A DNA stretch of 64,000 nt from Cyclobacteriaceae bacterium (GTDB taxonomy: Bacteria; Bacteroidota; Bacteroidia; Cytophagales; Cyclobacteriaceae). Made by a program: the position numbers and the translations under genes. The stretch is from positions 1 to 64,000 of the forward strand of contig JAHCHY010000020.1 in the NCBI GenBank assembly GCA_026129485.1, given 5' to 3'. Shown one piece after another: positions 1 to 64,000 of the stretch (position 1 is the first letter of the stretch; every line of letters begins with the position of its first letter). Below the pieces are notes generated by a model that saw only the letters and a list, made by a program, of their open reading frames with translations, did not search any database and had not been told where the DNA came from.

Positions 1-560
1 GGGAATTTTAAATAGGCCTCCCTAAAAGTGGGCATATTCGCATACATCTTCAACTCACGATGAACGGTCAGCCATGTTTCAAGAAATTTTATCACAGCTT
101 CATTCTTGTTGAAACCAATGACCCCAGTATTGAATTCATGCAATAAGCCTTTGAGTTTAATATCATAGTTAGGCTGGTACTGACTCCAGAATTTCATACT
201 ATGCCCCTTAGGTTCAAGTGTAGTAGCCATGTCGAAATAATCGAGAAACTCAAAAATATCATCAATCGGATTGCATATAAAGGTGTCTGTATCTAAAAAC
301 ACTGTTTTATCAAATGGTGAAAGCTGCATACCCGTAATCTTTACTTCAAAACTCCTTCCTATATCTTCAACATAAATCACATGGTCAAACTGGTCTGAAG
401 TAAACCCGGGTTTATCGGTGATCAAGCACACGCGATACTTTGTAAATCTTTTTAACGACCGGCTGGATCGTTCCGCTTCATGGCGGAACATTTCGCCAAT
501 GGCAATATATAAGTATCCATAGTTCATATCACGAGACATAGGGTTCTTATAAACAATCAT
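1..560 (-). CDS. GT-A fold glycosyltransferase (3' truncated by window edge)
   Basis: The reading frame opens with ATG at 560 and stays open to the left edge, giving 186 codons with the C-terminus missing. The protein begins MIVYKNPMSRDMNYGYLYIA and has an F-L-D-T-D-T-F block around residue 100. This is the DxD metal and nucleotide-sugar motif of GT-A (GT8-like) transferases, and it is followed by an NTGVIGFNKN acceptor-side segment. The likely role is transfer of a sugar from a nucleotide-sugar in the cytoplasm during surface-polysaccharide assembly. It starts 5 nt after the FkbM stop and is the last visible gene of the minus-strand polysaccharide locus. The exact sugar cannot be told. It could also be a non-GT8 nucleotide-diphospho-sugar transferase family. 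Confidence 0.8.
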   Translation of the reverse strand, partial: MIVYKNPMSRDMNYGYLYIAIGEMFRHEAERSSRSLKRFTKYRVCLITDKPGFTSDQFDHVIYVEDIGRSFEVKITGMQLSPFDKTVFLDTDTFICNPIDDIFEFLDYFDMATTLEPKGHSMKFWSQYQPNYDIKLKGLLHEFNTGVIGFNKNEAVIKFLETWLTVHRELKMYANMPTFREAYLKF

Positions 561-565
561 TAAAT

Positions 566-1375
566 CTATTTTGAAGCAAAAATCAAAAGGTTTTTCTTAG
601 CATCATTACCTATCATTTCCAACGTAAATCCGAATGATTTAAGATAGTTAAGAACTTCTTCTTTCGAGGAATTAAACTCTTTCAATTCCTTGTCATGTAT
701 TTCAATCAGCAATTTGACATTTCCGGCCAAAATATTCTCCATTCCGCTTAAAACTTTCATTTCTGCCCCTTCTACATCAATTTTTACAAAATCCGGCAAA
801 ATCCGTTGAGCTTCGCAATATCCATCCAAAGTAATGGATTTCACCGGGATCAAATCCCAATTGTGTGTGTTGGTTTCAATCATTTTCAGCACAGCATTCC
901 CCACAGGCGAGTTCTGAAACTTAACAGTGCCTGCTAAATCCGAAACCGCGCAATACTCGGTAACCGTATTAGTGAGCGCATTCAAATCAATATTTCGTTT
1001 CAGAATGCGTACATTTTCATATCCCGGCTCAAAAGCATAAACGTGGCCACCGCTACAATAACAACCTGCGAGGCAGGTGAAATATCCAATATTTGCACCT
1101 ACATCAAATACAGTGCTTGAAGTATTAACATGGCGTATCAAAATATCTAAGCCTTCTTTTTCATAAACACTGCTATTAAAATATGTCGCAAAAAAGATTG
1201 CAGAAAAAGGATCGTCTACTGAAAACTGTGCGTGTACACCGTTAAACTCCACATCGAAAGCATCCTTTCCCCGGAGCCGGCTAATTAAGTTTCGATACTG
1301 GTAGCGATAGCGCAGCCGTCTTAACCAATTTAAAAGACCTAATTTTCTCAGCAACGTTCTGATTACAGATTTCAT
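566..1375 (-). CDS. FkbM-family SAM-dependent methyltransferase
   Basis: 269 residues. The Rossmann SAM motif DVGANIG is at 91-97, FEP at 115-117 and KIDVEGAE at 198-205, the hallmark set of the FkbM (Methyltransf_21) family. These enzymes O-methylate hydroxyls, often on sugars of exopolysaccharides or glycolipids. The basic, Arg-rich N-terminus (residues 1-35) could lie on the membrane surface. It sits between two glycosyltransferases in the polysaccharide operon, with a 104 nt gap upstream that holds no gene. A role in methylating the surface glycan is inferred from context; the substrate is unknown. Confidence 0.88.
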   Translation of the reverse strand: MKSVIRTLLRKLGLLNWLRRLRYRYQYRNLISRLRGKDAFDVEFNGVHAQFSVDDPFSAIFFATYFNSSVYEKEGLDILIRHVNTSSTVFDVGANIGYFTCLAGCYCSGGHVYAFEPGYENVRILKRNIDLNALTNTVTEYCAVSDLAGTVKFQNSPVGNAVLKMIETNTHNWDLIPVKSITLDGYCEAQRILPDFVKIDVEGAEMKVLSGMENILAGNVKLLIEIHDKELKEFNSSKEEVLNYLKSFGFTLEMIGNDAKKNLLIFASK

Positions 1376-1479
1376 CTATTCTTTTTATTTCAACTTAATA
1401 CTCCTGCATATAGTTCATAGGTCACTGGAATTTACCAGCGTAGAAACAACAGGAATATCATTTGCCCAAATTCATATAG

Positions 1480-2667
1480 CTAAGAACTATAGAATCTAAT
1501 CCATGATTTAATGTGTTGTTGCAAACTAAATTCATCCTCTATCCTTTTCATGGTCTGATTTCTTATTCGTTCTAATTCAGACTTTTCCATCTTTAAAACA
1601 TCTCTTATTTTTTTTGCCAGTAACACAGAGTCACGTTTTGGCACCACCCAACCGGTGCGCGTATCAATAACATTTTCCGATAAGCCCCCAGCATCTGAAA
1701 CTATGCATAAAAGCCCCGATGCCTGGGCCTCCAAGACTGCATTGCAGAAACCTTCCTCGATGCTTGGTTGAAGATAAACATCATGTTTATGCAGTAAGGG
1801 AATTATTTCTGCCTGATTAAGTCTTCCGGTTATGCTTACTTCATTTCTTAATCCCATTTGGTGGATCAGGTAAGTCAGCTTTTCACGTTCTCCTCCCTCT
1901 CCTACGATTGTATATTTAAATTGAATTCCTGAATTTTTAAGGAGCAAACAAGCTTCCAAAGCATACTCCAATCCCTTCTTCCAATCAAGCCTAGCGACAG
2001 TAATTAGATTCACTTCATTAAAATTTTCAAAAAACATGTCCTTTTGACTTATAAACTTCGCAACATCAATAGCCGGGCTAATCTTCTGTACCCTGACTGA
2101 ATCCGGTAAACCAAACTCTTTTGCTACCGCCAATAGGTTGCCAGATATAGTATGGAGTTTATCCAGAAACGACCAAACGTTATCCAGTTTTCCGGGGTTC
2201 ATTAAGGGAAAAACACTAATATCAAAACCCCTAATGCTTACTGCCATTTTCGCTCCTATTGCTTTTGCCAGTTTCTCTTTTCCAATAGCCTGCGTAATGA
2301 ACCCGAAATGCAACCAGTCTAAATCATAAGGCAAAATATGGGCTCCTAAATAGACTCGCTCGACAACTTGAATAAAATTCATACCTCCATATCTTAGAAG
2401 CTTTACATACTTGAAGAATACCCTAGGTGATTTTAATAAAGTCAGTGATAAAACTACGGGCAATACAATAAACATGGCGGGTCTAAATCCTAAAACCGGG
2501 TAAGGGGTTATCACTTTAGCGTTCAGACCATCCTTTTTACCTTTAGCAAATAATATTACATCAAATCCTCTCTCTAATAAGCCATCTATTTTAGTTTGAA
2601 AAAAAGTTTCTGAATAGGCCGGGACCGAAGACAACACGATGCCGATACGGAGTTTTCGGTTATTCAT
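1480..2667 (-). CDS. GT4 glycosyltransferase
   Basis: 395 residues, GT-B fold. The C-terminal half carries ARLDWKKGLEYALEA (225-239, nucleotide-sugar side) and EEGFCNAVLEAQASG (304-318, the E-x7-E motif of GT4 enzymes). The N-terminal half is the acceptor domain, with a hydrophobic stretch around 64-79. It would transfer a sugar, with retention of configuration, onto a lipid-linked glycan at the inner membrane. Its ATG overlaps the stop of the asparagine-synthase-like gene by 4 nt, so the two are probably translationally coupled. Sugar specificity cannot be read from sequence. Confidence 0.9.
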   Translation of the reverse strand: MNNRKLRIGIVLSSVPAYSETFFQTKIDGLLERGFDVILFAKGKKDGLNAKVITPYPVLGFRPAMFIVLPVVLSLTLLKSPRVFFKYVKLLRYGGMNFIQVVERVYLGAHILPYDLDWLHFGFITQAIGKEKLAKAIGAKMAVSIRGFDISVFPLMNPGKLDNVWSFLDKLHTISGNLLAVAKEFGLPDSVRVQKISPAIDVAKFISQKDMFFENFNEVNLITVARLDWKKGLEYALEACLLLKNSGIQFKYTIVGEGGEREKLTYLIHQMGLRNEVSITGRLNQAEIIPLLHKHDVYLQPSIEEGFCNAVLEAQASGLLCIVSDAGGLSENVIDTRTGWVVPKRDSVLLAKKIRDVLKMEKSELERIRNQTMKRIEDEFSLQQHIKSWIRFYSS

Positions 2668-4070
2668 CTCGGGCGATCCTTAAAAAATAATCGGTTAAAC
2701 AAGGATAGTGTCAGCAGCATCGTAATACTGTGTACATACTGTTGCGGGTTTTGCTGAAATAAAGTATAAAAATTCTTCACTACAGAAGGTGGCAACAAAT
2801 GCTCAAAGGATTTATCAAACAGGTAGGATTGTAAAAGTTCATCGTTAGATTTACCTAGAAACTGGAGTTCCCAATTACGGGTATCCGAACGCATACCCAG
2901 AATGTGCTTTTTAAATTCCCGTCCGGCCTTAATCAGCCCTCTCTTGGTTTTAATTGTTAATGAATTAAAACCAGAATAATTATAAAGGTTACAGGGGAAA
3001 TACTTTTGCCATGGAATAGCGGCAACTAAAGGAAACTTCTGTTTTAGGTATTCAATCTCCAGCTTACGGCCGGCAAGATGTTGCTCCGGTATAGTACAAA
3101 TAAATCGGCACATGCCATCGTGAAAAAAGGGTAGCGAAACCGGGAGTTGTCTTTTAAATATTTCGAGGTTAACAGCCGTCCATCGTGCTACATAATATTC
3201 CGTTTTAAAAGCACGCAACCGTGCATTGGCATTTTCTATAGTAATCCTGCTCAATATTTCGCTAAGCCTTGACACCATGTAATCCTTAAAGTTGCCTTCA
3301 AGCCCCCAGACTTTCCAAAAGGCTTCACCTAGTTCCCACCCGGCCGGTTTAATAAGCTTCTTGACCAGATACTGAAGTTGACCTTGTTCATCCAAGTCAT
3401 CGGGAACGCCCATACCATCAAAAAACAAATCCCCTCCATGCCCCAACAAAAAAATATCACCCACGTCATTTAGCTGTTGCCAGATGGCCATTTGCCTTGG
3501 GTTGACGAATTCGGCATAACAACTATTGATCAATGCCAGATCATTGATCACCGACCATAAATATCCCCGCGGAATTACGAAAGGTTTATACATAAAGGAT
3601 AAAGCTCGTGCTACAGCCTCGCCATAAAAATTTTCAGGAATACCGTCTTTAAATTGATAGCTGTATGAAACAACGTCCGTCCTGCCGATCAATGTTGCTG
3701 CCAAAGTTCGACTGTCCAAGCCGCCTGAAATCGGAAGCACTACCTTTTTGCCCGCGGTTTCACAACGGACAATTTCTTCCAGTAGTCCTGTAAACTCTTC
3801 CAGAGACTGAGAAAAGGAAATGGTACGGGGCGAGTAATGCCAGTGAAAATACCGTTCGGAAACAGGGTTTCCTGTTCCGTCAAAGCGGTAAATAGTGGCC
3901 GGACGGAACGCCTTTTTATTGATAAAGTAGGTTTCATCATCTAAGAAAAAGCCTGTGGCAGCAAAGCAACAGATGGCCTTGCGATCAAGCGTTTCTTCAC
4001 CGGGTACTGTATAGTAGCTTACCGTAGAGGGGACAATAGGTGTAACTATTTCCTGATTACGATAAATCAT
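2664..4070 (-). CDS. Asparagine synthase-like protein without a glutaminase active site
   Basis: 468 residues. The ATP-pyrophosphatase P-loop PISGGLDSR is at 113-121 and a GHGGDLFFDG segment follows near 210, both typical of the asparagine synthetase B synthase domain. The first 100 residues look like a worn-down class II glutamine amidotransferase domain. The catalytic Cys2 of AsnB is absent (the protein starts MIYRNQE), so glutamine hydrolysis is not expected. Genes of this type sit in many polysaccharide clusters and may amidate a sugar acid or amino-acid substituent using ammonia or another amine; this is inference. Flanked by 4 nt overlaps with glycosyltransferases on both sides. Confidence 0.82.
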   Translation of the reverse strand: MIYRNQEIVTPIVPSTVSYYTVPGEETLDRKAICCFAATGFFLDDETYFINKKAFRPATIYRFDGTGNPVSERYFHWHYSPRTISFSQSLEEFTGLLEEIVRCETAGKKVVLPISGGLDSRTLAATLIGRTDVVSYSYQFKDGIPENFYGEAVARALSFMYKPFVIPRGYLWSVINDLALINSCYAEFVNPRQMAIWQQLNDVGDIFLLGHGGDLFFDGMGVPDDLDEQGQLQYLVKKLIKPAGWELGEAFWKVWGLEGNFKDYMVSRLSEILSRITIENANARLRAFKTEYYVARWTAVNLEIFKRQLPVSLPFFHDGMCRFICTIPEQHLAGRKLEIEYLKQKFPLVAAIPWQKYFPCNLYNYSGFNSLTIKTKRGLIKAGREFKKHILGMRSDTRNWELQFLGKSNDELLQSYLFDKSFEHLLPPSVVKNFYTLFQQNPQQYVHSITMLLTLSLFNRLFFKDRPR

Positions 4071-5050
4071 ACCGGTGGATTGTAGCGAACGAACGGGTTG
4101 TTCTTCAACCGTTGAATTATTTTTTTTGTAACCTCAAATATGATATGTACCATAGTCAAATCACTGACAAGCTTCATTTGTTTGTAATAAACTTTTACTC
4201 CCTTCCAATCACAAAACCACAAGCAGGTTACCAAGGAACCAATGAGCAGCCCTGCCCTTTCATTTTTGTTTCCTGCTTTCATCCACCCTGATTTTTTGTA
4301 TTCTTCCACGTCAATGTCTTTACCATCCTGCACATCATCGCTTGGTCGTTCTGCACGCTGACGTGCCAGTATACGCGGAATCTGGTTAATCAGGCTGGTT
4401 TGCGGGTTGAAAATGAGGGAACACGGTTCCATGCGTTTTCCGAAGAGAAGGGTGGTTATAGTAATGCAAGGGCCAAATTTCTCCATAACCCTCAGCCAAA
4501 GGTCCACGTCCATACCTGAACGCTGAAAGGTACGATAACCGCCTACCGTCATCACTTTCTCTTTTTCAATTAACACAGAAGGGTCAGTAAATAATCTGCG
4601 TTTATCCATAAGATCCTTCCACGTTTCATAGATATACTTACGTGTGGGCATATTACGATCGGCATACATTTTATTGCCCGGTGTAATACGAAAACGATTA
4701 AGTCCACAAAAGGAGGCATCAGGGAACAGTTCAATAGCTTTAAGCTGCTCTTCCAACCTAGCAGGCATACTAAAATCGTCCACATCCATGCGGGCTATGT
4801 ACTTTCCAATGGCATGTTCAATACCAGCGTTCATCGCTACCGGGTAACCCCTATTAACAGACCGCCTAAGAATTTTTATGCGAGTGTCTGTAATCGATTC
4901 CAAAATAGCAGTTGTATTATCCGTAGAAGCATCGTCCACTACTATCAATTCCCAATCCCTCATAGTTTGGTTTATTATACTGTCTACAGCAGTTTTTATA
5001 TACTTTGCGCCATTAAAACAAGGCATTACTACTGAAATTATTGTTGACAT
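4067..5050 (-). CDS. GT2 glycosyltransferase
   Basis: 327 residues. A GT-A N-terminal domain has VVMPCFNG at 7-14, VVDDAS at 37-42 and ARMDVDD at 86-92, the last supplying the DxD metal ligand. It is an inverting transferase predicted to use a nucleotide-activated sugar at the cytoplasmic face. The C-terminal third (after about 230) has no clear motif and may hold the acceptor or membrane-contact region. It overlaps the next gene of the operon by 4 nt (ATGA). Donor and acceptor are unknown. Confidence 0.9.
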   Translation of the reverse strand: MSTIISVVMPCFNGAKYIKTAVDSIINQTMRDWELIVVDDASTDNTTAILESITDTRIKILRRSVNRGYPVAMNAGIEHAIGKYIARMDVDDFSMPARLEEQLKAIELFPDASFCGLNRFRITPGNKMYADRNMPTRKYIYETWKDLMDKRRLFTDPSVLIEKEKVMTVGGYRTFQRSGMDVDLWLRVMEKFGPCITITTLLFGKRMEPCSLIFNPQTSLINQIPRILARQRAERPSDDVQDGKDIDVEEYKKSGWMKAGNKNERAGLLIGSLVTCLWFCDWKGVKVYYKQMKLVSDLTMVHIIFEVTKKIIQRLKNNPFVRYNPPV

Positions 5051-5072
5051 TATGGATTTTTAGCATTATAAA

Positions 5073-6320
5073 TCAGCGTAGCACGTTTAGGCAAAGATCA
5101 TAAAGAATTTTTATCTGCAACTTTGCTATTGCCAGTGAAGGGTACTTCATTAAGGCCACCAATCCAAATAAAAAAGCCCGATTATACTCACCTAATCGTC
5201 TTAAAATTGAAAGCCATTGAGTATACTCTTCTCTTATCATCCAATATTTTTTGGGTATAGCAGGCTTTACTGACACCCGTTTTGCACCTATTGATTCCTT
5301 ATCGAGGAAATTCTCAATCGCTTTAGAATACAAATCAGTAATCGGCATCAATACTGTTGAGTAGTCCATTTTAGAAGCCACTTTATTTCTAGCATTTGTT
5401 CCTGTTCTTTCTAGCAAAGTCCTATCACCAATTAATAAGCGGGTTTTATCCACTAGTTCATGGTAATCTCCCTTTTGAAACAAGAAACCTGTTACGCCTT
5501 CTTCAATAAGTTCCAAAGACAATCCCACAGGAGTGCTCACGCATGGAACACCACAACTCATCGCTTCCAATAAAGTAACTGGTCCGCCTTCAACCTTTGA
5601 GGTTATCCAGTAACAATCTAAAGTTGAGTATAAATCAATTATCTTCTCATGCGGATCCAAATAAGGGAACCATTTAAATGGAACGCCATATCTATCGAAC
5701 GATCGAATCAATTTACTCCATCCTGGCCCAACCAGTAAAACAGCAATACTTGATTCCTTGGCAGCTATTAATCGTATAGCAGATTCAAAAGTATCAATTC
5801 CTTTCCGGTCAAAATCTGAAGCCTGTCGCTTTGCGAAAAATCCAATTACAAATGATTCCGGAGGAAAACCGATTTTTTTTTTAGTCTCTATTTTTTTACT
5901 TTGACTAACCGGTGAAAATTTGTCAGTGTTTACACCGTTGTGGATAAGCATCAATTTATTCTTAGATACTCCTTTATTCAACAGGTAATTTTCCCATTCT
6001 TTCGACAATGTCATAATCATATCTCCCTGAACATTATGCTCCATTCGTTGCCATTCAATTACATGATGTATCGTGGTTACAATCGGTTTTTTACCTAAAA
6101 AAAAGGGTATGATAAATCGGGATGAATAAGGGCAAATCACATGAATCAGGTCAAATTGGTCAAACCATTCGGGCTCTCGTTGCATTATTTTATAAACTAC
6201 GGAACCAGAACAAACATCACCTTCAACGCTAGATACATGCTTAAGTATAGATTGAGAAATTGTTCCGGTAATCCAGAAAATGGTATCGGGTATAAGCAAA
6301 ATCTTAAATTTTGAATTCAT
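5073..6320 (-). CDS. GT4 glycosyltransferase
   Basis: 415 residues, GT-B fold. The N-terminal acceptor domain contains HHVIEW and the NGVNTDKF linker (128-135) that typically precedes the donor domain. VEGGPVTLLEAMSCGVP at 243-259 is the E-x7-E donor-sugar motif. A C-terminal extension after about 335 is basic and partly hydrophobic, perhaps a membrane anchor. It lies 3 nt downstream of the next GT4 gene in the operon. By eye it is AT-richer than the housekeeping genes to the right, as is usual for horizontally exchanged O-antigen genes; base composition was not computed. Confidence 0.9.
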   Translation of the reverse strand: MNSKFKILLIPDTIFWITGTISQSILKHVSSVEGDVCSGSVVYKIMQREPEWFDQFDLIHVICPYSSRFIIPFFLGKKPIVTTIHHVIEWQRMEHNVQGDMIMTLSKEWENYLLNKGVSKNKLMLIHNGVNTDKFSPVSQSKKIETKKKIGFPPESFVIGFFAKRQASDFDRKGIDTFESAIRLIAAKESSIAVLLVGPGWSKLIRSFDRYGVPFKWFPYLDPHEKIIDLYSTLDCYWITSKVEGGPVTLLEAMSCGVPCVSTPVGLSLELIEEGVTGFLFQKGDYHELVDKTRLLIGDRTLLERTGTNARNKVASKMDYSTVLMPITDLYSKAIENFLDKESIGAKRVSVKPAIPKKYWMIREEYTQWLSILRRLGEYNRAFLFGLVALMKYPSLAIAKLQIKILYDLCLNVLR

Positions 6321-6323
6321 ATC

Positions 6324-7571
6324 TCATTTACCCATTATTTCATTAAACGAATTCATTACGTTCAAAAAATCTGAAGCCATTCTTTGTGATGAGAATCTTT
6401 TTTTGCTTATCGCTAATGCATTATTGCTCATTTCTAGAAGTAAATTCTTGTCGTGAATTAGTCGTAAAAGATGTTCTGTTAGTTGAACAGGATTAAGGGG
6501 CATATCTAAAATAAATCCAGAGATATTATGTTGCACAATTTCAGAAATACCGCCAATTCCACCGGAGATTACCGGTAAGCCACAGCAAGCCGCTTCTATC
6601 AATGCCAATGGAGAACCTTCTGGCTCAATACTTGTGAAGGTAAAAATGTCAGATATTGCGAATAGTTCGTGAACATAGGAATGAGGAACGTATCCAAGTT
6701 CAACAACATGAATTCTTTGTTTCAACAAACTTATTGTTTCTCTGATTTTTACAATATAAGGAGTTGGTTGATCGCTGAAGAAATCAGCACCTCCGGCTAC
6801 CAACAACTGAACCTGGTTACACGATTGTTCATCGAAAGAATCCATAGCCTCTAGCAGAAGGTGCAAACCTTTTCTATGAATTATTCTTCCTGCAAACAGA
6901 ATAGTTACTTTACCCGGGCAAAGTTTATATTTTGCTAACCATCCAAGTCGGCTTTCTGGGTATGGCTTAAATTGATGAACGTCCACGCCATTTTGAATAG
7001 TTGCTGATATTAACTTTCTTTTTAAATTTAATGAATTTGCCTTTTGAAAAAAAGCGACTTCTCCAAAACGAGATACAAAGATATGAGCATCAATGTTTTC
7101 AACTACTTTTTTAAAAACATCTTCCGGGCAATTCTGGTCTTCGCTACTATGGTGATAACTGATTATTCTAATTTTTGGAAACCATCTCCTTAGTTCGAGA
7201 AGCCAATGCATCTTTGTCGAGTGCACTACAAAAACAGAAATAGCGTTCTTAAAGGAAAACAAATATATGCCAACCAGCAAATCAGTATATTGAAGAGATC
7301 GCATATATACTGTTTTCTTAAACAGAATAATAGTTTTTCTAAGTAACCTAAACAAAAAAAGTTCATTTCTGATAACCTGAAATTTACGCTTATCAAACGT
7401 AATGGATTCTAATTTTGGGTTCCATACAGAAATGGAAGTGAATACTCTTGAGTCCAAATGTTGTAATATGTTATATATTACAATGGATTGCGCACCATCA
7501 TTTACAGGCGGCACCGGATACCCAGGTTGGGTAATCACTAAAATTCTATTCCTTCTAATCAATCGTAACAC
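6324..7571 (-). CDS. GT4 glycosyltransferase
   Basis: 415 residues. GT-B signatures: an N-terminal G-Y-P-x3-P-V-N-D-G segment (17-26), FAGRIIHRKGLHLLLEA (226-242) and EPEGSPLALIEAACCGLP (316-333) with both motif glutamates. It is predicted to add one sugar of the repeat unit with retention of configuration. It is separated by 3-4 nt from neighbours on each side, so it belongs to the same transcript. It is not a recent copy of the adjacent GT4, since the two share only family motifs. Confidence 0.9.
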   Translation of the reverse strand: MLRLIRRNRILVITQPGYPVPPVNDGAQSIVIYNILQHLDSRVFTSISVWNPKLESITFDKRKFQVIRNELFLFRLLRKTIILFKKTVYMRSLQYTDLLVGIYLFSFKNAISVFVVHSTKMHWLLELRRWFPKIRIISYHHSSEDQNCPEDVFKKVVENIDAHIFVSRFGEVAFFQKANSLNLKRKLISATIQNGVDVHQFKPYPESRLGWLAKYKLCPGKVTILFAGRIIHRKGLHLLLEAMDSFDEQSCNQVQLLVAGGADFFSDQPTPYIVKIRETISLLKQRIHVVELGYVPHSYVHELFAISDIFTFTSIEPEGSPLALIEAACCGLPVISGGIGGISEIVQHNISGFILDMPLNPVQLTEHLLRLIHDKNLLLEMSNNALAISKKRFSSQRMASDFLNVMNSFNEIMGK

Positions 7572-7575
7572 TTAA

Positions 7576-8523
7576 TCACCTAAATTGAATTCGCAGCAAT
7601 AATAATCGAATATAGAATATCAGTTTTATATGCTTGCTGGAAAGTAAATTCAGCAAGCTCTTACCACAGTTCTTACATAAAGATTCAATTTCGGGGTTAT
7701 GCCGGTTTGCCTGACAAAGATTTTTCAGCAGTTTAAAGTACAAATTAGCTGACCGAAAAGTGTGTCCATTCTTTTGCCAGGCCAAAATCAATTTTTCACA
7801 ATCTGAAAAAGACAGCGTTCTTCTCAACAAAAAGCTCTGATTATATAGTGCCACGTGAACATGGGCTGCCTTCATGTATGTTGAATTATACTTTGTCATA
7901 CTTTTATCATGGAGCCTATACTGAATCAATACTTGATCCAGATTAGATCCCTCTCCAAACTTTAACAGGTCTGACCAAAACTTATAATCATCAGTACCTG
8001 ATAGGTTTTGATAAGTTATCCCATTATCAACAACCGTATTTCTACGAAACATGACTGACGAGTGGATAAATGGATTTTTAAAAAGGATTTTCCACCGAAT
8101 TTCTAATGGTGTAAGCGTTCGCTTCCATATAAATAATGGAGCATCGTTTTGGTCTATCACCTGAGCATGGCTTCCGCAAAATTCAATGTTAGGATGCAAC
8201 TCTAAAAACTCAAACTGGGTCTTGATTCGGTTGGGCAAAGCAACATCATCTGCATCAAGTCTCGCTATATATTTACCTTTTGCCATAAGTAACCCTTTAT
8301 TCAAGGAAGCAGCCATTCCAAGGTTTACTTTATTTGTTTCAAGTCGAATTCTATGATCACGCAATGATTTAAGGTACTCCAAGGAGTCGTCTGTCGAACA
8401 ATCTTCTATTATAATCAGTTCAACATCTTGAAATGTTTGATTTAGGATACTTTCAATTGCGACAGATAAATAAGGCATCCCATTATAAACACTCATTAAT
8501 ACCGTAACTTGCGGGCTATTCAT
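7576..8523 (-). CDS. GT2 glycosyltransferase
   Basis: 315 residues. GT-A domain with VLMSVYNG (8-15), IIIEDCSTDDS (37-47) and ARLDADD (87-93). The middle region matches the usual GT2 acceptor part, with an SGTDDYKFW segment where the ED-type catalytic acid would be. The end is basic and hydrophobic. It is the second GT2 of this operon; with two GT4s between them it suggests a repeat unit of at least four transferred sugars. It overlaps the adjacent methyltransferase gene by 4 nt. Confidence 0.9.
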   Translation of the reverse strand: MNSPQVTVLMSVYNGMPYLSVAIESILNQTFQDVELIIIEDCSTDDSLEYLKSLRDHRIRLETNKVNLGMAASLNKGLLMAKGKYIARLDADDVALPNRIKTQFEFLELHPNIEFCGSHAQVIDQNDAPLFIWKRTLTPLEIRWKILFKNPFIHSSVMFRRNTVVDNGITYQNLSGTDDYKFWSDLLKFGEGSNLDQVLIQYRLHDKSMTKYNSTYMKAAHVHVALYNQSFLLRRTLSFSDCEKLILAWQKNGHTFRSANLYFKLLKNLCQANRHNPEIESLCKNCGKSLLNLLSSKHIKLIFYIRLLLLRIQFR

Positions 8524-9155
8524 AAAGGCTTACGACCGTACCCCAAAGAACCCACTTCCCCAATATCGCACAACAAATTTTGTTGCTTAACCTCATTCCA
8601 GAACCGTACAACACCGTCCCACATTCCCCGTATATCGTGCAAAGCAATAATACCTCCAGGTTTTACAAATGGATAAAAAGCGTTGAAATCATCTTTAACG
8701 TCTTCGTATTCATGCGAGCCATCAATAAATAAAATATCAATCGGTTTTATCCAAGATTTAGCTACTTCAAGCGAATGCTTTTTGATGGGGGTTATATAGG
8801 GCTCAAGGCCACAGGAACTAACGTTTCGGTTAAAGTCGGAAATAAAATCGCCTGAACCATATATATTGTTGTCTCCTTCAAAAAGATCAATAGCATATAC
8901 GTGTCTATCAGTATTGCGACATGCAAAGCCAAAACTTACAGTTGATCTTCCTTTGAAGCTACCTATTTCTACTATTATAGCATCTTTCGTTGAATACCAT
9001 GCGGTTTTAAAAAACCAAAACTCTTGATGCGGAGACTTTAAAAAGCCTTCGATTGAATCTATTGCAGGAAAGACTTTTAAAAACTCACGATACTCTAAGC
9101 TAAAGGTTTTAACGGCACCTTCTTTCAACCTCCACAACTTATTAATAATCTTCAT
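8520..9155 (-). CDS. Class I SAM-dependent methyltransferase (Methyltransf_24-like)
   Basis: 211 residues. EIGSFKGRS (63-71) is the SAM-binding glycine loop, YAIDLFEGD (88-95) the acidic loop, FIDGSHEY (143-150) the metal/catalytic segment and GGIIALHD (167-174) the late motif. This set fits the macrocin-O-methyltransferase/cephalosporin-hydroxylase-like group, often metal-dependent sugar O-methyltransferases. Its start overlaps the stop of the upstream methyltransferase by 4 nt. Probably modifies the surface glycan; the target hydroxyl is unknown. Confidence 0.85.
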   Translation of the reverse strand: MKIINKLWRLKEGAVKTFSLEYREFLKVFPAIDSIEGFLKSPHQEFWFFKTAWYSTKDAIIVEIGSFKGRSTVSFGFACRNTDRHVYAIDLFEGDNNIYGSGDFISDFNRNVSSCGLEPYITPIKKHSLEVAKSWIKPIDILFIDGSHEYEDVKDDFNAFYPFVKPGGIIALHDIRGMWDGVVRFWNEVKQQNLLCDIGEVGSLGYGRKPL

Positions 9156-10102
9156 ATCTTCTTAAATATCAAATACATCTCACTTCCTGATTTTTGTTTA
9201 AAAAATAAAAATTCAAGTTTCATTAATAACTTAACAGTTTGGTCAACTATAAAAGAGAACGGGTATGCAATTAGACACAGGAAAAAAATAACCTTATTTC
9301 TCAACCGCTTTCTAAAACGATTGTAATAGTACCTCAACTTAATGACCGGGACACGAAGGGTATAAATAAAAACAAAGATAATTCTAAGAAATATTAAAGG
9401 ATATATATACTTTTTTTTCCGTAAACCTTTAATACTTGTTAAGATAAGTATCAATTTTAAATTCGATGCCGTTATCCATTCCAAGGAGCCAAAAAAGATA
9501 TTACTGAAATACTGTCTTTGGACGTGCATGTTAAATGATCTAAATTCCTGAATTAGCTCCAAAGAAGTCAGCCTTCTTTCATGGGACGGGTGTTCAAAGA
9601 ACATTCTATTTCCTCTATTTTGGTCGAACCCATCATTTCTCCACTGACAAATTAAATTCTCAATGCAGCCCGTGTCACCGCTAGGAAGAATATGCAACAT
9701 AACACCACCTAGGTTACAGATTGATGATAATTGTCTCACAGAATATTTTAAATCCTCTACGTGTTCTAAGACATGATGAGAAAAAATGAAATCATAAGAT
9801 TTCCCTACAAGACTCTCCTCAGTCAAGGGAAAAAAGTGACCATTACCCCCATTAAATGAAGCCATCTTAATTGCTTCTGTACTGACATCGGTCCCAGCAA
9901 TAGTCCATCCTAACAATTGATCCCTTAACACACTTGTAAACTCACCCTTTCCACAACCAAAATCCAGTGCTGTACCCATTGTGCCTATACCTAATTCTTT
10001 AATTAAGTTTCTAACCCTTGTTTTCTTCCAAACCGGCCAAGATTCCATGTATCCCGCCAGATACTTCCTATTATATGCAGATTCTTGATCTTCCAAAGCC
10101 AT
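9152..10102 (-). CDS. Class I SAM-dependent methyltransferase with C-terminal membrane segments
   Basis: 316 residues. The SAM motif DFGCGKGEF is at 47-55, TDVS at 71-74, and HHVLEHVED at 109-117 is the post-II motif of Methyltransf_11/23 enzymes. After about residue 225 the protein becomes strongly hydrophobic and basic, with two probable membrane helices. This is unusual for a soluble methyltransferase and suggests it works at the inner membrane on a lipid-linked glycan. It is coupled by overlap to the downstream methyltransferase and lies 16 nt after another one upstream. Confidence 0.85.
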   Translation of the reverse strand: MALEDQESAYNRKYLAGYMESWPVWKKTRVRNLIKELGIGTMGTALDFGCGKGEFTSVLRDQLLGWTIAGTDVSTEAIKMASFNGGNGHFFPLTEESLVGKSYDFIFSHHVLEHVEDLKYSVRQLSSICNLGGVMLHILPSGDTGCIENLICQWRNDGFDQNRGNRMFFEHPSHERRLTSLELIQEFRSFNMHVQRQYFSNIFFGSLEWITASNLKLILILTSIKGLRKKKYIYPLIFLRIIFVFIYTLRVPVIKLRYYYNRFRKRLRNKVIFFLCLIAYPFSFIVDQTVKLLMKLEFLFFKQKSGSEMYLIFKKI

Positions 10103-10118
10103 ACTATCTCAACTCTGT

Positions 10119-10883
10119 TTACTTACGAACACAATACCGGTAAGAAATCCAATTATTCCCTGTACTATGGTCTGGTTGGATGTCTATTATACTAAAACCA
10201 ATTTCTTTAAGGTATCGGATTAACTCAGAACGTTTCATAGCATTCATTTCCATTACTAAATTTTCGTTATCACCATAATTCACACTGTATGTAGTATATC
10301 TTTTCTTGCTAAGCCAACTGGCTTTAATCATAAGCTTAATGCGCTCAAAAATATTCTTATTTACAATTCGATTTTTTTTATGGCTTGGTACCTGAAAAAC
10401 AAGCACCCCTGAATGAGTTAATAATCGATAGAACTCCTTTATGTATTTTTTCGCATATACCGGGTCCATGTGTTGAAGTACAATATTTGAATAGATAAAG
10501 TCATATGTACTATCCAAAAACAACTGAAGGTTATCCTTATCATTCACATGGTAAGAGCAAATTGACTGGTGTTTATTATACTCATTAGCTTGACGAATCA
10601 TAGATGGAGCAATATCAACCCCATCAACCTTAGCAAAATAACTTGACAGCGCTTGGGTTAATCGTCCAATACCGCAACCAAAGTCCAATGCTCTATTAGT
10701 ATTAATCTTGATGTTCAAAGAATTGATATATTGCCAAACACCTTCAATCTCCTTTCTACCTGTTTTAAAAAAATCTTCAGGATTCCATTTATTACCTATT
10801 TTGTCTGGGTGAGTCAAAATACTCCATAATGGATCCTTTTTTCCAAATTCATCCCAGTTCTGCTTCAGTTCATCTATATGCAT
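10119..10883 (-). CDS. Class I SAM-dependent methyltransferase
   Basis: 254 residues from the ATG at 10883. The frame can be extended to a TTG at 10904, but that overlaps the wzt-like stop and is less attractive. LDFGCGIGRLTQAL is the SAM loop (66-79 in this numbering), VDGVDIAPSM the acidic loop, and YSNIVLQHM the post-II region, typical of Methyltransf_11/25. It directly follows the ABC exporter ATPase gene. In O8/O9a-type systems a methyltransferase or kinase caps the chain end and the cap is read by the Wzt C-terminal domain. A similar job here is an inference from gene order. Confidence 0.84.
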   Translation of the reverse strand: MHIDELKQNWDEFGKKDPLWSILTHPDKIGNKWNPEDFFKTGRKEIEGVWQYINSLNIKINTNRALDFGCGIGRLTQALSSYFAKVDGVDIAPSMIRQANEYNKHQSICSYHVNDKDNLQLFLDSTYDFIYSNIVLQHMDPVYAKKYIKEFYRLLTHSGVLVFQVPSHKKNRIVNKNIFERIKLMIKASWLSKKRYTTYSVNYGDNENLVMEMNAMKRSELIRYLKEIGFSIIDIQPDHSTGNNWISYRYCVRK

Positions 10884-10894
10884 AATCTCTATTG

Positions 10895-12172
10895 TTAACT
10901 CCAATCACCTTTAACTAAAAAGGACGGGTTCGCTCTAGTGAATTGCTTGCTTTTAGTTCCTGTTCCAAAAAAGTCACCCTCAACAACTTCCAAATATCCA
11001 ACACCTGCCTGCGGAAAATCCAGTACTTCTCCCCGGAGCATCAACTGTGCCTTCACTAAAAATTTTCCTTCTGGCAAAGGAAAAGTAGGAATGACACAAG
11101 ATATCTCATGTTCACCTTCCTTCACCTGAAACAGCTTACCTGTATAAGAACTGTATAATATAAAAAGCAATTGATCATCTTCCTCGCGATGTACGGAAAA
11201 ACCAATATCTAAGTTCAGAAGCTCTTTTCTGGCATTTATTTTAAAATTAAAATAAATCGTATCACCCGTTTTTACCAAGTCAATACGATTTCGTCTTTTA
11301 TCTTCCAACCAAAACGAAACCAGTTGGGCATAGCCTTTACCTGTTCGCTTGGTATGCATTGTTAAAAAGGCGTTGTTATTCTGCGGACGGAAAATCGAAA
11401 TATATTGATGTACAGTATCACTGACCGAACCAAAAAAAAGATTACTTCCATGGTCAAGCAAAAGCCCCACTGAGCACAAGTTCTCAACAGCTGCCATATT
11501 GTGGCTCACAAATAAAACCGTTCGTCCGCTATCAGCCACTTCATTCATTTTTCCGATGCATTTTCGCTGAAAACCAATATCTCCTACTGATAATACTTCG
11601 TCCACAATCAGTATCTCTGGCTCAAGATGCGCTGCTACAGCAAAGCCAAGCCGTACTTTCATACCGCTGGAATAGAATTTTACCGGGGTATCAATATGTT
11701 GGGCAACACCACTAAACTCTACAATTTCATCGAACTTCCTATCGATTTCACGTTTGGTCATCCCCAGAATTGTTCCATTCATATACACGTTTTCACGCCC
11801 GGTCAAGTCGGGATGAAAACCTGTACCCACTTCCAACAGGGAAGATACCCTTCCTTTCAACTCCACCTCGCCTGCTGTTGGCTCGGTGATCCGGCTTAAA
11901 ATTTTCAACAATGTGCTTTTGCCTGCACCATTGTGGCCAATGATACCTAAGACTTCGCCCTGCTTTACATCAAAGTTTATATCTCTCAATGCCCAAAAAA
12001 CCGTTTCGTCTTCCTTGTCAAAACTTGTGAGCCTTTTTAGTCGCCTGTAGTTTCTAAACGGGGCCTGAAGCGAATACCAAACCGACTGAACCAACGAATC
12101 TGCTGACGATTCCCTGGCGCCAAGCCTGAACCGCTTGCTCAAATCCCGTACCTGAATTACAACATCACTCAT
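10895..12172 (-). CDS. wzt: Polysaccharide ABC exporter ATP-binding protein with C-terminal carbohydrate-binding domain (Wzt-like)
   Basis: 425 residues. The NBD has Walker A GHNGAGKST (79-87), signature YSSGMKVRLGFA (167-178) and Walker B ILIVDEVL (187-194). About 155 further residues (270-425) form a beta-rich domain like the Wzt C-terminal module that recognises the finished, capped glycan. It pairs with the permease gene just upstream to export a completed chain across the inner membrane. Its start overlaps by 4 nt a tiny relic ORF of GDP-fucose synthase that separates it from the permease. Gene symbol is by family analogy. Confidence 0.9.
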   Translation of the reverse strand: MSDVVIQVRDLSKRFRLGARESSADSLVQSVWYSLQAPFRNYRRLKRLTSFDKEDETVFWALRDINFDVKQGEVLGIIGHNGAGKSTLLKILSRITEPTAGEVELKGRVSSLLEVGTGFHPDLTGRENVYMNGTILGMTKREIDRKFDEIVEFSGVAQHIDTPVKFYSSGMKVRLGFAVAAHLEPEILIVDEVLSVGDIGFQRKCIGKMNEVADSGRTVLFVSHNMAAVENLCSVGLLLDHGSNLFFGSVSDTVHQYISIFRPQNNNAFLTMHTKRTGKGYAQLVSFWLEDKRRNRIDLVKTGDTIYFNFKINARKELLNLDIGFSVHREEDDQLLFILYSSYTGKLFQVKEGEHEISCVIPTFPLPEGKFLVKAQLMLRGEVLDFPQAGVGYLEVVEGDFFGTGTKSKQFTRANPSFLVKGDWS

Positions 12173-12249
12173 TCTTCCAGTTTCCGAAGGATGGCCGAAC
12201 CTACCATACTCTTGTGACCGGCAATAAAAACCTTGCTTTCCTTGTCCAT
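12169..12249 (-). pseudogene. Relic 5' fragment of GDP-L-fucose synthase (fcl/wcaG-like)
   Basis: A 26-codon ORF runs from ATG at 12249 to TGA at 12169-12171. Its peptide contains KVFIAGHKSMVGSAILRKL, which closely matches the NAD(P)-binding N-terminus of GDP-L-fucose synthase (pattern VAGHRGMVGSAI). Nothing after this point matches, so only the first few percent of the gene survives. The stop overlaps the wzt-like ATG (ATGA), so the fragment may now act as a short coupling ORF for wzt. It suggests that a fucose-synthesis gene once lay between the permease and ATPase genes and was removed by recombination. Confidence 0.68.
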
Positions 12250-12264
12250 GTTCACATTAAGCTA

Positions 12265-13089
12265 TTATGCCACATCGGCAAAATTCTTTTCCATTTTTCT
12301 AAAATAGAGCGCGCCACTTACAAAAATTAAAATGCCCACCAAGGTACCGCTCACCACAAAATTCCAGGGCATCGGTTGATGGTGCAAAAAGACAGACCGA
12401 AACCCCTCAATTACGCCCACCATTGGATTAAGTGCATACCAAAATTGATATTGTACAGGAACATTGGAAGCAGGGTACACCACGGGAGCCAGGTACATCA
12501 AAAGCTGAACAACAAAGTTGAGCGCATGTTTTACATCACGGTACTGTACGGCCATGGCTGCTAACAACATGCCCAGCCCTAATGAAGTAATCAGAAGGAT
12601 TGCTATAAGCAGCGGTAAAACCAGAATCATCCATGAAAAACCGAACCCATAAATGACCAGCAAAATCAACAGCAAGCCAAAAGCAATTACAAAATCAAGA
12701 AGCTTGGATAATGCTGCAGACAGCGGCAACACCATACGCGGGAAATAAACCTTGGTTATCAAATTTGCATTTGAAACCAAGCTATTGGCCGATTCAGTAA
12801 GCGTATTGGAAAAATATGTCCACGGCACCATGGCTGTAAGGCTGAAAATAAAATACGGAACACCGTCTGAGCTAATCTTAGCCAACGATCCGAAAACAAC
12901 AGTAAAAATAAGGGTTGAAACTAATGGCTGAATGATGGCCCACCCAATGCCCAGAACAGATTGAGCATATTTCGCTTTGATTCCACGGACCACTAAAAAA
13001 TAAAGCAAATCCCTGTACCGGGCAATCTCCCTGAAATTTATGAACTTCCACCCGGAAGAAGATCTTATAATTGTAGTTTGATTACTCAC
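12265..13089 (-). CDS. wzm: Polysaccharide ABC exporter permease (Wzm-like)
   Basis: 274 residues of the ABC-2 permease family. A short cytoplasmic N-terminus is followed by about six membrane helices (roughly 33-50, 63-90, 110-135, 145-175, 180-200, 235-260). The KAKYAQSVLGIGWAIIQP segment near residue 40 is characteristic of O-antigen and teichoic-acid exporters. It forms the membrane channel partner of the ATPase encoded downstream. It lies 11 nt after the BY-kinase gene. Length and topology are normal for Wzm. Confidence 0.9.
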   Translation of the reverse strand: MSNQTTIIRSSSGWKFINFREIARYRDLLYFLVVRGIKAKYAQSVLGIGWAIIQPLVSTLIFTVVFGSLAKISSDGVPYFIFSLTAMVPWTYFSNTLTESANSLVSNANLITKVYFPRMVLPLSAALSKLLDFVIAFGLLLILLVIYGFGFSWMILVLPLLIAILLITSLGLGMLLAAMAVQYRDVKHALNFVVQLLMYLAPVVYPASNVPVQYQFWYALNPMVGVIEGFRSVFLHHQPMPWNFVVSGTLVGILIFVSGALYFRKMEKNFADVA

Positions 13090-13100
13090 TAACCCTGTAC

Positions 13101-15479
13101 TCAGCCTTTTTGATCATCGTCATAGTAAGAGATACCCTTACTTCCATAGCCATAAGAATAGCCGTATTGATATGCATACCCTTGGCCATATCCATACCCC
13201 AACCCCGATTTGTAGATATCGTTCAACAGTATGCTCATATTCTTAAGCTTGCCAGACCGATAATATTCATCAATACTTCTAATAAATTCTTTGGGAGAAT
13301 AATTCTGGCGCAATACAAAAACGGTGTGATCTACAAATTTTGAAATAACAAAAGCATCCGTTACCAGCGCCAACGGAGGGGTATCAATAATAACAAAATC
13401 GAATTGCTCAAGTGATTTTTTTATAAATAACTCAAATCGGTCGGTCAACAATAATTCCGATGGGTTAGGCGGTACGGGTCCCCCGCTAACAAGGTATAGG
13501 TTCTCAATCTCAGTATCCTGTATAACATCATCAAATTCAGAAATACCCGATAGAAAAGTGCTCAGGCCAACGTTGTTGTCACGATTAAAGTCCTCAAAAA
13601 TTTTGGGTCTTCGCATGTCAGCGCCTACAATCAGCGTTTTCTTTCCTGAAAGAGAAAAAACAGTTGCCAGGTTAATTGTAGTAAAGGTTTTGCCTTCGCC
13701 ACTGATGGAACTGCCCACCATAAATACCTGTTTCGTCTTGTTTCCGGTAAAATAGTTAAGGTTAGAACGAAGCGCACGGAAGGATTCAGCAACGCCTGAT
13801 TTCGGCCGCATCTTAACGGTAAGGTTATTGCCCGATACATTGTGCCCCACTCCGCCAACAAATGGAATAGCAGATGCTTTTTCAATATCCTCCTTCGACT
13901 GAACTTTATTATTAATCACTTCAAACAAGACAAAGATGCCAACAGGAATAACCAGACCCAGAAGAGCGGCTATAGAGTAGTTTCGTACAGGTTTGGGAGA
14001 AATCTGGCTGCCCTGCATAGGCGGATTAATGGAAATGACATCGCTTGTATTGGCTGCTTTTGAAATAGAAGCTTCAGATAGCTTCTGCATTAGAAAAACA
14101 TAAAGGTTTTCCAGCAGGGAATAATTCCGTTGAATTGAGATCAATTGCCTCTCCGATGCGGGAAGCAGTGCTGATTGTTTCTCAATTTCTCTGATCTGCT
14201 TATCCAAAAAATCCATCTTTATTTTATCGGTGGCTTTCAGTGCGTTTATTGACTCAACAACATTTTCCTTTATTTCATTCAAGCGCTCAATTTTACTGGA
14301 AATCAAGGGGTTCTTGCTCCGCTCCGAACTAAGGTATAGCTTAATTTCTAATTGAATCTCTACCATTTTGGTAAGCAGTGAATTGATTACCGGGTCAGTT
14401 AATCCCACAGATGAAGGGAGAATAATGAGGTCGAGGTTATTACTCCCTTTCTTCAGGTATTCCTCCAGGTACTGAAAATAGTTTCGCCTTATCAATAGCT
14501 CTGATCGCTGCACTTCGAATATTTCGGCTTTCTCAAGCAATCGTTGTGCATCGATACTCATGTCTTTAACGCGTCCGCTATTACCAAAACGCTCTAACTG
14601 GTATTCAACAATACGCAGCGAATCTTTAATGCCGGTTAGTTGGCTGCTAATAAATTCGATAGTACGAACAGCCGCTTCATTTTTCTTTTTCAAATCCCTT
14701 TCCTGATAGGCTCTAATCAGTCCGTTCAAAAAGTCTATATCTTTTTCAGGGTTTGTACCTGTTAAGCCCAAGTTAATAACCCCTGAGCCTAATTCAGCCC
14801 AAGATACTTTAAGTCGACCTACATATCCAGCAGCCACGGATCGGGGGTTTTGAATAACCAATAAAAAAGGCACACCCATGTAAGGTCTAAGGTTTCTCCC
14901 TTCCAGTTTTTTTATACACAAATCAAATTCTTCAAATTGGATAGAATCGTTAAACACAAAAACAGAAGCTGAAGCAGATGCCTTACCTGAGAACCTTGCC
15001 AGAGTATAGTGCGATTCGTCTTTTATAGTGAATATAAATTGACCTGTTTTTATTTCTTCAGGGTTACACCATTCAGCCCTTACAGGGATATAACTGTACG
15101 CTTCGGTGGTCATAAAATAACCTTCCCTGTAAAATGACACATTAAAATTGAGGGTACGGACTACATCTTCAATAAGCGGGTAGGAACGAATAATATAAGG
15201 CTCGTTCAAATAGTTCCGGTATGGGTCAATCAATGCATTCTTATAAAGCAGTTCAGCACCTCCTGTTTCCTGTGTTTCCCGAATCATGATAGATGCTGAT
15301 ACAGGGTAAACCCGTTCGCTATAGCGAGTCTGGTAAAACGCAGTTATCAATGCTACAGCGAAGGAGAACACTACCACGTACCAAAATCGTATAGCACGGG
15401 CAAGTACACGTTTAAAATCAATAATAAACCCTGAGGGCTGCTGTTGAGCTTCGGGTTCAAATAAAGGGGAGGTGTTCAC
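13101..15479 (-). CDS. Polysaccharide co-polymerase / BY-type tyrosine autokinase (Wzc-like)
   Basis: 792 residues. A Wzz domain spans about 15-130 with a first membrane helix near 32-50. A long periplasmic coiled-coil region runs from 260 to 480, and a second membrane helix lies near 508-528. The kinase domain follows: Walker A SGEGKT (about 592-597), Walker A' ADMRRP (about 619-624) and Walker B VIIDTPP (about 692-698). The last 30 residues hold more than ten tyrosines in a G-Y-rich tail, the autophosphorylation cluster. It controls chain length and couples polymerisation to export with the lipoprotein encoded 5 nt downstream. Length is typical for Bacteroidota. Confidence 0.93.
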   Translation of the reverse strand: MNTSPLFEPEAQQQPSGFIIDFKRVLARAIRFWYVVVFSFAVALITAFYQTRYSERVYPVSASIMIRETQETGGAELLYKNALIDPYRNYLNEPYIIRSYPLIEDVVRTLNFNVSFYREGYFMTTEAYSYIPVRAEWCNPEEIKTGQFIFTIKDESHYTLARFSGKASASASVFVFNDSIQFEEFDLCIKKLEGRNLRPYMGVPFLLVIQNPRSVAAGYVGRLKVSWAELGSGVINLGLTGTNPEKDIDFLNGLIRAYQERDLKKKNEAAVRTIEFISSQLTGIKDSLRIVEYQLERFGNSGRVKDMSIDAQRLLEKAEIFEVQRSELLIRRNYFQYLEEYLKKGSNNLDLIILPSSVGLTDPVINSLLTKMVEIQLEIKLYLSSERSKNPLISSKIERLNEIKENVVESINALKATDKIKMDFLDKQIREIEKQSALLPASERQLISIQRNYSLLENLYVFLMQKLSEASISKAANTSDVISINPPMQGSQISPKPVRNYSIAALLGLVIPVGIFVLFEVINNKVQSKEDIEKASAIPFVGGVGHNVSGNNLTVKMRPKSGVAESFRALRSNLNYFTGNKTKQVFMVGSSISGEGKTFTTINLATVFSLSGKKTLIVGADMRRPKIFEDFNRDNNVGLSTFLSGISEFDDVIQDTEIENLYLVSGGPVPPNPSELLLTDRFELFIKKSLEQFDFVIIDTPPLALVTDAFVISKFVDHTVFVLRQNYSPKEFIRSIDEYYRSGKLKNMSILLNDIYKSGLGYGYGQGYAYQYGYSYGYGSKGISYYDDDQKG

Positions 15480-15484
15480 AATGG

Positions 15485-16276
15485 TTACTTCGAAAGATTG
15501 GCAATCAACAATATCAAAGACAACGTAGAAACAAGTAACGCTAAGTTTTGGCCAAAGTATCTTCTATACGGTCGCTGCTTCAAAGCAGAAACAATTAATA
15601 CATCATTTTGATGTATATAGAAATATGGCGAACTAATAAATTCTTCCTTCAACAAGTCAATATACTGTATAGTAAGTTCTTCCCCATTCTGCCTGATCAG
15701 TTTAATGTTGGCTTTGTCTGCAAGATCAGTCAACCCGCCAGCCCAGCCGATAGCTTCAAGTAAGGTTACCTGATTATTGTTCAGTACTATAGTACCTTCC
15801 TTATTAACTTCACCTAATACTGTAAACCGAAAATTAAGCAGTCTTACTTTTACAACAGGGGATTCAAGGTATTTTTCAGCAATCTTTTGCAAACTGTCCT
15901 GAATTTCGAAAACAGTTAAGCCCGCTACCTTAACCTTGCCAATAAAAGGAAAAGGGATTTCACCTTTCCTGTCCACTAATTCGCCAATTAAAAGTGCATT
16001 ACCAAGTGCCATATTCTGATTTCCCTGATTAGCTTGGTTTGTATTCAGAAAATCAAAATCAACAGGCGTCAGGCTTTCAAAGCGAACGGAAATAATATCT
16101 TCTGGCTGAATTCGATATGCGTGCTGCATCTGCGAGTACATACGAACAGTAGAGTCTTTTGGCAACTCTTTGATATTTACATCATCCTTTTGTAGGTACA
16201 CAAATTTTTTATTAGTAACACATGCGCTACCAATAAGTGCGAGCATTAAAAAGAGAAAAGTGTCTTTTAAATTCAT
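15485..16276 (-). CDS. Polysaccharide export outer-membrane lipoprotein (Wza-like)
   Basis: I chose the ATG at 16276 (263 residues) over an upstream ATG at 16336 because it gives a proper signal peptide ending in a lipobox-like S-A-C (Cys19). The Poly_export domain follows (about 55-140, with RIQPEDIISVRFES), then an SLBB-type beta-grasp domain (about 145-215, TVLGEVNKEGTIVLNN). A C-terminal hydrophobic helix ends the protein. It forms the outer-membrane end of the export conduit with the BY-kinase. It is in the same transcript as the regulator upstream, after a 126 nt leader that may be regulated. Confidence 0.88.
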   Translation of the reverse strand: MNLKDTFLFLMLALIGSACVTNKKFVYLQKDDVNIKELPKDSTVRMYSQMQHAYRIQPEDIISVRFESLTPVDFDFLNTNQANQGNQNMALGNALLIGELVDRKGEIPFPFIGKVKVAGLTVFEIQDSLQKIAEKYLESPVVKVRLLNFRFTVLGEVNKEGTIVLNNNQVTLLEAIGWAGGLTDLADKANIKLIRQNGEELTIQYIDLLKEEFISSPYFYIHQNDVLIVSALKQRPYRRYFGQNLALLVSTLSLILLIANLSK

Positions 16277-16383
16277 CAAAGTCGCTAAGTCATTTTTCAA
16301 ACCTACTAAAAAACATCCGTACACCCAATTTCCCACAGCTCCGCCTCCTCAGTCCCAGTGAGCTAAAAAAATAATACTTTTAT

Positions 16384-16404
16384 AACAAGTCCTTACTGCT
16401 TGTT
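16384..16404 (-). terminator. Weak hairpin just after the winged-helix gene
   Basis: Arms AACAAG and CTTGTT (6 bp, 9 nt loop) start at the stop codon of the winged-helix gene. On the minus strand they are followed, about 12 nt later, by a run of seven T. It lies in the leader before the export genes, where an UpxY-type factor could suppress termination. The stem is short, so this is only a candidate. Confidence 0.3.
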
Positions 16405-16933
16405 AACTAATATCGCCCCACAACAAAAGAGGGCTTTGATACTGAACCATTTCCTTCTCAAAACCCGCTTCTTCCAACTGTATCACTTTTATATTTCGAT
16501 TAATCAAGTCTTTAGCCCGGTTAACCAACTTATTCAAATACTCCTTATCAATTTGCCCAACCAATAACAATTCGATCGTACCACTATCCTTTCCCTGCGC
16601 GTAATCACCTACTATATAAGCCGCCCTCAAATCACCAAGCTTTGATACAATATTGTCAATAATTTTATCCAGCCCCAGATACTTATGCACAAGGCTTCTG
16701 ACTTCATGATACAATGGATGCTCGGTATTAACGCGGTATTGAATAGTTCGCCCTGCTTCTGATGATACCAAGTAACCTGCTTTAGAGAGATTATTCAGTT
16801 CATGGCGAATCGAATTGGTGGACTCTCCAAACTCCTCTGCCAGCCCACGTAAATAAGCAGAGGATGCACTGTTGGTGAAGAACTTCAACAACATACGAAT
16901 GCGGGTCTTGGAAGTAATCAATGTGTCCAGCAC
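16403..16933 (-). CDS. Winged-helix regulator with degenerate nucleotidyltransferase-like domain
   Basis: 176 residues. Residues 1-75 form an ArsR-like winged helix (SAYLRGLAEEF, STNSIRHELNNLSKAGYLV, then a beta-wing GRTIQYRVN). Residues 85-176 resemble a minimal nucleotidyltransferase (MNT) fold, AAYIVGDYAQGKDSGTIELL, in which the usual GS-x9-D-x-D catalytic pattern is degraded, so a sensing role is more likely than catalysis. Such proteins are common beside UpxY genes at the head of Bacteroidota capsule loci. An 8-bp perfect inverted repeat lies just upstream and could be its operator. DNA binding is inferred from the fold only. Confidence 0.8.
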   Translation of the reverse strand: MLDTLITSKTRIRMLLKFFTNSASSAYLRGLAEEFGESTNSIRHELNNLSKAGYLVSSEAGRTIQYRVNTEHPLYHEVRSLVHKYLGLDKIIDNIVSKLGDLRAAYIVGDYAQGKDSGTIELLLVGQIDKEYLNKLVNRAKDLINRNIKVIQLEEAGFEKEMVQYQSPLLLWGDIS

Positions 16934-16958
16934 AGCCTAAAATTAGCTAAAAACAGCC

Positions 16959-16979
16959 ATGAGTAATATTTTTACTCAT
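16959..16979. promoter_or_regulatory. Perfect 8-bp inverted repeat between upxY and the winged-helix gene
   Basis: ATGAGTAA-5 nt-TTACTCAT. It overlaps the UpxY stop codon and ends 26 nt before the winged-helix ATG. It may be an operator for the downstream regulator or an intra-operon hairpin; a T5 run follows a few bases later on the minus strand. Confidence 0.5.
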
Positions 16980-17488
16980 AAAAATTCATTCAGGTTCCCC
17001 TTTTTTAACACGTCCGGATCAATGCGTACCAGCATTGTTTGTCCTATTGATTCTAATGCAACTGTAAACTTTTCACCATCAGCGGTTTTAAGTAATGTTC
17101 CGACCATACCCTTTAAAGGCCCATCTATCACCTCAACCAAATCTCCGGCTTCTAACTTCTGATAGGGCTGACTTTCCAGCAACAATCCTGATGATAAAAA
17201 ACGTTGAATAGTGTCCAGCTCTTTCGGATGAAGGACTGCAGGCTTGCTGTTGTGTCGGATGTTCCAGGCTATTCCTGGTGTTTGTACAATGAAAGGAATT
17301 TTATCTTCCGAATCGAAGACAAATATGTAAGAATTAAACAAAGGTGCTTCAACCTTCTTCTTGCGATCGCTCCATTGACGCATTACTTTTTGCAGCGGAA
17401 GAAAAACTTCGTAGCCCCGCCTGCTCAACAAGTCCCGCACCTTCTTCTCCTGCCGACTTTTGGTATAAAAGACAAACCAGTGTTTCAC
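16976..17488 (-). CDS. UpxY-family transcription antiterminator (NusG paralogue)
   Basis: 170 residues. The NGN domain starts HWFVFYTKSRQEKKVRDLL (3-21) and runs to about 100; a KOW motif lies at 113-135 (LEAGDLVEVIDGPLKGMVGT). UpxY proteins ride RNA polymerase and stop premature termination in capsule operons of Bacteroides. Its position near the head of an 18 kb operon fits this role. Here it is third, after kdsC and kdsA, rather than first. It lies 21 nt after the kdsA stop. Confidence 0.9.
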   Translation of the reverse strand: MKHWFVFYTKSRQEKKVRDLLSRRGYEVFLPLQKVMRQWSDRKKKVEAPLFNSYIFVFDSEDKIPFIVQTPGIAWNIRHNSKPAVLHPKELDTIQRFLSSGLLLESQPYQKLEAGDLVEVIDGPLKGMVGTLLKTADGEKFTVALESIGQTMLVRIDPDVLKKGNLNEFL

Positions 17489-17509
17489 AGGTCAAACTTT
17501 CTCAAAAAA

Positions 17510-18343
17510 TCAGTTAACTGATTTTGACAAATCGAATAATTTCTTGAGTGTCGAAACAAACCCCCTCATCTCCCCCAGTGGCACCATGTTAGGCCCATCG
17601 CTCAAGGCCTTTTCAGGTTGCGGGTGGGTTTCAATAAAGAAGCCATCTACCCCTGCCGCAGCCGCTGCCTTGGCAAGATAAAGGGCAAATTGACGATCAC
17701 CACCGCTTTTGCCGCCTAACCCGCCTGGCCGTTGGATGCTGTGGGTAACATCAAAAACCACGGGTGAGTACTGGCGCATGATCGGGAGAGAACGCATATC
17801 CACCACTAAGTTATGATAACCAAAGCTGGAACCGCGTTCTGTCAGGAACACATTTTTATTTCCTTCGCCCCGCACTTTATCTAAAGCATAGCGCATATCT
17901 TCCGGAGCCATAAACTGGCCCTTCTTTACTTTAACCGGTTTGCCAGTTTTAGCGGCTGCTACCAATAGATCAGTCTGCCGGCAAAGAAATGCGGGTATCT
18001 GTAACACATCCACAATAGCGGCTACTTCGGCACACTGCTGCGACTCATGCACATCGGTAACTACTGGAACTTTCAGGTCATTACGTACCATTGAAAGTAT
18101 CTCAAGCCCCATATCTACAGAAGGCCCGCGATAAGAACCGGAAGAAGTACGGTTTGCTTTGTCGAACGAGGCTTTGAACACGTAGTCCATTCCCAGTTCA
18201 TCGCAAATCTTTTTCACCTCTGTTCCGGTTTCCATACAGATGTCATAACTCTCGGCAGCGCAAGGCCCGGCAAATAGCACCATCCTGTCACCACCCAAAA
18301 TAATTTTATCTGTTATCGAAACTTTATCTTTAAATAATTCCAC
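17510..18343 (-). CDS. kdsA: 3-deoxy-8-phosphooctulonate synthase (Kdo-8-P synthase)
   Basis: 277 residues, full length for the family. It condenses phosphoenolpyruvate with arabinose 5-phosphate to Kdo 8-phosphate in lipopolysaccharide core synthesis. Recognisable blocks: FAGPCAAES (24-32), FKASFDKANRTSSGSYRGP (56-74), TDVHE and DVTHSIQRPGG. It is followed by UpxY and preceded, 12 nt away, by the phosphatase of the next pathway step. The family identification is secure; metal dependence cannot be judged by eye. Confidence 0.95.
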   Translation of the reverse strand: MELFKDKVSITDKIILGGDRMVLFAGPCAAESYDICMETGTEVKKICDELGMDYVFKASFDKANRTSSGSYRGPSVDMGLEILSMVRNDLKVPVVTDVHESQQCAEVAAIVDVLQIPAFLCRQTDLLVAAAKTGKPVKVKKGQFMAPEDMRYALDKVRGEGNKNVFLTERGSSFGYHNLVVDMRSLPIMRQYSPVVFDVTHSIQRPGGLGGKSGGDRQFALYLAKAAAAAGVDGFFIETHPQPEKALSDGPNMVPLGEMRGFVSTLKKLFDLSKSVN

Positions 18344-18355
18344 TTATAATTTAAA

Positions 18356-18901
18356 TCACGGTTTCAAAATCTTATCCAATATTCCCTGGGCAGCCAGAAT
18401 CAGGTCGCTTACTTCGCGCGCAACTCCTTCGCCACCACGCGCATCTGTAACTACGTCTACACGCGTCTTCAAATAATCCATCGCATCAGCCGGGCAGGCT
18501 GACAGCCCGCAATTCAGCAATACTTTCAGATCATTAATATCATCACCAATATAAGCCACATGCTTGCGTTTCAGCTTATGAAACGTAACCAGTTTCTCAA
18601 ACACCGCAAATTTATCCATAATCCCCTGGTGGCAAAAGTCCAGCTTCAGCTCTGCAGCACGGTTACTCACTATTTTAGATTCCCTGCCGGTAATGATGCC
18701 GACCAGGATACCTGCTTTCCTTAAATGACTGATAATGTAGCCGTCCTTTACATTAAACCGCTTGGTTTCGCAGCCGGTATCATCATAGATAATGCCGCCA
18801 TCGGTAAGCACGCCATCCACATCAAAAAAAAGGGCCTTGACCTGGGCCGCCTTCCTGATCTGCTCTTTGGTGTACTTGCCAATCACTTCTTTTACCGCCA
18901 T
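18356..18901 (-). CDS. kdsC: Kdo-8-phosphate phosphatase (HAD superfamily)
   Basis: 181 residues. HAD motif I FFDVDGVLTDG (25-35), motif II in GIITGRES, motif IV in YIGDDINDL. This is the compact, cap-less HAD form that acts as a tetramer and hydrolyses Kdo-8-P to Kdo. It is the first gene of the minus-strand polysaccharide transcript and pairs with kdsA. A 15-nt palindrome lies 42 nt upstream of its start in the divergent intergenic region. Confidence 0.92.
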   Translation of the reverse strand: MAVKEVIGKYTKEQIRKAAQVKALFFDVDGVLTDGGIIYDDTGCETKRFNVKDGYIISHLRKAGILVGIITGRESKIVSNRAAELKLDFCHQGIMDKFAVFEKLVTFHKLKRKHVAYIGDDINDLKVLLNCGLSACPADAMDYLKTRVDVVTDARGGEGVAREVSDLILAAQGILDKILKP

Positions 18902-18943
18902 TTCGCTGCGAAAATTCTCAATAAAAGCCTAAAATTATGAAAT

Positions 18944-18958
18944 TTATGTCAGACATAA
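18944..18958. promoter_or_regulatory. 15-nt palindrome in the kdsC / penicillin-acylase divergent region
   Basis: TTATGTC-A-GACATAA, with perfect 7-bp arms. It lies in the 93-nt gap between divergently transcribed genes, just upstream of a TAATTTTA that resembles a -7 box for kdsC. It is a plausible operator. Confidence 0.4.
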
Positions 18959-18994
18959 GCAGTAAGACACAAGTAGCACCACACGCATTTCTTT

Positions 18995-21427
18995 ATGAAA
19001 TACCTTAAAGCAGCAAGCTCTCTCCTGATAACAATTGGCCTGATCTATACCTTAAACCGCGGCTGGAATTTCGGTTCACCCGTTCCGCCATTAGGTAAGT
19101 TTCTGAATCCCTTTGGCGGGTTCTGGCAAAATGCTGAAACCAAAAAAATACCTAATGAAATCCTGAACATTTCCGGGCTTAAAGATGCAGTAACCATTTA
19201 TTACGATAGCCTGCTTATCCCTCACATCTTTGCCCAAAACGATGAAGACCTGTACCTGGCGCAAGGTTACATTACTGCCCGTAACCGCCTGTGGCAGATG
19301 GAGTTTCAGACACATGCCGCTGCCGGCAGGATATCAGAAATAATTGGTGATGCGGCTTTGGATTACGACCGTACCCAACGCAGGCGTGGCATGGTTTACG
19401 CAGCCGAAAATGCATTAAAAGCTATGGAGGCTGATCCTGTTGCCGCCCGTATGGTGAACAGCTATACGCGGGGTATTAACCAATACATTCAATCACTCAG
19501 CTATAAGGATTTACCCCTTGAATATAAGTTACTTGGTTATGAGCCGGAGCCCTGGACTAACCTGAAGTGTGGTCTGTTGCTCAAAAACATGGCGCTTACG
19601 CTGAACAGTGGTGATAAAGACCTGGAGATGACCAACGCGCTGAAACTATTTGATAAGCAAACTATTGATTTGCTCTGGCCCGACAACGAAAACGTGGGCG
19701 ATCCGATCGTGGACAACTCCGGTAAGTGGGATTTTACACCCCTTCGCCTGGATGGGTGGCCAATGGCATTGCCCAATGAGTTGGTAGATGCCAAGCCCTT
19801 AGAGAAATCTCCGCCTGATGTGGGAAGTAACAACTGGGCTGTTAGCGGGACTAAAACACATAGTGGCGCACCCATCCTGTGTAACGATCCGCACCTCAGT
19901 CTTTCCCTGCCCTCCATTTGGTACATCATTCACTTGCAGGCACCGGGTGTAAATGTAATGGGCGCTTCTTTACCCGGTGCACCAGCCGTAATCAGCGGGT
20001 TTAACGATTCCATTGCGTGGGGTGTAACCAATGCGCAACGCGACCTGGTGGATTGGTACAAGGTTGAATTTAAAGACAAATCGAAACGCGAGTATAAAAG
20101 CGATGATGTGTGGAGGCCTTCCCGCCAGGTGGTAGAGAAGTTCAGGATCAAAAATGGAAAAGACTTCTATGATACCATTACGTTTACCCACCACGGACCG
20201 GTTATGTACGATGAAGGCTTTAAGGGAGATAGTGAGATGAAATATTTTGCGTTGCGTTGGATTGCGCACGACCCTTCGGAAGAGATTATCACTTTTTTTA
20301 AACTGAATCGTGCCCGGAACCATGCCGGGTATATGGATGCATTAAATCATTATGCATCGCCAGCACAGAACTTTGTGTTTGCCAGTGTAAGCGGGGACAT
20401 CGCCATGCGCATCCAGGGAAGATTTCCGGTGCGCAGGAAAGAAGAAGGAAAGTATATATTGGATGGCACCCTTACCCGCACCGAATGGCAGGCATTTATT
20501 CCCAACGAACAAAACGTGATGTACAAAAATCCGGCACGCGGCTTTGTAAGCTCAGCCAATCAATACCCGGTAGATAACACGTATCCTTATTACATCAATG
20601 CCACCAGCTATGAAGCTTACCGCAACCGGAGAATTAACAAGCTGTTAAGCGAGATGAGTGAAATTACTCCACGCGATATGATGGAGCTACAGTTTGACAA
20701 TTATAACCTGAAGGCCGAAGAAAGCCTCCCCGTATTTCTCAACCACCTGGATACCACGCAATTCACGCAGGCTCAAAAAAGCGCTTATAAAATCCTGGCT
20801 TCCTGGGATTATGAGAACTCGGTTGAATCTGAAGGCGCATCTTATTACGAAGCCTGGTGGGATGCGCTTTATCCATTAACCTGGGATGAAATAAAAAATG
20901 CCAAAGTAGCGCTGGACTACCCTACGACCTACACTACCATCAAGCTCATCAAAGAAAAACCCGATCTTTCTTTTTTTGATATTACTGAAACCCCGGAAAA
21001 AGAAACCGCCCGTGAAGTAATTCAGCTGGCTTTTATAAAAGGTGTGGATGCGATTGAAAAATGGAAAGCTGACCAGCAGAAAGAACCACGCTGGGCTGAT
21101 TTTAAGGACACTTTTATTGGTCATTTGCTTCAGGGATTACCTGCCTTCAGCTATCATGTGCAGCACGGAGGTAATCATGATATTGTGAATGCATCTTCGC
21201 GCAGGCATGGCCCAAGCTGGCGCATGGTGGTAAGCCTGGAAAAAACGGCAGTAAGAGCCTGGGGCGTGTATCCTGGCGGACAATCCGGTAACCCGGGAAG
21301 CCCGTACTACAATAACATGTTAAATACATGGGCCAGAGGAGAATATTATCCCCTTCAGTTCGATGCTGACCCCACGCGGTACAAATCCGTTCAGGCAACC
21401 TTAACGCTTAAACCCACTCAACCATGA
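18995..21427 (+). CDS. Penicillin acylase family hydrolase (Ntn hydrolase)
   Basis: 810 residues. N-terminal hydrophobic signal/anchor (5-22), alpha-chain region (about 60-240), then the precursor cleavage site before Ser278 in VGSNNWAVSG. The serine becomes the N-terminal nucleophile of the beta chain after self-processing. Also visible: CNDPHLSLSLPSIWY and the C-terminal GGQSGNPGSPYY. The family cleaves amide bonds of N-acyl compounds such as acyl-homoserine lactones, lipopeptides or beta-lactam side chains; the substrate is unknown here. Likely periplasmic. The next gene overlaps its stop by 4 nt. Confidence 0.92.
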   Translation: MKYLKAASSLLITIGLIYTLNRGWNFGSPVPPLGKFLNPFGGFWQNAETKKIPNEILNISGLKDAVTIYYDSLLIPHIFAQNDEDLYLAQGYITARNRLWQMEFQTHAAAGRISEIIGDAALDYDRTQRRRGMVYAAENALKAMEADPVAARMVNSYTRGINQYIQSLSYKDLPLEYKLLGYEPEPWTNLKCGLLLKNMALTLNSGDKDLEMTNALKLFDKQTIDLLWPDNENVGDPIVDNSGKWDFTPLRLDGWPMALPNELVDAKPLEKSPPDVGSNNWAVSGTKTHSGAPILCNDPHLSLSLPSIWYIIHLQAPGVNVMGASLPGAPAVISGFNDSIAWGVTNAQRDLVDWYKVEFKDKSKREYKSDDVWRPSRQVVEKFRIKNGKDFYDTITFTHHGPVMYDEGFKGDSEMKYFALRWIAHDPSEEIITFFKLNRARNHAGYMDALNHYASPAQNFVFASVSGDIAMRIQGRFPVRRKEEGKYILDGTLTRTEWQAFIPNEQNVMYKNPARGFVSSANQYPVDNTYPYYINATSYEAYRNRRINKLLSEMSEITPRDMMELQFDNYNLKAEESLPVFLNHLDTTQFTQAQKSAYKILASWDYENSVESEGASYYEAWWDALYPLTWDEIKNAKVALDYPTTYTTIKLIKEKPDLSFFDITETPEKETAREVIQLAFIKGVDAIEKWKADQQKEPRWADFKDTFIGHLLQGLPAFSYHVQHGGNHDIVNASSRRHGPSWRMVVSLEKTAVRAWGVYPGGQSGNPGSPYYNNMLNTWARGEYYPLQFDADPTRYKSVQATLTLKPTQP

Positions 21428-21750
21428 AGTTTGTTATCCATGTAACGGCAACAATAATCGTATGCTTTATACTCCAGTCTTTCCTGCCCTGGTGGTCGCT
21501 GGCTATTGGTACATTCCTGGTTGGGTTCATGCTTAAGAATAATGCCTTGCCTGCATTTCTGGCGGGGGTTCTTGGGGCTGTACTTTTGTGGGGTGGAATG
21601 GCATTCTATATAGATTTTACCACGCATTCCATTCTCACTGAAAAGATTAACAAGCTGCTACCGGTTAATTCGTTTTTGCTTACTGTACTCGTGGGCGGGC
21701 TTGTAGGTGGTTTGGCTTCGTTAACAGGTGCTTTAGCCAGGTCTAAGTGA
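21424..21750 (+). CDS. Small integral membrane protein, unknown function
   Basis: 108 residues, not recognised. Hydrophobic helices at about 5-35, 40-60 and 80-102, with a Gly-rich last helix (VLVGGLVGGLASLTGAL). It begins inside the stop codon of the penicillin-acylase gene (ATGA), so it is translated from the same message and may assist that enzyme at the membrane. No catalytic motif is visible. Confidence 0.75.
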   Translation: MKFVIHVTATIIVCFILQSFLPWWSLAIGTFLVGFMLKNNALPAFLAGVLGAVLLWGGMAFYIDFTTHSILTEKINKLLPVNSFLLTVLVGGLVGGLASLTGALARSK

Positions 21751-21796
21751 AGCAGAAAAAACACAAAAATCGCCTTAGAAAAGTGTATCTGAACAT

Positions 21797-21804
21797 TATA
21801 TTTG
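21797..21804 (+). promoter_or_regulatory. -7 promoter box for tRNA-Ser
   Basis: TATATTTG matches the Bacteroidota -7 consensus TAnnTTTG exactly and lies 24 nt before the tRNA. No convincing TTTG box is seen at the -33 position. Confidence 0.5.
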
Positions 21805-21827
21805 CACTCCCTTTTACAAAAGGTAAA

Positions 21828-21916
21828 GGAGAGGTGGGTGAGAGGCTTAAACCAGCAGTTTGCTAAACTGTCGTACGGGTTAAACCGTACCGGGGGTTCG
21901 AATCCCCCCCCCTCCG
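21828..21916 (+). tRNA. tRNA-Ser (anticodon GCT)
   Basis: 89 nt including the discriminator G. The acceptor stem GGAGAGG pairs with CCCCTCC with one A-C mismatch. The anticodon arm has loop TTGCTAA (anticodon GCU), a long variable arm forms from GTACGGG and its complement, and the T arm is GGGGGTTCGAATCCCCC. It reads AGC/AGU serine codons. CCA is not encoded. Confidence 0.95.
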
Positions 21917-21985
21917 CTAAACTGCGCTTTTTCGGCTTAAACTGAAAAAGCTTCGTTTAGCAGGCTAATATGGCCGTATTTTGAA

Positions 21986-22249
21986 ATGTGGTTCGTATAT
22001 GTTATAAAAAGTATTAATCATCCTTTCGCTTACATTGGGTCAACCAATGATTTGGAACGAAGGTTAACACAACATAACAATGGATTGTCTCAGTCCACTA
22101 AACATTATGCACCGTTTGTATTGGATGCATATGTTGCCGTTAGGAGCGAAACAAGGGCGAGAGAACTTGAACGATATTTTAAAACAGGTTCGGGTAAGGC
22201 GGTTTTAAAGAAAAGAATCGTTGACTGGCCGGGCCAAACGAAGCCATAG
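21986..22249 (+). CDS. GIY-YIG domain protein
   Basis: 87 residues, essentially one GIY-YIG (UPF0213-like) nuclease domain. The GIY motif reads VYVIK (4-8) and YIG is YIGST (16-20); the catalytic Arg lies in ERRLTQHN and the Glu in ARELERYFK. Stand-alone proteins of this type are common in Bacteroidota and their function is unclear; DNA-structure cleavage is inferred from the fold. It sits between tRNA-Ser and tRNA-Arg and appears to be co-transcribed with them. Confidence 0.88.
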   Translation: MWFVYVIKSINHPFAYIGSTNDLERRLTQHNNGLSQSTKHYAPFVLDAYVAVRSETRARELERYFKTGSGKAVLKKRIVDWPGQTKP

Positions 22250-22279
22250 TGATGGCCTGTGGATGGCAGGCGAAGTTTG

Positions 22280-22353
22280 GGTCTCGTAGCTCAACTGGAT
22301 AGAGCAGCTGCCTTCTAAGCAGCAGGTTGCTGGTTCGAGTCCAGCCGGGATCA
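22280..22353 (+). tRNA. tRNA-Arg (anticodon TCT)
   Basis: 74 nt. The acceptor GGTCTCG pairs with CGGGATC using two G-U wobbles. D stem GCTC/GAGC; anticodon stem GCTGC/GCAGC with loop CTTCTAA (anticodon UCU); T arm GCTGGTTCGAGTCCAGC; discriminator A. It reads AGA/AGG arginine codons. Confidence 0.95.
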
Positions 22354-22452
22354 CAATTGATTTAAAATTCAATGATTTAAAATTCAAAATTAGGCTTACA
22401 TTCGCGCCTCGAATTTGAAATTTATGAATCTTAAATTTTGAATTTATTTCTT
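22354..22452. repeat. AT-rich imperfect palindrome (copy 1 of 2 in the window)
   Basis: Between tRNA-Arg and tRNA-Pro. The left part has two copies of GATTTAAAATTCAA, the right part ends AATTTTGAATTTA. AAATTCAAAATT on the left is complementary to AATTTTGAATTT on the right. A similar element lies at 52199-52266. Confidence 0.5.
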
Positions 22453-22526
22453 CGGGGTGTAGCGTAGCCCGGTATCGCGCTTGGTTTGGGACCAAGAGGT
22501 CGTCAGTTCGAATCTGGCCACCCCGA
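22453..22526 (+). tRNA. tRNA-Pro (anticodon TGG)
   Basis: 74 nt. Acceptor CGGGGTG/CACCCCG, anticodon stem CTTGG/CCAAG with loop TTTGGGA (anticodon UGG), T loop TTCGAAT, discriminator A. Its last 24 nt overlap, on the other strand, the end of the galactokinase reading frame. Confidence 0.95.
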
Positions 22527-23807
22527 CAGAAAGCTCTGCAAATGCAGGGCTTTTTTCATTATGTACGTAGTGTATATCCTGCCCTGCATAGTGATTCTAT
22601 AAATCGATTTTACACCGACCCAATCAATATAGTCGTTCAAACTATTCGATCTATATCCGGCAACCCCACTAGTTCCCTTACCCGGGCTTACTGCGTAGTG
22701 CGTCATTTCAACTCCAAAGCGATTGTAATAGGCAAGCCCGGCAGATTTCACAAGCGAAGGGACTACACTGCCCCGGATCAGATTTAGGGTACAGCCTCCA
22801 AAACCTCCGCCAATCATCCTGGCTCCCAAAATTCCATTTGATTCTTTTGCCAGCTCAACCAGGAAATCCAGCTCTTCACAACTGACTTCATACAATTTAG
22901 ATAGACCTTCATGTGCCGCGAACATTTTCTTTCCAAATGCAACCAGGTCGCCACGCTTCAAATCCTTACCCGCCTCCACTACCCTGTTGTTTTCTTCTAC
23001 CACAAACCGGCATCGGTTATAAATAACTCCCGGTAATTCATCCTTAAACTCCGGCAGCATGGCTGCGGTAAGGTCCCGCAAGGATTTTACTTCCGGGTAT
23101 TTCTGCGCAATTACCGCTACGCCCTGCTGGCATTCGTTACGCCTGGTGTTATATTCCGAAGAAGACAGCGCGTGCTTCACATTGGTATCGCACAGCAGGA
23201 GTGTATAATCGCCTAAGCTCAACGGCAGGTATTCATATTCCAGCGAACGGCAATCGAGCATAAATGCATGGTTCTCCTTCCCCATCATACTGCTGAACTG
23301 ATCCATAATACCGCACTTCACCCCGGCATAATGATGCTCGGCCCATTGTGCCATGTGGATCATCTCAAGCCGTGTTAACCCAAGCTTAAACAATTCATTC
23401 AACCCGAAAACAAAACCACACTCCATAGCTGCCGATGATGATAAGCCTGCACCGGTAGGCAAATCGCCATCAAACACACAATTAAAATTTCCGGTCTTCA
23501 GCCCCCGTTCATTCAACTGGTGCAGAATGCCTAAAAAATAATTTGCCCAACCCGGCTGCGCTACCTTACCCGGTTTTGAAAGATCCACCCGGAAAGCTTC
23601 ATCATACTTGAGTGAGTAAATTGATGTTTCTGCAGCTTGCGAAGGAGCGAATGCAAACTGAACACCCATGTGGATGGCGGCAGGCATTACAAAACCGTCA
23701 TTGTAATCGGTATGCTCACCGATCAGGTTGATCCGGCCGGGTGCGTGAATAATAAGCGGCTCGGAACCATAGCGCTCTGCAAACTTCAACTTTACGGAAG
23801 GGTTCAC
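22503..23807 (-). CDS. galK: Galactokinase with run-on C-terminus
   Basis: 434 residues. GHMP kinase: galactose-binding GRINLIGEHTDYNDG (24-38), ATP loop LPTGAGLSSSAA (116-127) and the late GHMP motif MIGGGFGGCTLNL. It phosphorylates galactose to galactose 1-phosphate in the Leloir pathway. Family members normally end soon after the SPGKGT segment (374-379). Here the frame runs about 55 residues further, through the tRNA terminator hairpin, and stops inside tRNA-Pro, so the natural stop codon seems lost. The core enzyme looks intact. No other gal genes are adjacent. Confidence 0.92.
   Translation of the reverse strand: MNPSVKLKFAERYGSEPLIIHAPGRINLIGEHTDYNDGFVMPAAIHMGVQFAFAPSQAAETSIYSLKYDEAFRVDLSKPGKVAQPGWANYFLGILHQLNERGLKTGNFNCVFDGDLPTGAGLSSSAAMECGFVFGLNELFKLGLTRLEMIHMAQWAEHHYAGVKCGIMDQFSSMMGKENHAFMLDCRSLEYEYLPLSLGDYTLLLCDTNVKHALSSSEYNTRRNECQQGVAVIAQKYPEVKSLRDLTAAMLPEFKDELPGVIYNRCRFVVEENNRVVEAGKDLKRGDLVAFGKKMFAAHEGLSKLYEVSCEELDFLVELAKESNGILGARMIGGGFGGCTLNLIRGSVVPSLVKSAGLAYYNRFGVEMTHYAVSPGKGTSGVAGYRSNSLNDYIDWVGVKSIYRITMQGRIYTTYIMKKALHLQSFLSGWPDSN
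22530..22556 (+). terminator. Rho-independent terminator after tRNA-Pro
   Basis: AAGCTCTGC-AAAT-GCAGGGCTT with one G-U pair, followed by a T6 run on the plus strand. It closes the tRNA transcript. It also lies inside the extended galK frame. Confidence 0.8.
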
Positions 23808-23935
23808 TGTACGTTTTCTCCTTTAACTGTTTCTTTACGGATTTGCGGCCAATCGCTGAACATGGTACATATTGGATCATACGTCAAATAAACGCATGAG
23901 AAGTCCATGATTCGCAATTCAAGGTTAACCTGAAA

Positions 23936-25003
23936 TCATTTACTTTTACCGGTAAGCTTTTTTATTACCGCTACTTCGTCTTTACTGAAAGGTGAGCCAT
24001 CTTTTCTAAAGATATCATGAAACCATAGCTCCGGCTCAGCGCCCGAAGGAATGGGCGTATTCCAGGCATAGATGGTATTGGTTTTGCCCGACACAAACCC
24101 CCAATTGATGGCACCCACTTTTTTCTCTTTCAAAAGCGGCAGGATGGTTTGAAAAATGCTTCCGTTGGTTCGGGCCATGTATTCGGTACAAACTAATGGC
24201 CTGTTGTGCTTAGCCAGCGAGTCGATAGTAGCTTTGTGCTTATCGATATACTGGTACTGGTGGTACGTGATGATATCGGAATTTTCAAGCTGAAATTTAT
24301 TCAGGTCTTTGAATCCTGCACCTCCGTTCCAGATGCCAACCGAAACAGGTTGCGAAACATTCACCTGCCGGGCCCAGGTAAATACATTTTTCAACAGGGG
24401 CATGCTTTTATTCAGCTGGCCGCTATTGCCCGGCTCATTATATAAATCCCAAAACAACACGCGCTCGTCTTTGGCAAATGTTGTCATGATATCTTTCACA
24501 TAAGCCTCCAGCACTTTCATCGTATCCGGATGTGCGTAGATCATTGTGCCCGGGTCGCGCACCCAGCCGCTGTTATGAATGCCCGGCTTAGGCTCAGGTT
24601 GTTTACCGGGTGCATAGGTATCGTTCCAGCAATCATCAAAGAATACAAAAATGGTTTTGATTTTATGTTTGGATGAAACCGCCAGGTAATCGTGCAAACG
24701 CTTTTTAAAACCATCCTTATCGGTTGTCCATAAAATATGATGCAGGTAAACCCGCATAGCATTGAAGCCCAGCTCTTCGGCCCAGCCCAGTTCGCGGTCA
24801 ATGGTGGCAGGGTCAAATGTTTCCTTCTGAAACATTTCCAGTTGGTTGATGGCGGTGCTCGGCTGAAAGTTTGAGCCTGTAATCCAGCCTTGCTTGGCAT
24901 ACCAATCATTCGCCTGTTTTTCCGTCCAGCGGTAAGTTTGCGCTTTCAATCCGGAAAAGGCAAAAAACAAAGTTACCAGGCCAAGCAATTTTATCCGTAA
25001 CAT
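23936..25003 (-). CDS. Clan GH-A (GH5-like) glycoside hydrolase, secreted
   Basis: 355 residues from the ATG at 25003, which follows AAAAGAA and starts a clean signal peptide ending LKAQ. An in-frame ATG at 25030 would add 9 polar residues. TIM-barrel hallmarks: MRVYLHH near residue 85, acid/base Glu190 in LYNEPGN, HQYQ near 248 and nucleophile Glu274 in VCTEYMAR. These fit retaining beta-glycanases or mannosidases of GH5 type. The enzyme is probably periplasmic or exported. It lies 128 nt upstream of galK on the same strand. Substrate unknown. Confidence 0.86.
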   Translation of the reverse strand: MLRIKLLGLVTLFFAFSGLKAQTYRWTEKQANDWYAKQGWITGSNFQPSTAINQLEMFQKETFDPATIDRELGWAEELGFNAMRVYLHHILWTTDKDGFKKRLHDYLAVSSKHKIKTIFVFFDDCWNDTYAPGKQPEPKPGIHNSGWVRDPGTMIYAHPDTMKVLEAYVKDIMTTFAKDERVLFWDLYNEPGNSGQLNKSMPLLKNVFTWARQVNVSQPVSVGIWNGGAGFKDLNKFQLENSDIITYHQYQYIDKHKATIDSLAKHNRPLVCTEYMARTNGSIFQTILPLLKEKKVGAINWGFVSGKTNTIYAWNTPIPSGAEPELWFHDIFRKDGSPFSKDEVAVIKKLTGKSK

Positions 25004-25128
25004 TTCTTTTGGTTTAAGTTGTTTAAACACGACTTCAATTGTTGTTCATTACCCCACAAATTAACAATAAATCGAATACACATTTGGTTTATATTGCCAG
25101 CCGGAAAATTTAACCATCAACCGGCATT

Positions 25129-25853
25129 ATGGACTTAAAAGTTTATTCCGACTACGAAAGCCTGTCTGCGCAAACGGCTGACCTTATTACACAATACATT
25201 AACCTAAAGCCGGATTCCTTAGTCTGCATCGCATCGGGTCATACCCCTGTTGGCGTATTTCAAAAGCTAAGGCTGGCCATCAACCAGGAAAAAGTAAACC
25301 TGGATAATTGTACTTTCCTTAGCCTGGACGAATGGCTGGGCATTGACCCTTCCGATCCCGGTTCGTGCCTCTCCATGTTACAGCGCGATTGTTTTATACT
25401 CCTGAACATCAAACCCAATAAGATCCAGTTTTTTAATGTAAAAGCTCCCGATCTGAACCAGGAATGCAAACGCATTAACGAGCTGATAGCAAAAAACGGG
25501 GGACTTGATATTATGCTGGTAGGTGTTGGCACCAACGGGCATGTAGGCATGAATGAACCGGGTACTTCATTTGATTCATTTGCACATGTAAGCCAGCTGG
25601 CAGAAGAGACCAAAACGGTCGGCCAGAAATATTTTAACACCGCTACTGAACTCTCAACCGGTATTACATTGGGGGCTTAATCATCTGCGCCAGGCCCGCC
25701 TGCCGATCGTAATGGCCTAACGGATCGCGCAAAGCCGCAATTCTTGCCCGGGCATTAAAAGGTAATGCAACGGAACAAATACCTGTAAGTGTTGTACACC
25801 TGATACCACACGCCCGGGTTATGCTGGATCAGGAAGCAGCAGGTTTACTCTGA
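25129..25853 (+). pseudogene. nagB: Glucosamine-6-phosphate deaminase-like gene broken by two +1 shifts
   Basis: The first frame (25129-25680, 183 codons) has the NagB/6-phosphogluconolactonase fold: CIASGHTPVGVF, FLSLDEWLGI, and VGVGTNGHVGMNEPG. It stops right after GITLG. Removing one G from the G5 run at 25671-25675 restores LNHLRQARLPIVMA. Removing one more base near 25717-25719 restores NGSRKAAILARALKG and then PVSVVHLIPHARVMLDQEAAG up to TGA at 25851. The repaired protein would be 240 residues, normal for the family. Either the gene is recently inactivated or the assembly carries two indels. The predicted reaction is glucosamine-6-P to fructose-6-P and ammonia. Confidence 0.82.
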
Positions 25854-25894
25854 CCAGATTGTTACTGAATAGTTGTAGTATAGCTTAAAAGAAG

Positions 25895-25949
25895 TAGGCA
25901 ATTGGCAGTCAAGATTTGTCTATTGTACCTGCCTGCTGCCTGTTTTTTT
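25895..25949 (+). terminator. Terminator before the VWA gene
   Basis: AGGCA-ATT-GGCAG pairs with CTGCC-TGC-TGCCT (two 5-bp helices around a 3x3 internal loop), followed by T7. It ends the nagB-like transcript and isolates the VWA/TPR genes. Apart from it, 25854-26019 shows only a TAGTTTTG box just before the next ATG. Confidence 0.6.
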
Positions 25950-26019
25950 AACCGGGTTTTCAATATTTAGTTTGTCTTTGCATAAGTCCTGTTAGTAATT
26001 TGCGATTTAGTTTTGCATT

Positions 26020-26982
26020 ATGATTAGAAACTTCGGATGGGTAGAGGCGACATTGCTTACGCTGTTTCTGGTTGCGTACGGCATTTACCTTTGGCGCATT
26101 ATGCGCATCAGCCGCGCGCTGCACTCCCCTGCCTACACCATCATCTTTAAGCTAATATTGCGATCGGTGGCGGTGGCGCTGGTTATCATTTCAATCCTGG
26201 GGCCGGCTATTGGCGATTCAAAAAAGGAAGTAAAATCGGTAGGTAAAGATATTATGATGTGTGTGGACTTATCCAAGTCGATGGATGCGTTTGACATTCA
26301 ACCCACGCGCCTCGAAAAGATCAAGTTCGAGCTGAAAAAGATTGTAGCCGCATTTAATTCCGATCGCCTTGGCCTGGTTATTTTCTCGTCAGAAGCATTC
26401 ATGCAATGTCCCCTTACATACGATCAGAACGCATTGAACCTGTTTATCGAAACCATGAATACCAACCTGGTGCCAGCCAGCGGCACAGATTTCGGCCCGC
26501 CTTTAAAAATGGCGCTTGGTAAAATGAAAGACGACAACAGCCCGAATGACAGCCCCAAATCAAAAGTAATTGTACTGATAAGCGATGGCGAGGATTTTGG
26601 TGAGGAAACCGATAAGATAGCCCGCCAGGTGGAAGATGAGGGCATACGCCTGTTTACATTAGGTGTAGGCACGGAACAAGGCAGCCAGATCGCAGCCTCT
26701 AAAGGATTTAAGACCGATCAGAAAGGAAATGTAGTGGTGTCGCGGTTAAATCCTGCATCACTTAAAGATTTAGCCAGCAAAACCGATGGCCAGTATTTTG
26801 AAATCAACCAAACCCGGAATGATGTTAACCGGCTGATAAATGCTATTAACAAGATTGAAGGGCAGATGCGCGATACCCGGCTGGTAGATGTTTCCGCAAA
26901 TCGTTATTTTTACTTTTTATTAGCCGCACTGATCTTGTTGCTGATTGATGTAATGGTGAGTGTGCGTACGGTAAGGATTTAA
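26020..26982 (+). CDS. VWA-domain membrane protein (BatA/BatB-like)
   Basis: 320 residues. Two N-terminal membrane helices (about 10-28 and 42-62), a von Willebrand A domain with MIDAS motif DLSKSMD (83-89) and ASGTDFG, and a C-terminal helix (about 296-316). This is the BatA/BatB layout. In Bacteroidota Bat proteins usually occur with a MoxR ATPase and are tied to stress tolerance; their biochemical role is open. Only this gene and the TPR gene 21 nt downstream are here, so the usual moxR-bat cluster is incomplete in this place. Confidence 0.85.
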   Translation: MIRNFGWVEATLLTLFLVAYGIYLWRIMRISRALHSPAYTIIFKLILRSVAVALVIISILGPAIGDSKKEVKSVGKDIMMCVDLSKSMDAFDIQPTRLEKIKFELKKIVAAFNSDRLGLVIFSSEAFMQCPLTYDQNALNLFIETMNTNLVPASGTDFGPPLKMALGKMKDDNSPNDSPKSKVIVLISDGEDFGEETDKIARQVEDEGIRLFTLGVGTEQGSQIAASKGFKTDQKGNVVVSRLNPASLKDLASKTDGQYFEINQTRNDVNRLINAINKIEGQMRDTRLVDVSANRYFYFLLAALILLLIDVMVSVRTVRI

Positions 26983-27003
26983 AGCAGATGGAGCGCTGAT
27001 GAA

Positions 27004-27825
27004 ATGGGTATGAAAAGTTTCGGATACTTGGTAATTGTGCTGGCCCTGGTGATCGATCCTGGAAAAATAGGCCGGGTCAACTCGCTTAAATCGCAGGCTA
27101 AAGATGCCTACCTGAAAGGCGATTTCAAGACCGCTATTTCAAAATACCGCACGCTGGTTGATTCGCTTGGTGTAACCGAAGATGAGGTGCGGCTTAACTT
27201 AGCCAATGCCTACTTCGAATCGAAAGATACAGCCAACACCGCCATGAGCTATCAGCCTTTAACGCAAAGCCACAACGCTAAAATCCGTTCTGTCGCGCAC
27301 CAGCAACTGGGTGTGCTTTCCAACCGCGAAAACAAATATGAAGAAGCGCTGGCCAGCTTTAAGCAAGCATTAAAGGCAGACCCCGCCAATGAAGATGCCC
27401 GGTACAATTATGAAATGGTAAAAAAGAAGCTGGAGGAGCAGAAAAAGAAAGAGCAGGAACAGAAGAAAAACGATCCTAACCAGAAAGAAGAGAACAAAGA
27501 TCAGCAGGATAAAAACAAGGACCAGCAAAAGGATCAGAAAGATCAAAAAGATCAGCAAAAACAGGATCAGCAGAACAAAGAGCAGCAGGATCAGCAAAAG
27601 AAAGAGGAACAGAAACAGCAGGAACAACAGCAGAGCGAAGAAAAGAAAGAGCAGGACAAGAAGGAAACTCCTCAATCCGTAAAAGAAAAACTGAAGCAGA
27701 TGGAAATGAGCGAAGAAAAAGCGCAGATGATCCTGGAGGCCATGAAGAACCAGGAGATTCAATACCTGCAGCAGAATAAACGCAAAGCAACAAAACCCAA
27801 AGACAGAAGCAAACCGGACTGGTAA
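27004..27825 (+). CDS. TPR protein with K/E/Q low-complexity tail (BatC-like)
   Basis: 273 residues. An N-terminal hydrophobic segment (6-18, a possible signal), TPR units at about 30-130 (AKDAYLKGDFKTAISKYRTL, then EEALASFKQALKADPANEDA), then residues 140-235 consist almost only of K, E, Q and D in DQQKDQ-type runs, a highly charged disordered or coiled segment. A basic C-terminus follows. Its position just after the VWA gene matches BatC. The purine-rich stretch creates a long leucine-rich antisense ORF that is not a gene. Confidence 0.82.
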   Translation: MGMKSFGYLVIVLALVIDPGKIGRVNSLKSQAKDAYLKGDFKTAISKYRTLVDSLGVTEDEVRLNLANAYFESKDTANTAMSYQPLTQSHNAKIRSVAHQQLGVLSNRENKYEEALASFKQALKADPANEDARYNYEMVKKKLEEQKKKEQEQKKNDPNQKEENKDQQDKNKDQQKDQKDQKDQQKQDQQNKEQQDQQKKEEQKQQEQQQSEEKKEQDKKETPQSVKEKLKQMEMSEEKAQMILEAMKNQEIQYLQQNKRKATKPKDRSKPDW

Positions 27826-27863
27826 CCACAAACATTGAATAGCAGCATTCAAATCATCTACCT

Positions 27864-29042
27864 ATGAAAGAAGTTTATATCGTTTCAGCCGTTCGTACAC
27901 CCATCGGGAGTTTTGGAGGAACCCTTGCCGGCCTGACCGCCACACAATTGGGAGCGCTGGCCGTTAAGGCCGCCATTCAAAAAATCAACCTTGAGCCAAA
28001 ACAGATTCAGGAAGTATTCTTCGGCAACGTAATTTCATCGGGTCTTGGCCAGGCACCGGCCACGCAGGTTGCAGTGGGTGCAGGTTTAGGATACGAAATT
28101 CCTACCACGTTGGTTAATAAAGTATGTGCTTCCGGCATGAAAGCAATCATGCTGGGCGCTCAATCTATTATGCTGGGGCAAAACGATGTGGTGGTTGCCG
28201 CAGGTGCCGAAAGCATGTCCAACATACCCTATTATTTAACCAAGGCACGGTACGGCTACAAGTATGGCAATGGCGAAGTGCTGGATGGGTTAACGTTTGA
28301 CGGGCTTACCGATGTGTACAACCGTTGTGCTATGGGCGTGTGTGCCGATAATACTGCGAAAGAAATGAACATCAGCCGGGCTGACCAGGACAGCTATGCG
28401 ATCAGTTCCTATAAACGCGCTGCCGCAGCATGGGCGGCCGGTAAATTTAAAGACGAAGTTATCCCGGTTGAAATCACCGGACGCAAGGGGGAAGTAAACG
28501 TATTTGCCGAAGATGAAGAATACAAAAATGTAAACTTCGACAAGATACCCGGCTTAAAACCTGTGTTTACAAAAGAAGGTACCGTAACGGCAGCTAATGC
28601 ATCAACTATTAATGATGGCGCTGCAGCCGTTATCCTGGTGAGCAAAGAGAAAGCAAAAGAGCTTGGCCTTACGCCCATTGCCAAAATAAGAGGCTTTGCC
28701 GATGCTTCGCAAGACCCGATGTGGTTTACCACTACCCCATCGCTGGCTATTCCCAAAGCCCTGAAAGCGGCTGGTGTTGAGGCCAAAGATGTGGGCTACT
28801 ATGAAGTTAACGAGGCATTTTCGGCTGTGGCATTGGCTAACAACATGAAGCTTGGGCTGGATGTATCTAAAGTAAATGTGAATGGCGGAGCTGTTGCCCT
28901 CGGGCATCCGTTAGGTGCATCCGGGGCCCGCATTACTATTACCCTGGCCAACGTGCTGAAACAAAACAACGCATCCATAGGCGTGGCCGGTATTTGTAAC
29001 GGTGGTGGCGGAGCCTCCGCTATTGTAATTGAGCGGTTGTAA
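27864..29042 (+). CDS. Acetyl-CoA C-acetyltransferase (thiolase)
   Basis: 392 residues, typical of biosynthetic/degradative thiolase II. Catalytic Cys88 in NKVCASGMK, His348 in ALGHPLGASG and Cys378 in GICNGGGG are all present. It condenses two acetyl-CoA to acetoacetyl-CoA or runs the reverse cleavage. No other fatty-acid or PHB genes are adjacent, so the pathway is not fixed by context. It starts 38 nt after the TPR gene. Confidence 0.94.
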   Translation: MKEVYIVSAVRTPIGSFGGTLAGLTATQLGALAVKAAIQKINLEPKQIQEVFFGNVISSGLGQAPATQVAVGAGLGYEIPTTLVNKVCASGMKAIMLGAQSIMLGQNDVVVAAGAESMSNIPYYLTKARYGYKYGNGEVLDGLTFDGLTDVYNRCAMGVCADNTAKEMNISRADQDSYAISSYKRAAAAWAAGKFKDEVIPVEITGRKGEVNVFAEDEEYKNVNFDKIPGLKPVFTKEGTVTAANASTINDGAAAVILVSKEKAKELGLTPIAKIRGFADASQDPMWFTTTPSLAIPKALKAAGVEAKDVGYYEVNEAFSAVALANNMKLGLDVSKVNVNGGAVALGHPLGASGARITITLANVLKQNNASIGVAGICNGGGGASAIVIERL

Positions 29043-29091
29043 AAACAACATCCAGGCTAACCGGACGTTCCAGTTAATGGAATTGTTGTTT
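29043..29091 (+). terminator. Candidate terminator after the thiolase gene
   Basis: AAACAACA and TGTTGTTT flank a 33-nt loop right after the stop codon, with a moderately T-rich tail. The rest of the 223-nt gap (to 29265) has two further short inverted repeats, AGTAGGCA/TGCCTACT (29155-29188) and TTTCCT/AGGAAA, but no ORF worth calling. Confidence 0.35.
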
Positions 29092-29265
29092 AGTTCTTGA
29101 TTTTATTTGGAAGTAGTAACATGACTCATAAAGAACCAACCAATAGGCAGGAGCAGTAGGCATGGGTAAACGTATGATTTTGCCTACTGTTAGTTTCCTA
29201 CTATTGATAAGGAAAGATGTTAATACAAAACAAATCACTAAACGATTAAAATAACCCCCTTTCCC

Positions 29266-30576
29266 ATGCTTCGTTCCGTGTTGATCATTGGACTTTTTTG
29301 CACAGTCCCGGCTGCGGCTCAAAATATCCTCAAAACTTACCACGACCCCATGCAGCTTAAGGTTGATGAAGAGATGACCGTATCGGCTGTAGATGGAAAA
29401 ACCATGGAAGGTCGATACCGCAGGTTCTTTCCCAACGGTAAGCTTTCCATCGAAGGGAATTTTAAAAACGGTGTACGCTGGGGAACATTTTACGAATACC
29501 ACCAGAACGGAACACTCATCCGCAAAATTGATTATGAAGACGGTATGCGCCATGGTTCGGTAGAGGTGTATGACGAACAGGGCCGGAATATCCAACGCGC
29601 ATTTTACCAGAACAACAAGCTGATTGACAGCATCAAGTCGTTTTTTCCCAATGGCATAATTAAGCAGGAAGGTATTTTTGTGAAGGGTAAGCCTGACGGC
29701 CTGGTAAAGGAATATTATACTTCGGGCAAGCTGCAGAAGGAAATCATGTATGCCCGGCAAAAGCCCAATGGCATAACCAAAACCTATTACGAAACCGGTG
29801 TGCTGGAAAGCGAAGCCAATTATGCAGATGGTTTTATATCCGGCTTCTACAAGCTGTATTATCCAAACGCACAACTCGAGCTGGTTTACACGATCAAGGA
29901 AGGCAGTAAAGTAGGCGACTTTTTACATTACGATCAGCAGGGAAACAAGCTCCTGGAAGGTCATTTTATGAGCGCCCGGCTACACGGTGAAAATACCGGC
30001 TACTACCCCGATGGCACGGTGCGCCACAAATACCAGTTTAAGGAAGGCAGCAAGATCGGAACCAATACCGATTACTACCCGAATGGCACCATCCGGGCCA
30101 AAGAGCAATTCGCGACAAATGGCCTTGACAGTAAGCTGACTGAATACACCCCGGAAGGAAAAACGGTTTACGAAAAATCATTCCGGCAGGGAAAGCCAAA
30201 TGGCGCCTGGAGTTTTTATAATGAAGATGGCAAAACGCTGAAGCTAAAGGAAAGCTACGAAGCGGGCCAGCTTCACGGAATACGTACCCTGTACCACCCC
30301 AACGGGCAGAAAGCAACAGAAGAAACCTGGAAGTTTAACCTGCTGACCGGGGTGGTTAAAAATTACTACGAAGATGGCAAGCTGCTATCGGAATGCATGT
30401 ACCGCGGCAACCGGCAGCATGGCACCTACACAAAATATTACCCGGGTGGAAAAATCATGGAACAAGGCGAGTACGTGGCCAACAAAAAGCACAAGGAGTG
30501 GAAAGAATTTGATGAGTTGGGCAAAGTGATAAAAACCTATGTTTTCCGGGCCGGAATTTTAGTTGAGGAGAAATAA
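29266..30576 (+). CDS. MORN-type repeat protein (YwqK-like), exported
   Basis: 436 residues. A signal peptide ends PAAAQ (about residue 19). The body is a long series of about 22-24-residue repeats of the kind Y-x-P-N-G-x-L-x-x-E-x-x-Y-x-x-G-x-x-x-G (for example YYPNGTIRAKEQF and YYEDGKLLSECMY). This is the MORN_2/YwqK repeat that folds into a beta-sheet ribbon. Databases often label it as a toxin-antitoxin component, but nothing here supports that. It is probably a periplasmic or surface binding protein. No partner gene is evident; purC follows. Confidence 0.8.
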   Translation: MLRSVLIIGLFCTVPAAAQNILKTYHDPMQLKVDEEMTVSAVDGKTMEGRYRRFFPNGKLSIEGNFKNGVRWGTFYEYHQNGTLIRKIDYEDGMRHGSVEVYDEQGRNIQRAFYQNNKLIDSIKSFFPNGIIKQEGIFVKGKPDGLVKEYYTSGKLQKEIMYARQKPNGITKTYYETGVLESEANYADGFISGFYKLYYPNAQLELVYTIKEGSKVGDFLHYDQQGNKLLEGHFMSARLHGENTGYYPDGTVRHKYQFKEGSKIGTNTDYYPNGTIRAKEQFATNGLDSKLTEYTPEGKTVYEKSFRQGKPNGAWSFYNEDGKTLKLKESYEAGQLHGIRTLYHPNGQKATEETWKFNLLTGVVKNYYEDGKLLSECMYRGNRQHGTYTKYYPGGKIMEQGEYVANKKHKEWKEFDELGKVIKTYVFRAGILVEEK

Positions 30577-30633
30577 AATTTAGCTATGCCGGGTTAACCG
30601 TGTTAGCTATTTTGCGTGCTCCAAAAATGAGTC

Positions 30634-31569
30634 ATGCAATCCATAAAAGAAACCCACTTTAACTTTAAAGGTCAGACCGGGTTTTACCGGGGCAAAGTAC
30701 GCGATGTGTACTACTTTGGCGATACGATGGCTATGGTCGCCACCGATCGCATCTCGGCCTTCGATGTTATTCTGCCGGAAGCCATCCCCGACAAGGGCCG
30801 GGTGCTTAACCAGATCGCGGCCAAAAACCTGGAGGCCACTAAAAACCTGGTTCCGAACTGGGTAATGCAAACACCCGATCCCAACGTTACCATCGGCTTC
30901 AGGTGCGAACCCTTCCCCGTGGAAATGGTTGTGCGCGGATACCTGGCCGGCCATGCTGCCCGCGAATATAAAGCCGGCAAACGCATGCTGTGTGGTGTGC
31001 CCCTGCCCGATGGTCTGAAAGAAAATGACAAGCTCCCCACGCCCATCATTACACCCACAACCAAAGCCAAAGTGGGGCACGATGAAGATATTTCGCGCGA
31101 AGAAATTCTGAAACGCGGACTCGTAACACAAGCCGATTACGAACAGCTGGAAGATTATACCCTGAAGCTTTACCATAAAGGTTACGAGCTGGCTGCGGCC
31201 CGCGGCCTTATCCTGGTTGATACCAAGTATGAATTTGGTAAGCACAAAGGCGCTATTTACCTGATTGATGAAGTGCACACGCCTGATTCATCGCGCTATT
31301 TTTACCAGGAAGGTTATGCACAGCGGCAGCAAAGTGGCGAGCCACAGAAGCAACTTTCCAAAGAGTTTGTGCGCCAGTGGCTTATCGAAAACGGATTCCA
31401 GGGAAAGGATGGCCAGCAGGTTCCGGAAATGACACCGGAAATTGTAACATCCATTTCCGAGCGTTACCAGGAATTATACCGGCAGGTAACCGGGGAAACA
31501 TTAGCCCCGATAAGCTACAATTCCATTTTGGAACGAATTGAACAGAGTATCGTTAAATCAATAAATTAA
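30634..31569 (+). CDS. purC: Phosphoribosylaminoimidazole-succinocarboxamide synthase
   Basis: 311 residues, the longer SAICAR synthetase type. [11 protein letters not shown] (20-30), [20 protein letters not shown] (36-55), [11 protein letters not shown] and LVDTKYEFG are the ATP- and CAIR-binding segments. It joins CAIR and aspartate in purine biosynthesis. It stands alone without other pur genes, as is common in Bacteroidota. Confidence 0.96.
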
Positions 31570-31596
31570 CTTATTTTTAGAGCTTAAACACAGCGT

Positions 31597-31971
31597 ATGA
31601 AGTATTCTATCGACAAGCAAGAAAAATATACCCTGCTCCGCCTGAACGAGGAAAAACTGGATTCAAGCATTGCTCCCCAGTTGAAATCGGAAATGGTAAC
31701 CTTGCATGCAGAAGGTGTTCGCAATATCATTCTTGATCTTTCAGAAGTAAAATATACCGACTCATCCGGCTTAAGCGCGTTGCTGGTGGGCAATCGCATC
31801 CTGCAGGAAGATAACGGGATTTTTGTGCTTACCCGGTTATCCGATCACACCATGAAGCTGATCAAAATTTCTCAGCTGGATAGCGTGCTGAATATTCTGC
31901 CAACAGTGGAAGAAGGTATTGATGCCGTTTTCATGCACGAGATTGAAAAAGATATGAAAGACGATGATTAA
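31597..31971 (+). CDS. STAS-domain anti-sigma factor antagonist
   Basis: 124 residues, one STAS domain. The conserved phosphoacceptor serine lies in YTDSSGLSALL (about residues 50-60). Such proteins bind anti-sigma kinases or act in envelope stress and polarity switches. No RsbW-like kinase gene is nearby. It begins 27 nt after purC and is followed closely by the RNase Z gene, so the three probably share a transcript. Confidence 0.9.
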   Translation: MKYSIDKQEKYTLLRLNEEKLDSSIAPQLKSEMVTLHAEGVRNIILDLSEVKYTDSSGLSALLVGNRILQEDNGIFVLTRLSDHTMKLIKISQLDSVLNILPTVEEGIDAVFMHEIEKDMKDDD

Positions 31972-31996
31972 TTAGCAAATGGCTAATTGATTTCAC

Positions 31997-32914
31997 TTGA
32001 GTTTTGCATTAACCATACTGGGATCGAGCGGTGCGTTACCCGCCTTTGGCCGGTTCCCTTCTTCGCAATACCTTACCATTCAAAACCGGCATTTCCTGGT
32101 TGACTGTGGCGAAGGCGCACAAATGCAGCTACTGAAATACCAGGTACCCGTTCATAAAATCAACCACATCTTCATCAGCCATCTGCATGGCGACCATTAC
32201 CTCGGCTTAATGGGTTTACTTTTCTCCATGCATTTACAACGAAGAGTGAACGACCTGCACCTGTATAGTTCCGCTGGGCTGGACGAAATCCTGTTGCTGC
32301 ATTTGAAGTATTCCAGATCAACCTTAAACTTTAATATCCGGTTTCACCTGTTCGATCCGCAACAGCAGGTTGTTATTTTTGAAGATGAAGCCCTTACGGT
32401 AGAAACCATTCCCCTGCTGCATAAGCTACCCTGTGCAGGGTTTCTGTTTCGCGAAAAGCAAAAACCATTTAAGCTGGATAAGCAGAAACTGCTACCCGGT
32501 ATGAAGCTGCAGCACCTGGCGCTTTTAAAAACCGGTGCCGATGTGCTGGATGAACACGGTAACCTCATCTATCGCAATGCCGATTTTACATTACCGCCCG
32601 TTCCCTCCTATTCGTATGCTTATTGCTCAGATACCGCATGGAACGAAAAGATGATCGGTCAGCTAAAAAATATTGACCTGCTGTACCATGAAGCAACCTT
32701 TATGGAAGAAGAGCGCGACAAAGCCATTGAAACCCGGCACAGCACCACATTAGATGCGGCTCGCATGGCGTTACAGGCAAATGCCGGCAAATTATTGATC
32801 GGCCATTTCTCTGCGCGTTACCGCGAGCTGGAACCCGTATTAGCTGAAGCACGAACGGTGTTCGCCAATACCGAATTAGCGATTGAAGGAAATACTTTCG
32901 AACTTCCCGCATGA
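31997..32914 (+). CDS. rnz: Ribonuclease Z
   Basis: 305 residues beginning at a TTG codon; no suitable ATG lies upstream. The beta-lactamase fold metal motif SHLHGDHYLGL (60-70) and later YCSDT and ETRHST metal-ligand segments are intact, as is the substrate-clamping flexible arm region. It cuts the 3' trailer of tRNA precursors. Since the three tRNAs in this window lack encoded CCA, this enzyme and the CCA-adding enzyme further right act on the same substrates. Its stop overlaps the next ATG by 4 nt. Confidence 0.94.
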   Translation: MSFALTILGSSGALPAFGRFPSSQYLTIQNRHFLVDCGEGAQMQLLKYQVPVHKINHIFISHLHGDHYLGLMGLLFSMHLQRRVNDLHLYSSAGLDEILLLHLKYSRSTLNFNIRFHLFDPQQQVVIFEDEALTVETIPLLHKLPCAGFLFREKQKPFKLDKQKLLPGMKLQHLALLKTGADVLDEHGNLIYRNADFTLPPVPSYSYAYCSDTAWNEKMIGQLKNIDLLYHEATFMEEERDKAIETRHSTTLDAARMALQANAGKLLIGHFSARYRELEPVLAEARTVFANTELAIEGNTFELPA

Positions 32915-33696
32915 GCAAAACAGTTGAGCAGAAAAAGCATACGCTCTTTATGGTGCTGGCGGGAATTTTTCTGACCAATGCAATTGTAGCTGAAATCATT
33001 GGCGGTAAAATTTTTTCCGGTGAAACCACGCTTGGGCTGCAACCCGCCAACCTGAACATACTGGGGTTTGTGATGGACTTTAACCTGACTGCCGGTGCGG
33101 TAATCTGGCCGATCGTTTTTATTACTTCGGACCTGATCAATGAATATTTTGGTAAGCCCGGTGTAAAGCGCATCAGCTACCTGGCGGCCATCCTGATCGC
33201 CTATACTTTTGTAGTAATCTTTATGACAATAGAGCTTCCCCCCGCACAATGGTGGCTGAATGCCAATAATACCGATGCAGCCGGAAATTATTTTAATATC
33301 GACTTCGCCTTTGGTAAAATCATGGGCCAGGGTTTACGCATTATCATCGGATCGCTTGTCGCGTTTCTGATCGGGCAGCTGGTGGATGTTTTTATATTTC
33401 AGAAGCTCAGAAAAGTTACCGGCTCAAAAAAATTATGGCTTCGCGCTACAGGCTCTACACTTGTATCGCAATTGCTGGATAGTTTTGTGGTGCTCTACAT
33501 CGCTTTCTACGGCATCTTCCCTAATCAGCAAATTATTGCGATCGGGATTACCAACTACATCTACAAATTCCTGGTAGCTATATTACTTACCCCGCTTATC
33601 TATGCGGGTCATTATTTTATAGACCGGTATCTGGGCAGGGAACATGCAGTCCGGATCAGCGAAGAAGCAGCAGAAGGAAGCCAGTCATTTTTTTGA
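32911..33696 (+). CDS. Queuosine precursor transporter (YhhQ/VUT family)
   Basis: 261 residues with about six to seven hydrophobic helices, FVMDFNLTAGAVIWPIVF, FITSDLINEYFG and a late VSQLLDSFVVLYIAFYG segment. These conserved polar positions identify the vitamin-uptake-like transporter family that brings in preQ0/preQ1. Coupled by overlap to rnz. Its end overlaps the convergent RNA methyltransferase gene by 12 nt. Confidence 0.9.
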   Translation: MSKTVEQKKHTLFMVLAGIFLTNAIVAEIIGGKIFSGETTLGLQPANLNILGFVMDFNLTAGAVIWPIVFITSDLINEYFGKPGVKRISYLAAILIAYTFVVIFMTIELPPAQWWLNANNTDAAGNYFNIDFAFGKIMGQGLRIIIGSLVAFLIGQLVDVFIFQKLRKVTGSKKLWLRATGSTLVSQLLDSFVVLYIAFYGIFPNQQIIAIGITNYIYKFLVAILLTPLIYAGHYFIDRYLGREHAVRISEEAAEGSQSFF

Positions 33697-34431
33697 TTGG
33701 TGTATAACATCCAGCATAATGCCTGTGGCGATTGCTGCATTTAATGATTCCGCTCCGCCAACACGGGGAATGGTAACGCGTTTATTAATAAGTTTACCAA
33801 CAGCTTGCGAAATACCATTTGCTTCATTGCCAATTACCAGCAAACCGCCCCCGGTAAAATTAACGTGGTGCACATCTGCGCCATCCATAAACGCACCGTA
33901 AACCAACCCCGAATAGCCCGGTAAAAAATCCGCAAGGTTTGTATAAAACACATTCACCCGGCAAAACGAACCCATGGTTGCCGACAGCGCTTTCGGGTTA
34001 TACAAATCGGCTGTTTCTGCCGATGCAACAACCTGCTTTATACCGTACCAGTCAGCCGTGCGGATAATCGTACCGAGGTTACCCGGATCCCGGATGTCGT
34101 CCAGCGCAAGCGCAAGCTCGCGGGGCTGCAATACCGGGGCCGTGTTGGGTTTCATCCGGGCGACCGCCAGCGCGCCATCGTTGGTTTGAAACGAACCGGC
34201 CGCAGCCAGCTCGGGTTCTGTTGCTTCAACCGCTTCTACGTTCCGCTTGCTCAACAGTACCCGGTGCGACCGGATAAACGATTCTGTTCCGGCTACCCAC
34301 AATACCTCAAAGCCGGAAGTCAATAGCTCTGCCACACTTTTTGCTCCTTCCACCACAAAGCATTGCTGCTCTTTCCGGTATTTTTTTATTTGTAGTGCTT
34401 TGATATGCTTAACTTTAGCCTTCGAAATCAT
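33685..34431 (-). CDS. TrmH/SpoU-family RNA 2'-O-methyltransferase
   Basis: 248 residues. An N-terminal substrate-binding part (KYRKEQQCFVVEGAKSVAEL, 18-37) precedes the SPOUT knot domain with motif 1 LDDIRDPGNLGTIIRTADW, motif 2 IGNEANGIS and motif 3 IPRVGGAESLNAAIATGI. It likely 2'-O-methylates a ribose in 23S rRNA or tRNA (RlmB/TrmH type). Its ATG is only 2 nt from the start codon of the divergent outer-membrane gene, so its promoter must lie inside that coding region. Confidence 0.9.
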   Translation of the reverse strand: MISKAKVKHIKALQIKKYRKEQQCFVVEGAKSVAELLTSGFEVLWVAGTESFIRSHRVLLSKRNVEAVEATEPELAAAGSFQTNDGALAVARMKPNTAPVLQPRELALALDDIRDPGNLGTIIRTADWYGIKQVVASAETADLYNPKALSATMGSFCRVNVFYTNLADFLPGYSGLVYGAFMDGADVHHVNFTGGGLLVIGNEANGISQAVGKLINKRVTIPRVGGAESLNAAIATGIMLDVIHQSKK

Positions 34432-34433
34432 AC

Positions 34434-36908
34434 GTGAGCCGTTCAGGAAAAATAATTGTTTTTGTGTTCATACCCCTGCTGCTGGGAAGCTGCCGGGGTA
34501 CACGATATCTCCAAGAAAACCAAAAGTTACTCGATAAGCAAAGTATTGAGACCCCAAAAGGTTTTAGCAAATCCGGGCTTACCGATTTATATGTACAAAA
34601 GGCCAACCGCAGGTTTTTAGGCTTACCCATAAACACCTTGGTGTGGATGCACCATGAAGGCGAAAAGCGGTACAATCAGCAGAAGTTTGTGGATAAAAAG
34701 GCTAAGGTTGAAGCCCGGTTCGACAAGAAAATTGCAGGCACGCAAAATGCAAAACGTGTTGCCAACTATCAGTACCGCAAGCAAAACCATATTGATGAGC
34801 TGAACAAAAAGATTGAGAACGGCAACCTGTTTATGCAATGGGGCGAGCCTGCTGCCGTTTTTGATTCGGCTAATGTGAAGGCAACGGAAGACAAGATGAG
34901 CGATTATCTTTTCAACCAGGGGTATTTCCGGAACCGGGTAACTTCAACGCTGAAAGAATACAAAAAACGAGTGGATGTTACGTACCATGTTAAACCCGGG
35001 CAGGCTTACTTTTTTGATACTATTTTTTACCAGATACCGGATTCCAGCATAAGGCGAATTATTCTTGATACCCGAAGCCAGAGCCTGATTCGTAAAAACG
35101 ATCGCTATAAGCAGGAAACCCTGAACAAAGAGCACGAGCGGATTGACCTTCAATTGAAAGACCGGGGCTACTTTAACTTCACAAGACAGTACGTAGAGTT
35201 CTCGGTTGATACCGCCTATCGCGGGCCACGGCAGGTAGCCGTGCGCGTGGATATAGCCAATCCTCCGCGCAGAAACGCACACCGGCTTTACCGGGTGGAT
35301 TCGGTGCTGTTCACTGCCGATGCCGGTGTAAATACCGGTGATACGATTAAACGAACTTCGGAAGAATACAACTCCATTACCTTCAATTACTTTCGTAACC
35401 AGTATAATAAGAAAGTGCTTTCGCGCAGGGTATTCATTCATAAGGACAGCCTGTATAGCCGCAGCGCCACATTCAACAGCCAGCGGCAATTAGCTAACCT
35501 CGATATTTTCAAATTCATTAATGTAAACTACGACCAGGTAAATTCTGAAAGCGACTCAACTGTCAGTAAGTTTGTAGGTCATATTTTCTGCAGCCCGCTG
35601 GATCGTTACTCCTGGTCGAATGAAGCCGGTGTAACCGTAACACAAGGGTTTCCCGGGCCTTACTTCAGCACCAATTTCAAGATGCGAAATCTTTTCAGGG
35701 GCCTGGAGATACTGGAAATAAATGGTCGTTACGGATTTGAAGGTGTGGCATCGGCCACCGACCGCAGCAATTTTTACCGCAGCACGGAAGCCGGCCTGAA
35801 CGGGAGCATTACATTCCCGCAGTTTCTTTTTCCCTTTAGTGAAAAGACCGCCACCCACTTAGCCAAGTATAATCCGCGTACGCGGCTGCTGGCAGGTTAT
35901 ACGTTTACCGAACGACCGGAATACACGCGCTCCATTACCACGGTGTCCAACACCTACACGTGGCAGAACAAGCAAACCACGCAGCTATCGCTTACGCTGA
36001 TTAACCTGAACATTATCCGGTCGAAGTTAGACAGCACGTTTAATGCCTTGCTTACCGATCTGCAGAACAACCAGGGCAATAACCTGAAAAACTCATTTAA
36101 CCCATCGTTTGTGAGCAGTATGATTTTTGGTATAACCTGGAACCCGAACAACTACGGGAACAGCGAAAAGAATGCGTTCTTTGTTCGTGCGCAGGCTGAA
36201 TCCGGGGGAACCTTGTTTAACCTGGCGGAACCCGGCTACATTACGCGCAGGGGCTTAGAGCTTTACCAATACGTACGGTTTAACCTCGATTTTCGCAAAA
36301 GCGTGGTGATCAATAAAACAACTGCGCTGGCTTACCGGCTCAATACCGGTATTGGCTACGCCTATAGCTCAAACAAAGTTTTACCTTACGAGAAGTATTT
36401 CTTTGCAGGCGGCAGCAACAGCGTACGGGCGTGGCTTCCGCGCAGGTTAGGCATTGGCACCGTGCCTCCCAACCTGAGCGAAGAGCCCAACAAAGACGGC
36501 TTGTTCGATTACAGCTTTGAAAAACCGGGTGAAGTATTGCTGGAAGGAAGCATTGAATTACGCAAAAAACTATTTGGGTTTGTAAACGGGGCCATCTTTG
36601 TAGATGCCGGTAATGTCTGGTCGTTCCGGCAAATTCAGCTTGTGCGCGAAGGCTCTAATGTCGCTTCCTGGAGCGGCTCATCGCGTATCGATGGTAATTT
36701 TTATAAGCAGTTAGGCGTAGGTACCGGCTTCGGGTTCCGCTTTGATTTTTCTTTCTTAGTGCTGCGTATTGATATGGGTATGAAAGTGCTTGATCCCGGC
36801 AGACCGGAAGGCAAACGCTTTGTGTTGGATAAGGTTAAGTTCTTCGGCCCGTTTGGTGTTGACCGTGAGCCCGTGATCTTTAATATCGGTATCGGGTATC
36901 CGTTCTAA
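34434..36908 (+). CDS. tamL: BamA/TamA-family outer-membrane lipoprotein (TamL-like)
   Basis: 824 residues from a GTG start. The N-terminus is a type II signal peptide with lipobox LLLGSC, so the protein is lipid-anchored, as in Bacteroidota TamL. POTRA-like repeats occupy about 95-330 and a 16-strand barrel from about 400 to the end. It closes with FNIGIGYPF, ending in the terminal Phe typical of barrel proteins. It is thought to take part in insertion of outer-membrane proteins or lipid/envelope transport together with TamB. No tamB is adjacent. The next gene converges with a 4-nt gap. Confidence 0.85.
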   Translation: MSRSGKIIVFVFIPLLLGSCRGTRYLQENQKLLDKQSIETPKGFSKSGLTDLYVQKANRRFLGLPINTLVWMHHEGEKRYNQQKFVDKKAKVEARFDKKIAGTQNAKRVANYQYRKQNHIDELNKKIENGNLFMQWGEPAAVFDSANVKATEDKMSDYLFNQGYFRNRVTSTLKEYKKRVDVTYHVKPGQAYFFDTIFYQIPDSSIRRIILDTRSQSLIRKNDRYKQETLNKEHERIDLQLKDRGYFNFTRQYVEFSVDTAYRGPRQVAVRVDIANPPRRNAHRLYRVDSVLFTADAGVNTGDTIKRTSEEYNSITFNYFRNQYNKKVLSRRVFIHKDSLYSRSATFNSQRQLANLDIFKFINVNYDQVNSESDSTVSKFVGHIFCSPLDRYSWSNEAGVTVTQGFPGPYFSTNFKMRNLFRGLEILEINGRYGFEGVASATDRSNFYRSTEAGLNGSITFPQFLFPFSEKTATHLAKYNPRTRLLAGYTFTERPEYTRSITTVSNTYTWQNKQTTQLSLTLINLNIIRSKLDSTFNALLTDLQNNQGNNLKNSFNPSFVSSMIFGITWNPNNYGNSEKNAFFVRAQAESGGTLFNLAEPGYITRRGLELYQYVRFNLDFRKSVVINKTTALAYRLNTGIGYAYSSNKVLPYEKYFFAGGSNSVRAWLPRRLGIGTVPPNLSEEPNKDGLFDYSFEKPGEVLLEGSIELRKKLFGFVNGAIFVDAGNVWSFRQIQLVREGSNVASWSGSSRIDGNFYKQLGVGTGFGFRFDFSFLVLRIDMGMKVLDPGRPEGKRFVLDKVKFFGPFGVDREPVIFNIGIGYPF

Positions 36909-36912
36909 AGCT

Positions 36913-39000
36913 TTACCACTTTAGCAGCTTATCCAGTTCAGCCACAACTTTCGCGGCATCAGGCAACATCATTTTTTCGAGCGCCCGGTTAAGTGGTACG
37001 GCAGGCAGGTTCGCTGAACCTACCACGGACACGGGCGCATCAAGACTGGTAAAACATTTTTGTGAGATCCGGCCGGCAAGCGATTCTGCAAATGAGTTCA
37101 GAACAGGCTCTTCCGAAAGTACCATTACCCGGTTGTGCTGCTTTACGCGACCGGCAATCAAATCCCAATCTATCGGGTTAAGCGTGCGCAGGTCAACAAT
37201 CTCTACCTGCCCGGGAAATGCAAACGCTGCTTCACGCGCCCAATACACACCCATACCGTATGTTATGATCAACGCTGTTTGTGATGCCTTTCGTTTTTCT
37301 TCATCTGCATGCAAAACAACATCAGCTTTGCCTAAGGGTAAACGATAATCCGCACCGGGTTCCGTTGTTTTGGCATCGGCTGTTCCGGGTAGCTTGCTCC
37401 AGTATAAGCCTTTGTGCTCCAGCATCACTACGGGGTTCGGATCGTAAAAGGCGGCTTTCATCAAACCTTTCATATCTGCCGCATTGGATGGATACACTAC
37501 TTTTATTCCCCGAATGGTTAACAAGGTTGATTCAATGCTTCCGGAATGATAAGGTCCTCCGCCTCCGTAGGCTCCGACAGGAACACGGATCAGGGCCTGG
37601 ATCGGAAACTTACCTTTCGAAAGGTAACAGCTCTTGGAAAGCTCTTCAACCAATTGATTGAGTCCCGGCCAGATATAATCGGCAAACTGGATCTCAACAA
37701 TCGGCTTTACTCCCACTGCCGACATGCCTGCTGTTGACCCGATGATATACGCTTCCTGTATAGGGGTATTAAAAACCCGATCATCGCCATACTTTTGCGC
37801 CAGCGTGGCAGCCTCGCGAAACACACCGCCCAACCTTCCGCCTACATCCTGCCCGTAAAAAACAGCTGTGGGCTCATGCTTCAGAATTTCATCCACAGCA
37901 TGCAGGGCGGCATCTACCATAATAACTTTTTGCGCCTTTGCCGGGCTTCGTTCCCCGCTCTCTTCCGTTATTGGTGCAGGTGCAAACTCATGCGAATCAA
38001 AATCAAGCGGGTCGGCATCTGCAGCCGATGCTGCCTTTTCGTAATCCGACAGTACAATTTTTTCAGCTTCACCGGAAATGGCCTTAAGCTCACGTTTACT
38101 TACACCCAGCTTTAGTAATTGTTTTTCCAAAAGCGGTAACGAATCGCGTTTGGCATGTTCAGCCAGGTCATCGCCCCGGTACCATTCTTTTCTTACCCCG
38201 GATGTATGATGGCCCAGCAAGGGACAGGTGGCATGCAACAAAACGGGCGCCCGCTTCCTGCGCACATAACTGATTGCCGATTCAACTGCTTTATAACTGG
38301 CTATAAAGTCCGATCCATCTACCTGCATACGATGCAGTCCTTTAAAGCCGGCCGCATATTCAAATGCATTCATGGTACGCATCTCCGAACCTGTGGCCGA
38401 AATCCCCCAGTCATTATCCTGAACGAGGTAAAAAACAGGCAATGATTTTAAGGCTGCCATCTGAAACGCTTCTGCTACTTCACCTTCCGTAACCGAGCCA
38501 TCGCCCAGCGAGCACAGCACAACCGGGCGCTTATCTCCCTGAAGCAAGCCGGCAGATTCCAGGTACGAAATACCATGAGCCATGCCTGTGGCAGGAATAG
38601 CCTGCATACCGGTAGCCGAGCTTTGATGCGGGATTACCGGGAACCCTTTACGCCTGAGTGCCGGATGACCATAATAACTTCTGCCACCGGTAAACGGGTC
38701 ATCGGCTTTGGCCATAAGCTGCAGCATCAGCTCGTACGGTTGCATACCCAGCCCCAGCAAAACAGATTCATCGCGGTAATAGAGCGAGGCATAATCATAA
38801 TCCTTCAATTGCAAACCCGCAGCTAACTGAATGGCTTCATGCCCGCGCGATGTGCTGTGAACATAGCGCGCGCAAACCTCGCGCTGCTCGTCATACAACC
38901 GTGCCATGCGTTCGGCCGTCTTCATCAGCTTATATGCTTTTTTAAGCAGTGCGATTGAGTCAACCCCTGATTGCTGCCTTTTTACTTCAGTTCCCGCCAT
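36913..39000 (-). CDS. 2-oxoacid dehydrogenase E1, fused alpha and beta subunits
   Basis: 695 residues. The alpha half (about 15-345) carries the thiamine-diphosphate motif GDGSVTEGEVAEAF and YLVQDNDW. The beta half (about 360-695) begins KVIMVDAALHAVDEILKHEP and has GQDVGGRLGGVFREA and VPVGAYGGGGPYHS. A linker at about 340-358 joins them. It decarboxylates a branched-chain 2-oxoacid or a related 2-oxoacid and passes the acyl group to E2 lipoate. Fused E1 chains are usual in Bacteroidota. E2 and E3 are not in the window. Confidence 0.92.
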   Translation of the reverse strand: MAGTEVKRQQSGVDSIALLKKAYKLMKTAERMARLYDEQREVCARYVHSTSRGHEAIQLAAGLQLKDYDYASLYYRDESVLLGLGMQPYELMLQLMAKADDPFTGGRSYYGHPALRRKGFPVIPHQSSATGMQAIPATGMAHGISYLESAGLLQGDKRPVVLCSLGDGSVTEGEVAEAFQMAALKSLPVFYLVQDNDWGISATGSEMRTMNAFEYAAGFKGLHRMQVDGSDFIASYKAVESAISYVRRKRAPVLLHATCPLLGHHTSGVRKEWYRGDDLAEHAKRDSLPLLEKQLLKLGVSKRELKAISGEAEKIVLSDYEKAASAADADPLDFDSHEFAPAPITEESGERSPAKAQKVIMVDAALHAVDEILKHEPTAVFYGQDVGGRLGGVFREAATLAQKYGDDRVFNTPIQEAYIIGSTAGMSAVGVKPIVEIQFADYIWPGLNQLVEELSKSCYLSKGKFPIQALIRVPVGAYGGGGPYHSGSIESTLLTIRGIKVVYPSNAADMKGLMKAAFYDPNPVVMLEHKGLYWSKLPGTADAKTTEPGADYRLPLGKADVVLHADEEKRKASQTALIITYGMGVYWAREAAFAFPGQVEIVDLRTLNPIDWDLIAGRVKQHNRVMVLSEEPVLNSFAESLAGRISQKCFTSLDAPVSVVGSANLPAVPLNRALEKMMLPDAAKVVAELDKLLKW

Positions 39001-39123
39001 TCTACAATCGATTGAAATGGCTCTAATATAGATAATTTTCTATTGGTTGGCAGTGTTGCAACGGTTCGCGGTTTGGTGTCCGGACGGGAAATGTCAGCAG
39101 GAATTTTTGCGCTTGAGCGTGTG

Positions 39124-40002
39124 CTATTTGTTAGTTTGTCCGTTAATAAATTCCAAGAGTTTAGTTGCTGATAATTTTCCAAATTCGTTCGCGGCTTTCG
39201 GGCTTGCGCCTGTAATTAATTTTCTGTCAGCAAAACAAGTCTTGTCTGCTTTTGAGTTTACAATACGCACACCCAATTTATTCAGCTTCTCTCCGAAAAA
39301 CCAGGTCAACTGCCCGGGCATATAACCGATTAAAGGCGTTTGTCTGTCAACCTTGTCGGGAAAGGCTGCGATTTTATATCCGTTGAAAATAAATGGCTCG
39401 GTGTCATTGGCAGGTTTTGCCGCAAGCAATGCGGCAGGTCCGTGGCAAATTGACAAATTGAACAGGTCTTTTTTGAAAGCCCACTTAATTAAGTCGCCAA
39501 CATTTTTGTCGTCTGGTAAACCAATCAAAGCACCGTGTCCGCCCGGAATGTAAATAGCAATGTAGCTGCGATTGTTGTCAAAATTGTTTTTTGCAAAGTC
39601 GGCAATGCTGTTTGGCTTGTCAAGGTGACTTTTATACTCGTCATAAATTGCCATAACATTTTTGTCCTTCTTTGGCATTGCCCACATTTCAAGTTGCACG
39701 GGTTTGCCTGTCGGTGTAAAAATATCAAAATCAAATCCTGCGTTTTTCAAATGCAACATGGGCACAAGTGTTTCCACCGGGTGATTGCCCGTAGAAAATT
39801 TCTTTCCGTTAGTCATTGTCAGTTGCGATTGCTCTGTACACACGACTAATATTTTGAGTTGCCTGTCTCTGTTGGGATTACTGAAAATTATTGGCGTATA
39901 GTCTGTCGTGTCCGAAGTCGCCAACTTCAACGATAAGCTTGACGGGCTGTATGCTCCGTCTTCGGTTGGGTTGGGATTAAGTCCAAAAAGTTTCTTTATC
40001 AT
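39124..40002 (-). CDS. hchA: Hsp31-type DJ-1/PfpI protein (protein/nucleic-acid deglycase, glyoxalase III)
   Basis: 292 residues. Catalytic Cys186 sits in LSICHGPAALL and Glu77 in GNHPVETLVP, which is almost the same numbering as E. coli HchA (Cys185, Glu77). It is predicted to remove methylglyoxal or glycation adducts and act as a holding chaperone. The first 27 codons are duplicated upstream at 40133-40210. The 121-nt gap downstream, towards the E1 gene, contains a motif shared with the palindromic region near 43.5 kb, which hints that hchA belongs to an exchangeable segment. Confidence 0.9.
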   Translation of the reverse strand: MIKKLFGLNPNPTEDGAYSPSSLSLKLATSDTTDYTPIIFSNPNRDRQLKILVVCTEQSQLTMTNGKKFSTGNHPVETLVPMLHLKNAGFDFDIFTPTGKPVQLEMWAMPKKDKNVMAIYDEYKSHLDKPNSIADFAKNNFDNNRSYIAIYIPGGHGALIGLPDDKNVGDLIKWAFKKDLFNLSICHGPAALLAAKPANDTEPFIFNGYKIAAFPDKVDRQTPLIGYMPGQLTWFFGEKLNKLGVRIVNSKADKTCFADRKLITGASPKAANEFGKLSATKLLEFINGQTNK

Positions 40003-40075
40003 ATTACAAGGTTCAATAAATTTCTCTGTTCTTAGCGGAGTCTTCGCTTACGTATTTTATTTTAGTACAAGCCTC

Positions 40076-40210
40076 CTAAACAGCTCCGTTTAAAATCGCG
40101 GAGTCCGAAGCGAGACTCCGCTTGGAAATGAGCTTCAACGATAAGTTTGACGGACTGTATGCTCCGTCTTCGGTTGGGTTGGGGTTAAGTCCAAAAAGTT
40201 TCTTTATCAT
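40076..40210 (-). pseudogene. Truncated duplicate of the hchA 5' end
   Basis: ATG at 40210 starts MIKKLFGLNPNPTEDGAYSP, the same first 20 residues as hchA, and continues with N-L-S-L-K-L before running into an unrelated palindrome and a stop at 40076. At DNA level 40133-40231 matches 39925-40023 with six differences in 99 positions by eye, including about 20 nt upstream of the ATG. It is a non-functional remnant of a segmental duplication. Confidence 0.85.
40098..40121. repeat. REP-like hairpin with perfect 8-bp arms
   Basis: GCGGAGTC-CGAAGCGA-GACTCCGC. It lies exactly where the duplicated hchA fragment breaks off. A related half-site AGCGGAGTCTTCGCT occurs at 40034-40048. It looks like a dispersed palindromic element. 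Confidence 0.6.
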
Positions 40211-40273
40211 ATTGCAAAATTCAATAAATTTTTGTCAGTCCAAAGTTCGCAGTGCCATCCAAAGCATAGCCGG

Positions 40274-40434
40274 TAACGTTTGTGTATGTGACGTTGCGGG
40301 TATAGGAGGGCAAATGAAGGAGGAACGACTGATTTGCCCGACTTGCCGCGAATTTTCCTGCGACACAAAAATTGTTTGAAAAACTAAACTACGAACTTAC
40401 ACTGCACCCCGCAATGTTCACATACACTTTGTTA
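40274..40434. repeat. 161-bp imperfect palindrome with nested hairpin (attC-like shape)
   Basis: The outer arms TAACGTTTGTGTATGTGACG (40274-40293, continuing TTGCGGG) and the complementary right arm 40407-40434 (ending CACTTTGTTA) pair along about 27 nt with a few mismatches. An inner perfect 8-bp hairpin GGGCAAAT/ATTTGCCC lies at 40308-40339. The ends read CGGTAAC and GTTATGC, resembling the R'' and R' boxes of integron attC sites, though the length is above the usual range. No gene was seen in 40211-40537. Confidence 0.45.
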
Positions 40435-40474
40435 TGCACATGTGCCGCATTTACCGTACTCTAAACAACACGGA

Positions 40475-40516
40475 TGCAAAGGGCTTTGGTTCGTATGCGG
40501 CAAGTGGGCCTTTGCA
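40475..40516. repeat. Hairpin downstream of the subtilase gene
   Basis: TGCAAAGG/CCTTTGCA (8 bp perfect) closes a loop that contains CTTTGGT and GCGGCAAG. The same two words occur in the loop and arm of the hairpin at 43486-43543 on the other side of the subtilase pair. Confidence 0.5.
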
Positions 40517-40537
40517 TTGGTGTGGTTTTATGCTCTC

Positions 40538-42916
40538 CTATCGGTCAATGACTATTCTCCGTAGCGTTACTTCATTATTATACTTATACTGAATACGCAA
40601 GACGTACTGTCCGTTTTTCAGATGCGCGGTGTCTATCCGTTGCTTTTTATTTTTCGATGAAGTCTTCAATACTTCTGTTCCTGTGTAGTCAACTAAGGTA
40701 ATCAGGTATAATTCTGCCTCGGTTACTATATCATCAGGCATCTCAATGTCAAGATAATTGTTTGCCGGGTTAGGGGAAACGGTAAAGAGCCAGGTACAGT
40801 TAACATATTCTACTTCAGTGCCTACCCAATTGGTTGAGCCGCATTCATTGGTTCCTCTAACCTCAAATACATAGTAGCCAACACTGGGCGGATAATAACT
40901 CCACAGATTAGGTGTGCCGGCCTGATACGTGGTAGTAGGTGATGTGTAAAGTACCGTTTGCCCCGTTATGTCCAACAGCCGTGCCTCAAAATTGGTACCG
41001 GGCGCTCCTGTATCTATTTCAAAATAATTGCCGTAGCTGCTGAAACAGAAGTACATGCCATCGTTTTCACTATTGGTGAAATAGATTGGGCCAGGAAGAA
41101 GCCCCTGAACCGAAAAATTGTTGCTCTGCACCTGAAAATTACCACAAGCAGTGCTGATCGTAAATATAACAATACCAGGCCCACCTATGGTGAGGTCGGC
41201 TGGTATCAATGTGGCATTGGTTCCATTACCACTATTTGTCTCAAAATAGCCTGGTGAAGCCTGCCATGTTACCGTAGCTCCGGCAGGTACGTTGTTCAGG
41301 GTAAACGTTTCGCCCGTGCAAGCGATGACGGACGGGCCGGTGATGGTTGGTAAAGTAGCTTGCACTGCGTTAAAGGCATTCACCCTTCCATAACCCATTT
41401 GATTATTCCATGTCAAGCCAGGTTGTTCTCCTGCTCCTAATGTATAAGTTACGCCTCCAACCTTATTAGCAGTGCTTTCAATTATGTTACGGACTTGTTG
41501 TGAAGTGAGAGTAGGATTAATTGATAGTACTAATACTGCGACCCCTGCTACGTTTGGGCACGCTGCAGATGTACCTGTAAATCCCGAAAAATAATCTCCA
41601 TTAGTACCATTCGATGTATTATATCCTATATTCCCTTGTCGGTCAGTTACAAAAATATCTACACCTGGCGCTACAACATCTAGCCCTGCACCAAAACTCG
41701 AAAAAGAAGCTCTTGTATCTTGGTTTGTTGTAGCCCCAACTGCTATAACGTTAGCGTTACTAGCAGGATAAGAAATTGCTGTATTGGAATTTCCTGATGC
41801 AGCTAACAATATACAACCCAAATTATTCCTTCCAGTCGTAACGGCATTATTTATAGCAGTTTCAATGTTATTAGTTTGTTGAACACTAAAAGACATACTT
41901 ATTACATCTGCGCCATTTAATACAGCCCAATCTATTCCTGCGGCTACAAAACCCGATTCTGTTATTGTCCAATTTGCACTGCGGGTTGCTATTCTAATTG
42001 GGATTATGCGGGAATTATAAGCTACTCCAACAACGCCAATTTCATTATTCCCCTCCGCAGCAACAATCCCCGCACAGGCAGTACCGTGAGCAATATCTCC
42101 TGTATTATCTAAAGGTGCCCCATCGCTATCTCCACCTGTAGCATCAAAACCTTGCAATAGGTTATTTTCTAAATCCGGATGGTCAAGTTCAACACCAATG
42201 TCAAGAATTGCAGTCCTAATATCGTTGCATCCCGTTGTTAGGTTCCAAGCCTCAACCACATCCATATCATGGTTATTTACATTATTCAGTGCCCATTGAT
42301 CTTCATAATGCTCGTCTTCTGTATTCATCTCAACAAAAAGCAAGAAGTTAGGCTCCACATATTGAAACAATCCACTATCGTGTAATTCGTTGGCTATTTC
42401 CATTGCATTCTTTGTTGCTCCATTTTCAAGCGTTAAAAAATATGTTTTAACATCATACTCATATCGTTTTTCAATACGAACTTTATACTTTCCTAACAAA
42501 GTCGTTAATACTGGTAAATCAGAGATGGATTTCAACCGAACAATAACTTGATTTGTAAAGGTACCAAATTCTTTCCCTGAATCATTAAGCAGAACAGGTG
42601 AAGCATAAGTAACTTCGTGATTACTACTTAGTGATTTTAGTACACTCTGTATTGCCTCATAAGATGTGTTGTCAAATTCCATCAAAGTAAGTCCTTCAAC
42701 AGATTCTAAATTAGTATATTTAACGGAAGATAGCTTGAGTACTTCTTCGTTTTTATGAATCTGAGCACCTTTGTTTTTATATTGTATAATTATACGATTG
42801 GATATTGTATAAGAAACCTTATCCCCTTTGACATAACTATAATATTTTTGCTGGGCAATAAGATTATAAGACTGTAAAATGGTAATGGCTACAAAAATAA
42901 TTTTGAACACCCTCAT
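40538..42916 (-). CDS. S8 (subtilisin) peptidase with T9SS type A sorting domain
   Basis: 792 residues. Signal peptide 1-21 (ending LIAQ), a pro-region to about 195, and a catalytic domain with Asp239 in AILDIGVELDHPD, His277 in AHGTACAG and Ser450 in TGTSAACPN. An Ig-like or fibronectin-like region spans about 520-700. The C-terminus is a T9SS sorting domain (VSPNPANNYLDIEM to the basic end RRIVIDR). It is predicted to be secreted through the type IX system and anchored or released at the cell surface. The lipoprotein gene lies 2 nt upstream, so the two form one unit. Not similar to neighbouring housekeeping genes in context. Confidence 0.93.
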   Translation of the reverse strand: MRVFKIIFVAITILQSYNLIAQQKYYSYVKGDKVSYTISNRIIIQYKNKGAQIHKNEEVLKLSSVKYTNLESVEGLTLMEFDNTSYEAIQSVLKSLSSNHEVTYASPVLLNDSGKEFGTFTNQVIVRLKSISDLPVLTTLLGKYKVRIEKRYEYDVKTYFLTLENGATKNAMEIANELHDSGLFQYVEPNFLLFVEMNTEDEHYEDQWALNNVNNHDMDVVEAWNLTTGCNDIRTAILDIGVELDHPDLENNLLQGFDATGGDSDGAPLDNTGDIAHGTACAGIVAAEGNNEIGVVGVAYNSRIIPIRIATRSANWTITESGFVAAGIDWAVLNGADVISMSFSVQQTNNIETAINNAVTTGRNNLGCILLAASGNSNTAISYPASNANVIAVGATTNQDTRASFSSFGAGLDVVAPGVDIFVTDRQGNIGYNTSNGTNGDYFSGFTGTSAACPNVAGVAVLVLSINPTLTSQQVRNIIESTANKVGGVTYTLGAGEQPGLTWNNQMGYGRVNAFNAVQATLPTITGPSVIACTGETFTLNNVPAGATVTWQASPGYFETNSGNGTNATLIPADLTIGGPGIVIFTISTACGNFQVQSNNFSVQGLLPGPIYFTNSENDGMYFCFSSYGNYFEIDTGAPGTNFEARLLDITGQTVLYTSPTTTYQAGTPNLWSYYPPSVGYYVFEVRGTNECGSTNWVGTEVEYVNCTWLFTVSPNPANNYLDIEMPDDIVTEAELYLITLVDYTGTEVLKTSSKNKKQRIDTAHLKNGQYVLRIQYKYNNEVTLRRIVIDR

Positions 42917-42918
42917 AA

Positions 42919-43398
42919 CTATTGACGTTTAATGTCGAAACTCACACTTGAATAGCCAGTGGGGACAATAGCAAAATAATTTATAGTAGTAATTACCTGC
43001 AATGCACCACCTCCATATCTAACCTCAAAGAGCAAGCCATTACAATTATCAATCACTCTCTCATGTATAATTTCATCAGAATAACTTGCTTTCACCCTTC
43101 CAGCTAACAAGGAATAATTATTAAAATCGATAGCAGGTCGTAATGTATCAGACCTTATACCCACATATTCTTCATAGTTCTGTTGATCGCGAATAATGAG
43201 GTTAACCATAGATTCACTGTCGCTTACGTTCTGTATCCAAGCATAAGGCGTGTTCATATCAAAAAAAGTTAGGGTGTTAACGGCTGTGTATTCTCCGCTT
43301 GATGTACACGGAACACTGTTTTCACAACTTGCTCCCATTGATAAGAAACAGAACATAAGCAGGCATTCCGCTTTCCTTGTTCGATTTGAATTTTTCAT
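42919..43398 (-). CDS. Small lipoprotein of unknown function paired with the subtilase
   Basis: 159 residues from the ATG at 43398, chosen because it puts a positively charged start before the hydrophobic stretch and a lipobox-like G-A-S-C. An upstream ATG at 43431 would add 11 residues. The mature part is acidic, beta-rich and without a known motif, and has three further cysteines. It is 2 nt upstream of the subtilase start, so the two are co-transcribed. An inhibitor or chaperone role for the protease is a guess from gene order. Confidence 0.65.
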   Translation of the reverse strand: MKNSNRTRKAECLLMFCFLSMGASCENSVPCTSSGEYTAVNTLTFFDMNTPYAWIQNVSDSESMVNLIIRDQQNYEEYVGIRSDTLRPAIDFNNYSLLAGRVKASYSDEIIHERVIDNCNGLLFEVRYGGGALQVITTINYFAIVPTGYSSVSFDIKRQ

Positions 43399-43485
43399 AC
43401 TGTGTATAATTTTATTTTTATGATTAGACACTTATTTTAATCCTTTCGTTGTAAGCGAAATTAATCTTTTTTTTAGTTATTCAAA

Positions 43486-43543
43486 TTGGCTCTTTTCCTT
43501 GCTTTGGTGTCGCGCAGGAATGTGCGGCAAGCAAAAGTGCCAA
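43486..43543. repeat. Long imperfect hairpin upstream of the lipoprotein gene
   Basis: Arms 43486-43502 (TTGGCTCTTTTCCTTGC) and 43527-43543 (GCAAGCAAAAGTGCCAA) pair at 15 of 17 positions around a 24-nt loop with CTTTGGTGTC. Just beyond, GTGCATAAC at 43576-43584 mirrors GTTATGCAC at 40431-40439. The rest of 43432-43695 shows no gene. Confidence 0.55.
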
Positions 43544-43695
43544 TGTTCGAAGCACCGAATCTGTCCCGCAGCATTGTGCATAACTCGTTTATATATGTAA
43601 TAAAACTAAACAAAAATTCTTAATTTATTTCAGCTATTATATAGTTAACCCCCCGTTACCTGTCATACTCAAACTTGACAGTTCTACCAAAAAAC

Positions 43696-44472
43696 TTATG
43701 GATTGGTTAAAGCGTTCACAAACGTGCGGATATCAGCATCCCGGTCATCGCTCTTACTTAATTGCTGAATAAACGAGCTGCCTACAATGACTCCTGCACC
43801 GTAAGCACAGGCCTGGGCATACGTGGTGTAATTGGAAATCCCGAAACCAATCAGGAACGGATTTTTAAGCTTGTAAGATTTCAGTCTTTTGAAATACGTA
43901 AGCTGCTCATCCGTAAATTCACCTTTGGCTCCCGTTGTGCTGGATGCCGATACGGCATAGATAAAACCTGTGCTGAGGCTGTCAATTTTTTTTATTCTCT
44001 CCTCGCTTGTAGTGGGCGAGATTAAAAACGAAACACCCAGGTTAAGCGAATCCGTAAGGCCCCGGTACTGCTCAAATTCATCCAAAGGCAGGTCGGGCAG
44101 AATCAAACCATCCACACCTGCACGGGCTGCATCCTGAAAGAATTTCTCAAAGCCGTATTGCATAACCGGGTTTAAATAGCCCATTAATATGATCGGCAGC
44201 TCAATTTTTTTTCGGATAGCAGCCACTTGCTTCAGCAACAAGACTACTGTCATGCCATTGTCCAATGCCTGCTTATTGCTGGCCTGAATGGTTGGCCCGT
44301 CCGCTACCGGGTCGGAAAACGGAATCCCGATCTCAATCATATCTGCACCGGCTTCCTCAAGCGCTACCGCTATGGATTCCGTGTCTTCCAATCCTGGAAA
44401 CCCGGCTGTATAAAAAACAGAAAGCACAGGCTTGCGGGCGTTCGACAGTAAATCGGTAATTCTATTCTTCAT
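43696..44472 (-). CDS. trpA: Tryptophan synthase alpha subunit
   Basis: 258 residues. It cleaves indole-3-glycerol phosphate to indole and glyceraldehyde 3-phosphate. The catalytic Glu is in ADMIEIGIPFSDP (about residues 39-51) and the Asp in GVDGLILPDLPLDE; the phosphate-binding GFGIS and GVIVGSSF segments are intact. Last gene of the operon, 15 nt after trpB. The protein pairs with TrpB in a tunnelled complex. Confidence 0.97.
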   Translation of the reverse strand: MKNRITDLLSNARKPVLSVFYTAGFPGLEDTESIAVALEEAGADMIEIGIPFSDPVADGPTIQASNKQALDNGMTVVLLLKQVAAIRKKIELPIILMGYLNPVMQYGFEKFFQDAARAGVDGLILPDLPLDEFEQYRGLTDSLNLGVSFLISPTTSEERIKKIDSLSTGFIYAVSASSTTGAKGEFTDEQLTYFKRLKSYKLKNPFLIGFGISNYTTYAQACAYGAGVIVGSSFIQQLSKSDDRDADIRTFVNALTNP

Positions 44473-44487
44473 TTCAGTTTCTTTAGC

Positions 44488-45669
44488 TCAATATTTTCCC
44501 CAGCGGATGTACGTTTCCAGATCTTTATCTCCCCTGCCCGACAGGTTAATAACCACCACATCTTCTTCCGTAAGTTCTAATTTTGAAAGCGCTGCAATTG
44601 CATGTGCTGATTCAATTGCCGGAATGATCCCTTCGGTGCGTGCCAGCTCAATGCCGGCATGCATGGCTTCATCATCGGTTGCATTTACAAACTGTACCCT
44701 GCCCGTGTCAAACAGGTGCGCATGTAATGGCCCGATACCCGGGTAATCCAGCCCGGCAGAAATAGAATACGGCTCAATCACCTGGCCATCGTGCGTTTGC
44801 ATGAGTAATGTTTTGCTGCCATGCAACACACCGGGTTTACCCAATGCTGTGGTAGCGGCAGACTCACCGCTATCCACTCCCTTACCGGCAGCTTCCACGC
44901 CTATCAACGCTACATGCTCTTCATCGAGGTAATGATAAAATGCTCCTGCTGCATTGCTGCCACCGCCCACGCAGGCCACCACATAGTCGGGGTTGGGTTG
45001 CCCGATTTCTGATACGAGCTGTTTTCTGATCTCTTCACTGATAACGGATTGAAACAACGTAACCATGTGCGGATAAGGATGCGGCCCAACCACCGAACCA
45101 ATGATATAATGTGTATCTGCCGGGTGATTGATCCAATGCCGCATCGCTTCATTGGTGGCATCCTTCAGTGTCATGTTACCGGAAAGGGCGGGCACCACCT
45201 GCGCACCCAATATACGCATGCGCTCCACATTAGGGCGTTGACGCTCCATATCGAGCTTACCCATGTACACCACACATTCCATCCCCATCAAGGCGCACAC
45301 GGTAGCCGTTGCTACTCCATGCTGTCCGGCTCCTGTTTCGGCAATAATTTTCTGTTTACCTAATCGCCTGGCTAACAAAATCTGGCCAATCGTATTGTTG
45401 ATCTTATGCGCACCGGTATGGCAAAGGTCTTCGCGTTTCAGGTAAATTTTTGCCTTGTACTTTTCCGAGAGCCGCGCAGCATGGTAAAGTGACGTGGGGC
45501 GCCCTACATAGTTGCGCAGCAAATCTGTAAACTCCTTTTGAAAAACAGGTTCCCGGATAATTTCGAGGTATTGCATTCGCAATTCTTCTACATTCGGATA
45601 TAACATTTCCGGAATATAGGCTCCACCAAAATTCCCGTAATAGCCGCGTTCATCAACTTCGTATTTCAT
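44488..45669 (-). CDS. trpB: Tryptophan synthase beta subunit
   Basis: 393 residues, TrpB1 type. The PLP lysine is in HTGAHKINN (about residues 82-90); the phosphate-binding GGGSNA and the AETGAGQHG loop are present. It joins indole and serine to tryptophan. It is 12 nt after trpF and 15 nt before trpA. Full length, no anomalies. Confidence 0.97.
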
Positions 45670-45681
45670 AGCTTACTCCAA

Positions 45682-46326
45682 TTATATATTTAACCTGGAT
45701 ACTGATTCGATAAGATCATTTAATTTCTTCACATCCTTTAACCCGGGCTCTGTTTCCACACCGCTGTTCATATCGATGGCATGTAACTGTGGGTGTTTAA
45801 GCCCGCGCAAATCGTTCAGGCTTTGAACAGAGATACCGCCACTCAGAAAAAAAGGAACTACTCCCGTGTATTGTTGCAGCAAAGACCAGTCAAACTGCAC
45901 CGCATTGCCGCCATAATGCTTTCCTTTTGTATCAAACAGAAAAAAATCAGACGATTGCCGGTACGCTTCGGTAACCGAAAAATTAAACTGCTCGTCCACC
46001 CGAAAAACCTTTATCGTTTTTACACCTTCAGCCTTCAGGTTTTGCACAACCGATACCGGCTCATCGCCATGAAGCTGAACAAAATCCAGCCGGTGCTTAT
46101 GAACCATCCTGAGCATCTTACCGGGTGCTGCATTCACAAAAACCCCTACCCGTTTTACGCCTGCCGGAAAATCATCGGGGATGAAAAAATCCTTACCCAC
46201 AAACCTCGGTGAACCTTCGTAAAATATAAACCCCATATAATCGGGAGCCAGCCGTGCAACCTCCTGCATATTGGCGGCATGTCGCATTCCACAGACTTTC
46301 CATCGTACGGAGCTCAAGTGATTCAT
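45682..46326 (-). CDS. trpF: Phosphoribosylanthranilate isomerase
   Basis: 214 residues. The catalytic Cys is in KVCGM (10-14), the Asp in LLQQYTGVVPFFLSGG context and DMNSGVE near the C-terminus. It converts N-(5-phosphoribosyl)anthranilate to CdRP. It is separate from trpC, not fused as in enteric bacteria. Its ATG overlaps the trpC stop by 4 nt. Confidence 0.93.
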   Translation of the reverse strand: MNHLSSVRWKVCGMRHAANMQEVARLAPDYMGFIFYEGSPRFVGKDFFIPDDFPAGVKRVGVFVNAAPGKMLRMVHKHRLDFVQLHGDEPVSVVQNLKAEGVKTIKVFRVDEQFNFSVTEAYRQSSDFFLFDTKGKHYGGNAVQFDWSLLQQYTGVVPFFLSGGISVQSLNDLRGLKHPQLHAIDMNSGVETEPGLKDVKKLNDLIESVSRLNI

Positions 46327-47129
46327 CTCGTCTGCTGTTCCAGTTTTTTTAATTCAACTATAAAATCATGGCAAGCCAGCTCAGGCTCACTGTGCTGCAT
46401 AAAATTCTGTCCCATTAAAAAGCCCCGGTAATCATACCGCTTTAATTCCATAATGGTTTTCGGATTCTCAATGCCACTCTCCGATACTTTAACAAAATGA
46501 TCGGGGATAAACGCTGCCAGCTCGTTTGACAGGTTTACATCGGTAACAAATGTTTTCAGGTTCCGGTTGTTAACCCCGACCAGGTCAGCGCCCGCCTCCA
46601 AGTTTGCTTCCAGCTCTTCGCGGTTGTGCACTTCCAGCAATACTTCCAGACCCAGCGTGTGCGCTGCTGCCGCCAGTTGTTTCAGCTTTGCGGGTTTAAG
46701 CGCGGCAGCTATCAACAAAATCGCATCGGCACCAATCGATTTGGCTTCTATCACCTGGTATTCATCTACCGTAAAATCCTTGCGAAGAATCGGGCAGGCA
46801 TTCAGGCTTCGGGCTGCAATCAAATCATCATCGCTTCCGCCAAAATAGTTCAAATCGGTAAGCACCGAAATAGCCGATGCACCCGCCTGTTCATACCCTA
46901 CGGAAATCCGCTCTACCGAAACATTCGCATTAATCACTCCTTTGGATGGCGACTTTCTTTTAATCTCGGCAATGATACCCGACCGGTCAGGCCGTGTTAC
47001 AAAATCCTTCAGCGAAAAAACAGAACGTTCAAAATACGGGCGCTTCTCTAATTGCGCTACCGGTCGCTGTGCTTTTCGCGCTGCAACTTCCCTGTACTTA
47101 TAAGCAATTATCTCCTGCAGAATATCCAT
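46323..47129 (-). CDS. trpC: Indole-3-glycerol phosphate synthase
   Basis: 268 residues from the ATG at 47129. A longer frame up to 47234 exists but would overlap trpD by 105 nt. The chosen ATG forms a TAATG overlap with the trpD stop, the usual coupling in trp operons, and starts MDILQEIIAYK, as family members do. Motifs: IAEIKRKSPSKG (59-70), ILRKDF, EVHNREEL, GVNNRNL and VSESGI. It closes the indole ring from CdRP. Confidence 0.95.
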   Translation of the reverse strand: MDILQEIIAYKYREVAARKAQRPVAQLEKRPYFERSVFSLKDFVTRPDRSGIIAEIKRKSPSKGVINANVSVERISVGYEQAGASAISVLTDLNYFGGSDDDLIAARSLNACPILRKDFTVDEYQVIEAKSIGADAILLIAAALKPAKLKQLAAAAHTLGLEVLLEVHNREELEANLEAGADLVGVNNRNLKTFVTDVNLSNELAAFIPDHFVKVSESGIENPKTIMELKRYDYRGFLMGQNFMQHSEPELACHDFIVELKKLEQQTR

Positions 47130-48115
47130 TACTTTTCCATTAAGTTTGTAAACGCTTTTAATGCCTTGCCGGATTTCAGCGCATCTGTAGCACGGGCTAC
47201 CGCATGGGGTAATCCTCCTTTTACATCGGCACAATATAAAGCCATAGCCGCATTGGCAATTACGGCCGATTGCTGTGCCTCTGTAGCTTTATTCTCCAGC
47301 ACATTCATAAAAATACGGGCAGACTCTTCAACGGTCGCTCCGCCTTTTATCTCCTCGTATTTCACTTTCGGCAAGCCCATATCAGCCGGGTTTCCAAGAC
47401 GTTCGCCACCGTTATAAAAATATTTAAACGAACCGGTAAGCGATACTTCATCATAGCCATCCAACGAATGGACAATCAAAAAATCTTTTCCGCTTTGCTG
47501 ATACAGGTAACCATACTGCCGGGCCAGCTCTAAGCTGAATACGCCCACCAGCTGGCGCGTGGGAAAAGCCGGGTTAACCATTGGCCCCAGCATATTGAAA
47601 AAAGTTTTCACGCCAAGCTCTTTCCGGATAGGCGCAACATTTTTCATAGCCGGGTGAAACAAGGGCGCATGCATAAAGCAAATGTTGCTTCGGTCAAGGC
47701 TGCGTTTAAGCTCATCGTGATCATTGGTGAATTGGTAGCCAAAGTACTCTAACAGGTTAGAGGAACCACATGCCGATGAAACACCGTAGTTACCATGCTT
47801 GGCTACAGGCTGGCCTGCGGCTGCTACTACAAAAGATGATAGCGTGGAAAGATTAATCGTATTTTTTCCATCGCCTCCTGTTCCACACACATCCATCACC
47901 GGCTGGTCGAACCGTACCGGAACACAAAGCTCAAGCATCGCATCGCGAAAGCCCTGAAGCTCGTTTACCGTTATGCTGCGCATCATATACACCGTCATGA
48001 ATGCGGCCGTCTGGCTCAAATTAAATTTTCCACGGGCCAGCTCAACCAAAACGCGGTGAGCGGTTTCTTTGGTGAGGCTGCGGTGTTCGATCAGCTCTGT
48101 TAAAATCTCTTTCAT
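47129..48115 (-). CDS. trpD: Anthranilate phosphoribosyltransferase
   Basis: 328 residues. DVCGTGGDGKNTINLST (about 75-91) is the PRPP-binding signature, followed by KHGNYGVSSACGSSN. It transfers phosphoribose to anthranilate. It is not fused to TrpG. It starts 6 nt after the trpG stop, and its own stop overlaps the trpC start by one base. Confidence 0.96.
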   Translation of the reverse strand: MKEILTELIEHRSLTKETAHRVLVELARGKFNLSQTAAFMTVYMMRSITVNELQGFRDAMLELCVPVRFDQPVMDVCGTGGDGKNTINLSTLSSFVVAAAGQPVAKHGNYGVSSACGSSNLLEYFGYQFTNDHDELKRSLDRSNICFMHAPLFHPAMKNVAPIRKELGVKTFFNMLGPMVNPAFPTRQLVGVFSLELARQYGYLYQQSGKDFLIVHSLDGYDEVSLTGSFKYFYNGGERLGNPADMGLPKVKYEEIKGGATVEESARIFMNVLENKATEAQQSAVIANAAMALYCADVKGGLPHAVARATDALKSGKALKAFTNLMEK

Positions 48116-48121
48116 ACAGGT

Positions 48122-48694
48122 TTATCGGTTATAATTTAACCAGTTCTCAATCATGCGGGGGCCTTCCGGTGTCATGATGGACTCCGGGTGAAACTGCAGG
48201 CCTTTCACATCATATTCAGCATGACGCAATCCCATAATCAACCCGGCCTCATTACGTGCCGTTACATGCAGCTCACCATTAATAGATTCCGGCACCACGG
48301 CCCACGAGTGATAATGCGTGGCCTCAAACTTATCCGAAACACCTTTGAATAAATATTCGGCATCATCTTCAATTGCGCTTATGGAAGTTACCCCATGCAA
48401 TACCTGCGGAATATTAAACAGGGATGCGCCATACACTTCAGCTATTCCCTGGTGCCCCAGGCAAATACCCAGAATACTTTTGGATGGTCCATAATTTTTG
48501 ATGAGTGCTTTCATAATGCCGGCTTCATCCGGGATGCCCGGCCCCGGAGAGAGTAATATCTTATCGTAGGCAGCTACCGCCTCCACACTTATTTTATCGT
48601 TGCGATACACATCCGGGGAATACCCCAGCACACGAATGATGTGTACCAGGTTGTAGGTGAATGAATCGTAATTATCGAGTACCAGTATCTTCAT
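48122..48694 (-). CDS. trpG: Anthranilate synthase glutaminase component
   Basis: 190 residues. Class I glutamine amidotransferase with Cys78 in LGICLGHQG, the oxyanion segment LLSPGPGIP (48-56) and LQFHPES near the C-terminus (catalytic His-Glu). It supplies ammonia from glutamine to TrpE. Although PabA has the same fold, its location between trpE and trpD makes TrpG the primary call; shared use with PabB is possible. Confidence 0.95.
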   Translation of the reverse strand: MKILVLDNYDSFTYNLVHIIRVLGYSPDVYRNDKISVEAVAAYDKILLSPGPGIPDEAGIMKALIKNYGPSKSILGICLGHQGIAEVYGASLFNIPQVLHGVTSISAIEDDAEYLFKGVSDKFEATHYHSWAVVPESINGELHVTARNEAGLIMGLRHAEYDVKGLQFHPESIMTPEGPRMIENWLNYNR

Positions 48695-48701
48695 ATAGCT
48701 T

Positions 48702-50093
48702 CTAAATTTTTTCCGCCAGCAGCACCGCTTTGCGCAATGCCTCCAGCTTATTGTTTACTTCCTGCAATTCACTTTCCGCTTTGGATTTTGACACGACCCC
48801 CGCACCGGCCTGGTAAATAAGTTGATTATCCTTGCTTAAAAATGTGCGGATCATAATAGCATGGTTAAAGGAATTATCGAACCCGATAAAGCCGATAGCC
48901 CCGCCATAAAAGCCCCGGTTTATGTTTTCATATTGATCAATCAGCTTCATGGCCATGTGCTTGGGCGCGCCTGAAAGTGTTCCTGCCGGAAACGTATCGG
49001 CAGCCACCTGCACCACTGAGGTGCCGGAACGCAACGTACCCGTAACCTTAGACACTAAGTGAATCACATGCGAGTAGTATTGAATCTCTTTGAATACTTC
49101 CACGTGTACGGATGCTGCATTCCGGCTCATGTCATTACGGGCCAGGTCAACCAGCATGGTATGCTCGGCATTTTCTTTTTCATCGGCCGAAAGTCGCTCA
49201 GCCAATTGTGCATCTTCCTGGTCATTACCCGATCTGCGAAACGTTCCTGCAATCGGGTAAATGTGCGCCTTACCATTTCTGATCTGAATCTGCGCTTCGG
49301 GTGAAGATCCAAACAATTTGAAATTACCATAATCAAAATAGAACAGGTAGGGAGATGGATTAATAGACCTTAGTGCACGATATACATTAAATTCATCACC
49401 TTGAAAACCTGTAACAAATCTCCGTGAAAGCACGATCTGAAACACATCGCCCCTGAAGCAATGTTGCTTACCCCGGTTAATGATCTCCAGGAACTCTTCA
49501 TCCGAATAATTGGACTGTTCCTGCCGGGTACGGTTAAACTGAAACGTGGTTACACGGTTATTATTGATCAGTTGCTCCAACCTTGGCAACGTGCTGGCTG
49601 TATGCTCACCTTCGGGCTGATGTTCGAATAAAGTCATCTCGTTATGAAAATGATCCACTACAATTACATACCGGTAAAGCGAATACATCATATCGGGAAT
49701 TTCCGGCCCGGTTTGTTGCAGCGTTAAGTCCTCGAAATAACGCACGGCATCGTAAGCCATGTAGCCAAACAAGCCGGCATGCGGATAGCGCGTGGGAACC
49801 ACTTCTACCCGGAAGGAATTTTTAAACGTTTCAAAAAGCGAAACCAGCTCACCGGGCATGAAGCTAACGGTGCGTGCTTCCGTATCCGGCAAGGTAATTT
49901 CCGCCTTTCCTCCAGCCACTTTAAATATGGCAAGGGGTTCGCAACAAATAAACGACAAGCTGTTTTCATGACCGTGATAGTCGGAGCTCTCCAACAAAAT
50001 GCTGGCTGCAAAAACATCCCGAAGCTTCAGGTAAATGTTTACCGGTGTAATCGTGTCGGCCAGCAACTGACGGGTATAGGTTTTAAAATTCAT
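48702..50093 (-). CDS. trpE: Anthranilate synthase component I
   Basis: 463 residues from the ATG at 50093. An upstream ATG at 50153 lies within the attenuator leader and is not convincing, because the added residues are encoded by the terminator hairpin. The N-terminal LLESSDYHG carries the LLES motif that binds tryptophan for feedback inhibition. Chorismate-binding blocks include GSSPEAQ, PIAGTFRR and TLSGAPKHMAM. First structural gene of the operon, controlled by the leader peptide and terminator just upstream. Confidence 0.95.
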   Translation of the reverse strand: MNFKTYTRQLLADTITPVNIYLKLRDVFAASILLESSDYHGHENSLSFICCEPLAIFKVAGGKAEITLPDTEARTVSFMPGELVSLFETFKNSFRVEVVPTRYPHAGLFGYMAYDAVRYFEDLTLQQTGPEIPDMMYSLYRYVIVVDHFHNEMTLFEHQPEGEHTASTLPRLEQLINNNRVTTFQFNRTRQEQSNYSDEEFLEIINRGKQHCFRGDVFQIVLSRRFVTGFQGDEFNVYRALRSINPSPYLFYFDYGNFKLFGSSPEAQIQIRNGKAHIYPIAGTFRRSGNDQEDAQLAERLSADEKENAEHTMLVDLARNDMSRNAASVHVEVFKEIQYYSHVIHLVSKVTGTLRSGTSVVQVAADTFPAGTLSGAPKHMAMKLIDQYENINRGFYGGAIGFIGFDNSFNHAIMIRTFLSKDNQLIYQAGAGVVSKSKAESELQEVNNKLEALRKAVLLAEKI

Positions 50094-50108
50094 TTTCGAA
50101 ACAGGTTT

Positions 50109-50175
50109 AAAATAAGAAGGCCCACTGTGAACAGCGGGCCTTCGGCATATCATTTTACATAGCAGGGCTGCTCAC
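50109..50175 (-). promoter_or_regulatory. trp attenuator: terminator and competing antiterminator
   Basis: On the minus strand the terminator hairpin is AAGGCCC-G-CTGT-TC-ACAG-T-GGGCCTT (50117-50142), followed by CTTATTTT. The segment GTGAGCAGC (50167-50175), which contains the leader-peptide stop codon, is complementary to GCTGTTCAC (50127-50135) inside the terminator, with 8 Watson-Crick pairs and one G-U. A ribosome stalled on the Trp codons leaves that segment free to form the antiterminator. A ribosome at the stop codon covers it, so the terminator can form. This is classic attenuation logic. Confidence 0.88.
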
Positions 50176-50228
50176 CAATCGAATTTTGATTTGTGCCACC
50201 ACCATGCAGTATGTACAAGCTGACTCAT
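50172..50228 (-). CDS. trpL: trp operon leader peptide
   Basis: An 18-residue peptide MSQLVHTAWWWHKSKFDW, with three consecutive Trp codons (TGG) and a fourth just before the TGA. A Trp density of 4 in 18 in a short ORF placed right before the trpE terminator is diagnostic of a regulatory leader. Its ATG overlaps the stop of the THX gene as TAATG, so ribosomes ending THX can reinitiate here. It begins 135 nt before the trpE ATG. It acts in cis by ribosome position; the peptide itself probably has no function. Confidence 0.9.
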   Translation of the reverse strand: MSQLVHTAWWWHKSKFDW

Positions 50229-50401
50229 TATTCTGCTTTCTTACGGCTTGTCTTCTTGGGTTTTGCTTCTACGGCTGCTACCGTAGTCTTCGTTGAAGCA
50301 ACACGCTTCAGGCGAGCCTTGATTTTCTTACGGTTACGGGTAACCCCGAACGAACCTGTTGTTCGTTTACCTTTCCTGGATTTTTTATCTCCTCTTCCCA
50401 T
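50228..50401 (-). CDS. 30S ribosomal protein THX
   Basis: 57 residues, very basic. It begins MGRGDKKSRKGKRTTGSFG, matching the THX family signature (MGKGDKKSxRGK...GxxG), followed by a Lys/Arg-rich tail ending KKTSRKKAE that is longer than the Thermus peptide. THX sits in the 30S head and stabilises 16S rRNA. A good promoter lies 23 nt upstream. Its stop shares a base with the trp leader ATG and no promoter box is seen inside the gene, so it looks like the first cistron of the trp operon. Confidence 0.87.
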   Translation of the reverse strand: MGRGDKKSRKGKRTTGSFGVTRNRKKIKARLKRVASTKTTVAAVEAKPKKTSRKKAE

Positions 50402-50423
50402 TAAAAATTGATGTTTTGTGCGG

Positions 50424-50454
50424 CAAGTATAGTAAAGGGTTCTTTTACCACAAA
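50424..50454 (-). promoter_or_regulatory. Promoter for thx-trpL-trpEGDCFBA
   Basis: On the minus strand, TTTG (50451-50454), 19 nt, then TATACTTG (50424-50431). This fits the Bacteroidota -33/-7 consensus (TTTG, TAnnTTTG) with one mismatch. Transcription would start near 50417, about 16 nt before the THX ATG. The rest of 50402-50543 contains the 19-nt repeat word at 50494-50512 and no gene. Confidence 0.6.
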
Positions 50455-50543
50455 ATTTTCCAAACGCTTTCTCACCAAAATCAGCTTCAAATCGGCTTCG
50501 ACAAGCTCAGCCCGACATTCGAAGATGGTTTTTAGAGATGTCC

Positions 50544-51086
50544 TTAAAGTAACTGATGCAACGGATAGGTAAACAAAACACAATCTTTCGACCGGTTATC
50601 CTGGTTGGGGAATTGCCACCAGTCCTTTACTATGGCTTCAACCACAAATCCGCATTTCTCCAGCACGCGGGCCGAGGCATGGTTCTCCGCATCTATAAAC
50701 GAACCGATCTTGTAAACGGGCTGCTTCAATAAAAGCTGAACCAAAGCCCGTGTGGCTTCCGTAGCATATCCTTTGCCCCAATGCAGCGGCCCGAACACAT
50801 AGCCCACCTGAATTTTACCGGCATCATTCAGAAATCCGCAAGCCCCTGTTAACCGGTTGGCGCCTTTCAACCTTACCGCGAATGAAAAATCCGTGCCCTG
50901 CTCCCACGCATGGCGGGCATACAACAGGAACGCACGTGTATCCTTTAATGATTGATGCACGGGCCAGCTTACAAAACGGGTGCTTTCGGGCTTGCTGGCA
51001 TATGTATAGAAAATTTCTTCGGCATCGGCAAGCTGCAGCCTCGTTAAAATCAACCGCGGGGTTTCAACACGTTCAGGAATAAGCAT
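50544..51086 (-). CDS. GNAT-family acetyltransferase (RimJ/RimL-like)
   Basis: 180 residues. It begins with the typical ETPRLILTRL strand (7-16) and has the acetyl-CoA loop in VFGPLHWGKGYATEATRAL (motif A, near 97-115) and NHASARVLEKCGF (motif B). The closest functional group is the ribosomal-protein or small-molecule N-acetyltransferases of Acetyltransf_3 type. It is divergent from the small gene at 51099. The substrate is unknown. Confidence 0.88.
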   Translation of the reverse strand: MLIPERVETPRLILTRLQLADAEEIFYTYASKPESTRFVSWPVHQSLKDTRAFLLYARHAWEQGTDFSFAVRLKGANRLTGACGFLNDAGKIQVGYVFGPLHWGKGYATEATRALVQLLLKQPVYKIGSFIDAENHASARVLEKCGFVVEAIVKDWWQFPNQDNRSKDCVLFTYPLHQLL

Positions 51087-51098
51087 ACATTTACCTTA

Positions 51099-51338
51099 AT
51101 GGCGAAAAGCAACAATATCGTACATCAATATTTCAAAAAAGAAATACCCGATGGTAAAATTCTGTTACGGGTTAACCCGATACAGCTTAAGGGAACCGAA
51201 ATTTGGGTAAGCAACAAAGGTGTTGAAATGCGAAACCTCGATTTTGATGCCGCTATTTTTGAAGACCTGGTGGCTGATGATTTTACAGAAGTCAACCCGA
51301 TGGAATTCAACCTGTACCTTTCGGGATTGATTGAATAA
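51099..51338 (+). CDS. Small conserved-looking protein, unknown function
   Basis: 79 residues, not recognised. It is acidic at the C-terminus and starts with a basic MAKSNNIVHQYFKKE. The body predicts mixed beta/alpha with no signal, helix or metal motif. Codon use and its clean ATG, 12 nt from the divergent GNAT start, suggest a real gene. It ends just upstream of the SRP RNA promoter. Confidence 0.6.
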   Translation: MAKSNNIVHQYFKKEIPDGKILLRVNPIQLKGTEIWVSNKGVEMRNLDFDAAIFEDLVADDFTEVNPMEFNLYLSGLIE

Positions 51339-51364
51339 GGCTGTAGTTATGTCGTGTATTTTAT

Positions 51365-51372
51365 TAGTTTTG
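51365..51372 (+). promoter_or_regulatory. -7 promoter box for SRP RNA
   Basis: TAGTTTTG is an exact TAnnTTTG match, 4 nt before the predicted RNA 5' end. No clear -33 TTTG box was found at the right distance. Confidence 0.5.
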
Positions 51373-51376
51373 CACC

Positions 51377-51469
51377 GGCAAATCGGCACGACCAGCTCCT
51401 GCTGAACTCCCCCAGGGCCGGAAGGCAGCAAGGGTAGGTGGTTGTAGCGGTGCGATGTTCGGTTTGCCA
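51377..51469 (+). ncRNA. ffs: Signal recognition particle RNA (4.5S, small bacterial type)
   Basis: The core hairpin has the universal Ffh-binding loops: CCCAGGGCCGGAAGGCAGCA with GGAA tetraloop, and the flanking symmetric loop AGCAAGGGTAG. The outer ends GGCAAA and TTTGCC pair, and a T6 run directly after acts as the terminator. About 93 nt, standard for the Alu-less bacterial form. It binds Ffh for co-translational membrane targeting. Confidence 0.94.
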
Positions 51470-51534
51470 CTTTTTTAAATCCTGTGGAGTTTTCCTGTTT
51501 CCACTAACTTTAGGTCATCAATTCAATATCAATC

Positions 51535-52191
51535 ATGAAATTCTTCATCGACACAGCCAATCTAAACGAAATAAAAGAAGCCTATGATCTGGGCGTACTG
51601 GATGGTGTAACCACCAACCCATCGCTTATGGCGAAAGAAGGCATTGCAGGCCACGAAAAAGTTAAGGCTCACTACAAAGCCATCTGCAACATTGTGGATA
51701 ACAATGTAAGCGCTGAAGTAATCGCTACCGACTTTGAAGGCATTATCAAAGAAGGAAAGGAACTGGCCAAAATTGATGACAAGATTGTGGTGAAGGTACC
51801 TATGATAAAAGATGGCATTAAAGCCATTAAGAAATTTTCGAGCGAAGGCATTCGCACCAACTGTACGCTGGTATTTTCACCGGGGCAGGCTATCCTGGCA
51901 GCCAAGGCGGGCGCAAGCTACCTCTCTCCTTTTATTGGCCGGTTAGACGATATTTCGCAAGACGGCCTGGATTTTATTGCCCAGGTAAGGTTGATTTACG
52001 ACAATTACGGATTTGGTACGGAAATTCTTGCCGCCAGTGTGCGTCATTCCATGCACCTGATCAAGTGTGCCGAAATCGGGGCCGATGTAGTTACCTGTCC
52101 GCTTAACGTGATTATCGGCTTACTCAATCATCCGCTAACTGATTCAGGGTTAGCTAAATTTTTAGCTGATCATAAGAAGGCTAACTCATAA
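51535..52191 (+). CDS. fsa: Transaldolase-like fructose-6-phosphate aldolase
   Basis: 218 residues, the short transaldolase (TalC/Fsa) subfamily. [13 protein letters not shown] at the start, VTTNPSLM (25-32), Schiff-base Lys87 in IVVKVPM, and FIGRLDDI are diagnostic. It transfers dihydroxyacetone units or cleaves fructose 6-phosphate. True Fsa and transaldolase activities cannot be separated by eye. Single gene, followed by an AT-rich palindrome. Confidence 0.9.
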
Positions 52192-52198
52192 TCGTTAC

Positions 52199-52266
52199 AA
52201 ATTCAATATTTAAAATTCTAAAATTGAAAACGATGAATTTGAATCCTGAATTTCCAATTTTGAATT
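52199..52266. repeat. AT-rich imperfect palindrome (copy 2 of 2)
   Basis: The left part has TTTAAAATTCTAAAATTG and the right part CCAATTTTGAATTAAT, pairing with a one-base bulge around a roughly 25-nt loop. It shares the words AAAATT and AATTTTGAATT and the layout of the element at 22354-22452. It fills the gap between fsa and the ftsE-like gene. Confidence 0.5.
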
Positions 52267-52271
52267 AATCT

Positions 52272-52985
52272 ATGTTCTCTACCGACCCGGTTGTTCGCGT
52301 TAAAGAAGCCAGCATTTTCCAGGAGCACAACACCGTGCTCAACGAGATCAGCTTTGAGATCGATAAAGGAGAGTTTGTTTTTTTAATTGGCAGAACCGGT
52401 TCGGGTAAAAGCTCATTGCTTAAAACCTTGTATGCCGATCTGCCCCTGCGATTGGGCGATATCAATATTGCCGGATTCAACATCCGCGATATTAAATCCG
52501 GGCAGGTGCCCATGCTAAGGCGTAAGATCGGGATTATCTTCCAGGACTTCCAGCTATTCCCCGATCGCACCGTAGGCGAAAACCTGAACTTTGTGATGAA
52601 AGCCACCGGCTGGAAAGACAATGCCCGTATGAAAAACAGGTTGGCCGAAGTGCTGATGCAGGTGGGGCTGGGAGCTGTGGAAAAGAAAATGCCACACCAG
52701 CTTTCGGGTGGTGAACAGCAGCGCGTGGTAATTGCACGGGCTTTGATCAATGAGCCGCTTATTCTTATAGCCGATGAACCAACCGGGAATCTCGATCCTG
52801 AGGTTTCGCTGGGCATTCTTAAAATCTTTCAGCAGATCAACAAAAGCGGAACGGCTATTTTGATGGCCACGCACAGCTATGGTTTGATCAAACGCTTCCC
52901 GGCAAGGGTACTGAAATGCGAAGACGGTAAGCTGTTAGACAGCAACAAAGATAAATTTGAGTTGAAGAGCGAAGAAGATTTCTGA
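52272..52985 (+). CDS. ftsE: FtsE-like ABC transporter ATP-binding protein
   Basis: 237 residues. Walker [10 protein letters not shown] (40-48), Q-loop [16 protein letters not shown], signature LSGGEQQRV (about 141-149), and Walker [14 protein letters not shown]. The Q-loop region and compact length match FtsE, which with FtsX controls septal peptidoglycan hydrolysis. No ftsX lies next to it; the following gene is on the opposite strand and ends 6 nt away. Another small-ATPase assignment is possible. Confidence 0.82.
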
Positions 52986-52990
52986 GCCAA

Positions 52991-53515
52991 TCAGATCGCA
53001 GCGTTTTTATCAGCACGGGCAGCCCGTTTCGATTCTTCCAGCTTGTGTATTTGTTGATTTAACAGATCAATCCGCACCAGCATATTCAGCACCAGTGCAT
53101 CTTTAACCTGCTCAGTCGGGTTAGTCTTCATTTGCTCGCGCAGAACCTGGTACATGGCATCCAGCTTTTTAAAATCCTGCGTAAACCTGTCGTCTTCAAA
53201 AGTATCGCGGGTATCGCTTATCCATTCCACTTTCTCGGCAATCTGTTCGGTGTAGAATTTTTCAAGGCTGGAAAACTCACCCTGCAACTGGGCTGTTTCC
53301 TGCCTGCTTGGGCCGGTTCCGGGCTTTTCAGCAAAAAACAACCAGCCCGAAATACCGAATAAAACTATTGCAGCCGCACGCCATAGGGTAATATTATTCC
53401 AAAGCGAAGTTCGTGGAAGCTCAGCCTCAATCCCCTTCCATACCTTTTCAGACGGAGCGCGGTTATCAAACTCCGCACGGTTGTTGTCACTAAAATTCTT
53501 TAAAGAGTCTTTCAT
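52991..53515 (-). CDS. Putative transmembrane anti-sigma factor
   Basis: 174 residues. A cytoplasmic N-terminus (1-35), one membrane helix about 44-60 (LWRAAAIVLFGISGWLFFA) and an extracytoplasmic helical domain rich in charged residues (75-170). Its ATG overlaps the ECF sigma stop by 4 nt, the standard arrangement for a sigma/anti-sigma pair. No zinc-binding HxxxCxxC anti-sigma motif is present, so the identification rests on topology and position. Confidence 0.65.
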   Translation of the reverse strand: MKDSLKNFSDNNRAEFDNRAPSEKVWKGIEAELPRTSLWNNITLWRAAAIVLFGISGWLFFAEKPGTGPSRQETAQLQGEFSSLEKFYTEQIAEKVEWISDTRDTFEDDRFTQDFKKLDAMYQVLREQMKTNPTEQVKDALVLNMLVRIDLLNQQIHKLEESKRAARADKNAAI

Positions 53516-54063
53516 TTTATTCCTTCCTCCAAAAGGTCTTTAAGCTTCTTTTTAGCCCGGTTAAACTGCGACTTGGACGTGGATTCGGTTATACCCATGA
53601 TCTCGCCTATCTCGGCATGATCATACCCTTCCAGCAGGTACAGGGAAAGCACCGACCGGTAGCCATCCGGCAGCCGCTCAATTGCATTTCGCACCTGCTC
53701 TACCGTAAACGGAAAACTATCCAGTATATTTTCCTCTGCCTCTTCCGGCACATCCCACCGCTCATCATCCGATATCCGTTCAGCCTTTCGCTTATGCAGA
53801 TAGTTGATCGCTTTATTAATCACGATCCGCTTTAGCCAGGCGCCAAAAGTAGAATCTCCCCTGTAGTAGCCCAGGTTGCGGAATGCGCTGATAAAAGCTT
53901 CCTGCAGCACATCTTCCGCCTCTTCCTGATCGTTTACAATCCGGTAGCTCACATTATACATGCTGCGGCTATAGAGCTTATACAACTGGTAATACGCCTC
54001 CCGGTCGCCCCTACGGCAACGGTCAATCAAATCCTGATGTATATGTATGGCCTGAGCCTCCAA
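53512..54063 (-). CDS. ECF-type RNA polymerase sigma factor
   Basis: 183 residues. Region 2 at about 15-80 (LYKLYSRSMYNVSYRIVNDQ, EDVLQEAFISAFRNL) binds core polymerase and the -10 element. Region 4 at about 115-180 (LPDGYRSVLSLYLLEGYDHA, EIGEIMGITESTSKSQFNRA) is the HTH for the -35 element. It is followed, with overlap, by the candidate membrane anti-sigma. Probably responds to an envelope signal; the regulon is unknown. Confidence 0.93.
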   Translation of the reverse strand: MEAQAIHIHQDLIDRCRRGDREAYYQLYKLYSRSMYNVSYRIVNDQEEAEDVLQEAFISAFRNLGYYRGDSTFGAWLKRIVINKAINYLHKRKAERISDDERWDVPEEAEENILDSFPFTVEQVRNAIERLPDGYRSVLSLYLLEGYDHAEIGEIMGITESTSKSQFNRAKKKLKDLLEEGIK

Positions 54064-54115
54064 ACAAAACGTTAACCGGTACTAAAGACTCACACACCGG
54101 TACAAGGTTGCACCT

Positions 54116-54868
54116 TTACTTAACTTTATTCAGATTTTGTTTTGCCAGCACGAAATCCGGGGCAATTGCCAAAGCCTGGTCGAACAGTTTTTTGGCCACA
54201 GCTTTATCGCCCAGGTGTTCCAGCACCGCAAGGCCTTTCAGGTTAAGCAGGGCCACAGACATGGGGTATTCTTTAGGCTTATTTTCCACATCGTTATACG
54301 TTACCCTGGATGTTTCGACCTCCTTGTTTGTCAACAGGATGTCAACAGAGGTGATGGCCTCATTAAATCGCTTCAGCTCAAATTGCAGAAATGCCATTTT
54401 ATATAATACGTGCACATTATTGGTAAGCAGGTACAGGCTTTCATAGCTCTGCAGCGCACGGTCGCGCACGCCCATCGATTCGTAGCCGATAGCCGCTATC
54501 TCCAAAGCCGTGGCATTTTTGGGATTACGGGCCAGCAACTGCTGCGACACCAGCACAGCCGGAACGTGCTGCTGGTTTTCGTAATAGTGATAGGCCAGGC
54601 TTATAACCAGCGAGTCGTTCTGCGGATTTTCAATAATCAAATCGTACAAAGCGCTTTTGGCTACCTCGTAATCGTTCCACTTGATAGCTGTTATATATTT
54701 TTTGTAAAAATGTTCGGTTAATGCGCTAACTCCGGCCTGCTGGGGAGTTGCTTGCGGCTGGGGTTGGGCCTGCGTTTGAGCTTTAGGCTGTTCTGTTTTG
54801 GCGGTTTGCTTCTGAGCCCATGCGCCAAACGAAACACTTAACATCAAAATGAATACACACTTTTTCAT
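54116..54868 (-). CDS. Secreted TPR protein
   Basis: 250 residues from the ATG at 54868, which gives a signal peptide ending GAWAQ; an upstream in-frame ATG at 54901 adds 11 residues. A K/Q/P-rich linker (about 20-45) precedes four to five TPR-like helical pairs (ATALEIAAIGYESMGVRDRA, LYKMAFLQFELKRFNEAITS, KKLFDQALAIAPDFVLA). Likely a periplasmic scaffold. It starts 35 nt after the CCA gene and may be co-transcribed. Function unknown. Confidence 0.78.
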   Translation of the reverse strand: MKKCVFILMLSVSFGAWAQKQTAKTEQPKAQTQAQPQPQATPQQAGVSALTEHFYKKYITAIKWNDYEVAKSALYDLIIENPQNDSLVISLAYHYYENQQHVPAVLVSQQLLARNPKNATALEIAAIGYESMGVRDRALQSYESLYLLTNNVHVLYKMAFLQFELKRFNEAITSVDILLTNKEVETSRVTYNDVENKPKEYPMSVALLNLKGLAVLEHLGDKAVAKKLFDQALAIAPDFVLAKQNLNKVK

Positions 54869-54902
54869 TTGCTTGAATTTTATTCTTGGTTGAAGGGGCA
54901 AG

Positions 54903-56339
54903 TTAATTCTTTGATTCTTCTTTTACATGCAATCCATGTTCTGCAGCCAGCTTTAACATCAGCTCAAAAGCCTCCTCGCGCGAGTTCCGGATCGTTCCTT
55001 CCAGGATGGCCTCTTTTATGGCATCCTTGATTTCCCCAATTACCGGGCCAGGCGGAACATTAAACAACCGGATAATCTCATCGCCCGAAACGGGGGGCTG
55101 AAACTGGCGGATATGATCGCGGGCTTCCAGGTCGGCCATCTTCTGCTCTACCGCATCAAAATTCCGGATATACCGGGCCACTTTATCGTTATTCTTCGAG
55201 GTAATATCAGCCCGGCAAAGCTTCATCAGGGCGTCCACATCATCACCGGCTTCAAACAACAGCCTGCGAATAGCCGAATCCGACACTTCCTTAACCAAAG
55301 CAATAGGCCTTAAGTGCAGCCGAACAAGCTTCTGAACAAAGACCATCTTCTCATTCATAGGCAGCTTAAGCCTACGAAAGATGCCCGGCACCATGCGCGC
55401 ACCTTTATCTTCATGACCGTGAAACGTCCACCCCACTTCCTTATCAAAACGTTTGGTTGCCGGTTTCGCGATGTCATGCAGAATAGCTGCCCAGCGTAAC
55501 CATAAATCGTCCGATACTTTAGCCACATTATCCAGCACCTGCAGGGTGTGGAAAAAATTATCCTTGTGAGCTTTGTTATCCTGGTACTCCACACCGTGCA
55601 GGGCCACCATCTCCGGAAAGAATATCTTCAGCAATCCGCTATGAAAAAGCAGCTTGAATCCATAAGAAGGCACTTTTGATTCAATGATCTTATTCAGCTC
55701 GGTGGTAATACGCTCCATCGAAACAATACCAAGCCGGTCCGTATTCTTCCCGATAGCTTCATACGTATCGGCATCAATATCAAACGAAAGCTGAGATGCA
55801 AACCGGATGGCCCGCATCATGCGCAAAGGATCATCCGAAAAAGTGATGTTCGCATCAAGCGGGGTTTTGATAATCTTCTCCTGCAGGTGCTGCTGCCCGC
55901 CAAACGGATCAATCAAATCGCCATAGCGGGAAGCGCTGAGGCTGATGGCCATGGCATTGATCGTGAAATCCCTGCGCTGCTGATCTTCTTCCAGCGTACC
56001 CATCTCCACATCCGGCTTACGCGATTCCTTACGATACGATTCCTTGCGGGCGCCCACAAACTCCAGCTCACGGTCCTGCCATTTGATCATAGCCGTACCG
56101 AAGTTCTTAAAAATCGTAACGGGTAAATTTCCAAGCCGTTTTGCAACTGCCTGCGTCAGGTCGATTCCATTCCCCAGGCATACAAAGTCAATATCCTTAT
56201 TCGACCGGTTTAAAATCAGGTCGCGCACATAACCGCCTACCACATAGGCAGGAACATTCAATTCGCGGGCTGCTGCTGCTACCTCGCCAAAAACTGAATC
56301 CGACTCTAAATGTTCTTTAAAATTCACGCTTACCCGCAT
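54903..56339 (-). CDS. cca: CCA tRNA nucleotidyltransferase with HD domain
   Basis: 478 residues. The class II nucleotidyltransferase head has VVGGYVRDLIL (34-44) and the catalytic DIDFVCLGNG; RRDFTINAMA and DPLRMMRAIRFA are the neck and template motifs. An HD domain follows with LHDIAKPATKRF. It adds CCA to tRNA 3' ends. The tRNAs in the window lack encoded CCA, so this enzyme is needed. Poly(A) polymerase activity is an alternative but less likely. Confidence 0.92.
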   Translation of the reverse strand: MRVSVNFKEHLESDSVFGEVAAAARELNVPAYVVGGYVRDLILNRSNKDIDFVCLGNGIDLTQAVAKRLGNLPVTIFKNFGTAMIKWQDRELEFVGARKESYRKESRKPDVEMGTLEEDQQRRDFTINAMAISLSASRYGDLIDPFGGQQHLQEKIIKTPLDANITFSDDPLRMMRAIRFASQLSFDIDADTYEAIGKNTDRLGIVSMERITTELNKIIESKVPSYGFKLLFHSGLLKIFFPEMVALHGVEYQDNKAHKDNFFHTLQVLDNVAKVSDDLWLRWAAILHDIAKPATKRFDKEVGWTFHGHEDKGARMVPGIFRRLKLPMNEKMVFVQKLVRLHLRPIALVKEVSDSAIRRLLFEAGDDVDALMKLCRADITSKNNDKVARYIRNFDAVEQKMADLEARDHIRQFQPPVSGDEIIRLFNVPPGPVIGEIKDAIKEAILEGTIRNSREEAFELMLKLAAEHGLHVKEESKN

Positions 56340-56387
56340 TCAAAATGAGGGTCAAAGGTAACAGAATAACAGGAATTTGCCGGGTGC

Positions 56388-57401
56388 CTACTTCCGGATG
56401 AATGTAGGGCAGGGAATAAACTTATCCTTCCGTTTTGTTTTTACGTGCGTGGCCGCCTGGAATTTATACTTCACGGCTACTTCATGCGCACCACCCGAAA
56501 CCGGTCCAAGCTCTGAAACCGTAAAATCGTAACTGTAGCCCAATTCCAGCGTTTCAAACTGGAACCCGAGAATAACCACCATAGCATCCTGGCTAATGTT
56601 GTCCTTTACATTTTGTTGTATCGGAATACCCCTGTACCATACACCCAGCATAACAGGATCGTACAAAAAATGAATACCGAGGTCGAGCTGGTCAAACCGG
56701 CCCTGCTTTTTGTAAACAAATGATGGCGCCAGCACCGATATATGCTCTTTCTTGAACGGGCCGCCATACAACGGAACTCTTACACCGCCATGAAAGCTGG
56801 TCTTAATCGGAATTTCTGCCTCCTGGTTAATCAACGACCGGTTAGGCGTATTCAAATGACTGGCTGCAAAACCGAACCAGAAATTTTTATTGTAGGCCAG
56901 CACTCCCGAATTAAAATCGAAGTAATGTGTATTTCCCAGGCTAAACAATGCCGGGTCATCCGTAGGCACATTTCCATTTGAATCAAACTGAAGCTGATCG
57001 CCAAAAATCAGGCGATTAAGATCAATGGATCGGAATGCATAGCCAAAATTCAGTCCTGCCGAAACAACCCATTTATTCGAAACATTCCACTTGTATGAAT
57101 AAAGGAAATTAAACTGCGAAGATCGCATACCGGCAGTACCGGCCTGATCTACCGTAGCCAAAAATCCGATTCCGCTGTTATAATGATTCAGGTTAACATC
57201 GTACGAAAAGGCGTAGGTAACAAAGCCACGCGCTGCATTGGGCCATTGGTTACGGTAGTTGGCAATAAACCGATGATCTTCTGAAGTTCCCACGAATGCC
57301 GGGTTAAGATACAAAGGCGCAGCATAGTATTGCGAAAACTGCGGATCCTGCGCTACCAGTTTTGCTGTGCAAAAAATAAATATGAAGTAAACTTTTTTCA
57401 T
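56388..57401 (-). CDS. PorP/SprF family type IX secretion membrane protein
   Basis: 337 residues. A signal peptide is followed by QDPQFSQYYAAPLYLNPAF (18-36), the near-invariant start of PorP/SprF, and an outer-membrane beta-barrel with YSYDFTVSELG near the end and the terminal PCPTF motif. These proteins help type IX cargo with type B sorting domains reach or stay on the surface. Its ATG overlaps the stop of the 1238-residue PKD protein by 4 nt, so it is likely dedicated to that partner. Confidence 0.92.
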   Translation of the reverse strand: MKKVYFIFIFCTAKLVAQDPQFSQYYAAPLYLNPAFVGTSEDHRFIANYRNQWPNAARGFVTYAFSYDVNLNHYNSGIGFLATVDQAGTAGMRSSQFNFLYSYKWNVSNKWVVSAGLNFGYAFRSIDLNRLIFGDQLQFDSNGNVPTDDPALFSLGNTHYFDFNSGVLAYNKNFWFGFAASHLNTPNRSLINQEAEIPIKTSFHGGVRVPLYGGPFKKEHISVLAPSFVYKKQGRFDQLDLGIHFLYDPVMLGVWYRGIPIQQNVKDNISQDAMVVILGFQFETLELGYSYDFTVSELGPVSGGAHEVAVKYKFQAATHVKTKRKDKFIPCPTFIRK

Positions 57402-60400
57402 CGGATAAGGTTAACATCGCCTACTCGCACCACGCGCTCGCCATTATCAAAAGATGCGGCTACCTTATAGATATACACATCCTGCTGGCATAACCTGCCC
57501 TGGTAAGTTCCATCCCACCCGCGCTCGGGGTCGCGGCTTTCAAACAGCAGCTCGCCCCAACGATTAAAGATCAACAGCTCAAACTCAACCACGCCACGCA
57601 TTACCGGCAAGAATATATCGTTGGTTCCATCACTCATTCCGCCACCGCCCCCGGTTGAAGAAAGGTTGGGTGAAAACGCATTGGGAATTAATACCTGGCC
57701 ACCTTTTAATACACGCACTGCATTTTGGCGCACCGTTGAATCTGCGCAACTGAAGATATTAAAGGCTGTGAGCTTGATGGTGTACAAGCCTTCATCCTGG
57801 TACCGGTGTTCCGGCTCAAAAGCGGTAGATGTATTACCATCACCAAAATCCCACAGGTAAGTGTTTGCGTTAAAGCTCCGGTTATCGGTATACATAATTC
57901 CACCGGGTATGTAAACCAGCAAGGGCTTAACTTCAAAGTCCGCACGGGGCAAAGGAAAAACTTCAATAATCCCGGGTTTGCTTTCCGTTACCGTTTGCCC
58001 TGTAATGTTGGTTGCCGACAATGAAACCGAATACACACCGGGTTGATAATAAACGTGCGTTGGATTAATTGCTGTTGAGGTAGCCCCATCACCAAAATCC
58101 CAGCGGTACGAATTCTCATCGGCAAACTGCGAAAGGTTTGTAAACGTTACCGTCAGGGGCATACAGCCTGAAGGCGGGTCGTACGAAAAATCTACTATAG
58201 GCGGTATAGCTAAAATTTCAACTTGTTGCGCCTGTGTTTCAATACAAACATTGTTGGTAACCGTCAGGCGGATAGTGTACACACCGTATATGCCATAGGT
58301 ATGAGATGTAACGGAAGCGCTGGTTGAAGTAGTGCCATCGCCAAAATCCCACAGGTAAGTCCATGGGCCCGGGTTAGTGGTATTGGTGATCGTAACCGTT
58401 GATGCGGGTAACGATTGGCTTATGGGGGTAGCTGTGAATCCTGCATTGATATTATCGCGGCTGGGCACTATTATAGACTGAGTGCTGACAGGGCTGGAAC
58501 AGTTTGCAAAGTTTTGTGTATCTAAGCTAAACCCGACTGCCAATGAGGGTGATGCTGCCGGAGGACGATTGAATGTATGCTCGATAAAATCAACACCTGA
58601 GGTTTGATCTATAATAGGAATACCATTCTCCGTAATTACCCAACGATAGCTTGTTAATCCTTTTTGGTTGGCCGAAAGCCTGATCGTCATAATATTACAA
58701 TCAAACGCAAGCGTATCGATCACAAACTGCGATGAAGGTATCGGGCTGATCCGGACTGTGCGGGTAGAATCGCCAAAGCAGCCGGTAACCAGCGAGGTTT
58801 GCAGCGTAACAAAAAAATTCTTGATCGCCTGCGTTGTATTTACAAACTCGTAGCTGAACGTTGGCGTGGTGCCGGTGCTGATGTCATCCAGCAGTCCGCT
58901 GCTATCACTTATACGCCAGCGATACTCGGAAGGATTAAGCGATTGTGTTTCCGTATCAACTGTAAAGTTGATGGTTTGCGGTGAGCAGTTATCGTTAAAT
59001 GGTGAGTAGTTGGTAGAAATAAACCCGGATCGTGTACCGGGGAAAACGGTTATCGTTCGTGGCGCTGAAATAGTTTCGCAGCCTCCTGCCCCAATTACAC
59101 GTAACCTTACTTCAAAGTTTTTATCGGTTGTCCCGATGTTTTCAAAGTCATGCGCAAAAAACGGGGAGAACGCTGGGTCGGATGGTATTTGCGTACCTAT
59201 CGGCTGAAAACCGAGGCCACCCAATTCGTCAACTTCCCATACATAGCTGGCAATAGGTGCAGGCTGAGAAGCCGCACCGGTATTGTTAAAGGTAACGGTA
59301 AGTATGCTACAGCCCGAAGTTACATCAGGCGTGAACGTGGCTATTGGCAACGGATCAACCACTACCGGCAAAACCAGTATCTCTGAACACGCCACCTGGT
59401 TGGTGGTTACCCGCAAGGCGACCTGGTAAGTACCTGCCGGTCCCAATACCCTGTCAAAAGCAGTTTGGTTATCAAAAGCCGGATCCTTGTTAAAAGTACC
59501 TGAATAATTAAAATCCCATTCGCGCAATACAATTGTTTCACCGTTAATTGCCTGAAGGGTTGATGCTTCAGCAAACGATGTGGGCTGGCCCGAACAAACC
59601 TGCGTGGCCGTAAAAACCGGGGCCGGCTTTTCAAACACGCGCACCTGCACTTCATCTACCGATTCGCATGAGGTAACGTTGTCGCGTACAATCAACCGCA
59701 CGCGGTATATACCCCGGTCGAGGTATGACTCATCAAAAGGACCAAGTGGAACGGTTGAAAACCCCGCAGCCGGCTCCTGGCGTACCAATACATTGGTTTC
59801 GTTATAAAACTCCCAGCGCCATTGTGTGGTAGGTGTTATACTGCCTACAGATACATCGTTAAACCTTACCTGAAATGTTGTAAACGGAGCCAATGCATTC
59901 TGACAAAAATCAGGTGTAATTACATTGTTGCTTAAATCCGTTACCCGGATTTGGGCAATCAATGAAGGTGAAATGGTAATAATCTTTTCCACAACAGCCA
60001 CACAATTACCGGCTGCATTCTGGTCGCGCACAGAAAGCCTGATCAGCTTCTGACCCGATGTTGGATAAGCAAACGTGGGGTTACGATTAGTAGCGGTGGC
60101 CAGCGGAGCGCCTGAACCCGTGTCGTTATCATAGAACTGCCACGTGTAAGCAAAGGAAGCCCCGGCTATGTTTGGGGTTTCATTATCAAAGTAAATATTA
60201 TCGCCCACGCAAAAGATGGTTTGAACGGGGCCTCCGCTCCCGCCTAAACGAGTCAGGTAATCCGGTTCGGGTGAAGGCACAATTACAATGCGTGCGGTAG
60301 TTACCTGAGGTGGGTTGTCTCCGTTAACGAGGTTGCCATTTACCGGGTTGAACGGATTCAGGTCAGTGAGTACATTATCATAAGGATTACACTGGTTCCA

Positions 60401-61114
60401 GTTTTTAAGCGTGATTACAAACTCGCGACCTAAATCTGCCGGTGCAGTAACCGGTACCTGGATAGGTAAGCTAACCTGCCCGGGAGCCAGCACCGGGTAA
60501 ATCGGGTTGGTAGCTGGCGCTGGATTGAGATAGGGAAACCCACCGGGAGCAACACCATTTACCTGCACACCCGGTATCTGGTTGGCCAAAGGCCCGGTTC
60601 CATACAACCATTGTATCCACCGCGGTTCATTATTCTCACGGGTAGCCCGCGGAAAACAATTCCAATCACTGTCATCCGTAAACTGGACGCTCGCTGCATA
60701 CCCCTGGCAAACCCGGTATGTTGCCGGGCTGATGGAAATAACATCGTTTGTCCAGACAATAACCTGCGTATTGATGGGCACCACGCTTCCGCGGGGATTA
60801 CAGGCATTGGCTGCGTCAATGGTTACATCATACCCGCAGTTTACCGATGTGTTGGGATACGTGTGCGCTATGGTAACACCCGTGGGGTTTACCTGTGTAT
60901 AGGTCTCTTCCGGTGTGCCATCGCCCCAGTTAATAAAGTATTGGGTACCGGGAGTTGATGAAAGGTAAAGTGTTTGAATATTAACCGTAAACGGAGCACA
61001 CCCCCGGCTGCTGGTTAAAAACGCAAAACCGGGCTCCATGATATTGCACTGACCAAACAGGGATTTCGCTCCAAAAAGAATAACTATACAGGCAAGGGTA
61101 AACTTCCGCTTCAT
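57398..61114 (-). CDS. Giant PKD-repeat surface protein with CHU_C (gliding-motility type B) C-terminus
   Basis: 1238 residues with a signal peptide ending FGQ. An atypical early PKD-like unit (YFINWGDGTPEETY near 60) is followed by many Ig/PKD-like units. Three clear PKD repeats near the C-terminus read YLWDFGDGTTSTSAS, YRWDFGDGATSTAIN and YLWDFGDGNTSTAFE. A Gly-rich spacer then leads to the CHU_C domain (LIPNAFSPN, FNRWGELLFES, GWDGTYQGR, terminal VGDVNLIR), recognised by the T9SS. It is probably a surface adhesin. It forms an operon-like unit with the downstream PorP/SprF gene. Cysteine pairs recur in the repeats. Confidence 0.92.
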   Translation of the reverse strand: MKRKFTLACIVILFGAKSLFGQCNIMEPGFAFLTSSRGCAPFTVNIQTLYLSSTPGTQYFINWGDGTPEETYTQVNPTGVTIAHTYPNTSVNCGYDVTIDAANACNPRGSVVPINTQVIVWTNDVISISPATYRVCQGYAASVQFTDDSDWNCFPRATRENNEPRWIQWLYGTGPLANQIPGVQVNGVAPGGFPYLNPAPATNPIYPVLAPGQVSLPIQVPVTAPADLGREFVITLKNWNQCNPYDNVLTDLNPFNPVNGNLVNGDNPPQVTTARIVIVPSPEPDYLTRLGGSGGPVQTIFCVGDNIYFDNETPNIAGASFAYTWQFYDNDTGSGAPLATATNRNPTFAYPTSGQKLIRLSVRDQNAAGNCVAVVEKIITISPSLIAQIRVTDLSNNVITPDFCQNALAPFTTFQVRFNDVSVGSITPTTQWRWEFYNETNVLVRQEPAAGFSTVPLGPFDESYLDRGIYRVRLIVRDNVTSCESVDEVQVRVFEKPAPVFTATQVCSGQPTSFAEASTLQAINGETIVLREWDFNYSGTFNKDPAFDNQTAFDRVLGPAGTYQVALRVTTNQVACSEILVLPVVVDPLPIATFTPDVTSGCSILTVTFNNTGAASQPAPIASYVWEVDELGGLGFQPIGTQIPSDPAFSPFFAHDFENIGTTDKNFEVRLRVIGAGGCETISAPRTITVFPGTRSGFISTNYSPFNDNCSPQTINFTVDTETQSLNPSEYRWRISDSSGLLDDISTGTTPTFSYEFVNTTQAIKNFFVTLQTSLVTGCFGDSTRTVRISPIPSSQFVIDTLAFDCNIMTIRLSANQKGLTSYRWVITENGIPIIDQTSGVDFIEHTFNRPPAASPSLAVGFSLDTQNFANCSSPVSTQSIIVPSRDNINAGFTATPISQSLPASTVTITNTTNPGPWTYLWDFGDGTTSTSASVTSHTYGIYGVYTIRLTVTNNVCIETQAQQVEILAIPPIVDFSYDPPSGCMPLTVTFTNLSQFADENSYRWDFGDGATSTAINPTHVYYQPGVYSVSLSATNITGQTVTESKPGIIEVFPLPRADFEVKPLLVYIPGGIMYTDNRSFNANTYLWDFGDGNTSTAFEPEHRYQDEGLYTIKLTAFNIFSCADSTVRQNAVRVLKGGQVLIPNAFSPNLSSTGGGGGMSDGTNDIFLPVMRGVVEFELLIFNRWGELLFESRDPERGWDGTYQGRLCQQDVYIYKVAASFDNGERVVRVGDVNLIR

Positions 61115-61123
61115 GCTTAAAAC

Positions 61124-61229
61124 CGATAATTATCGATTCAAAGCCCACTCGTAGACTTCGGTATATACCAAAGAAATGTATCAGTCCTCACACCCGGCTC
61201 AAATCAACTATAACCGGTTGTTACAACCG
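61124..61229 (-). promoter_or_regulatory. Cluster of three palindromes upstream of the PKD gene
   Basis: CGATAATTATCG (61124-61135), GGTATATACC (61160-61169) and CGGTTGT-T-ACAACCG (61215-61229) lie in the 155-nt gap before the PKD gene. The last one falls just upstream of TATAGTTG, a near match to a -7 box on the minus strand. These are candidate operators for the adhesin/PorP unit. Confidence 0.4.
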
Positions 61230-61269
61230 ATTAACTTACCTGCGCAAGGGTTAAAAAGGAGTTACCGGG

Positions 61270-62298
61270 TTAATTACCCCAGAATGATTTTTTGGTATTG
61301 AAAGTTGGACAGGGAATAAGGCGGTTACGCTTCTTTACGCCACGGTGAAGCGGCTTGGCGACAAACTCATACACGATTGAAATTTCATGAGCCCCGCCTG
61401 AGCTGGTCGATAGTTCGGACACAGAGAAATCGTAGCTATACCCCACAACAATGTCTTTCAGATAAATACCGAGGGTAAGGATCAAGGCGTCCTGGTTAAC
61501 CGTTCCGATCACATTTTTCTCAAATGGCTTACCGCGATACCAGGCTCCTATGGATACAGGATCAATATGGTAATTCAACCCGAAATCAAGCTGGCTGATT
61601 GGGCCTTGTCTTCTGTAAATGAAAGATGGTGTCAGATAAGAAGCGCGATCCATTTCGCGCGGCCCATCCATTAAGGTAATCCGGGCACCGCCATGAATGG
61701 TGGTTTTCATCGGTACGCGGCTTACATCGTTCAGAATAGAAACGTTTGGCGTATTCATATGACCGAATGCAGCGCCTATCCAAAGGCTACGGCTGTAGAA
61801 CAAAAAACCCGACCCAAAATCAAAATACTGTTGATTGCCCAGCTTATTTAAATCCGGATCAAGTGAAATCCCATCATATTCCAATCCATCACCCATTCTT
61901 AGCTTACTCCTGTCCAGGCCATTGATTCCATAGCCGAAGTACAGGCCGGGCGAGAAAACAATCTTATTGTTCAACCGTACTTTATAGCTGTAGTTTAAAC
62001 CTACCGTTGTAGTACGCCATCCGGCAGAACCCATCTTATCGGTAGTGGCCAGGATCCCGAATCCGCTGCGGAGCTCATCAACAAAAATATCGTAGCTGGC
62101 TGAATAGGTTGAAAAAGCCTGGGGCAGGTTAGGCCATTGAATGCGGTGGTTAATGGCCACCCGTTGCTGCGGGGTAATCCCGGTAAAGCCCGGATTCAGG
62201 TAGAGTGGCGCCTGGTAGTATTGCGAAAATTGCGGATCCTGCGCCTGAAGCCCCACGCCTGTCATCAACCCAAACACAATCAATAAAATCTTCTTCAT
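61270..62298 (-). CDS. PorP/SprF family type IX secretion membrane protein
   Basis: 342 residues. Signal peptide ending LQAQ, then DPQFSQYYQAPLYLNPGFTG, a beta-barrel body, YSYDFSVSELSTSSGG near the end and terminal PCPTF followed by a short tail. It is the partner of the truncated CHU_C protein that ends 19 nt upstream. It is clearly a paralogue of the PorP/SprF at 56388-57401, indicating module duplication. Confidence 0.92.
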   Translation of the reverse strand: MKKILLIVFGLMTGVGLQAQDPQFSQYYQAPLYLNPGFTGITPQQRVAINHRIQWPNLPQAFSTYSASYDIFVDELRSGFGILATTDKMGSAGWRTTTVGLNYSYKVRLNNKIVFSPGLYFGYGINGLDRSKLRMGDGLEYDGISLDPDLNKLGNQQYFDFGSGFLFYSRSLWIGAAFGHMNTPNVSILNDVSRVPMKTTIHGGARITLMDGPREMDRASYLTPSFIYRRQGPISQLDFGLNYHIDPVSIGAWYRGKPFEKNVIGTVNQDALILTLGIYLKDIVVGYSYDFSVSELSTSSGGAHEISIVYEFVAKPLHRGVKKRNRLIPCPTFNTKKSFWGN

Positions 62299-62317
62299 GC
62301 TTACGTATTTATAGCAT

Positions 62318-64000
62318 TTACCTGATCATTGTTACATCTCCGATCTGTGTAGACCGCTGGCCATCGGATAGCCTGATGGTAAGCTTGTACACATAAACAC
62401 CAGCCGGCAACAGTCTGCCATTCTTATCATAGCCATCCCAACCAATGTTGGCGCTGTTGCTCTCAAATATCAGGTTACCCCAACGATCGAAGATCTGCAT
62501 ATTAAACTCTTCTGCGCCTTTAACAATTGGCAGGAATACATCGTTAAATGTTCCGTTACCTCCGGTGCCTCCGCCACCACCGCCTCCGCTTGGCCCGCTC
62601 GGGTTAGGTGTAAACGCATTTGGCACCTTTGTTACACCACCCTGCTTGGCGGTTACCTGCCTGGTCAAGGTATCGGTACACAGCAGACCGCCTCCATGAT
62701 CATTGATAGCCACTAATTGAACATCGTACACTCCTTCAACCCTGTAAACATATTTGGGTTCCCGGTCATCCGAAGTGCCTCCATCGCCAAAATCCCATGC
62801 ATAGTCTGTAGCTCCTGTACTGAAGTTAAATGTTGTCATTTCAGTATCCGGAACAAATACCACATTCGGACGCAGGTCAAACGATGCTAACGGATTATCG
62901 AATATTTCAAATCCATCTTTCTGGATATTCGCTACCTGGCCGGTAATTGAATTCCTGGTTGTCAGGAATATGGAATACACACCCGGAGCAGTAATGCTGA
63001 ATATCGGCAGCGGGGCGCTGGAAGTTGCAGATATCCGCCCGTTGCTATCCACCACGCGCCACTCCATAATATCTCCTGTAGAGGTATTTTCCGTTACCAC
63101 AATGTTGGCCGGGAAGCAGGCTCGCAAAGGATTTGCTTCAAATGCAGCCACCAGCGGCAACAATTGTATATTGATTGTTTTACTGAAGGTGCTTTCACAA
63201 CCCATACCGGCAGTTTCGGCAGCAATGTTCACTACCCGCAGGCTTATATCGCGCGGGCCCGGTGTGCTGTAATCAACTGAGAACGGACCTGCACCGGTTG
63301 CCGTTGCCGGTGTTGCATTCAGGCCAAAACTCCATTCATACCGGAATTGCGCAGGATCGACCGGTGTTGATGTATTGGTAAAGTTAACCGTTGCATTTCC
63401 CCCGATAAACGGAGGCACCGTACCTTCATCAAATCCGGCCACAATATCGCGGTAAACCGTAATTGGCATCACTACATCTGCAGCCGGGCAGTTACCATTA
63501 TTGGCCTGGTACACCACTTCATACACAATCGGGTTAGTGGTAGATGTATTGACGAGGTTGTAATTCGCAGTTGGCGTAGTACGAATATCAATTTCGGTAG
63601 TGGTACCCTGCACGCGATAGAACCACCTGTGCGAAGTTGCGCCAAAGCTTTGATTGAAGAGCTGCACATTTTGCCCGCTGCATATTTCCGTTCTATCCGG
63701 GAACGCATTCGTAATGATGGACGGGAATATGGTTATATTCTGCTGCACCGATTTGAAGCAGCCCGGGAACGGAGCCGGTAGCTGGGTTCGTAACGTTACC
63801 TTATAAGTAATCGGGGCATTCGGGTTCGGATTACTGAATGTGTGCGTAATGGTATGGTTAGGTATAGTAGTGGCCGCCAGGAACACATCATCCGGTGAGC
63901 CATCAAACCACTGCCAAGTGTATTCTGTGCCTGCTACCTGGTTAAACTGGAAAGTTGCTGTATAAGGTCCGCAGGAAGAAGCCGGTCCTACAATGCTGAA
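62318..64000 (-). CDS. PKD/CHU_C surface protein (5' truncated by window edge)
   Basis: The frame is open to the right edge, so 560 C-terminal residues are visible; an apparent GTG start at 63886 is not the true start. Ig/PKD-like units lead to one clear PKD repeat (YAWDFGDGGTSDDREPKYVY), a poly-Gly spacer with seven consecutive glycines, and a CHU_C domain (VPNAFTPN, FDRWGNLIFES, GWDGYDKNG, terminal IGDVTMIR). T9SS cargo, predicted surface adhesin, followed by its own PorP/SprF gene. A paralogue of the 1238-residue protein at least in the C-terminal domain. Confidence 0.9.
   Translation of the reverse strand, partial: FSIVGPASSCGPYTATFQFNQVAGTEYTWQWFDGSPDDVFLAATTIPNHTITHTFSNPNPNAPITYKVTLRTQLPAPFPGCFKSVQQNITIFPSIITNAFPDRTEICSGQNVQLFNQSFGATSHRWFYRVQGTTTEIDIRTTPTANYNLVNTSTTNPIVYEVVYQANNGNCPAADVVMPITVYRDIVAGFDEGTVPPFIGGNATVNFTNTSTPVDPAQFRYEWSFGLNATPATATGAGPFSVDYSTPGPRDISLRVVNIAAETAGMGCESTFSKTINIQLLPLVAAFEANPLRACFPANIVVTENTSTGDIMEWRVVDSNGRISATSSAPLPIFSITAPGVYSIFLTTRNSITGQVANIQKDGFEIFDNPLASFDLRPNVVFVPDTEMTTFNFSTGATDYAWDFGDGGTSDDREPKYVYRVEGVYDVQLVAINDHGGGLLCTDTLTRQVTAKQGGVTKVPNAFTPNPSGPSGGGGGGGTGGNGTFNDVFLPIVKGAEEFNMQIFDRWGNLIFESNSANIGWDGYDKNGRLLPAGVYVYKLTIRLSDGQRSTQIGDVTMIR

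Follow-up and report, generated by a model that had tools for sequence, protein, structure and literature searches.

In Escherichia coli, the leader peptide gene trpL is the first cistron of its operon and follows the promoter directly. The E. coli leader pheM follows rplT in the same operon and precedes pheST. Bacteroidota hardly use Shine-Dalgarno sites, and amino-acid attenuators in Bacteroidetes have reportedly been predicted by Vitreschak and colleagues (2004). Within this phylum, the Bacteroid-trp RNA (Rfam RF01692) is presented in the available text of Weinberg 2010 (PMC2864571) as the Trp leader of Bacteroidota trp operons, and further trp leaders are documented in the accessible literature on Flavobacterium psychrophilum. 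The first-pass annotation of the locus studied here called such leaders less often documented in this phylum than in Proteobacteria, which needs qualifying, as both RF01692 and the F. psychrophilum work document them there. The trp-attenuator kind is already known in Bacteroidota, and its members described here escape the Rfam models. Ribosome reinitiation around leader genes and the effects of stalling are treated in the available part of Korolev 2016 (PMC4833913). A literature search of open-licence papers returned no description of a linkage of thx with trpE or anthranilate synthase, and the accessible portions of PMC2965389 and PMC7366714 contain nothing on trp.

We analyzed a window of 64,000 nt (the whole stretch, positions 1 to 64,000 of contig JAHCHY010000020.1, assembly GCA_026129485.1) from a Cyclobacteriaceae bacterium whose genome totals 4.08 Mb over 40 contigs and is 97.96% complete. 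Among the best 80 of 585 named TrpE relatives, the top places go to Cyclobacteriaceae/Cytophagales (Ohtaekwangia, Chryseolinea, Dawidia, Chryseotalea, and metagenome-assembled genomes related to them). The gene order on the minus strand is thx, trpL, trpE, trpG, trpD, trpC, trpF, trpB, trpA, with the following features:

50424-50453, minus strand: predicted promoter of sigma-A type for the thx-trpL-trp unit, TTG-N19-TATACTTG, with the -7 box ending 22 nt 5' of the thx ATG
50228-50401, minus strand: thx, 30S ribosomal protein bTHX, 57 amino acids (NCBIfam TIGR04560, 36.7 bits against a 26-bit cut-off)
50172-50228, minus strand: trpL, leader peptide MSQLVHTAWWWHKSKFDW, 18 codons, stop TGA at 50172-50174 (from the sequence; kept in relatives)
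50196-50204, minus strand: regulatory Trp codons 9-11, TGGTGGTGG (from the sequence)
50158-50206, minus strand: protector (1:2) hairpin, formed between the Trp-codon region and a segment 3' of the leader stop (from folding)
50167-50175, minus strand: antiterminator strand 2, GUGAGCAGC, spanning the leader stop codon (from the sequence and pairing tests)
50127-50135, minus strand: antiterminator strand 3, GCUGUUCAC, running from the end of the terminator 5' arm through the loop to the first base of the 3' arm
50106-50143, minus strand: intrinsic terminator (-22.3 kcal/mol), with its hairpin at 50116-50143 and a U-rich tract at 50106-50115
48702-50093, minus strand: trpE, encoding anthranilate synthase component I and heading the structural genes (top NCBIfam hit trpE_most at 413 bits, short of that model's 517.7 cut-off)
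48122-48694, minus strand: trpG (NCBIfam)
47129-48115, minus strand: trpD (NCBIfam)
46323-47132, minus strand: trpC (NCBIfam)
45682-46326, minus strand: trpF (NCBIfam)
44488-45669, minus strand: trpB (by eye from the ORF list)
43696-44472, minus strand: trpA (by eye from the ORF list)

The thx gene is the single match to TIGR04560 in its own genome (G000; E up to 0.01). A small signal recognition particle (SRP) RNA (Rfam RF04183, 80.9 bits) lies nearby on the plus strand at 51370-51472.

An 18-residue Trp-rich leader had been claimed in the first-pass annotation, and we recover it on the minus strand with its ATG from 50228 and Trp codons at 50196-50204 and 50175-50177. The leader ATG and the thx stop codon share one base (TAATG); this overlap and the 1:2 hairpin were absent from the earlier description, which did name the thx-trpE interval. 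Its other two structural elements hold as well: the terminator hairpin with a T-rich tail before trpE is found at 50116-50143, followed by UUAUUUU, and the 9-nt complementarity across the leader stop joins GUGAGCAGC at 50167-50175 to GCUGUUCAC at 50127-50135 with one G.U pair. The locus resembles the E. coli trp attenuator (RF00513) in having a short Trp-rich leader, protector, antiterminator, and terminator before trpE, together with a weak match to the full-length model. Unlike that system, however, it carries three adjacent Trp codons plus one beside the stop, and its leader is apparently the second cistron behind thx, without a predicted promoter of its own.

Both covariance models were searched in the window and in 20 loci, and RF01692 additionally in 148 genomes of the family. 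Membership of the window in either Rfam family is rejected: Trp_leader (RF00513) scores 20.3 bits (E = 0.77) against a gathering cut-off of 41 bits, and Bacteroid-trp, with a gathering cut-off of 49 bits, gives no match up to E = 5. Among the 20 loci, Trp_leader reaches at most 31.9 bits, and Bacteroid-trp scores 56.1 bits in L059 (above cut-off) and 48.5 bits in L021 (just under). A likeness to the Bacteroid-trp RNA thus exists in that these two relatives match over their leaders; the window itself, by contrast, is not matched by the model, and the available text of PMC2864571 does not mention a thx linkage. In the 148 family genomes, Bacteroid-trp has no match above cut-off and four at E up to 0.01, under stricter filtering, at the cost of some weak matches. 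A scan of positions 49000-52000 up to E = 5 recovered only the SRP RNA and the sub-threshold Trp_leader, with no T-box, which argues against control of the operon by a Trp-sensing RNA of that kind. T-box and TRAP-type systems do govern trp genes in other phyla, and we nevertheless regard such a site as extremely improbable here.

For a comparison across relatives, 196 loci upstream of trpE were gathered, 90 from an order sample (96 genomes with trpE, six loci being left out, four of them partial) and 106 more from the family (140 genomes with trpE, 26 left out). A Trp-rich ORF starting with ATG (W.?W) lies 5' of trpE in 172/196 loci, versus 10/975 dinucleotide shuffles and 1/195 reverse complements, and the stricter WWW ORF in 136/196 loci, versus 0/975 and 0/195. 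Within the window's own family (f1), 112/115 loci have a W-rich leader before trpE; two of the three misses are a WWW ORF started by TTG (G158) and a WYW ORF starting beyond the 330-nt limit (G148). The script found no W-rich leader in 24/196 loci, and these misses cluster (7/8 loci in f4, 6/7 in f20); the two families may have other regulation or a missed variant of the leader. In a class sample, 19/25 loci contain a W-rich ORF (L298 repeats the order genome G012, and in two loci the sequence is not long enough to show one). Throughout, a locus truncated by a contig end was scored as a miss (L046; in the class sample, L281 and L302).

We also observe serial double W-rich ORFs in eight loci. 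In six genomes of five genera, each leader has its own terminator (L111, L128, L131, L132, L134, and L182; -14.0 to -22.4 kcal/mol), and these are apparently tandem trp attenuators; tandem attenuators are reported for Salmonella mgtCBR.

Folding of the 146-nt region in the window gives z = -4.18, with 0/200 shuffles equally stable; the 87-nt core alone folds less strikingly (z = -2.13, 8/200 shuffles). Terminators of -13.5 kcal/mol or below are present in 164/172 leader loci versus 3/516 shuffles. The window's antiterminator pairing, at -14.2 kcal/mol, is matched by 1/200 shuffles (mean, -8.9). When the segment from the Trp codons to the terminator was paired with the terminator 5' arm, 87/172 loci fell in the best 5% of shuffles and 46/172 in the best 1%, and the other 85/172 show no antiterminator at the 5% level of this simple duplex test. 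The antiterminator strands co-vary across 98 genera, each represented by its first locus: own-locus pairing averages -12.5 kcal/mol versus -9.8 kcal/mol with the arms of other genera, and 0/20,000 permutations reach the observed mean, although locus by locus no more than about 24/98 genera have their own pairing in the top 5% of arms.

These data bear on the idea that the hairpin is a mere thx terminator and the small ORF a chance reading frame. The terminator does stand close behind thx and would alone suffice to end thx transcription. However, a WWW ORF in so many loci and in none of the 975 shuffles is hard to ascribe to chance, leaders with terminators also occur before trpE where thx is absent, and the antiterminator co-varies. 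We reject this explanation on the shuffle controls for leader and terminator, and consider it very improbable. The check on relatives suggested with the first-pass annotation, for a conserved Trp-rich ORF and conserved stems, returned the leader in 112/115 family loci, the terminators, and the co-varying antiterminator strands, which together support the E. coli-type attenuator logic that it had proposed. With a Trp-rich ORF, an intrinsic terminator, an exclusive, co-varying antiterminator, and a protector hairpin all present, ribosome-mediated trp attenuation in kind is strongly supported by sequence comparison.

The linkage to thx was surveyed in the 148 family genomes, of which 86 have THX (TIGR04560), 140 have trpE, and 84 have both, on one contig in 56 of these. 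In 35/84, thx lies directly 5' of trpE on the same strand (with 231 to 726 bp separating the two matches); a further 11 have it 1.8 to 12 kb 5' of trpE, again on the same strand. Outside the family, we observe no thx-trpE adjacency in the 35 order genomes and 27 class genomes with both genes, only 6 and 4 of which have them on one contig. Leader regions from unnamed and named family loci (the latter being L198-L241, from 80 named loci, with one leaderless locus dropped) came to 142 after 13/155 with identical leader regions were removed. Using bins that we set for the gap from thx to the leader nearest trpE (tight, -6 to 20 nt; loose, up to 300 nt), these comprise 44 tight loci (observed gaps, -4 to 18 nt), which are kin and not independent, 18 loose loci (39 to 226 nt), and 80 unlinked loci, including two that are probably linked (L199, with masked bases, and L200, with a broken thx frame). 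The split is imperfect: five loose loci have two serial leaders, the first 20 to 86 nt past thx and, in four of the five, 20 or 37 nt after it. In L200, the thx reading frame is apparently broken with the trp leader intact, which could be a sequencing error.

The tight loci, among them those of the cultivable relatives Ohtaekwangia koreensis (L210) and Chryseotalea sanaruensis (L217), share a common geometry. The Trp cluster begins at codon 9 in 39/44 of them (counted from G in L205 and L206, which read GWW), and the distance from the thx stop to the first Trp codon is 23 to 45 nt, most often 29 to 30 nt. GWW replaces the usual WWW in the leaders of L205, L206, L246, and L254. The protector (1:2) segment has z < -1 in 42/44 tight loci (mean z, -2.56), the window's own being barely better than shuffles (z = -1.05). 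Like the window, 24/44 tight loci use GUGA[AG]CAGC with GCUGUUCAC, and most of the remaining 20, a class that holds every tight locus not matching the pattern (L235 pairs elsewhere), use a GAUCGG-like strand paired with CCGAUC. The flanks of the latter type co-vary, GAAUCGG occurring with CCGAUUC and GGAUCGG with CCGAUCC.

Both types can be found within a single genus, GUGA[AG]CAGC with an 18-codon leader and the GAUCGG type with a leader of 23 to 24 codons (G000 versus G064, G247, and G206 in g1; G188 versus G238 in g143; G196 versus G242 in g151). The aligned stretches suggest that the pairing register may have switched together with a new stop codon.

Promoters were predicted as matches to a matrix built from 59 promoters of unlinked leaders (TTG, a spacer mostly of 18 to 19, and a TAnnTTTG-like box), at a threshold passed by 5% of shuffles. 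The predicted -7 motif fits TAnnTTTG, the sigma-A consensus given for F. psychrophilum in the accessible text. In the window, the promoter before thx scores 12.3 and the best site inside thx -5.2. Across the tight loci, a sigma-A promoter is predicted before thx in 42/44, before the leader in 1/44, and within the thx coding region in 0/44; the loose loci have one before thx in 6/18 and before the leader in 6/18. Unlinked leaders have a predicted promoter of their own within 80 nt in 62/80, but this is the training group, so that the thx-linked results alone are independent of training. By promoter prediction, then, the window does not have the classical trpL layout of a leader as first cistron behind the operon promoter. 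In 60/62 of the unlinked cases the predicted -7 box ends 4 to 19 nt before the leader ATG, which implies that these leaders may have a very short 5' untranslated region or none. A strict promoter pattern tried on 35 linked loci was set aside as too narrow (7/35 before thx and 5/35 within 60 nt of the leader, versus 54/77 for unlinked leaders); its counts took the thx gap of G247 as 202 nt, the actual gap being 4 nt.

A gap of -4 to 18 nt and a promoter predicted before thx, not before the leader, are the grounds on which the ribosomal-protein gene seems to have been absorbed into the trp leader transcript in this Cyclobacteriaceae clade. We consider it fairly likely that the locus is a ribosome-mediated attenuator in which a single transcript, thx-trpL-trpEGDCFBA, carries the leader as its second cistron, with trpL probably translated by ribosomes leaving thx. 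RNA polymerase would start before thx, and a ribosome that makes bTHX would terminate at TAA and re-initiate on the overlapping trpL ATG. When Trp-tRNA is ample, the ribosome at the leader stop would cover strand 2, the 3:4 terminator would form, and the thx-trpL RNA would end there. When Trp-tRNA is scarce, a stall at WWW would mask one side of the protector, strand 2 would pair with strand 3, the terminator could not form, and trpEGDCFBA would be transcribed. An untranslated leader would let 1:2 form and lead to termination. Strand 2 starts 20 nt past the last WWW codon; given the ribosome footprint, a stall at WWW would leave strand 2 free, and a ribosome at the leader stop would cover it. 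Comparison across loci lends support to the leader, Trp codons, terminator, antiterminator covariation, protector hairpin, thx adjacency, and promoter position as putative parts of this mechanism, and we infer cotranscription, reinitiation, and Trp dependence.

Reinitiation in particular appears likely. In an alternative that we think unlikely, though serious, the locus is a Trp attenuator in which the link to thx plays no part in the mechanism, with the leader start recognized by itself and thx a neighbor that shares its promoter. The 80 loci whose leaders stand without thx, 62 of them with a predicted promoter, fit such an independent leader, and gaps of up to 18 nt together with the A-rich stretch that we observe 5' of the leader ATG would allow direct initiation; against it, 44 loci keep the gap within -4 to 18 nt, and 43 of these lack a predicted leader promoter. 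Shine-Dalgarno-like tetramers occur in 2/44 tight leaders, 1/80 unlinked leaders, and 0/44 thx genes; as they are equally rare before unlinked leaders and thx, their absence is uninformative on coupling.

The arrangement that we favor, with trpL read by ribosomes coming from thx, has partial parallels. Like pheM, which the available text of PMC5371410 lists as an attenuator along with a pheM-rplT intergenic site, it has an attenuator leader beside a gene for a ribosomal protein; unlike the window's leader, E. coli pheM serves a Phe-tRNA synthetase and not biosynthesis. In the accessible text of Korolev 2016 (PMC4833913), a leader feeds ribosomes to a downstream gene, whereas in the window the upstream gene would feed the leader. 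The core mechanism is ordinary and its address is unusual.

A further-reaching proposal, which we put forward as doubtful, is that the bTHX cistron serves as a ribosome-loading platform for a leader without its own promoter or ribosome entry, and that Trp starvation also holds back thx termination. If neither a promoter nor independent ribosome entry is left to the leader, the Trp signal would be read only by ribosomes fresh from bTHX, and trp transcription would be tied to the thx promoter. Roughly one ribosome length separates the thx stop from the first Trp codon, so that Trp starvation would hold back termination on thx; if true, 30S-protein output would be linked to Trp-tRNA charging. An effect of the WWW stall on thx is speculation.

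Bacteroid-trp above cut-off in 0/148 family genomes, set against leaders in 112/115 loci, indicates that attenuators are under-annotated here. The simplest reading of the family's loci would be a series from unlinked to adjacent to fused with the leader promoter lost, the order of the steps being assumed. It suggests a stepwise route by which a housekeeping ribosomal-protein gene may become part of the regulatory leader of a biosynthetic operon, and offers a natural series for asking whether reinitiating ribosomes can drive attenuation.
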